Assembly: GCA_009700405.1 (NCBI GenBank)
Contig: WLMD01000003.1
Coordinates: 1 to 32,063 of the forward strand
Direction of reading: 5' to 3'
DNA from: Actinomycetota bacterium
GTDB lineage: Bacteria > Actinomycetota > Actinomycetes > Nanopelagicales > Nanopelagicaceae
DNA: 32,063 bases
Shown: positions 1-32,063 of the stretch, one piece after another
Numbering within the stretch: position 1 is the first letter of the stretch
Layout of the letters: the number at the start of each line of letters is the position of its first letter
Translations under genes and position numbers: made by a program
Notes under the pieces: generated by a model
Told to the model about the DNA's origin: nothing
Seen by the model: the letters and a program-made list of their open reading frames with translations, nothing else
The model's database searches: none

Positions 1-857
1 AGGAGATCTCGGTTGTTGACGTCTTGCAAGAGCATTTGCCCGATACCAGGCAGAGCAAAAACATTCTCGACAATGATTGCTTCAACTATCAGGGTTGCCA
101 TCTGCATACCCAGCACAGAGATGACGGGGATCATTGCATTGCGCACACCGTGTTTGCGCAATGCTTGCACGCGCGTAAGTCCTGTTGCCCGGGCAGTGCG
201 GAAGTAATCTTGTTGCAAAGTGTCGATTGTGGCACTGCGCGCAAAGCGCATGAGTACGGCGCCTTGACCTAATGCGAGTGTAAAGACAGGCAGCGCCATT
301 GATTTGAATGCAATTCCGGGTTCGCTCCAACCACCTTCGGGAAACCCTCCAGCAGGTAGGACTTGCCAGACGACTGCAAAGAAAGTTGAGATCAGTAAAC
401 CGGTCCAAAAAGTAGGAACAGCAATTCCGAATTGACTCATCGCAGAAGTTGCTACGCCGTCCATGCGGCGATATCGCAATGCGGCATACATTCCAAGTGG
501 TATCGAGACCAACACTGCCAAAACAGAAGCCATGATGACAAGTGGCACAGTGACTGTGGCTTTTTGTGCAATCTCTGCAGTGATATCTGCGCCGCTGAGA
601 ATTGATATTCCGAGATCACCATGTAATGCGTGGGATAGCCAATCCCAGTACTGGGCAAGTAGTGAGCGATCAATTCCCAATTCATGGCGCAGTGTTGCAA
701 GAGCCTCAGGTGTTGCTTGAATTCCAAGTTTTGCTTGAGCGAGATCGCCAGGAAGTAAGCGAAGCATTGAGAAAACAATCGCTGAAGAAACTACCAGCGA
801 AGAAATAAAAAGGAAGAGACGGCGAGCGCCGAATACAACAATATTCACGCTCGCCAT
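1..857 (-). CDS. ABC transporter permease, DppB/OppB-like (3' end cut off by window edge)
   Basis: Reverse-strand frame open from ATG at 857 to the window edge; RBS-like AGGAGGAG just upstream. Translation starts MASVNIVVFGARRLFLFISSLVVSSAIVFSMLRLLPGD and contains VPTFWTGLLISTFFAVVWQVLPAGG and a permease loop YFRTARATGLTRVQALRKHGVRNAMIPVISVLG. Absent from the ORF track because no stop codon lies in the window. Confidence 0.9.
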   Translation of the reverse strand, partial: MASVNIVVFGARRLFLFISSLVVSSAIVFSMLRLLPGDLAQAKLGIQATPEALATLRHELGIDRSLLAQYWDWLSHALHGDLGISILSGADITAEIAQKATVTVPLVIMASVLAVLVSIPLGMYAALRYRRMDGVATSAMSQFGIAVPTFWTGLLISTFFAVVWQVLPAGGFPEGGWSEPGIAFKSMALPVFTLALGQGAVLMRFARSATIDTLQQDYFRTARATGLTRVQALRKHGVRNAMIPVISVLGMQMATLIVEAIIVENVFALPGIGQMLLQDVNNRDL

Positions 858-894
858 CTCCTCCTATTCGATATGAGTACCTATCCTATGCGGG

Positions 895-2403
895 CTACTT
901 AGTCTTCACAATCGGAGCTACGAAGTAAGACATGCCTAATGAGCTGGCAGGAATTCTCGAGATCTTATTTGTGACGACCTGGGTATTTGGCAGCAGGAAT
1001 AGCCAATCGCTCGCTGAATCAACAGCTAGCTGACGACCGACCTTCTTGAGCAAGGCAATGCGTTCTGCATCTGTTGCAGCTTCGTCAGCGGCCTTGAGCC
1101 AACCTTGAACCTGTGTGTTGTTGTAATGGAAGTAGTAATCCTTATTTCCATAGATGGCAAGGTCATGTGGCTCAACGTGAGCCACAATTGTCATGTCATA
1201 TTCTCCCTTGATGAAGACTCGATCAATCCATTCGCCCCAACCAACAGGGTTGATTGTGACGGCGATGCCGACCTTCTTCAATGAAGCTTGAATGAACTCA
1301 GATGAAGCTGTTGCGTATCCAATTGGTGGTACTTCAAGCGTGAGCTTGAATCCATTTGCATAGCCAGCTGCAGCAAGCAGGGCCTTTGAATTAGCAACGT
1401 TGTATGGAGCTAATCCTGTGAGATCTTCAAACCAAGGATCTGTTGGTGGAACGAAGGATCCGATGGCCTTGCCATATCCCGACCATGCAGTCTTGATAAG
1501 TGCCTTGTGATCAATCGCTTCGCGAATTGCAAGACGTACCTTTGGGTTGCTTAGGTATTTATTATCATTGTTCATGCTCATTGTGACTTCAGCATTTGTG
1601 CTGCCTTCGATGACCTTGAATCTATTGTCAGATGCGAAAGTCTTTAAAATCTCTGGAGCTTGAACCGTTGTAAGTACATCTACTTGACCTGAAAGAAATG
1701 CGTTGTTGAGTGCATTTGGATCAGCAATGTATTTGAAGACAACTGTCTTTGCGCGTCCCTTAACGCCACGGTACTTGTCATTGCGCTCAAGAGTGATGCT
1801 TGAACCGCGGTTCCACTTAGAGAATACATATGGACCAGTTCCGTTTGCTGTAGCTGCGAGATTTGTTGCACCCTTCTTCAATACAACGCCAACTTGGCCG
1901 GTGAGATTGAAGAGGAAGCTGTTATCGCGGTTCTTTAAAGTGACAACGGCAGTTGAAGCGTTAGGTGCTGTAATTGAAACAACATTTCCAAATTGTGCTT
2001 TGAATGGATTTGTTGAATCTGCGGCAGTCACACGCTCGTAACTCCACACAACATCAGCAGAGGTAAATGCTGCACCGTCATGGAATTTAGCTGTTGCAAG
2101 TTTAAATGTGTAGACAGTTCCATCTGTGGAGATTGTGTACGACTTAGCTAAGTTAGGAACGATTACACCTTTATCTGTAATACGTACCAAACTCTCATAG
2201 ACGTTATCAAGCAAAACTTGTGGGATAGGTGCACCAGCTGTGCCAGTGAGATCCAAGCTTGTTGGCTCAAGATCCAAACCTAATGTGATGGTGGCATTCG
2301 GATCAGGTTTAGTGAACGCTGCGCTCGATTGCGGGATCGCGAAACTAATCAAACCGGCAACAAGCACGGTTGGGATGAGTAGGCGAGTGAAAGTTCTTTT
2401 CAT
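895..2403 (-). CDS. Peptide/oligopeptide ABC transporter substrate-binding protein, family 5
   Basis: 502 aa ORF with signal peptide MKRTFTRLLIPTVLVAGLISFAIPQSSAA and family 5 style features (ARSYTIS-type region, KFHDGAAFTSADVVWSYERV, GTGPYVFSKWNRGSSITLERNDKYRG). RBS AAAGGAG upstream; directly upstream of the DppB-like gene on the same strand. Confidence 0.92.
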   Translation of the reverse strand: MKRTFTRLLIPTVLVAGLISFAIPQSSAAFTKPDPNATITLGLDLEPTSLDLTGTAGAPIPQVLLDNVYESLVRITDKGVIVPNLAKSYTISTDGTVYTFKLATAKFHDGAAFTSADVVWSYERVTAADSTNPFKAQFGNVVSITAPNASTAVVTLKNRDNSFLFNLTGQVGVVLKKGATNLAATANGTGPYVFSKWNRGSSITLERNDKYRGVKGRAKTVVFKYIADPNALNNAFLSGQVDVLTTVQAPEILKTFASDNRFKVIEGSTNAEVTMSMNNDNKYLSNPKVRLAIREAIDHKALIKTAWSGYGKAIGSFVPPTDPWFEDLTGLAPYNVANSKALLAAAGYANGFKLTLEVPPIGYATASSEFIQASLKKVGIAVTINPVGWGEWIDRVFIKGEYDMTIVAHVEPHDLAIYGNKDYYFHYNNTQVQGWLKAADEAATDAERIALLKKVGRQLAVDSASDWLFLLPNTQVVTNKISRIPASSLGMSYFVAPIVKTK

Positions 2404-2494
2404 AGCGGGGGGATTCTCCTTTAGGTGTCCGAGTGGGTACTAAGTAGAGATAAAACAGGTAAAACACCCATAAGACAAGCAATTAATGGCCACT

Positions 2495-2521
2495 TTGACC
2501 TTGTTTTTACATCGTTACAAT
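2495..2521 (+). promoter_or_regulatory. Possible sigma70-type promoter (TTGACC - 15 nt - TACAAT)
   Basis: TTGACC at 2495-2500 and TACAAT at 2516-2521 in the divergent intergenic region; spacer of 15 nt is shorter than ideal. Sequence match only. Confidence 0.25.
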
Positions 2522-2680
2522 TCCGTTATAACTCCAATTTGCATGCAGTTTCTATTCAATTCAACTCCGACATCACCCCTGATTGGAGTTTCCAAATGTC
2601 CATATAGCGGATAGATTTACCCAGTTATTAACCAGCGTCGGTGCCCTGAGGTGCCTGGACGCATGCGAAAAGGAGTGTAA

Positions 2681-3664
2681 GTGCCCAAGAGCGTGAAAGA
2701 TGCTGCACTTATAGAGCCTGCAAAGATCGAAGGCGAAGAAGTAACCCTACGCACGCCTAAGCAAATTGCGCTTGCTCGATTTAAGCGCAACAAGGTCGGA
2801 CCATATTCATTATACGTTTCTCTCTTTTTTATCCTTGCTGCCTTTTTTGCTCCTGTCATTACGCACTTGTGGGGTTTGAGTTCCACCGACATTTACACAG
2901 ACGGTTTAGATGAGTTTGCACTTCCAACTGGCGGTTTCGGTGGAATCTCCTGGCAGCACCCATTTGGCCTTGAACCTGGTGCTGGTCGCGATGTTTTCTC
3001 CATGCTTCTCTACGGATCACGTATTTCATTTACCGTTGCCCTCGTTACCTCTGTTGCATCCATTGGAATTGGAATGATTGTTGGAATCGCTGGAGGTTTC
3101 TTTAGGGGTCGCATAGATGCCCTCATCGGCCGCTATTCAGATTTCCTTTTTGCTTTCCCTTCCTTCTTTATGATCATTGCCTTGAGTTACCCAATGGTGG
3201 ATCGTGTTGAGAAAACTGGAATTGCGCGCGGTAACAATGCTCGCCTACTAGTACTTATTATCTTCTTCGTATTCTTCGGATGGCCTGGGTTTGCGCGCCT
3301 AATCCGCGCTCAGTCCATGAGTCTTCGTGAACGCGACTTCATCATGGCCGCTCAAGCTCAAGGTGCATCTAACTGGCGAATCATTACTAAAGAGATGCTT
3401 CCAAATCTTTGGCCAACAGCAATTGTTTTTCTCTCGCTCTCACTGCCTGGGTACTTATCAGCAGAAGCAGTCTTTTCTTTTCTCGGCGTCGGAATTCAGC
3501 CGCCAGCCTCAACCTTTGGTCTTGTTCTTTCAGATGCCGTTAAATACTGGAAAGTAGACCCTTCTTATTTGTTCATTCCCAGCGCAATGTTGATCATTAT
3601 TGTTCTGGCGCTCAACTTATTGGGCGATGCAGTACGAGATGCTTTGGATACTAAATCCGAGTAA
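2681..3664 (+). CDS. ABC transporter permease, DppC/OppC-like
   Basis: 327 aa, GTG start with AAAGGAG upstream; membrane-rich, EAA-type loop (MAAQAQGASNWRIITKEMLPNLWPTAIVFLSLSLPGYLSAEAVFSFLGVGIQPP) typical of DppC. Confidence 0.92.
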   Translation: MPKSVKDAALIEPAKIEGEEVTLRTPKQIALARFKRNKVGPYSLYVSLFFILAAFFAPVITHLWGLSSTDIYTDGLDEFALPTGGFGGISWQHPFGLEPGAGRDVFSMLLYGSRISFTVALVTSVASIGIGMIVGIAGGFFRGRIDALIGRYSDFLFAFPSFFMIIALSYPMVDRVEKTGIARGNNARLLVLIIFFVFFGWPGFARLIRAQSMSLRERDFIMAAQAQGASNWRIITKEMLPNLWPTAIVFLSLSLPGYLSAEAVFSFLGVGIQPPASTFGLVLSDAVKYWKVDPSYLFIPSAMLIIIVLALNLLGDAVRDALDTKSE

Positions 3665-3679
3665 ACACTTAAGTTTTTT

Positions 3680-3694
3680 CATTGGGCGCCAATG
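3680..3694. other. Short inverted repeat CATTGG-GCG-CCAATG after the DppC-like gene
   Basis: Perfect 6-bp stem with 3-nt loop, flanked by T-run and A-run; could be a weak terminator/processing hairpin. Confidence 0.35.
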
Positions 3695-3754
3695 GAAAAT
3701 GCATAACCAATATCGCGGCCGCGGTGTTGGACAGTAAAGCAATAGGAGGAATGC

Positions 3755-5512
3755 ATGTCAGTAAATAAACTGACTTCGCGCCGCTGGGTATCTATTACTG
3801 CCGCAACTGCATTAGCAGTGTCGGTAGCAATGGTCAGCGGAGCTAGTCCAGCAAGTGCTGCTGCCGCAAAAGGCGGCACCTTGTACTTCTACACAAATTC
3901 AGAGCAATTCCCTGCACTTGACCCAACAAATATGTACACAGGTCGAGATATCGGATTGTTCGGAACTTACCTTTTCCGCACACTGACTTCTTACAAGATG
4001 GAAGCCGGAAGTGCAGGAACAGAACTAACAGCTGACTTGGCAACCAACACTGGCGTGCCAAGCAACAAAGCAAAGACTTGGAAGTACACACTACGTCCAG
4101 GCGTAACTTGGGAAGATGGATCAGCGATCACTTGCGCAGATCTCAAGTACGGCTTCTCTCGTGCATTTGCACTGGATGTATTTAACGCAGGACCAACGTA
4201 TGCGATTTCTTGGTTAGATATTCCAACACTTGCTGATGGATCATCTGCCTACAAGGGTCCATACAAGAAGACCGGTAAAGCTGCTTACGACAAGGCTGTA
4301 ACGTGCTCGAAGGACAATCGCACGATTACTTACAACCTCAAGCGCTCTGTGCCTGACTTCAACTACTTCGCAAGCTATCCAACAACTGGCCCAATTAAGG
4401 CAAGCGCAGATACTGGCGATAAGTATGACTTGCACCCAATGGCAACAGGTCCATACAAGATCAAGAAGTATGCGATTAATGACGAGCTAACTCTTGTTCG
4501 CAATGACAAGTGGAAGAAGTCTTCTGACCCAATGCGTAAGGCATACCCAGATGACATCGTTATCAAATTGGGCATGAACGAAGATGTAAGAGATGAAGTT
4601 GATATGACTGACCAGATTCCTAACGGAATCAACATGGACGGTTTACAGCCACTCAACAACATCGCTTACTTCAATGACCCAACTAAGGCTAAGCAACGCT
4701 GGAATATCGTTGATCCATTTGTTACTTACCTAACAGCCAATAACTCAGCTGGTCACTTGGATTGCCTACTTGTTCGCAAAGCAGTCTTCTTTGCTTATGA
4801 CAACCAATCACTCATTGACCTCTCCGGTGGTCTTAAGTACTACGGCGTAATGGGCGATAACATCGTCAAGCCAAACCTAGGAATGGACTATGCGCCAACT
4901 AAGGGAAATATTCACGATCCGAACTTCAAGATCGGTGGAAACCCTGAGTACGCAAAGACTCTTCTAGAGCAGGCTAAGACTGCATGTCCTGATGCTTACG
5001 ATCGTGCAACAAATCCTGCAAAGGGCTTGAAGTACTACCGTGCAGATACAGCGACAAATAAGAAGTCAGCAGTTCTCGTTGAAGCAGCACTTAAAAAGGC
5101 AGGTTTCGTAATCGAAACTGTTTACAAGCCAGCCGGTACCTACAATGCAAACCTCGTTGAGTACAAGAGTCAGACTGACTTCTTGGCTTCAGGTTGGGCA
5201 GCAGACTGGGCCAACGCTTCGACTGTTATCCCTGAAATGTGGGGAAATGGTTGCTGTAACTACACCAAGAACGAAAAGACTCCAGAATATGCTCCATTCA
5301 TCGCTAAGGTAAATAAAGCCTTATCGGAACTAGATCGCAAGAAGCAGGCCACAATGTGGCACGAGCTCTCGCAATATGGAATGGATCAGTACTGGTATAT
5401 CCGTACCGTATTTGGTAAAGATCAAGCAACATGGGGATCTAAAATCGGTGGCATGACAGAATGGAAGCCATTCTCTCAGGCAATCTATAACGACCTCTAC
5501 ATCAAGCAGTAA
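3755..5512 (+). CDS. Peptide ABC transporter substrate-binding protein, family 5
   Basis: 585 aa; RBS AGGAGG; signal peptide ending SGASPASAAAA; family 5 features (TWKYTLRPGVTWEDGSAITCADLKYGFSRAF, MATGPYKIKKYAINDELTLVRNDKW). Confidence 0.93.
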   Translation: MSVNKLTSRRWVSITAATALAVSVAMVSGASPASAAAAKGGTLYFYTNSEQFPALDPTNMYTGRDIGLFGTYLFRTLTSYKMEAGSAGTELTADLATNTGVPSNKAKTWKYTLRPGVTWEDGSAITCADLKYGFSRAFALDVFNAGPTYAISWLDIPTLADGSSAYKGPYKKTGKAAYDKAVTCSKDNRTITYNLKRSVPDFNYFASYPTTGPIKASADTGDKYDLHPMATGPYKIKKYAINDELTLVRNDKWKKSSDPMRKAYPDDIVIKLGMNEDVRDEVDMTDQIPNGINMDGLQPLNNIAYFNDPTKAKQRWNIVDPFVTYLTANNSAGHLDCLLVRKAVFFAYDNQSLIDLSGGLKYYGVMGDNIVKPNLGMDYAPTKGNIHDPNFKIGGNPEYAKTLLEQAKTACPDAYDRATNPAKGLKYYRADTATNKKSAVLVEAALKKAGFVIETVYKPAGTYNANLVEYKSQTDFLASGWAADWANASTVIPEMWGNGCCNYTKNEKTPEYAPFIAKVNKALSELDRKKQATMWHELSQYGMDQYWYIRTVFGKDQATWGSKIGGMTEWKPFSQAIYNDLYIKQ

Positions 5513-5523
5513 GTAGTTGATTG

Positions 5524-5561
5524 AAGTTGCCAGATAGCCCTTAGGGGCTATCTGGCAACTT
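5524..5561 (+). terminator. Strong intercistronic hairpin between SBP and DppB-like genes (attenuator / mRNA-stabilising or partial terminator)
   Basis: AAGTTGCCAGATAGCCC-TTAG-GGGCTATCTGGCAACTT: perfect 17-bp stem, 4-nt loop, followed by AACTATTTT. Confidence 0.7.
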
Positions 5562-5617
5562 AACTATTTTCACAAATTTGTATTACCACGAGAGATATAG
5601 AAGGAGCGAAGCAAGAA

Positions 5618-6622
5618 ATGCTGAAGTACATAAGCCGGCGACTCCTCTACACCGTGATTCTTTTGCTTTTAGTAAGCCTCTCAATTTTCTATATCTTTGA
5701 CCTTATTCCTGTTGATCCGGCTCGATTAGTATGTTCAAAATCGTGCACAACTGCTTTAGTTGAAGCTAATCGCCATCGGTTAGGGCTGGATGTTTCAGTT
5801 CTCGAACAATGGTGGCGCTTTATTCAAGGGTTATTCCAGGGTCGCACCTATGGCGAAGGCGGCATCAAAGATATCTATTGCGGTGCTCCATCATTCGGCT
5901 ACTCATTTAATCGCCATGCATGCGTCTCAACCATCATGGCTGAAGCATTTCCAATCACTTTAAGCCTCACAATCGGAGCATTCATCATGTGGCTCTCGAT
6001 TGGTATCTCGTTAGGTATTTTGGCAGCACGGAAAAAGGGAAAATTCGCCGACAGAGCAAGTACCGCCTTTGTGCTAATCGGAACATCTCTTCCAACTTTT
6101 ATTACAGGCATCATGGTTGTGCTATTTATAGTTCTCAAGTTCCACTTGGTTAATCCCTTGGAACTCGGTGATTGGCAAAATCCGTTCACTAATCCACTTG
6201 GATGGTTGAGGACTTTCTTCTTCCCATGTGCAACGCTAGCGATTGCCTACGCAGCCACATATACGAGGTTTACTCGTTCTAATATTTTAGAAATCAGCAC
6301 CGAAGATTACATTCGTACAGCACGAGCAAAAGGATTGAGCGAAAAAGTAATTCTTAGAAAGCACACTTTGCGCGCAGCGCTAGCTCCAATCGTGACAATT
6401 GCTGGCCTAGATTTTGCAGGACTGCTAGGTGGCGCAATTATTACTGAAGGAATTTTTGGCTTATCTGGCCTTGGCAAGTTGAGTATCAAAGCTGTCACCC
6501 AGACATATGACTTACCGATTATCGTTGCGACAACTCTTGTTGGTTCTGCTTTTGTGGTCATTATGAACCTTATTGTGGATGTTGCTTACGCCTACATAGA
6601 TCCTCGGGTGCGCACAACATGA
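5618..6622 (+). CDS. ABC transporter permease, DppB/OppB-like
   Basis: 334 aa; N-terminal MLKYISRRLLYTVILLLLVSLSIFYIFDLIPVDPA; EAA-type loop YIRTARAKGLSEKVILRKHTLRAALAPIVTIAGLD. Confidence 0.93.
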   Translation: MLKYISRRLLYTVILLLLVSLSIFYIFDLIPVDPARLVCSKSCTTALVEANRHRLGLDVSVLEQWWRFIQGLFQGRTYGEGGIKDIYCGAPSFGYSFNRHACVSTIMAEAFPITLSLTIGAFIMWLSIGISLGILAARKKGKFADRASTAFVLIGTSLPTFITGIMVVLFIVLKFHLVNPLELGDWQNPFTNPLGWLRTFFFPCATLAIAYAATYTRFTRSNILEISTEDYIRTARAKGLSEKVILRKHTLRAALAPIVTIAGLDFAGLLGGAIITEGIFGLSGLGKLSIKAVTQTYDLPIIVATTLVGSAFVVIMNLIVDVAYAYIDPRVRTT

Positions 6623-7650
6623 GTAAATTTCTAGAAGTTAAAAACCTTTCAGTCTCTTTTCCAACAGAAGACGGGCTCGTTAAGGCTTCCAATGATGTTT
6701 CATACTCTGTCGATCTCGGAGAAACACTGGCAATAGTCGGTGAGTCCGGTTCAGGAAAATCTGTATCTAACCTGGCAATCATGGGATTGCATAATCCTAC
6801 GATGACTCAGATTTCTGGCAGTGCTTGGCTCAATCTTCCAGATGGTCCGATAGATGTAATTTCTGCACCAGCAGAGAAAGTAAGACGTCTTCGTGGCAAA
6901 GTGATGTCGATGATTTTTCAGGATCCAATGTCAGCGCTTCATCCGTATTATTCTGTCGGCAATCAAATTGCAGAAGCGTGGTCGTTGTATAACGATGGCT
7001 CAAAGCGTGATGGAATGGCACGAGCTGCCGAAATGCTGGATCTAGTCGGAATCCCAAGCGCTAAAGATCGAGTCAAGGATTTCCCGCATCAATTCTCTGG
7101 CGGCATGCGCCAAAGAGTAATGATTGCGATGGCATTGGTAAATAACCCTTCGTTGCTTATCGCGGATGAGCCAACCACGGCTCTTGACGTAACAGTTCAG
7201 TCGCAAATTCTAAAACTTATTCAAGAGATTCAAAAAGAATTTAATATGGCTGTCATTTTAATTACTCACGATCTAGGTGTTGTTGCCGAAGTCGCCGATA
7301 AAGTATGCGTTATGTATGGCGGAAAGATCGTTGAAAATGCAGGTATTGATGAGATTTTCTACAGGTCTCAACATCCATACACAATTGGACTTCTTGATTC
7401 AATTCCACGTGTTGATAAGTTGGGCAGCCACAGATTGAAAGCAATCCCAGGTCAACCACCTTCTCTCATCGGACTGCCAACTGGATGTGCATTTGCTCCG
7501 CGATGTGAATTTGTTTCCCAAGTTGCTGGCTCCCTTTGCACGACTCAAAATCCAGATTTATCTGAGAAAACCACTGGTCATTTCTCTCGCTGCTTCTTGG
7601 AGCCAGAACAAATAGTGACTCTTACAGGAAGAAAGGCCAGTGCTAAATGA
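6619..7650 (+). CDS. Peptide ABC transporter ATP-binding protein, DppD/OppD-like
   Basis: Walker A GESGSGKS, signature FSGGMRQR, Walker [14 protein letters not shown]-terminal oligopeptide-type [11 protein letters not shown]; 4-bp ATGA overlap with upstream gene. Confidence 0.95.
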
Positions 7651-8636
7651 GCTCTGACAACATTCTCGAGCTCCAAGGCCTTAAGAAACATTTCAAGGTG
7701 CATAGTACATTCGGTCGCGGTAAAACTGTCGTTAAGGCCGTAGATGGCATTGACTTGGTAGTTGGCCGTGGCGAAACCGTTGGTTTAGTGGGTGAATCCG
7801 GCTGCGGAAAAACTACTGTCGGTCGCACCGTGATGAAAATCTATGAGCCTACTGATGGCAAGATTATTTTTGACGGTGTCGACATTACAGATTTAAAGCG
7901 ACGAGATATGAAGGCCTACCGCTCGAAGATGCAGATGATCTTCCAGGACCCTTTTTCATCATTAAACCCTCGCCATACTGTTGGAACCATCATTGAAGCT
8001 GCCTACATCATTCATAAGACCGAGCCAATTGGTGGTCGCACTAAGGCGATTCAAAATTTATTAGAGCGCGTGGGATTAAACCCTGAACACATCAATCGTT
8101 TTCCTCACGAGTTTTCAGGTGGCCAGCGCCAAAGAATTGGTATCGCGCGCGCATTGGCACTGACACCAAAACTCATCGTTGCGGACGAACCAGTTTCAGC
8201 TTTGGATGTTTCAATTCAAGCCCAAGTTGTTAACCTCTTAGATGATTTGCAAAAAGAATTAGGGCTTTCCTATTTATTCGTAGCTCATGATCTGTCGGTT
8301 GTTCAACACATTTCTGATCGAGTTGTTGTGATGTATCTCGGTAAAGTAATGGAGATTGCTACAACTACCGAGCTCTTTGCAAACCCACGTCATCCATACA
8401 CAAAGGCGCTTCTATCAGCGGTACCGATTCCAGATCCAATCATTGAACGCCAACGTGAGCGAATTATCCTTACAGGTGATTTGCCGAGCCCAGCGAACCC
8501 ACCAGCAGGGTGCGTATTTAGTACACGCTGCTGGAAGGTGCAAGATCGCTGTGTGAGTGAAGCGCCGATTCCGGTACAGATTTCACCAAATCACACTTTG
8601 GCTTGTCACTTCCCGGAACCAGCAGGCAAACTGTAA
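7647..8636 (+). CDS. Peptide ABC transporter ATP-binding protein, DppF/OppF-like
   Basis: Walker [10 protein letters not shown], signature [17 protein letters not shown], Walker [14 protein letters not shown]-terminal [19 protein letters not shown] overlap with upstream gene. Confidence 0.95.
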
Positions 8637-8643
8637 GAGTTTC

Positions 8644-9180
8644 TTACTTAAGCGTTCCTGTTAGTCCCACCAAAGATGCACCGGCGGTTACAGAGATCTT
8701 GTACTCGTCTCCAACTTTTGAATTACAGGCGATTGCGTAATTGAAAGATAGTTTGCCGCCTGCTGCGAGTGGCTCCGTTGGCGAACCATCAATCCCATTG
8801 TCACCATCGAGGACATCTACGCACGACTGTCCATTCGATGTGCTCGTGATAATAAACTGGGTAACATCTAAATCAGTGGTTCCCCCATTTTCAATGGAAA
8901 CTTCAAAGCGATTGGCCACCTGTCCGGGAACAAAGTTAGAAGCGTAGTCGCCAGGTTTGAAGGACCTAGGTTGAGTAATCGTTACGCTCACGCCATTGCC
9001 TAGATCAAGAGGCGTTCCGAAATCTAGAGTCACTTCAGGTGCTTGGGTAACAGCTGATTCCGAAGGCGCAGCACTTGGTGAGTCATTGAGTCCAGGAGTT
9101 TTCTTCGCACAACCGGTCACAGCAAGAAGAGCTGCAAGTGTGAGAACAGAAATTTTAGTGGTGGTGGTTTTGCTAAACAT
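8644..9180 (-). CDS. Small lipoprotein (DUF4352-like)
   Basis: 178 aa with type II signal peptide/lipobox LAVTGC; the rest is beta-rich and secreted, with FEVSIENGGTTDLDVTQFIITS. Family assignment is tentative. Confidence 0.75.
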   Translation of the reverse strand: MFSKTTTTKISVLTLAALLAVTGCAKKTPGLNDSPSAAPSESAVTQAPEVTLDFGTPLDLGNGVSVTITQPRSFKPGDYASNFVPGQVANRFEVSIENGGTTDLDVTQFIITSTSNGQSCVDVLDGDNGIDGSPTEPLAAGGKLSFNYAIACNSKVGDEYKISVTAGASLVGLTGTLK

Positions 9181-9456
9181 GTGAACCCCTAGTCTCGGTC
9201 GCCATCGTGAATTTTCACAGCGGCGGTTTCATAACAATGACCTATCGATAGTGCGAAATCTTAGCAAAGGATGTACCAATCCTCTCAATATGAGGTATTT
9301 TTCATCATTTTCTGAGTACTGCAAATGGGGCTGAAACAGACCTGGTGGGTAACAATCTGCTAAATAAAGTAGTGATTGGGCAAAAAACAACCTTGCTTTA
9401 CCTTTGCTCATGCTTAGATTCCTGCAGAGTTATCCATATATCTGGAAGTTGATCTC

Positions 9457-12096
9457 ATGTTCGCAAGTAACCCTTGTACAAAAGTTCTCTCGCGCGTGAA
9501 GGCCCTAGGGGTAGTTGGTGCCCTGTTACTTTTAACGTTGCCCTCACAAGCATTTGCCGCTGCGCCAGCAACAATTCATCTGACCGTTCACTACCAAAGG
9601 CCCGCAGAAGATTACACAAACTGGAATCTATGGCTCTGGAAGAACGTCATTGTTGGAAATGATCAAGGGGAGGATGCTCAGGATAAAGCTTTCTCTCCAG
9701 CCGAGGGAAGCGCCTTCACCGAATCAGATGCATTCGGCAAAGTCTTCAAAGCAGATATAACTGACATGAATTCATTCGACAACGTCGGAATTATTGTTCG
9801 CAAAGGTGCTTGGGTATCGAAGGATATCTCCGTCAATAGATTCATCACCAACTTTGATGCATCAGGAAACGCTGAAGTATGGATTGTGCAGGATGATGCA
9901 ACTATCTATACAGCCGCACCCGCACTCGGAAAATCAATGAAATCTGCAAAGCTAGATGATTTTCGTGCGATTTCAGTTGACCTAAGTCAAAAGATTCTTC
10001 TTTCAGGAAGTGGAGATGAAGGGTTCACGATAACTGGCGGCCTCAAGGTTGCTTCAGTTACTGCACTTGTTGGCTCAGCCGCTGGCGCAACTCGCGTCCA
10101 ACTTAATGTGGATTCTGATGCGACTATCGGATCTGATTACACGGTGACACATACAAGTTTTGGTAGCGTCAAAGTTACCGCTGGCAAGATTATTGAATCC
10201 GATGGATTCAATGCGCGTTACTTATACACGGGAAATGATCTAGGAAACGCATATTCTGCTGCCTCAACAACTTTTCGCGTGTGGGCTCCGACCGCTAGCG
10301 CAGTGAGCCTCTTAACATATCCAAAAGCATCTACACCTAGCACCGAAGCGAAAGTTATACCTATGGCCTCATCTGCAAAAGGCACCTGGGTCGTGACTCT
10401 CACTGGTGATCAAGATGGAACAATTTACGACTACAGAGTCACCCTAGGAAATACGATAAATGATGCGGTCGATCCTTATGTCCGTGCAACCACGGCAAAT
10501 GGAGAACATGGCGTAGTGGTCAATCTGTCCAAAACGTATCCCGCCAATTGGAAGAATTCCAAGCCAGCATTTAGTGGAAAAGCAACGGATGCCGTGATTT
10601 ATGAACTGCATGTGCGAGATCTCTCTCAAGATTCATCTAGCAACATTCCGACTGCGCATAAGGGCAAGTACTTAGCGTTAACCGATGTTAAGACGAGCAT
10701 GGGTGATTCAACTAAGACTGGTGTTTCTGCCATCAAGGATTTGGGCGTAACCCATGTTGAACTGCAACCTATCTTTGATTATGCCTCCGTCGACGAACTC
10801 AACCCATCATTTAACTGGGGATACGACCCTCAAAATTACAACGTTCCCGAAGGCTCGTACTCATCTAACCCAAGTAATCCAACTGCGCGGATAACTGAAC
10901 TTAAGAGTGGCATCCAAGCCCTTCATGACCAAGGTTTGCGAGTCATGATGGATGTTGTCTATAACCATGTATTTGCACCTGCAGGTTTTAGTCAAGAAAA
11001 GATCGTGCCAGGATATTTCTTCCGCAAGAACGCAGATGGTTCGTTAACCAATGGCAGCGGATGCGGCAACGATGTGGCTTCTGAGCGTCCAATGGTGCGC
11101 AAGTTTATTGTGGACTCCGCAAAGTACTGGGCTACGCAATACAACATGGATGGATTTCGTTTTGATCTTATGGGCTTGATAGACCTCACAACAATGCAGC
11201 AAGTGCGATCAGAATTAACAAAGATTAATCCAACTATTCTCATTATTGGCGAAGGTTGGGATATGGGCACTTTGCCAGATGCCATTAGGAGCAACCAGAA
11301 GAACATTGATAAATTGCCTGGAATAGCTGCATTTAATGACGAACTCCGTGATGGCGTTAAAGGTTCTGTTTTTAATTCAACGGATAATGGTTTTGCAACG
11401 GGCAAAGCTACTGCCGCGCAAAGTGTCCAGGCTGGCATAGTCGGTAATGTTTTCTACAGTAGAGAAGTACTTGGTAAGTGGTTTACTAATGATCCAACTC
11501 AATCTGTTAATTACGTGGAAGCACATGACAACTTAACTCTCTTTGATAAGTTAACAGCGAGCGTTTCAGGTGCAACACCAGCCAAGATTGAAGCGTTGGA
11601 TCGCCTCTCGGCTTCCATCGCATTATTGGCGCAGGGTGTTCCTTTTATGCAAGCCGGACAAGAATTCTTGCGTTCCAAGAATGGCGATTCCAATAGCTAC
11701 AAATCGAGCGATGCGATTAACTCGATAAAGTGGGATTTGCGAGCCAAGAATGCTTCTACCGTTAACTATTACAAGGGCATTATCGCTCTTCGTAAAGCAC
11801 ATCCTGCCTTTCGATTAGCGACAACTCCACTTGTGCAGAAGAACCTGACCTTTATCAAGGCTCCAACAGGCGTTATTGCCTATTCCCTTAAAGGCGCGGC
11901 AGTTAAAGATTCGTGGGGATCAATAGTTGTCGTACACAACCCTGGTGCATCATCGGCCACGGTGACTTTGCCAAGCAAAGGAGATTGGAAAGTTGTTGTT
12001 CAAGGTGCAAAGGCTGGAGTGAAAGTTATTCAAACACTCAAGAGCGCGACAAAGGTTTCTGTACCAGCAATGTCGACGTTGGTAGTGGAGAAGTAG
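9457..12096 (+). CDS. pulA: Secreted type I pullulanase (GH13), CBM41/CBM48-like N-terminal regions
   Basis: 879 aa; signal peptide to PSQAFAA; IHLTVHYQRPAEDYTNWNLWLW (CBM41-like); FRVWAPTASAVSLLTY (CBM48-like); GH13 motifs VMMDVVYNHVF, MDGFRFDLMGL, ILIIGEGWDMG, NYVEAHDNLTLFDKL. Confidence 0.92.
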   Translation: MFASNPCTKVLSRVKALGVVGALLLLTLPSQAFAAAPATIHLTVHYQRPAEDYTNWNLWLWKNVIVGNDQGEDAQDKAFSPAEGSAFTESDAFGKVFKADITDMNSFDNVGIIVRKGAWVSKDISVNRFITNFDASGNAEVWIVQDDATIYTAAPALGKSMKSAKLDDFRAISVDLSQKILLSGSGDEGFTITGGLKVASVTALVGSAAGATRVQLNVDSDATIGSDYTVTHTSFGSVKVTAGKIIESDGFNARYLYTGNDLGNAYSAASTTFRVWAPTASAVSLLTYPKASTPSTEAKVIPMASSAKGTWVVTLTGDQDGTIYDYRVTLGNTINDAVDPYVRATTANGEHGVVVNLSKTYPANWKNSKPAFSGKATDAVIYELHVRDLSQDSSSNIPTAHKGKYLALTDVKTSMGDSTKTGVSAIKDLGVTHVELQPIFDYASVDELNPSFNWGYDPQNYNVPEGSYSSNPSNPTARITELKSGIQALHDQGLRVMMDVVYNHVFAPAGFSQEKIVPGYFFRKNADGSLTNGSGCGNDVASERPMVRKFIVDSAKYWATQYNMDGFRFDLMGLIDLTTMQQVRSELTKINPTILIIGEGWDMGTLPDAIRSNQKNIDKLPGIAAFNDELRDGVKGSVFNSTDNGFATGKATAAQSVQAGIVGNVFYSREVLGKWFTNDPTQSVNYVEAHDNLTLFDKLTASVSGATPAKIEALDRLSASIALLAQGVPFMQAGQEFLRSKNGDSNSYKSSDAINSIKWDLRAKNASTVNYYKGIIALRKAHPAFRLATTPLVQKNLTFIKAPTGVIAYSLKGAAVKDSWGSIVVVHNPGASSATVTLPSKGDWKVVVQGAKAGVKVIQTLKSATKVSVPAMSTLVVEK

Positions 12097-12099
12097 TCC

Positions 12100-13371
12100 T
12101 TAAAAACGAGTCAGAGAGAAATTGACCAAATGTTCAGAATCGATCTGAGAAAAAATAAGGCCCGCTAACAACTTTGCTGTTGCTGGGGCAAGAGTGACTC
12201 CCAGCATCGCGTGACCTGTAGCAACATAAACATGTGAGGTTCCGGGAACCTTGCCAATAACTGGCATGCCATCGGGAGTCATCGGACGAAGCCCCATGCC
12301 AACTTTTGGTTGCTGCGGGATGGGAAATGAGAAGAATTCTGCACTCGATTGTGCAATTCCATTCACGCGCGTTGGGTTAACCTTTAAAGGATTTCCACCA
12401 AATTCCATCGTCCCAGCAAGGCGAAGAAAGCTATTTGTTGGCGTGACGGCGACCTTTGCTTCACTGAGATAAAGAGCATGAGTAATTCGAGTTTCCTGAT
12501 GAAAGTCCAGCGAGTAGCCCTTGCCGAATTTAAGAGGCATGTCAAAGCCCACTTGATTCATAAGTCCTCGAGATTGAACACCTGCTGCGATTACTACATG
12601 ATCTCCAGAAACTTTCATGGATCCAAATGTTACTTCGGTACTCTTGTCAGCATTTTCCTTCAAGTAAATATCTTCGGAAGTTTCAAAGAAAGTTACACCA
12701 ATTTTTTCGCATGAGCTTCTCAAGCCCTCCAAAAGAGATGTGGGGTTAATTGAATATTGATCACTGCAATTAAGTCCCGCTTTTACAGATTGAGATAAGC
12801 CAGGTTCAATCTCACGCATCTCTGATCCGGTCATCCGAGTTACTTTCTTAAGACCGTATCGCTCGGAATTTTCGAACTCGGCGTAATGTGATTCCAATTC
12901 TTTCTCAGATTTGAAAGCCATTAAGACGCCCGTTTTGTGAAGTTCGAAGTCAACTCCTTCGGCTTTATATGTATCAAAGTGTTCGAGTGTGCCTCGTCCA
13001 AATTCAGAGAGAGCATGCAAGCCATGTTCGAATCGTGCCTTCGAAGTATTTCGAAGCATCTTGGACATAAAGGAAATGTGATCAGGATGTGGAACGGGCG
13101 ATATCCTCAGTGGACCATCACTCTTGAGCATCCACCCAATAGATTTCTTGACCATGCCAGGTGCAGGTACAGGCGATGCCATAATCGGCACAATCCATCC
13201 CGCATTAACTTCCCCAGCCTTGCCTGTATTTCGGGATGTTGAAACTACGGTGACTTCTTCGCCTCGCTTTGCGAATTCATAGGCGGTGGCTAAGCCGATT
13301 GGTCCTGCACCAAGAATTGTCGTTGACACTTGTGCCTTCCTAAAGCGGGTGGCGATCACGGGGGATTGCAT
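12100..13371 (-). CDS. FAD-dependent oxidoreductase, D-amino-acid dehydrogenase (DadA)-like
   Basis: 423 aa; Rossmann motif TTILGAGPIGLATAYEFAKRGEEVTVV; C-terminal GLRPMTPDGMPVIGKVPGTSHVYVATGHAMLGVTLAPATAKLLAGLI typical of DadA/DAO enzymes. Confidence 0.88.
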   Translation of the reverse strand: MQSPVIATRFRKAQVSTTILGAGPIGLATAYEFAKRGEEVTVVSTSRNTGKAGEVNAGWIVPIMASPVPAPGMVKKSIGWMLKSDGPLRISPVPHPDHISFMSKMLRNTSKARFEHGLHALSEFGRGTLEHFDTYKAEGVDFELHKTGVLMAFKSEKELESHYAEFENSERYGLKKVTRMTGSEMREIEPGLSQSVKAGLNCSDQYSINPTSLLEGLRSSCEKIGVTFFETSEDIYLKENADKSTEVTFGSMKVSGDHVVIAAGVQSRGLMNQVGFDMPLKFGKGYSLDFHQETRITHALYLSEAKVAVTPTNSFLRLAGTMEFGGNPLKVNPTRVNGIAQSSAEFFSFPIPQQPKVGMGLRPMTPDGMPVIGKVPGTSHVYVATGHAMLGVTLAPATAKLLAGLIFSQIDSEHLVNFSLTRF

Positions 13372-13590
13372 AATTTCTCGTGCCTGGATGAAAATACATG
13401 ATGGAGGCGGTTCCAGCCATATAGGCCTCTCGGATGGTTCAAGCTGCCTGCGGGCATTCCCTGATGGGAATAGAGTCAGATTCTTGTGCGGAATGTGTAG
13501 GCCACAGGGAAAATACTGGGCATTATGCCTATAGCGAGACCCTGCTCAGTAACATACGCTCCACCCGTTGTATCCAATAGCCACATATGC

Positions 13591-13605
13591 CACATGGGAC
13601 ATGTG
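13591..13605. promoter_or_regulatory. Palindromic operator-like site CACATG-GGA-CATGTG
   Basis: Perfect 6-bp inverted repeat 20 bp upstream of the DUF917 gene start, in the divergent intergenic region; a related half-site CCACATATG lies at 13581-13589. Confidence 0.45.
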
Positions 13606-13624
13606 CGATGAGTAGGGGATTTTG

Positions 13625-14698
13625 ATGCGTGAATTAACTCTAGATGACCTAGATGACATGGTCTTGGGAGCGACCCTCCTTGGAACAGGTGGCGGTGGAG
13701 ATCCTTACATCGCTCGATTGATGGTTCGCCAAGCGATGGAGGATTACGGCTCTGTAAATATTGCCTCTCCTAGCGAACTCGATCCTGATGGGCTCGTCTT
13801 AACGGTTGCTGTCATTGGCGCACCAACAGTAATTAGCGAAAAAGTTCCAGCAGGACCTGAATTCACGGGTGTCGTTAATGCGCTCGCAAGTTACTTAGGA
13901 AAGAAGCCAGTAGCAATCATGCCCATCGAAGTCGGTGGCATGAACACTCTGATCCCATTAGCTGTAGCTGCCGAAATGGGGCTGCCGGTTATTGATGCAG
14001 ATTCTATGCGCCGCGCCTTTCCTCAAATTGAAATGACAGTATTCACACTTGCCGGTATTCCCGCCTCGCCAATGAGCGTTGCAGATGAAAAAGGCAACGT
14101 CATGGTTTTTGAAACTACAACTAACCAAGTAGCAGAACGATTAGCTCGTTCGGCAGTTATGCAACTTGGCTTAGCTAATGGAATCTCTTGCTACCCAATG
14201 ACTGTTCGCCAAATTGCAGAACATGGAATCCAAGGCTCCATGACATATTGCGTCGAGCTTGGCCGCAAATTAATGGCAGTGCAAAAAGGCGAAGAAGGTG
14301 CATACGACGCATTCCTTAAATTTGCCGAAGCGAAGAAGTATTTCTCCGGAAAGATTATTGACCTTGATCGTCGCACGACAGATGGTTTTGCAAAGGGAAC
14401 CGTTGTTATTGAGCACCTTACGGACCCAAATCGCACAATGCGCATTGAAATCCAAAATGAGCTCCTTCTTGCTTTCGAAGACGGTGTTCCGATTATTACA
14501 ACGCCGGATTTGATTTGCATTTTGGATCATGAAAATGCCCAACCAATCACGACAGAAACTCTGGCGTATGGACAACGTGTGGATGTTATTGGAATGCCAT
14601 GTGCACCTGAATGGCACCAACCAGGCATGCTCGAACTAGTAGGACCAAAAGCTTTCGGATATGACATTCCGTACGTACCAATGGGAGAGGTTAAATAA
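13625..14698 (+). CDS. DUF917 / S-methyl-thiohydantoin desulfurase (S-Me-THD)-like protein
   Basis: Starts MRELTLDDLDDMVLGATLLGTGGGGDPYIARLMVRQAM and contains VIGAPTVISEKVPAGPEF and VGGMNTLIPLAVAAEMGLPVIDADSMRRAFPQIEM, characteristic of the DUF917 family. I place the start at ATG 13625; the ORF track starts one codon earlier at 13622. Confidence 0.85.
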   Translation: MRELTLDDLDDMVLGATLLGTGGGGDPYIARLMVRQAMEDYGSVNIASPSELDPDGLVLTVAVIGAPTVISEKVPAGPEFTGVVNALASYLGKKPVAIMPIEVGGMNTLIPLAVAAEMGLPVIDADSMRRAFPQIEMTVFTLAGIPASPMSVADEKGNVMVFETTTNQVAERLARSAVMQLGLANGISCYPMTVRQIAEHGIQGSMTYCVELGRKLMAVQKGEEGAYDAFLKFAEAKKYFSGKIIDLDRRTTDGFAKGTVVIEHLTDPNRTMRIEIQNELLLAFEDGVPIITTPDLICILDHENAQPITTETLAYGQRVDVIGMPCAPEWHQPGMLELVGPKAFGYDIPYVPMGEVK

Positions 14699-16251
14699 TG
14701 AGTCGTCTAAGAATTGGTATTGACGTCGGAGGTACAAATACTGATGCCGTGGTTGTCGATGAAGAAGGCACGGTTATTGCGAGCACTAAATCCGCAACAA
14801 CTCCAGACCCATCTGATGGAATTGCAAAAGCACTCAGTGAAGTAATCGCTGGTGTCGACAAGGCGCGCATCTCGCAAGCAATGCTTGGCACAACTCACCC
14901 AGCAAACGCGATTATTCAGCGCAAAGAGCTTGAGAGAGTCGGTGTACTACGTCTAGCCGCCCCTTCTTCATTGGCTATTCGTCCGGGAGCTGCTTGGCCC
15001 AAGGACCTACTGACATCTGTCATGGGACCCACGGCAATTGTTGGTGGCGGTTACGAATACGACGGCACCGAAATTGCTCCACTTGAAGAATCCGCGATTC
15101 GTGAATTTGCCAAGGCTTGCCAAGGCAAAGTCTCCGCGATTGCAGTGAGCTGTGCATTCGCGCCAGCGAACTACGAACAAGAAATTAGAGCCGGGCAGAT
15201 CTTGGCTGAAATTCTTGGCTCAGATTTTCCTGTTTCACTTTCACACCAAGTGGGATCTATCGGATTACTTGAAAGAGAGAACGCAACGGTCCTCAATGCT
15301 TCACTCTTTGGAGTTGCTCGTCGTGTAGTTAATGGTTTCCAACAAGCACTTGTTGGCCATGGATTAAATGTTGATTCTTTCCTTACTCAAAATGATGGAA
15401 CACTGATGACTGCTGATGAAGCAATCAGGCTTCCTATTTTGACTGTGGGATCAGGGCCAACCAACTCAATGCGTGGAGCATGCGCTCTTGCAAAGATTAG
15501 CGATGCGCTAGTCATCGACGTCGGCGGCACTTCAGCAGATGTTGGAATTTTGGTAGATGGTTTCCCGCGTGAATCATCAGCTGCAATTGAAGTTGGCGGC
15601 GTCCGTACTAACTTTAGAATGCCTGACCTTATTTCTATCGGGCTTGGCGGTGGAACAATTGTCCGTCCAGGAAATGGTTCAGTATCAGTCGGACCAGATT
15701 CGGTCGGATACAAAGTTATTACCGAATCCCTAATTATGGGTGGAAACACCTTGACTCTTTCGGATATTTCTACAAAGGGTGGTCGCCTCTCCGGCTTTGG
15801 AGATGCTTCCAAACTTTCTGGTGTAAGTGACGATGTCGTGAAACTTGCATTGGCTTGGGTTGATGAGCAGATTCAAATTCTCTGTGATCGAATGAAAGCA
15901 AGCAGATCAGCCATGCCCCTCATTGCAGTGGGCGGTGGATCTCACTTGATTCCAAAGTCCATCCCTGGAGTAGCCGAAGTAATTATTCCTAATCACCACT
16001 CTGTCGCTAATGCTTTTGGCGCTGCTATTGCTGAAGCTTCCGGAATGGTTGACCGTGTTTATCGTTATGCCGAACAAGGCCGCGATAAGTGTCTTGATGA
16101 TGCACGCCAATTGGCAACAGAGGCCGCAATTCGTTCTGGAGCAGATCCAGACAAGGTGCGAATTACTTCTGTTATAGAAGTGCCAATGTCCTATCTGCCT
16201 GGGCAAGGTTGCCGAGTCCAGGTCAAGGCCGCTGGCCCATTAGCTAACTAA
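14698..16251 (+). CDS. Hydantoinase/oxoprolinase family protein (HyuA-type)
   Basis: 517 aa; MSRLRIGIDVGGTNTDAVVVDEEGTVIASTKSATTPDP, AMLGTTHPANAIIQRKELERVGVLRLAAPSS, DALVIDVGGTSADVGILVDG; overlaps the upstream gene by TAATG. Confidence 0.92.
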   Translation: MSRLRIGIDVGGTNTDAVVVDEEGTVIASTKSATTPDPSDGIAKALSEVIAGVDKARISQAMLGTTHPANAIIQRKELERVGVLRLAAPSSLAIRPGAAWPKDLLTSVMGPTAIVGGGYEYDGTEIAPLEESAIREFAKACQGKVSAIAVSCAFAPANYEQEIRAGQILAEILGSDFPVSLSHQVGSIGLLERENATVLNASLFGVARRVVNGFQQALVGHGLNVDSFLTQNDGTLMTADEAIRLPILTVGSGPTNSMRGACALAKISDALVIDVGGTSADVGILVDGFPRESSAAIEVGGVRTNFRMPDLISIGLGGGTIVRPGNGSVSVGPDSVGYKVITESLIMGGNTLTLSDISTKGGRLSGFGDASKLSGVSDDVVKLALAWVDEQIQILCDRMKASRSAMPLIAVGGGSHLIPKSIPGVAEVIIPNHHSVANAFGAAIAEASGMVDRVYRYAEQGRDKCLDDARQLATEAAIRSGADPDKVRITSVIEVPMSYLPGQGCRVQVKAAGPLAN

Positions 16252-16265
16252 TAGCCAATCAAAAC

Positions 16266-16694
16266 ATGACCATTTCGGAACGACGAACCGCGGGGCAGAT
16301 CTATCGTGACTACAACGTGGCCGAGAATAATCATGACCTTGTTACAACGACGTCGCTGGTAGCCGTTGACCTGAAAGTAGAGGTTAACGGCGTTCGCCAA
16401 GTTTCATCTGGGGCAGACGATGAGCGTGCCATGGCAATCTTGTATGCGCACTACCCTGATTATCGTCGAGTAATTAAACACATCATCGATGGAATTGATG
16501 AAGCTGCCGTAGTCTGGGAAATGCGCGGAACTCCGGCGCTAGTCAATGGAGTTCTGGGCCTGCCGCTCTTGGTAAGTGGGGTGTCGGTTGTTAAATCTGA
16601 CGGTAAAGTACTAACAGAGGCGTCACTATTTGCAGATAGTTCGGCATTGGATGCGGTGCTCAATGCAGCTTCGCAAGAGCACCAAGAATTTTAG
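16266..16694 (+). CDS. Small NTF2/SnoaL-like protein (AtzH-type possible)
   Basis: 142 aa; composition and pattern (RDYNVAENNHDLVTTTSLVAVDLKVEVNG ... EAAVVWEMRGTP ... SGVSVVKSDGKVLTEASLFAD) fit an NTF2-like fold; position within the operon. Family call is tentative. Confidence 0.55.
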   Translation: MTISERRTAGQIYRDYNVAENNHDLVTTTSLVAVDLKVEVNGVRQVSSGADDERAMAILYAHYPDYRRVIKHIIDGIDEAAVVWEMRGTPALVNGVLGLPLLVSGVSVVKSDGKVLTEASLFADSSALDAVLNAASQEHQEF

Positions 16695-16720
16695 ATTAAC
16701 TTAAGAATAAGAGGCCGCTT

Positions 16721-17728
16721 ATGAGTCAGGTTATCGAATTCGCAGATTGCCACAACGATCTTTTGATTGGCGTCTTGCACCAACAAGAACGTGGAATTCG
16801 AGATCCTTTTGGAGATTTCTGGTTACCTCAACTTAAAACTGGGAATGTTGTTGTCCAGGTATTGCCGGTATATATGGAAGAACAATTTGTTGGAGAAGGC
16901 GCCTTACGTCGCTCTATGTTGTTATTTGAGACGGCCTGGAAAATTGCCGAAAATCATTCCGCGGATGTAGCCATCTGCTTGACCTCGCAAGATCTAGTTG
17001 CTGCGAGAGCGCAAGGGAAAATCGCATTACTCATCGCTATTGAAGGTGCCGAACCTCTCGGAAGTAGCGTTGATTTCTTTGACCTTTTCTTCCGCATGGG
17101 CGTTCGCATGTTGTCGCTTACATGGAATCGCCGCACTATGTTTGCAGATGGAGTTGGCGAGCAAGATTCAGGTGGAAAGTTAACATCCCTCGGAATCGAA
17201 GCAATACAAGAGATGGAAAGACTTGGCATGATTTTAGATATCAGCCACATCTCAGAGAATGGGTTTTGGCACGTTGCCGAAGTAGCTAAGAAAGCATTTG
17301 TAGCAAGCCATTCATCGAGTTTTGTATTGAAAGCACATCCGAGAAATCTACGCGACGAGCAGCTACTTCGAATTGTTAGCGGAGGAGGATTCGTTTCTCT
17401 TAATGCCTTCGGGGGGTTTATTTCCGATCCGCCAACCGTGGATTCGTTTATGAATCACGTTGACCATGTGGTCAAACTTATCGGTGCAGAGAATGTTGGA
17501 TTTGGGTTTGATTTCATGCGAGATCTCATAGACCACGTTGATCCAGTACTAGGTAAAACACTCGTTGATGTTTCGAAGTGGCCATTTGTGCCAGGCCTAG
17601 ACCGCCCATCTGATTTGGTTGGCTTTGGTGAGCAACTACGCGGGAGATTCGGAGAAGAAATAGCCACGGCTGTAGCCTCTCGTAGTATGACCAGTATGCT
17701 GGAGAGGTTGTTACCAAGCGCTAAATAA
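16721..17728 (+). CDS. Membrane (renal) dipeptidase-like protein, peptidase family M19
   Basis: 335 aa; ADCHNDLL, GVRMLSLTWNRRTMFADGVGE, MILDISHISENGFWHV, AFVASHSSSFVLKAHPRNLRDEQLLRI. Confidence 0.9.
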   Translation: MSQVIEFADCHNDLLIGVLHQQERGIRDPFGDFWLPQLKTGNVVVQVLPVYMEEQFVGEGALRRSMLLFETAWKIAENHSADVAICLTSQDLVAARAQGKIALLIAIEGAEPLGSSVDFFDLFFRMGVRMLSLTWNRRTMFADGVGEQDSGGKLTSLGIEAIQEMERLGMILDISHISENGFWHVAEVAKKAFVASHSSSFVLKAHPRNLRDEQLLRIVSGGGFVSLNAFGGFISDPPTVDSFMNHVDHVVKLIGAENVGFGFDFMRDLIDHVDPVLGKTLVDVSKWPFVPGLDRPSDLVGFGEQLRGRFGEEIATAVASRSMTSMLERLLPSAK

Positions 17729-17745
17729 AGGAAGGGCTTGTCGAG

Positions 17746-19353
17746 TTGACCGCTGCACCTGAGACTGAGATTTCCTTGATGACGGTACGTCAGCTCCTTG
17801 AGCGTGAGTCTCTAAATGGCGCCATTATTGAAGGCGATGATTCCTTTCTTGATGTGGAAGTCGCTGATGTATCAATTCATAGTTCGCCTCGGTTGATAAA
17901 TATTGATTCTGAATTAACTCAGCAACTACTAATTTTCGATGCTTCAAATGTTCCCGTGGACTCTTATCAAGTAGATATGTTGATTCGCGATGCGCTGGAT
18001 AAGGGTTTTGTAGCTCTTATTTTGGTGAACTACAAGGCTCGAATGGGTCTCGCACCAATCCGTTTGGCAAAAAAGTTTTCGTTTCCTCTCATCCTGATAT
18101 CTGATGTCGATGCTCTAAATCTCGCAGATGACTTGAGAAAGATTATTCGCGCGCCTTTTGTGGCCCGAAGTGATGCACTCTTAACGGTGACACGCCAACT
18201 AAGGAATCTCAACAGAACCGATCCGATTGAAAACGCATTGAAGATTTTAGAGGGCTCCCTTAAATGTCGCGCTGGACTTTTAGGCCCCGAGGGATCTGTC
18301 ATCGCAAGTGGGGGTGGCGATAGATTTGAATTACCCAGTGAGATTCCTCTGTTGCCAGTTTTTGTAAAAGAGGAATTTAACGGCACTTATTACCTGCTTC
18401 AGCCAATTTCTTTAGCACCTCGTGAAAATCCAAGTTTTTGGTTAGCCATAACTTTGGATTCTCCAAGCATCTCTGCCATCACTATGGCGACTGAAGTTCT
18501 CGGCATATCAGTGTGGTTTTTTGCATCCATTCTTATTGCTGATCGCTTGATCCGAGAACGAGACGCGAGGTTTCGATTAGGCGTGCTAAACGCTATTACT
18601 GTTACTCGAGATTACCCCGATCCTGTTTTGTTAAACCAACTAGGTGTTCTTGGTTGGAAAGTTGATGGCTGGTGCACAGCTATCCATTGCCAGCTCACAG
18701 GAGAAGTAGACCCCCTACGCGTGTTAAATGGCACCGCCGAGGTTCAGCGAGCATTTGCATCTATCGGTTTCGTTGGAGCGTTAGTTGAACGCCCTGATGG
18801 GTGGAGCGGTTGGATAGTTGAAAGAAATGAACCAAAACCAAACTCCTATGCGACATTAGTCGAAAACTTTAAAGTTGCGTTGGAAAAACTTTCTTACAAT
18901 TCTGCAGGAGTTAAGTTTTACTTGGGCATTGGCAGACCTCGCCAAGGGATATTAGGGCTGCAGAAAAGCCTTGAAGAAGCCAATGAATCATCAACAATTG
19001 CTCAACTAAGCGGCAAAAACATGGCCGTTCAGCACATTGATGAAATGGGAGTTCGAAGAATCCTCTTGGGTTGGTACGCATCAGAGAGCTTCTCTGAGTT
19101 CGCAAGCACCCTATTGGCATCCACTCGTGCTGCCGATCAAGATGGTGAACTGCTTAAGACTTTAGAGACGTACTTAGATTCCAATTGCTCACCATCGGAA
19201 ACGGCAATTGCATTAGGTATTCACCGCAACACAGTGATTAACCGAGTCGATAAATTGAAATCACTCTTGAAAGTAAATCTCAACGAGCCCGACGAGCGTT
19301 TGGCTCTGCAATTAGCTTGCAGAGTGATCAAACGAAAATGGGAAGAAGTCTAG
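17746..19353 (+). CDS. PucR-family transcriptional regulator
   Basis: 535 aa, TTG start with AGGAAGG upstream; N-terminal PucR-type domain (MTVRQLLERESLNGAIIEGDDSFLDVEVADVSI) and C-terminal PucR HTH (LKTLETYLDSNCSPSETAIALGIHRNTVINRVDKLKSLL). Confidence 0.88.
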   Translation: MTAAPETEISLMTVRQLLERESLNGAIIEGDDSFLDVEVADVSIHSSPRLINIDSELTQQLLIFDASNVPVDSYQVDMLIRDALDKGFVALILVNYKARMGLAPIRLAKKFSFPLILISDVDALNLADDLRKIIRAPFVARSDALLTVTRQLRNLNRTDPIENALKILEGSLKCRAGLLGPEGSVIASGGGDRFELPSEIPLLPVFVKEEFNGTYYLLQPISLAPRENPSFWLAITLDSPSISAITMATEVLGISVWFFASILIADRLIRERDARFRLGVLNAITVTRDYPDPVLLNQLGVLGWKVDGWCTAIHCQLTGEVDPLRVLNGTAEVQRAFASIGFVGALVERPDGWSGWIVERNEPKPNSYATLVENFKVALEKLSYNSAGVKFYLGIGRPRQGILGLQKSLEEANESSTIAQLSGKNMAVQHIDEMGVRRILLGWYASESFSEFASTLLASTRAADQDGELLKTLETYLDSNCSPSETAIALGIHRNTVINRVDKLKSLLKVNLNEPDERLALQLACRVIKRKWEEV

Positions 19354-19384
19354 CCTCTAGCCTCTAGCCCCTAGCCTCTAGCCT
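19350..19384. repeat. Five tandem copies of heptamer CTAGCCT (third copy CTAGCCC) between convergent genes
   Basis: ctagcct-ctagcct-ctagccc-ctagcct-ctagcct read directly. Contains the stop codon of the PucR gene (19351-19353) and, on the other strand, of the racemase gene (19378-19380). Confidence 0.95.
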
Positions 19385-20157
19385 CTAGGGTCGCGATAGA
19401 TCTTAGGCTCGATAATTGGAACCCAAGCATCCATCTCTGCACGATCTGGAGTCTCATAACCAAGCGCATTACTTACACCCCAATTTTGGCGCTGGCGAAT
19501 ATCTGAAAGAAGTTCGGCATAACGAAGAGGTGCAATGATGGCATCGATAACCGGTACTCCAAGTTCGTCTTGAACTTTCTTGTAGAAACCAAACTCAATC
19601 GTGCAACCTAGGACGATTACATCGGCTCCATCTTCTTTGACCGCTTTGCGTGCTTCTTCAAGAATGCGTTCTTCAGTGCACGCAGGATCTTTTTGGAATT
19701 CATTAACAGTCATTTCAAGGACGCGGAATGAGGCTAAACGTTCTGCGAAACCGTACTTAGTAACATTTTCATGCATCTCTGGAATCCACTTGGAGCGACC
19801 AACGAGAATCGAAACTCTCTCACCTAATGTGTTAGCGATATGAAGGCAGGCTTCAGCAGGAGCAGTCACGGCCATCTTCGATGTAACTTCGCGAGCGGCG
19901 CGTAGGAAGGGATCATAAAAACATCCGATGACGGCTGCGTCATAACCATTTTCTTCGCCCCATCGCACAGCTCCGATTGTTGGACCGGCAGCGACCATTT
20001 CGTATGCGTTGTACTCAAGATGTTGCATATGAACATCACGAAGTGAACACACATCAATTCGAGTATCGGGAAATGCCTCATCGCGGAGGGCGTCACTGAT
20101 TGGCTTGTCATATGAGTCAGTACCAACTGGGTTAATCCATAGAAGGCGACGGGACAT
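19378..20157 (-). CDS. Aspartate/glutamate/hydantoin racemase family protein
   Basis: Preferred start MSRRLLWINPVGTDSYDKPISDAL (RBS AAGGAGAAAGAAA before ATG 20157; the ORF track starts upstream at 20205); AAVIGCFYDPFLRAAREV, ADVIVLGCTIEFGF (two catalytic-type Cys motifs). Confidence 0.88.
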   Translation of the reverse strand: MSRRLLWINPVGTDSYDKPISDALRDEAFPDTRIDVCSLRDVHMQHLEYNAYEMVAAGPTIGAVRWGEENGYDAAVIGCFYDPFLRAAREVTSKMAVTAPAEACLHIANTLGERVSILVGRSKWIPEMHENVTKYGFAERLASFRVLEMTVNEFQKDPACTEERILEEARKAVKEDGADVIVLGCTIEFGFYKKVQDELGVPVIDAIIAPLRYAELLSDIRQRQNWGVSNALGYETPDRAEMDAWVPIIEPKIYRDPRG

Positions 20158-20208
20158 TTTCTTTCTCCTTGGCTCGAACGAGTGATTCTTGGGAAAGGTT
20201 CTCACTTT

Positions 20209-20238
20209 TGTGCAGAAATGCAGTGGCTATTCTGCACA
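20209..20238. promoter_or_regulatory. Operator-like inverted repeat TGTGCAGAA-N12-TTCTGCACA
   Basis: Perfect 9-bp arms in the divergent intergenic region; a further half-site-like TTCTGTGCA lies at 20252-20260. Confidence 0.45.
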
Positions 20239-20285
20239 TTGGTTGAGAGGTTTCTGTGCAATTAGCCCCGCGAGGAGTAGCCCTC

Positions 20286-20310
20286 TTGCCCTAAGGTACG
20301 CCTAGGGCAA
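20286..20310. promoter_or_regulatory. Operator-like inverted repeat TTGCCCTA-N9-TAGGGCAA
   Basis: Perfect 8-bp arms, 45 bp upstream of the sugar-type SBP gene. Confidence 0.45.
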
Positions 20311-20355
20311 ATAGGCCCATAGACGCTACTTCAGGGTGGCGAAAAAGGAGAAGAG

Positions 20356-21372
20356 ATGTCAGCACCTATATCTTCCCGACGGGGCACCAAAGTTGTCGCA
20401 GTTGCCGCGCTCGGTCTATCACTACTTGCAACCGGATTGGTCTCGAACTCGAGCGCATCCGCTGCAACGCAAACACAGATCGCATATCTATCAGCAAGTT
20501 CTGCAAACACATGGCTACAAGCTTCACGTGTTCAAATGGACAAAGTTGCCAAGGTATACGGAATGAAGATCACTGAATTCGATGCACAGTTCAAGCCAGG
20601 TGAGCAAGCAAAGCAAATTCAAGACATCATCGCCTCAGGCAAGTACAAGGGAATCATCATTGCTTCAGTTGATGGTGCTGGAATTATTCCTTCACTTCAG
20701 GCTGCAATTGCAAAGGGAATCAAAGTTGGTATTTTGAATCAGGTAGTTGGTACAGCTCTTGATACTGCAAAGCCACAATTTGCTGGTCCATCAGTAGTTG
20801 TCATGGTTCCACCAAAGGTTTCTGGTGAGCGCATTGGCAAGTTAACTCTTGCAGCGTGCAAAGGAAAGACAACATGCAAGGTTGTTTACTTCTACGGAAT
20901 CAAGGGTATTCCTCTAGATAACGCAATCAAGCAGGGCTTCGATGCAACTATTGCTTCAAACCCAGGAATTAAGATTGTTGCTGAAGGAGAAGGCAAGTAC
21001 GGCGGACCTGATGTTGCTCAAAAGGGAATGCAAGATATCTTGGCTTCAACACCTAGCTTTGATGTTGTTGTCGGAGCAGACCAGTCAATTCAAGGCGTAG
21101 TCCTTGCATTGACAGATGCCAACAAGTTGGGTGCAAAGTTGATCGGCTTCGGCGGATCAAAGGCAGCAATCAATGGCATTAAGTCTGGTGTTTGGTTCGC
21201 AGATCTATTCGGCGCTCCAGGAACTGAAGGCAAGCTCGTTATGCGTGGAATGGCTGATGCAATTCGCTCAGGCAAAGTTACAGGCGGAATTGATCCAGGA
21301 TCAAAGATGCGTGATAACGGACTCGTAACAGCTGCAAACGTTGCTAGATTCACTCCAGAGTGGAATGGCTAA
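20356..21372 (+). CDS. Sugar-type ABC transporter substrate-binding protein (periplasmic-binding protein, RbsB-like)
   Basis: 338 aa; RBS AAGGAGAAG; signal peptide; TQIAYLSASSANTWLQASRVQMDKVAKVYGMKITEFDAQFKPGEQAKQIQDIIASGKYKGIIIASVDG; followed by ATPase and permease genes. Confidence 0.92.
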   Translation: MSAPISSRRGTKVVAVAALGLSLLATGLVSNSSASAATQTQIAYLSASSANTWLQASRVQMDKVAKVYGMKITEFDAQFKPGEQAKQIQDIIASGKYKGIIIASVDGAGIIPSLQAAIAKGIKVGILNQVVGTALDTAKPQFAGPSVVVMVPPKVSGERIGKLTLAACKGKTTCKVVYFYGIKGIPLDNAIKQGFDATIASNPGIKIVAEGEGKYGGPDVAQKGMQDILASTPSFDVVVGADQSIQGVVLALTDANKLGAKLIGFGGSKAAINGIKSGVWFADLFGAPGTEGKLVMRGMADAIRSGKVTGGIDPGSKMRDNGLVTAANVARFTPEWNG

Positions 21373-21431
21373 TATTATTTAGCCAAGCAATCACCCAATT
21401 ACGGGACTAGTTAGAAGGGTGGCATCAAAGC

Positions 21432-22925
21432 GTGTTAATTGAAATTAACAATATTTCAAAGCGCTTTGGTGCCACTCTTGCTTTACATGCAGTATCAGCC
21501 ACTTTTGAATCAGGTCAGGTTTACTCACTGGTTGGCGAAAATGGCGCAGGAAAATCAACGCTAGGAAAGATTATTGCTGGTGTGTATCAACCCAGCGAAG
21601 GTGCACTACTTTTTGATGGCGCGGAAGTTAATTTTCAGTCTCCAGCAGAGGCACTAGATCGCGGAGTCACAATCATTGCTCAAGAATTATCGCTTATTCC
21701 CGCTAAATCTGTTATCGAAAACGTATTCCTAGGTATAGAAAGTTCAGTCGGACCATTTGTTAATTCAGCTCAGGATAAAGTTAGATTTAAGAGCCTCGTC
21801 GAAGAGACCCATATTTTCCTTGACCCCAATTCTGTGGTGAGTGCTCTTCGTACTGGTGATCAACAAAAGGTCGAAATCTTACGTGCGCTAGCCAGAAATG
21901 CTCAAGTGATTGTTATGGATGAACCGACCGCGCGCCTTTCAGCGTCAGAAACTCAGAATCTGAAATCGCTAATATTGAAATTAAAAAGTCAAGGCAAAAC
22001 AATTATTTTCATTTCGCACTTCTTAACTGACGTTCTAGATATTTCTGATCATATTGTGATTATGCGCGACGGAAATATTATCCGTATTTCTAATCCAGGT
22101 GTAGAGACTCATGATTCATTAGTTGAGGCTATGACTGGCGCAAAGATCGGATCAACTTTTCCACCAAAGCGGGGGAGTGCCACAGATAAGAAAGTGATTC
22201 TCCAGGTAAATAATCTTTCACGAAGTGGAGTCTTTTCTGACATCTCCTTCAACGTTAGCGAAGGCGAGATTGTTGTCCTTGCAGGATTAGTGGGATCGGG
22301 TCGCACAGAGGTTGCACGAGCGATATTCGGCGCTGACCCTCATACGACTGGCGAGGTAAAGATCAATGGAAAAGTTGTCCATCTAAAGTCTCCAGCAGAT
22401 GCAATTGCTGCCGGGATTGCCATGATTCCTGAGTCCCGAAAAGATCAAGGAATTATTCCTACGAGACCTTTAAGAGACAACATTTCCTTACCTCATCTGA
22501 ATTTACTTTCAATCTTTGGATTCATTAAGAGAACAAGTGAAAATAGTTTGGTTCAGAGGTTCATTTCATCTTGCGGTGTGAGGGCATCTGGATTGATGAT
22601 TGCAATGACCAATCTTTCGGGAGGCAACCAACAAAAAGCGCTCTTTGCTCGGAGTCTTGCAGGGGGCCCTATTCTCTTCATTGCCGATGAACCAACACGT
22701 GGCGTGGATGTTGGATCAAAGCGAGCTATCTATCAATTGATTTCTGAGCAGGCTGATAACAATCTGGCAATCTTGATCATTTCCTCCGAACTGGACGAGG
22801 TAGTGGGCTTAGCTGATCGGGTATTGGTAATGCGTCAAGGAAGAATCGTTAAAGAACTAAGCGGCACAGAAGTAAACGAGAACTCCGTAGTTGCAGCAGC
22901 ATTCATAGAGATGGGAAGCAAATGA
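21432..22925 (+). CDS. Sugar-type ABC transporter ATP-binding protein, duplicated ABC domains (RbsA/MglA-like)
   Basis: 497 aa, GTG start; GENGAGKSTLGKIIAGVYQPSEG, VIVMDEPTARLSASE, second half MIPESRKDQGIIPTRPLRDNISL, NLSGGNQQKALFARSL, ADEPTRGVDVGSKRAIYQLI. Confidence 0.95.
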   Translation: MLIEINNISKRFGATLALHAVSATFESGQVYSLVGENGAGKSTLGKIIAGVYQPSEGALLFDGAEVNFQSPAEALDRGVTIIAQELSLIPAKSVIENVFLGIESSVGPFVNSAQDKVRFKSLVEETHIFLDPNSVVSALRTGDQQKVEILRALARNAQVIVMDEPTARLSASETQNLKSLILKLKSQGKTIIFISHFLTDVLDISDHIVIMRDGNIIRISNPGVETHDSLVEAMTGAKIGSTFPPKRGSATDKKVILQVNNLSRSGVFSDISFNVSEGEIVVLAGLVGSGRTEVARAIFGADPHTTGEVKINGKVVHLKSPADAIAAGIAMIPESRKDQGIIPTRPLRDNISLPHLNLLSIFGFIKRTSENSLVQRFISSCGVRASGLMIAMTNLSGGNQQKALFARSLAGGPILFIADEPTRGVDVGSKRAIYQLISEQADNNLAILIISSELDEVVGLADRVLVMRQGRIVKELSGTEVNENSVVAAAFIEMGSK

Positions 22926-23893
22926 CAGCCACAGATACAACTGTTGAGGCCAAGAAATTTGATATCAAAGGCCTTGCAAACAGGTATGCAATCATTTGGG
23001 CGACGTTGGTGGTATTTGTCTTGCTTTCGGTCACGACTGACAACTTTCTATCAGTAGAGAACCTGCGAAACATCCTTGATCAGCAAGCCTTCGTTCTCAT
23101 TATTGCTGCATTTGCCACCATCGTTATTATCTCAGGTGGCTTTGATGTGAGCCTTGGAGCGACGTACATTCTGGCCCCAATTGTCGGCATGAAGGTCGAG
23201 AACTCGACAGGCAATCTCCTTTGGATGCTTCTAGCTGGCGCAGCTGTTGGATTAGCGTGTGGTCTCATCAACGGATTTATTATTGCCTACGCGAAAATCA
23301 ACTCATTTATTGCCACACTTGCTACTTCTTTCATCATTTTCGGAGTGGCCTATTTAGTCAGCAATGGCACTATTCAAACTCTTAGCAATATGAATCTACG
23401 TAAATTCGTTACCACGAGGGTCTTTGGCATCACTTCAGCAACTATTTATGGAGTGCTCTTTATTATTGTGGCCGCAGTCCTCGTTGAGCGCATGAAATTT
23501 GGCAGATACGTTTTCGCCGTGGGTGGAAATCTAGAAGCTGCGCGATTGGCTGGAGTAAGAGTTGCCAAGGTTCAAATCATTTGCTTCACACTAGGTGGAT
23601 TTGCCGCAGGTTTAGCAGGAACTTTGAACTGCATTCGCACAACCTCTGCTCAAGCCTCTGATGACTTCAGCGTTATTTTCGCAGTCATCGCAGCAATTGT
23701 TGTAGGCGGAACCTCTATTGCTGGTGGATCTGGCGCAATTTGGAGAAGTTTCGTCGGAGTCTTCTTTATTGCCATCTTGGTAAACGGCTTTAACCTCAAC
23801 GGCATTGACCCTATCTACCAACGCATTATTCAAGGCGTCGTTATTTTGCTAGCCGTCGGTGCGGATGCGTTTAGTAGATCCAATAAAGATTAG
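22922..23893 (+). CDS. Sugar-type ABC transporter permease (RbsC-like)
   Basis: 323 aa hydrophobic; FATIVIISGGFDVSLGATYILAPIV, GRYVFAVGGNLEAARLAGVRVAKVQIICFTLGGFAAGLAG, VVGGTSIAGGSGAIWRSFVGVFFIAILVNGFNL; ATGA overlap with the ATPase gene. Confidence 0.94.
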   Translation: MTATDTTVEAKKFDIKGLANRYAIIWATLVVFVLLSVTTDNFLSVENLRNILDQQAFVLIIAAFATIVIISGGFDVSLGATYILAPIVGMKVENSTGNLLWMLLAGAAVGLACGLINGFIIAYAKINSFIATLATSFIIFGVAYLVSNGTIQTLSNMNLRKFVTTRVFGITSATIYGVLFIIVAAVLVERMKFGRYVFAVGGNLEAARLAGVRVAKVQIICFTLGGFAAGLAGTLNCIRTTSAQASDDFSVIFAVIAAIVVGGTSIAGGSGAIWRSFVGVFFIAILVNGFNLNGIDPIYQRIIQGVVILLAVGADAFSRSNKD

Positions 23894-23906
23894 TTAGGCA
23901 AAAGAT

Positions 23907-24674
23907 CTACATGCGTAAGTACGAAGCTCCATTGAAATCAAGCACTGCTCCGCTAGCCCACTCACTATCGGGAGATGCAAGGAAGTAAACAGCCTTCGCC
24001 AATTCGGCAGGTGCGGCTACGCGATTGAATGGACTTTGCGCACGAATCCCATCACCTTCAGGACCATCGAGTAGATGTTGCGCCATCTCTGTTTCAACAA
24101 AGCCCGGCGCCAAAGTTGTTACTCCAATATGCATTGGCGCCAAGGCTTTAGCGATGGATTGCCCAAAAGCAACGATGGCTGCTTTAGATGCACCGTAGGC
24201 AGGGCTAAGAGGTTCACCTCGGAATGCACCGCGCGAACCAATATTTACGATTCGAGATGTTCCATTCTTGGGCATATGTTGAAACGCACACCACGTGATG
24301 TTCGCTGCTCCAACGAGATTAACCCCCAAAGTATCCGACCACGCTTGTTGCCACTTCTCATACGTTGAACTCTCGATGGGATGATCAAAGAAAACACCCG
24401 CATTGTTGATGAGGACGTCAATCTTTCCAAATTCCTTTGCCACATCATCAACCATGGTCTTGATTGCTTTGGGATCGCGCAGATCTGCTTGCGCAATGAT
24501 GTGCCCTTGGCCATTTAATGAATCTGCAACGCCCTGTGCATCGTGCGAAGATGAAACGTAATGAATAGCTATGCGGTCACCAGCGGCTGCAAATTCGCGA
24601 GCAATCGCTGCTCCGATGCCGCGTGAACCACCAGTGATAAGAACCGTGCGCCTAGTCTCATTAGTCATAGGCAT
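23907..24674 (-). CDS. SDR family oxidoreductase (3-oxoacyl-ACP reductase-like)
   Basis: 255 aa; TGGSRGIGAAIAREFA, INNAGVFFD, YGASKAAIVAFGQSIAKAL, PGFVETEMA. Confidence 0.93.
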   Translation of the reverse strand: MPMTNETRRTVLITGGSRGIGAAIAREFAAAGDRIAIHYVSSSHDAQGVADSLNGQGHIIAQADLRDPKAIKTMVDDVAKEFGKIDVLINNAGVFFDHPIESSTYEKWQQAWSDTLGVNLVGAANITWCAFQHMPKNGTSRIVNIGSRGAFRGEPLSPAYGASKAAIVAFGQSIAKALAPMHIGVTTLAPGFVETEMAQHLLDGPEGDGIRAQSPFNRVAAPAELAKAVYFLASPDSEWASGAVLDFNGASYLRM

Positions 24675-24809
24675 ACTGTAGGTCAGGAACCGTTAAAACA
24701 TGAAAGTTCCTTGAGATCTGTCTTTGGATGCAGAGCGGATCCTAAAAACGTGCCTCAAAATAATCGGCGCGTCATCTATTTTTTCACTCTCATAAGTCAT
24801 GATTGGCGG

Positions 24810-26279
24810 ATGCGCAAATCCTTCGCACTTCTATTAGCCGCCACTGCAATCATTGGGCTGACCTTAGGGGTGGCTAACGCTGCGGCCCCTGTTGTAGGAA
24901 AAAAATGCTCCAAGGCAGGACTCAGTGCAAAAGTCGCTGGAGACAGATTTACTTGCACCAAATCAGGCAAGAAATTGATATGGAAGAAGGTTATTCCTGC
25001 AGTAGTTAAGGCAGTGCCTTCGCCTTCTCCTACTCAAACCATGGATCCTGCACCAATAATTGTTGCCCCATCTGCCCCTCCTGAGCCGACGCAAACCCCG
25101 AAACCTTCCATTTTCGCTAACCAGAGTGCATTAACTCGGTTCATTAGTCTTGCGCAAGCTGCACGTGCAAATGCAACGAACAAGTTACCCATTCTTGATA
25201 CCAGTGGCGCGGTAACTATCAATCAAGTTGCAGGCCAGGGCTTGCCGCTATTCGTTAAAGCTAGTACGACTGACCGTTTCACTTTTCTTGGGCCCACGCC
25301 GTTGGTTGAGACAGACCCAACTAGAACGGGGGCTGTATCTCAAATCACCAAGGACCATCGAATGGTCTACCAAGCCCGAGACGACCTTCCACCGTGGGCC
25401 GTTGCCTTTACTATTTCAACTACCGATTCGCTCGGGCGTTTTGTCGTGGAAACAAGCGGAATGAATGGCTCGAGGTTGCCGCAGTATTCATGGCGATTGG
25501 TTTACAAGACTTCAACGGGGCCATGGATGTACCAAAGTATTGCCGGACTTTCGCGTCCTAATGATGATGCACACCATTTTGACGAGGTGTCATTAGGCGC
25601 ACCTGGTTCTTTTTCGATCCGACTGGAATTTGAAGCAACGACTAGTTTCTATGGCATTGGGCTTTCGGATGTCACCTCCACTATCTCTACGCTAACTTCC
25701 AACGCATCTCCACGAGTAGCAATACTGGGAGACTCTTGGGTATCTCCGGAATTTAACGAAACTGGACCTGTCCACGTTTGGGACGCTTTTACGGGGGCTT
25801 TAACGTGGATAACTGGCTGGAATGTTATATCTGCAGGAGTCGCCGGACAGGGTTATTTACAACCAGCCCGGGGTGGAACTGAAACCTACAAGGATCGAGT
25901 AGTCCGAGATCTTGTTCCGCAGAATCCAGATGTGATTATATTTACCGGTTCTCCAAATGATCCTTGGGGTCCTGGCAAATTTACAGATGAACAAATTGCG
26001 GCTGAAATGGGGCGCGATATTAAACTAGTTCAGGAAGCAAATCCAGATATTCTTATTATTGTTTGTTCGCCGTTTCAAACAGACCCGCATCAAGCATCGT
26101 TGATGCGAAAGGAAGCGGCTTCACTGGGCGTATCAATTATTGACTTTGCAACCCCTGCGCTCTTTGATGAAAATAATAATGCGCAACGTCAATTAGTAGA
26201 TGGTCACCCAACCAGACTGGGTAGTGCCTATATTGCGAATGAGATGCTGAAAAGGATTGCGGGACTAAACTCGAAATGA
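24810..26279 (+). CDS. Secreted SGNH/GDSL-type hydrolase, paralogue A
   Basis: Preferred start MRKSFALLLAATAIIGLTLGVANAA (ORF track opens at 24711; an in-frame GTG also exists near 24750). Two-Cys module KKCSKAGLSAKVAGDRFTCTKSGKKLIWKK, Pro-rich linker, then VAILGDSWVSPEFNE, DVIIFTGSPNDP and DGHPTRLG motifs. Confidence 0.8.
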   Translation: MRKSFALLLAATAIIGLTLGVANAAAPVVGKKCSKAGLSAKVAGDRFTCTKSGKKLIWKKVIPAVVKAVPSPSPTQTMDPAPIIVAPSAPPEPTQTPKPSIFANQSALTRFISLAQAARANATNKLPILDTSGAVTINQVAGQGLPLFVKASTTDRFTFLGPTPLVETDPTRTGAVSQITKDHRMVYQARDDLPPWAVAFTISTTDSLGRFVVETSGMNGSRLPQYSWRLVYKTSTGPWMYQSIAGLSRPNDDAHHFDEVSLGAPGSFSIRLEFEATTSFYGIGLSDVTSTISTLTSNASPRVAILGDSWVSPEFNETGPVHVWDAFTGALTWITGWNVISAGVAGQGYLQPARGGTETYKDRVVRDLVPQNPDVIIFTGSPNDPWGPGKFTDEQIAAEMGRDIKLVQEANPDILIIVCSPFQTDPHQASLMRKEAASLGVSIIDFATPALFDENNNAQRQLVDGHPTRLGSAYIANEMLKRIAGLNSK

Positions 26280-26319
26280 ACAGATAAATCAAAGCCCGTC
26301 ATCCCAAGTTATTCGCTAA

Positions 26320-26431
26320 ATCTACGGAGAGGGAGATAGAAATACGCGAGGTCTCACTAGTTGCATGTCTCCTTTTACTTATCCGTCAGCGTGTTTTAAC
26401 TGTCTCTGGATCCCAGAAAAATGCCTCAAAA
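26320..26431 (+). pseudogene. Decayed leader hairpin plus signal-peptide-like gene start lacking an ATG
   Basis: ATCTACGGAGAGGGAGAT-agaa-ATA replaces ATCTACGGAGAGGTAGAT-N4-ATG seen at 28053 and 30345. The frame after ATA reads (I)REVSLVACLLLLIRQRVLTVSGSQKNASK then stop. Confidence 0.5.
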
Positions 26432-26480
26432 TAATCGGCGCGTCATCTATTTTTTCACTCTCATAAGTCATGATTGGCGG

Positions 26481-27953
26481 ATGCGCAAATCCTTTGCACT
26501 TCTATTAGCCGCCACTGTAATCATTGGGCTGACCTTAGGGGTGGCTAACGCTGCCGCCCCTGTTGTAGGAAAAAAATGCTCCAAGGCAGGACTCAGTGCA
26601 AAAGTCGCAGGAGACAGATTTACCTGCACCAAATCAGGCAAGAAATTGATATGGAAGAAGGTTATTCCTGCAGTAATTAAGGCAGCGCCTTCGCCTTCGC
26701 CTACTCAAACTATGGATCCTGCGGCAGCAACTGTTGCCCCATCTGCCCCATCTGCCCCATCTGCCCCTCCTGAGCCCACTCAAACTCCAGCAGTTGCAGA
26801 GATCATGACGCCAATTACCTTGTCATCATTTGTGAGTTTGGCGCAATCTGCAATGGCTAATTCTGAAAATGCAATACCAATATTGGATACAGCGAATACA
26901 GTTCAAGTTCTAGAAGTTAAGAAAAATGAACTTCCTAATTTTCTTTTCGCTGATACAGTCCAGAAATTTTCCTTTTTTGGGCCAACGCCGTTAGTGGAGA
27001 AAGATTCGAGTCGCCTCCATGGCCTTTCATTAGTGAGTGCAGATGGTCGTAAGGTGTATCAATCCGACAGTGCAATCCCACCCTGGGGTGTTGGTTTTGA
27101 TTTCACTTCGGATGATCCCAAGGGTCGATTTATTGTTGAGACAAGTGCAACAGATAACTCTGGTACCTATTCCTGGCGCCTTGCCTATAAATCGGCAACA
27201 GGACCGTGGAAATATCAAAGTGTTAATGGAATCTCCCATAAGAATGATAATGAAAAGTTCTTCGATGAAGTCACACTAGGAGAAGCAGGGAAATTTTCAA
27301 TACGACTCGAATTTGAAGCTAAGACAACTTTCTATGGCCTAGGTCTGGCCGATAAGGCTGCATCAGTTACACCGCTACTTAAATCTTCTGCAGTGCGAGT
27401 GTTAATTGTTGGAGATTCATGGGTATGGCCATCATTTAACGAGTCAGGTCCGGTTCATGTATGGGACGCATACCCTGGCGCTCTTTCTTGGCTCTCCGGT
27501 TGGAATGTAATTTCTGCCGGAGTACGTGGCCAAGGTTATTTATCAGTTGCTGCAGATGAAACATATAAGGACCGAGTTGTTCGAGATGTCATTCCGCAGC
27601 ACCCGGCCGTGGTTATCTTCACTGGTTCATCAAATGATCACTTATTCGCAGATCAACAAATTGCTGAGGAAATGGGTCGAGATATTCAAGCGCTGCAAAA
27701 AGCTGATCCAGGTGTTTTGATTATTGTTTGTTCGCCATATGCAACTGGTGGGGATCAAAAAGCCCCGGGGCAGAGTAAGGCAATGAAGGCTGAGGCAAAT
27801 CGCATTGGAGTCCCTTACATCGACTTTATTAATCTGCCGCTCTTTGATCAGAGCAATAATGGGCAAGGACAACTATCGCAGGGCCATCCCACAAGACTGG
27901 GAAGCTCTTATATTGCACGTGCGCTACTCAAGGAACTTGCAGCTGTTAAGTAA
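26481..27953 (+). CDS. Secreted SGNH/GDSL-type hydrolase, paralogue B
   Basis: Preferred start MRKSFALLLAATVIIGLTLGVANAA (ORF track opens at ATG 26421). Same N-terminal module as paralogue A; VLIVGDSWVWPSFNESGPVHVWDAYPGALSWLSGWNVISAGVRGQGYL, AVVIFTGSSNDH, QGHPTRLGSSYIA. Confidence 0.8.
   Translation: MRKSFALLLAATVIIGLTLGVANAAAPVVGKKCSKAGLSAKVAGDRFTCTKSGKKLIWKKVIPAVIKAAPSPSPTQTMDPAAATVAPSAPSAPSAPPEPTQTPAVAEIMTPITLSSFVSLAQSAMANSENAIPILDTANTVQVLEVKKNELPNFLFADTVQKFSFFGPTPLVEKDSSRLHGLSLVSADGRKVYQSDSAIPPWGVGFDFTSDDPKGRFIVETSATDNSGTYSWRLAYKSATGPWKYQSVNGISHKNDNEKFFDEVTLGEAGKFSIRLEFEAKTTFYGLGLADKAASVTPLLKSSAVRVLIVGDSWVWPSFNESGPVHVWDAYPGALSWLSGWNVISAGVRGQGYLSVAADETYKDRVVRDVIPQHPAVVIFTGSSNDHLFADQQIAEEMGRDIQALQKADPGVLIIVCSPYATGGDQKAPGQSKAMKAEANRIGVPYIDFINLPLFDQSNNGQGQLSQGHPTRLGSSYIARALLKELAAVK
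26735..26767 (+). repeat. In-frame 9-bp tandem repeat (CCATCTGCC-type), about 3 units, encoding APSAPSAPSAP linker
   Basis: gccccatctgccccatctgccccatctgcccc in paralogue B; paralogue A has one unit at the same position (25065-25080). Confidence 0.85.
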
Positions 27954-28032
27954 ATGGAATCGAAAGGTTTGCGCAATTTATGGCCGTAGTTGCGCGCATT
28001 TGGTGATTTCAAGTTACTGTCCTCCTAGGGAA

Positions 28033-28070
28033 ATCCCGTCACGGGATACTGAATCTACGGAGAGGTAGAT
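28033..28070 (+). promoter_or_regulatory. Two-hairpin 5' leader with SD in loop of second hairpin
   Basis: Hairpin 1 ATCCCG-TCA-CGGGAT (28033-28047); hairpin 2 ATCTAC-GGAGAG-GTAGAT (28053-28070); ATG at 28075. Confidence 0.7.
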
Positions 28071-28074
28071 TTCG

Positions 28075-30264
28075 ATGCGCAAGTTTTCAATTTTTCTTTC
28101 ACTTTTACTGATTGCATCAGCGACCGCAGTAACTCAAGCTAGCTCCGCCTCAACGGTACAGATTTCCTTTGTGATGATGAATCCGCAGACTAAAGCCAAC
28201 GTAGGTTCTGGAATTCAGGTTTCCATCTATCCAGTTAACCATCCTCAGCAGCGCACAAATACAACAACAGATTCGAATGGAGTTGTATCTTTTGCACTGA
28301 ACCAAGAACGATACGGACTCGACTGGTATTGCGGTCCTTGCAACGCACCTGCTAGAACGAATGGTGCTACCGCATATTTGCTTCAACCCAAAAGTGATGG
28401 AACGTTTGAAGTACTCTCCATGGCAGATGAACCGGTTGCTCAAAACTCTGCAGGCGTATGGATCCTAACTACTGAAATACAAAAACCAGCGAAGAGTAAT
28501 TCGCCATGGAAACTTATGAGCCCACAGCCAGATCTTGGCGGAAGTGCGCGCTTGATGTTTTTGCTGACAAATGGAAAAGTCATGGTTCAAGTTTCTAATG
28601 GAGGTGTCGAGAGTCGCCAAAAATGGTGGCTACTAACTCCGGATATAAATGGTAATTACGACACAGGTACTTGGGAGCAAGCTCCAAGTCCAAAGGATTA
28701 CAACCCAACAACATACAGCGGGGCGGTCTTGCATGATGGCAATCTCATGGTTTTTGGAGGAGAGCAAAACGCCACTGATGCTGGAGTTGTCACGAATGGC
28801 ACAAATATTTGCCAAATCTATAATGTAGAAACTAACTCTTGGAGACTAATTGCACCTCCTAACAATGGCCAAGGTGACTGGAAGGCACTCATGGGTCCCA
28901 ACACCACTTTGGCTGATGGGCGCATATTAATTGGCGCGTCACCAGATGGCTCCAATGCGAATGAATCTATGTTGTATGACCCAATAACAAATAGTTGGGC
29001 GCTTACAGGAACAAACAAAGTGGCAGAGAATAACGAAGCTGGGTTCACGCTACTTCAAAACAATAAAGTTCTTACAACTCAACAACCGACCGGCACTTTA
29101 GGTACTGGAACGACTATCGCTGAAATATACGACCCTGCAACAGGGCTATGGTCATCGGCTGGAGAAACCAACGCTCTATTTAACTTCGTTGAAGTCGGAC
29201 CAGCCCTTGGCCTGCGAAATGGGAATGTACTTCAAACTGGTGCGCTTGGCGCGAATGGCCTATACAACCCAACAACTAATTCGTGGTCTGTCGTTCCTCC
29301 GTTCGCAAAGTTGAAGAATGGTTTACAACTCGTTGCTCAGGACAATGAGGCTGCGATTCTTCCAAATGGAAATATTCTTACCATTACTGCCACCTATATT
29401 CATGCCACCATTTCTGGCAACGGTATAGCTCCGGGCCGCTCGATGGCCCCTGCAAGATATGAAGAGTACGACTGGAGAACAAATTCTTGGATAGATTTGC
29501 CAGATAGTTTGTTGTCTGTCCCATCCTGGGGCGGCCCTAACATGACGTTTTTCCTGCCCTTGCCTAATGGTCAAATAATGATTGAGGAACGCGGCGGGAT
29601 TCAATTCTTTACCGGTACCGGATCTCCAGAAGCAAGTTGGGCTCCAGTCGTTTCCTCCGTTTCATCGCTGGATCTTGCACCAAAGACTCAATACACGATC
29701 TCGGGTAAGCAACTTTCTGGCTTAACGCAAGGTCTACATTGGGGGGATGAGTGGCAAGCGACCACTAATTACCCGCTTGTTCGTATCGTGAACAATGCAT
29801 CTCATCATGTCTTTTATGCAACTACTTCTGGCATAAGTAGTACATCCATTACTCCGATGGTGCCATCAACATTTAATATGACCATTGGATCAGATGTTGA
29901 GAATGGCCCTTCAAAGCTATATGTAGTTGCAACTGGAATCGCATCCCTACCAACTGATATCACGATTTCTGGTGGATCCAACAAGATCGCTGAGGAGAAA
30001 GCAGCAACTGAGTTGAAAGCCAAGCAAGAGTCCGATGCTAAGGCTGCAGCTGAGTTGAAAGCGAAAAAGGATGCCGAGGCTAAAGCAGCCGCTGACAAAG
30101 CTGCAAAGGAGAAAGTGGCAGCCGATGCACTTGCACAGCAAAAACCGACCGCAGTATCTAAGCCACTTGCAAAGAAAAAAGTTATTACGTGCATGAAAGG
30201 CAATCTCACAAAGAAGGTTTCTGCGATTAAGCCAGTCTGTCCGAAGGGATTTAAGAAGAAGTAG
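28075..30264 (+). CDS. Secreted kelch / galactose-oxidase-like beta-propeller protein with C-terminal Ala/Lys/Glu stalk and Cys-Lys motif
   Basis: 729 aa; signal peptide MRKFSIFLSLLLIASATAVTQASSAS; repeated kelch-like blades (GTWEQAPSPKDYNPTTYSGAVLHDGNLMVFGGEQ, IYNVETNSWRLIAPP, LYDPITNSWALTG, IYDPATGLWSSAGE, LYNPTTNSWSVVPP); C-terminal NYPLVRIVNNASHHVFYATT as in galactose-oxidase C-terminal domains; tail KKKVITCMKGNLTKKVSAIKPVCPKGFKKK. Confidence 0.8.
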   Translation: MRKFSIFLSLLLIASATAVTQASSASTVQISFVMMNPQTKANVGSGIQVSIYPVNHPQQRTNTTTDSNGVVSFALNQERYGLDWYCGPCNAPARTNGATAYLLQPKSDGTFEVLSMADEPVAQNSAGVWILTTEIQKPAKSNSPWKLMSPQPDLGGSARLMFLLTNGKVMVQVSNGGVESRQKWWLLTPDINGNYDTGTWEQAPSPKDYNPTTYSGAVLHDGNLMVFGGEQNATDAGVVTNGTNICQIYNVETNSWRLIAPPNNGQGDWKALMGPNTTLADGRILIGASPDGSNANESMLYDPITNSWALTGTNKVAENNEAGFTLLQNNKVLTTQQPTGTLGTGTTIAEIYDPATGLWSSAGETNALFNFVEVGPALGLRNGNVLQTGALGANGLYNPTTNSWSVVPPFAKLKNGLQLVAQDNEAAILPNGNILTITATYIHATISGNGIAPGRSMAPARYEEYDWRTNSWIDLPDSLLSVPSWGGPNMTFFLPLPNGQIMIEERGGIQFFTGTGSPEASWAPVVSSVSSLDLAPKTQYTISGKQLSGLTQGLHWGDEWQATTNYPLVRIVNNASHHVFYATTSGISSTSITPMVPSTFNMTIGSDVENGPSKLYVVATGIASLPTDITISGGSNKIAEEKAATELKAKQESDAKAAAELKAKKDAEAKAAADKAAKEKVAADALAQQKPTAVSKPLAKKKVITCMKGNLTKKVSAIKPVCPKGFKKK

Positions 30265-30324
30265 AACCTGACAGGACGAGCCAGATTCGAACTTAAGTAG
30301 ACGGAACCATGATTGGGCTAGTCA

Positions 30325-30362
30325 CCTCAAATCCTTGAGGCATTATCTACGGAGAGGTAGAT
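30325..30362 (+). promoter_or_regulatory. Two-hairpin 5' leader with SD in loop of second hairpin
   Basis: Hairpin 1 CCTCAA-ATCC-TTGAGG (30325-30340); hairpin 2 ATCTAC-GGAGAG-GTAGAT (30345-30362); ATG at 30367. Confidence 0.7.
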
Positions 30363-30366
30363 TGGA

Positions 30367-31875
30367 ATGCGCCACAGAGTAGGTCTATTAAATGTTTTAA
30401 TCCTTACGTTGGTAATGGCGCTTATTCCAACCTCAGCCTTAGCCGCTTACATGGCAAAACCAGCTGTTTACTATCATGCAAAGAACACTATTGATGCCCG
30501 GATGGTCTCAGAAGCCGGCTATGGGTGTGCTAATCCAACTAAGACCAAAGCAACTCTTCAGGCGTTCGTTGGGAAAAAATGGCTCAACATCAAACCAATC
30601 CGATCAGGCTGGATTCCTGATAAGGAATCATGTGGAGATTCTTCTTTTGGTAGCAAAACATCGCGGGCGTGGATCACGGCATATATTGATCCGGGCACAA
30701 TTGTTCGATGGTATTACGTAGGTGAAATTAGTATTCAAGACCATGACTCTAAGGGAAATGGCATTGGCGTTGCTTATACATTTAGCAACGCTTACCAAAA
30801 TATAGTGCCACACTCAGTTGTTGGTGGATATGGAATTACTTGGGAAAACGTCTCATCCAGAATAAATGACATTGCTGCAGCATCATGGACGGATGCGCAA
30901 GCAACCATTCTGCGCAACGCAAATTTACCGAGTGCATTGTCTGGGTATAAGTCGTATATAAGTCCAGGGGCGCTGCTAGTTGACCCGAATGTTGGTGAAG
31001 CTGATAGGTATTTGAAAAGAACCTTTTCGTTATTCGCAAGAATCCCATCTCCAAGGAGCATTATTTTTGTAGCAACGACTCAGGAAGAAAGAGTTGCATC
31101 AGAGTTACAAATCGACACCATGTACAAGGACAGCGGGTGGATAAAGGGTGCGTTAGACGACATATTTGGAATAAATACGAGCCAACCAGCTGGTTCTGTT
31201 TTCACTCAAATCAAATGTGATGGGCACGATCATGCTAGGAGCCGTTCCACTTACCCTGATGGATCAATAGCCACTGCGTTGATGTTTAGTGTTTGCCCAA
31301 ATATGGAGCAATTTCGAACCCATATCAATGGTGTGCATACGATGGCTCACGAATATGTGCACTCTATTCAAGTAGCAGTGCTCACCAACACCCTTGACCG
31401 AAAGAGGTTTGAACCCTGCTGGTTGAGAGAGGGTGGGCCAGAGTGGACCCAGGCAGTTGTTTCAGATAATTTCCAGCAGTATCTATCTGTCAAACATCTA
31501 GAGCCATACTATTTAAGTACTGACTCTGTTCAAAGAACACAAACCACGGCCAGAACTTGGACCAAGGATGAAGTTGATGGCTATTTAAACCGAGCTAACG
31601 ACCCAACCACTTGTTCGGCAACCAGTGAATTTGCTCTTGCATACTCTTTGGGTGAGGTAGCTACTGAAACTTTAGTAAGTATCGGTGGCTCAGAATCCTT
31701 CTTTGCTCTGCAAGAACGTCTTGCATTAGGTGAAAGTTCCAACCAAGCCTTTCGTGAAATATATGGCAAATCGTGGGATGAGGTTCGACCAATACTTGCC
31801 GAAGTTGTAGCTCAAGTAATTACTCTCTCGTGGCAATCACAGGCTTTGACCTATCAAAGTCTGCCAAAAAACTGA
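30367..31875 (+). CDS. Secreted metallopeptidase-like protein (HExxH + downstream E, gluzincin/peptidase MA-like)
   Basis: 502 aa; signal peptide MRHRVGLLNVLILTLVMALIPTSALAA; HEYVH at 31348-31362 and WLREGGPEW at 31420-31446, matching the HExxH...E architecture. Confidence 0.7.
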   Translation: MRHRVGLLNVLILTLVMALIPTSALAAYMAKPAVYYHAKNTIDARMVSEAGYGCANPTKTKATLQAFVGKKWLNIKPIRSGWIPDKESCGDSSFGSKTSRAWITAYIDPGTIVRWYYVGEISIQDHDSKGNGIGVAYTFSNAYQNIVPHSVVGGYGITWENVSSRINDIAAASWTDAQATILRNANLPSALSGYKSYISPGALLVDPNVGEADRYLKRTFSLFARIPSPRSIIFVATTQEERVASELQIDTMYKDSGWIKGALDDIFGINTSQPAGSVFTQIKCDGHDHARSRSTYPDGSIATALMFSVCPNMEQFRTHINGVHTMAHEYVHSIQVAVLTNTLDRKRFEPCWLREGGPEWTQAVVSDNFQQYLSVKHLEPYYLSTDSVQRTQTTARTWTKDEVDGYLNRANDPTTCSATSEFALAYSLGEVATETLVSIGGSESFFALQERLALGESSNQAFREIYGKSWDEVRPILAEVVAQVITLSWQSQALTYQSLPKN

Positions 31876-31915
31876 TTCCTCATGAAATTTGCTGGGCTTC
31901 ACACACATCCTTAAG

Positions 31916-31989
31916 TGGGGCGAGTCGGGCTCGAACCGACGACGACAGAATTATGAGTTCTGGGCTCTAACCAACTGAGCTACCGCCCC
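31916..31989 (-). tRNA. tRNA-Met (CAT anticodon; probably elongator, tRNA-Ile2 not excluded)
   Basis: Reverse complement GGGGCGGTAGCTCAGTTGGTTAGAGCCCAGAACTCATAATTCTGTCGTCGTCGGTTCGAGCCCGACTCGCCCCA. Folds to 7-bp acceptor (one G-U), GCTC/GAGC D-stem, CAGAA/TTCTG anticodon stem with CTCATAA loop, GTCGG/CCGAC T-stem. G1-C72 argues against initiator; CCA not encoded. Confidence 0.95.
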
Positions 31990-32063
31990 TTGACCTACTG
32001 GGTAAAGATAGTTGAGTTCGCTATGCGGAACAAAACCGACTCTTCGTAGACAGGCAGGATATC

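Follow-up and report, generated by a model that had tools for sequence, protein, structure and literature searches.

A candidate RNA element of translation initiation: an 18-nucleotide palindromic leader before actinobacterial genes for putative secreted proteins

Described RNA sites and the leader

Several described systems come close to the element reported here. Binding sites for CsrA/RsmA/RsmE follow the SELEX consensus RUACARGGAUGU and have a six-nucleotide loop (PMC7652899). The sites of phage T4 RegB contain GGAG within Shine-Dalgarno regions, with the strong-site consensus GGAGRAYARAA and an A-rich 3' side, and translational operators such as that of T4 gene 43 are short hairpins near the initiation codon that are recognised by a protein (PMC3014915). 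At the level of gene content, the excerpted account of replacement flexible genomic islands in aquatic microbes describes genes for exposed proteins that are swapped at a fixed position, with homologous recombination under phage pressure as the proposed route (PMC4033161).

The window, by which we mean the whole stretch of 32,063 nucleotides analysed, comes most likely from the freshwater actinobacterial family Ca. Nanopelagicaceae. Close to its end two genes are each preceded by the same 18-mer, ATCTACGGAGAGGTAGAT, and in both cases an ATGCGC start follows after 4 nt. The features are:

26320-26337, plus strand: decayed third copy of the leader, T14 changed to G; next come ATACGC and the remnant of a signal peptide
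28033-28047, plus strand: inverted repeat ATCCCG-TCA-CGGGAT, ending 5 nt before the first exact copy; not universal
28053-28070, plus strand: first exact copy of the leader (ATCTAC-GGAGAG-GTAGAT), with ATG at 28075, 4 nt on
28075-30264, plus strand: Kelch-repeat protein gene with signal-peptide-like N-terminus MRKFSIFLSLLLIASATAVTQASSAS, Pfam Kelch_6 at 4.6e-16
30325-30340, plus strand: inverted repeat CCTCAA-ATCC-TTGAGG, ending 4 nt before the second exact copy; not universal
30345-30362, plus strand: second exact copy of the leader, with ATG at 30367, 4 nt on
30367-31875, plus strand: HExxH (HTMAHEYVHS) peptidase-like gene with signal-peptide-like N-terminus, no Pfam match

When folded, the leader resembles CsrA sites in presenting GGA in a six-nucleotide loop with AC/GU closing pairs, at or beside the Shine-Dalgarno sequence, but its GGA lies at loop positions 1-3 rather than at the 3-5 of the CsrA consensus (PMC7652899), and its stem is 6 bp long and invariant in sequence. 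CsrA is rejected as the binding partner, being absent from the carrier genomes tested: a search that recovered its positive controls returned no CsrA-family protein in any of the 13. A protein-binding site of CsrA type, one form that the protein-binding hairpin of the original prediction might take, is therefore excluded as far as CsrA itself is concerned, and at most the leader may work in a way analogous to a CsrA site. A 60-genome sample of the family contained a single CsrA gene (G013:C2:892169-892452), in a genome that does not carry the leader. A relative of the 18-mer with two mismatches lies about 100 nt from that gene, apparently within a coding region on the opposite strand, and is taken as coincidence.

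With RegB sites the leader shares an unpaired GGA, a partly constrained fourth G and a place in the translation initiation region, whereas RegB sites have an A-rich 3' side and no palindrome (PMC3014915). It is like the translational operators in being a short potential hairpin near the initiation codon, but each of those operators serves one autoregulated gene, while the leader stands before many unrelated genes for putative secreted proteins. It also recalls the replacement flexible genomic islands, where genes for exposed proteins are likewise exchanged at a fixed position; the excerpted account of these mentions no invariant leader at the start codon (PMC4033161), and in the present loci it is at the translation start that shared and exchanged sequence meet. 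No match to the leader was found in Rfam, where the whole window gave only a tRNA at gathering score and 26200-30500 gave no relevant match at E up to 5, so a known Rfam cis-regulatory family is rejected. A literature search for the 18-mer string found it in no paper of the library covered.

Copies, spacing and the edges of conservation

Sequence matching confirmed the observation from which the work began, that identical 18-mers at 28053-28070 and 30345-30362 stand 4 nt before ATGCGC. The accompanying statement that no other intact copy was seen holds for exact copies throughout the assembly (85% complete), but it had missed the one-mismatch relic at 26320, which brings the copies in this genome to three in all. 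Matches with up to three mismatches number three in the window, against a mean of 0.01 in dinucleotide shuffles. The relic reads ATCTACGGAGAGGGAGAT and continues agaaATACGC, so that the start codon is destroyed and one stem pair broken. It is a relic of a leader and signal-peptide start, as judged from sequence, because together with the next 43 nt it shares 89% identity, over 64 nt, with the region in the relative G017 where a leader runs into the signal-peptide start of its gene.

The family set comprised 296 genomes (an order-level set proved to be the same 296), and was searched for the 18-mer with up to one mismatch while the downstream sequence was left free. Twenty places were found: 17 exact copies, one apparently functional one-mismatch copy (G226) and two relics, the one at 26320 in the window and one in G123:C30 that lies behind a tRNA-Asn gene and ahead of a broken reading frame. 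A reversed-pattern control gave one match over the whole set. The exact copies occur in 12 of the 296 genomes and in four genera. After each of the 17 a start codon follows at a distance of exactly 4 nt (14 ATG, three TTG), although the G023 copy leads into a truncated reading frame. Nearly all precede genes with a signal-peptide-like N-terminus, signal peptides having been called by eye and with a hydropathy script. The wider taxonomic test was a scan of one genome per species across 85,462 GTDB species, with 2-8 nt allowed between 18-mer and ATG; it returned 12 matches, every one with a spacing of 4 and every one in an uncultured actinobacterial metagenome-assembled genome, and their positions identify them as family copies already counted. 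Such genomes are incomplete, and many copies are found close to tRNA genes or where a contig ends; at contig ends the assembly may be faulty.

With 17 copies at constant spacing and diverged flanks, there is strong support for a shared element where translation of exported-protein genes begins, whereas the word "regulon" was too strong for one to three copies per carrier and an exact copy in 12 of 296 genomes. Chance origin is rejected on the shuffles, the recurrence in the family and GTDB-wide, the fixed spacing and a k-mer survey that took in 1,877 start regions. In that survey the 18-mer was the sole block to recur across seven dissimilar contexts, a result that speaks for specificity and not for frequency, since the loci had been collected in a way that favoured the motif. 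Matches with three mismatches inside coding regions (G052/G053, G140, G170, G002:C11, G014 and G248) were read and dismissed as chance. Viral origin is rejected as well, since the inner 14-mer occurs in 66 viral contigs and the full 18-mer in none, which marks the shorter matches as background.

Identity inside the 18-mer is true by construction for copies selected as exact, and the informative comparison is with their flanks. Mean pairwise identity among the 17 is 0.40 over the 40 nt upstream and 0.44 across the 4-nt spacer; it rises to 78% over codons 1-3, which encode the MRK that opens the signal peptide, and drops to 0.39 over codons 4-20. As flank identity averages just 39-44%, conservation stops sharply at the ends of the palindrome, yet the T at position 19 is nearly constant too. 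Among homologues of the two window proteins that were gathered blind to the motif, the start region has the block without a single mismatch, at spacing 4, or else differs from it at five or more positions.

The arms ATCTAC and GTAGAT are perfect reverse complements, and such complementarity between the terminal six and six bases has a chance of about 2.5e-4 for a given 18-mer. The predicted fold of the 18-mer alone agrees with the stem first proposed, 6 bp displaying a six-nucleotide GGAGAG loop, with an energy of -10.3 kcal/mol at 10 °C, -8.6 at 20 °C and -5.6 at 37 °C. As regards the thermosensor among the roles first suggested, GGAG is predicted to stay in the loop at all three temperatures. 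The stem does not extend into the flanks, where potential pairs next to the palindrome do no better than those of shuffled sequence. A covariance-model search separated the exact class at 42-52 bits from a few diverged forms at 29-41 bits, the relic included, followed by background; the one-mismatch G226 copy scored 50 bits. The original prediction named as refuting it a search that finds only these copies, with no covariation in homologues. The first half did not come about, as there are 17 exact copies in 12 genomes. The second half did: in the covariance-model search no compensated stem variant appeared, the stem is invariant in the exact copies, and the real variants break stem pairs (G226 by T14C, G166 with AACTACGGAGAGATAGAA, G286/G285 with ATCTGCAGA[G/A]AGGTTGAT). 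Because homologues have either a perfect block or none, and compensated stem variants are missing, the hairpin is put forward as a hypothesis from symmetry.

Genes behind the leader and their exchange

The genes that carry the leader are diverse. They include Kelch-repeat proteins, HExxH peptidase-like proteins and others outside Pfam families, as well as a surface-type protein of 1593 aa that contains DUF285, cadherin-like and TIG domains, and a G017 gene whose start resembles the GDSL proteins of the window. Of the two kinds first named from the window, kelch-like was borne out by Pfam, and the HExxH protein has its motif with no Pfam match. The genes are patchy between genomes and some are nearly identical between genera: the window kelch gene shares 90% protein identity with its counterpart in G233, across genera. 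Several lie near tRNA genes or contig ends. In the window a minus-strand tRNA-Met gene (31915-31989) is found just past the peptidase gene, near the contig end. The Kelch-repeat protein ends in an ITCxKG...CPxGxKKK motif, which in the longer form ITCxKGxxTKKVxxxxPxCPxGxKKK (window 30187-30261) recurs in about 30 genomes of the family. It is found there on a wide variety of secreted proteins, most of which lack the 18-mer, and looks like a common sorting or anchoring tail.

Different genes can follow near-identical leaders. Genomes G123 and G131 (loci L123 and L124) share 99% identity in the 80 nt upstream and fall to 55%, the background level, past codon 3, the genes behind the leader being unrelated; the same pattern is seen for L120 (G023) against L123/L124 and for L123 against L132 (G002). 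Window copy 2 and G017:C24 have leader regions that are 86% identical, with the peptidase gene behind one and a kelch gene behind the other. Because of these swaps the leader and its upstream region appear to behave as an exchangeable 5' module for different genes. Where the G123 gene has homologues elsewhere, at 41-46% identity, the leaders are different ones that lack the 18-mer; at L244, L245, L246, L248 and L254 another short block, GGAAAATTCYAGGAGTTTTRG or similar, stands before the starts.

At 24711-27953 the window holds a tandem pair of GDSL/SGNH-hydrolase genes whose 5' ends are nearly the same (...CCTCAAAATAATCGG...MRKSFALLLAAT). The second of them lies directly behind the leader and signal-peptide relic; it looks as if the GDSL duplication had replaced an original 5' module that G017 still has. 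At one kind of tRNA-Asn site, a genome shows an intact leader and gene (L122 in G117:C34) and another a decayed leader and broken gene (L208 in G123:C30), and from this pattern the site is apparently an island in turnover.

The exchange raises the first alternative, that the 18-mer is the constant end of the exchangeable 5' module, kept as an anchor for homologous or site-specific recombination and not as a regulatory site. The shared upstream regions before unrelated genes, the leader region common to window copy 2 and G017:C24, the relic ahead of the tandem-duplicated GDSL gene, and the many copies at contig ends or near tRNA genes all fit such an anchor. However, reading of the neighbouring open reading frames revealed no evident integrase or transposase, and in the swapped pairs homology spans the 18-mer, the spacer and the first codons, so that crossovers are placed no more finely than the shared stretch and not in the 18-mer itself. 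Eighteen base pairs are short for RecA, and an anchor gives no reason for a fixed distance to the start codon or for a Shine-Dalgarno sequence. We regard it as unlikely, though it is the strongest of the alternatives.

Translation initiation as the probable level of action

The Shine-Dalgarno region within the leader, GGAGAGGTAGAT, can pair with an ordinary 16S tail. The 16S 3' tail of two relatives is canonical (GGATCACCTCCTTTCT), and the end of the window genome's own 16S gene was not found; computed with the relatives' tail, the best duplex with the leader reaches about -10.9 kcal/mol against -13.5 for consensus GGAGG. The leader thus shows complementarity to the 16S tail at a suitable distance from the start codon. 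The start-codon distance is fixed despite a random spacer, which ties the 18-mer to translation initiation, and the invariant orientation and central Shine-Dalgarno sequence likewise favour this level of action. In G166 the diverged copy lies 11 nt past the stop codon of the gene before it, within a closely packed run of genes on one strand; this would be an intra-operon position for a ribosome-binding site, where a promoter operator would be unusual.

These data bear directly on a second alternative, in which the palindrome is a DNA operator for a dimeric transcription factor, of 6-6-6 layout, overlapping the transcription start and the ribosome site. Perfect two-fold symmetry at the edges of conservation is what an operator might show, and an exact copy about 41-43 nt behind an upstream gene leaves room for a promoter just upstream. 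A promoter scan of the plus strand just upstream of both window copies, too crude to carry weight, gave no sigma-70-like site. An operator does not account for the invariance of the central six bases and of orientation with the Shine-Dalgarno sequence inside, for the 4 nt to the start codon in 17 of 17 copies despite a random spacer, or for the diverged copy so close behind an upstream stop codon, and we hold it to be improbable. It is highly improbable that related genes have simply inherited a good Shine-Dalgarno site whose palindrome is accidental: GGAG and GAGG at workable distances, adequate anti-Shine-Dalgarno pairing and partly related signal-peptide starts agree with it, but the ATCTAC arm is not needed and is as invariant as the Shine-Dalgarno sequence while spacer and codons stand at about 40% identity, and consensus GGAGG pairs better.

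The account that we think probable, with some reserve, is that in this freshwater family the 18-mer acts in cis, as an RNA element placed where translation of flexible secreted-protein genes is initiated. The Shine-Dalgarno region would be combined with a symmetric 6-bp stem in one 18-mer, the stem presenting GGAGAG in the loop and occupying the GTAGAT half. As part of the ribosome-pairing surface would then lie in the stem, hairpin folding and 30S binding should compete, judging from the calculated energies. A common trans-acting factor, either a protein or an sRNA but not CsrA, would probably read the whole invariant block and set the expression of the leader-bearing genes. Formation of the hairpin in the cell, the existence of this factor and the direction of its control are what we infer. 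We count against this account that one to three copies per genome are few for a dedicated regulator, and that covariation is lacking, variants break pairs and the stem has no flank extension. On our best reading of the sequence, the leader would be a previously undescribed translational-control or ribosome-binding element of a kind, the cis-acting translational leader, that is already known.

A bolder form of the same idea is possible but tentative: an undescribed family-wide RNA-binding regulator or sRNA might read a hairpin that presents the Shine-Dalgarno sequence and travels with exchangeable secreted-protein genes, such that any gene landing behind the leader would come under the same translational control. 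If true, the leader would serve a hypervariable secretome as a plug-in expression module. This group of freshwater actinobacteria is abundant and has streamlined members, and to our knowledge hardly anything has been established about how their exposed proteins are controlled. An 18-nt block that is letter-perfect in at least four genera amid changed surroundings and swapped genes is hard to explain without a dedicated partner, and, being short and testable, it offers a way to search for that partner and to predict which island genes are expressed together.

Two minor observations concern neighbouring structures. A sequence-variable inverted repeat ends about 3-5 nt before many copies (window, L120, L122, L123, L124, L128 and L134), with arms that vary between ATCCCG/CGGGAT, CCTCAA/TTGAGG and ACCCTT/AAGGGT. 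It is attractive at both exact window copies, in the group with CCTCAA...TTGAGG and in the pair with ACCCTT...AAGGGT. As an obligatory second hairpin it is rejected, for it is absent in several copies, few lineages are independent and about 14% of random positions score equally; a second, covarying hairpin is possible, as a lead only. A kelch homologue without the 18-mer (L164, G017:C48) has TGAG-GAGAGGCAGT-CTCA directly before its ATG, a different stem with GAGAGG again in the loop, which could be an analogous or highly diverged form of the leader.
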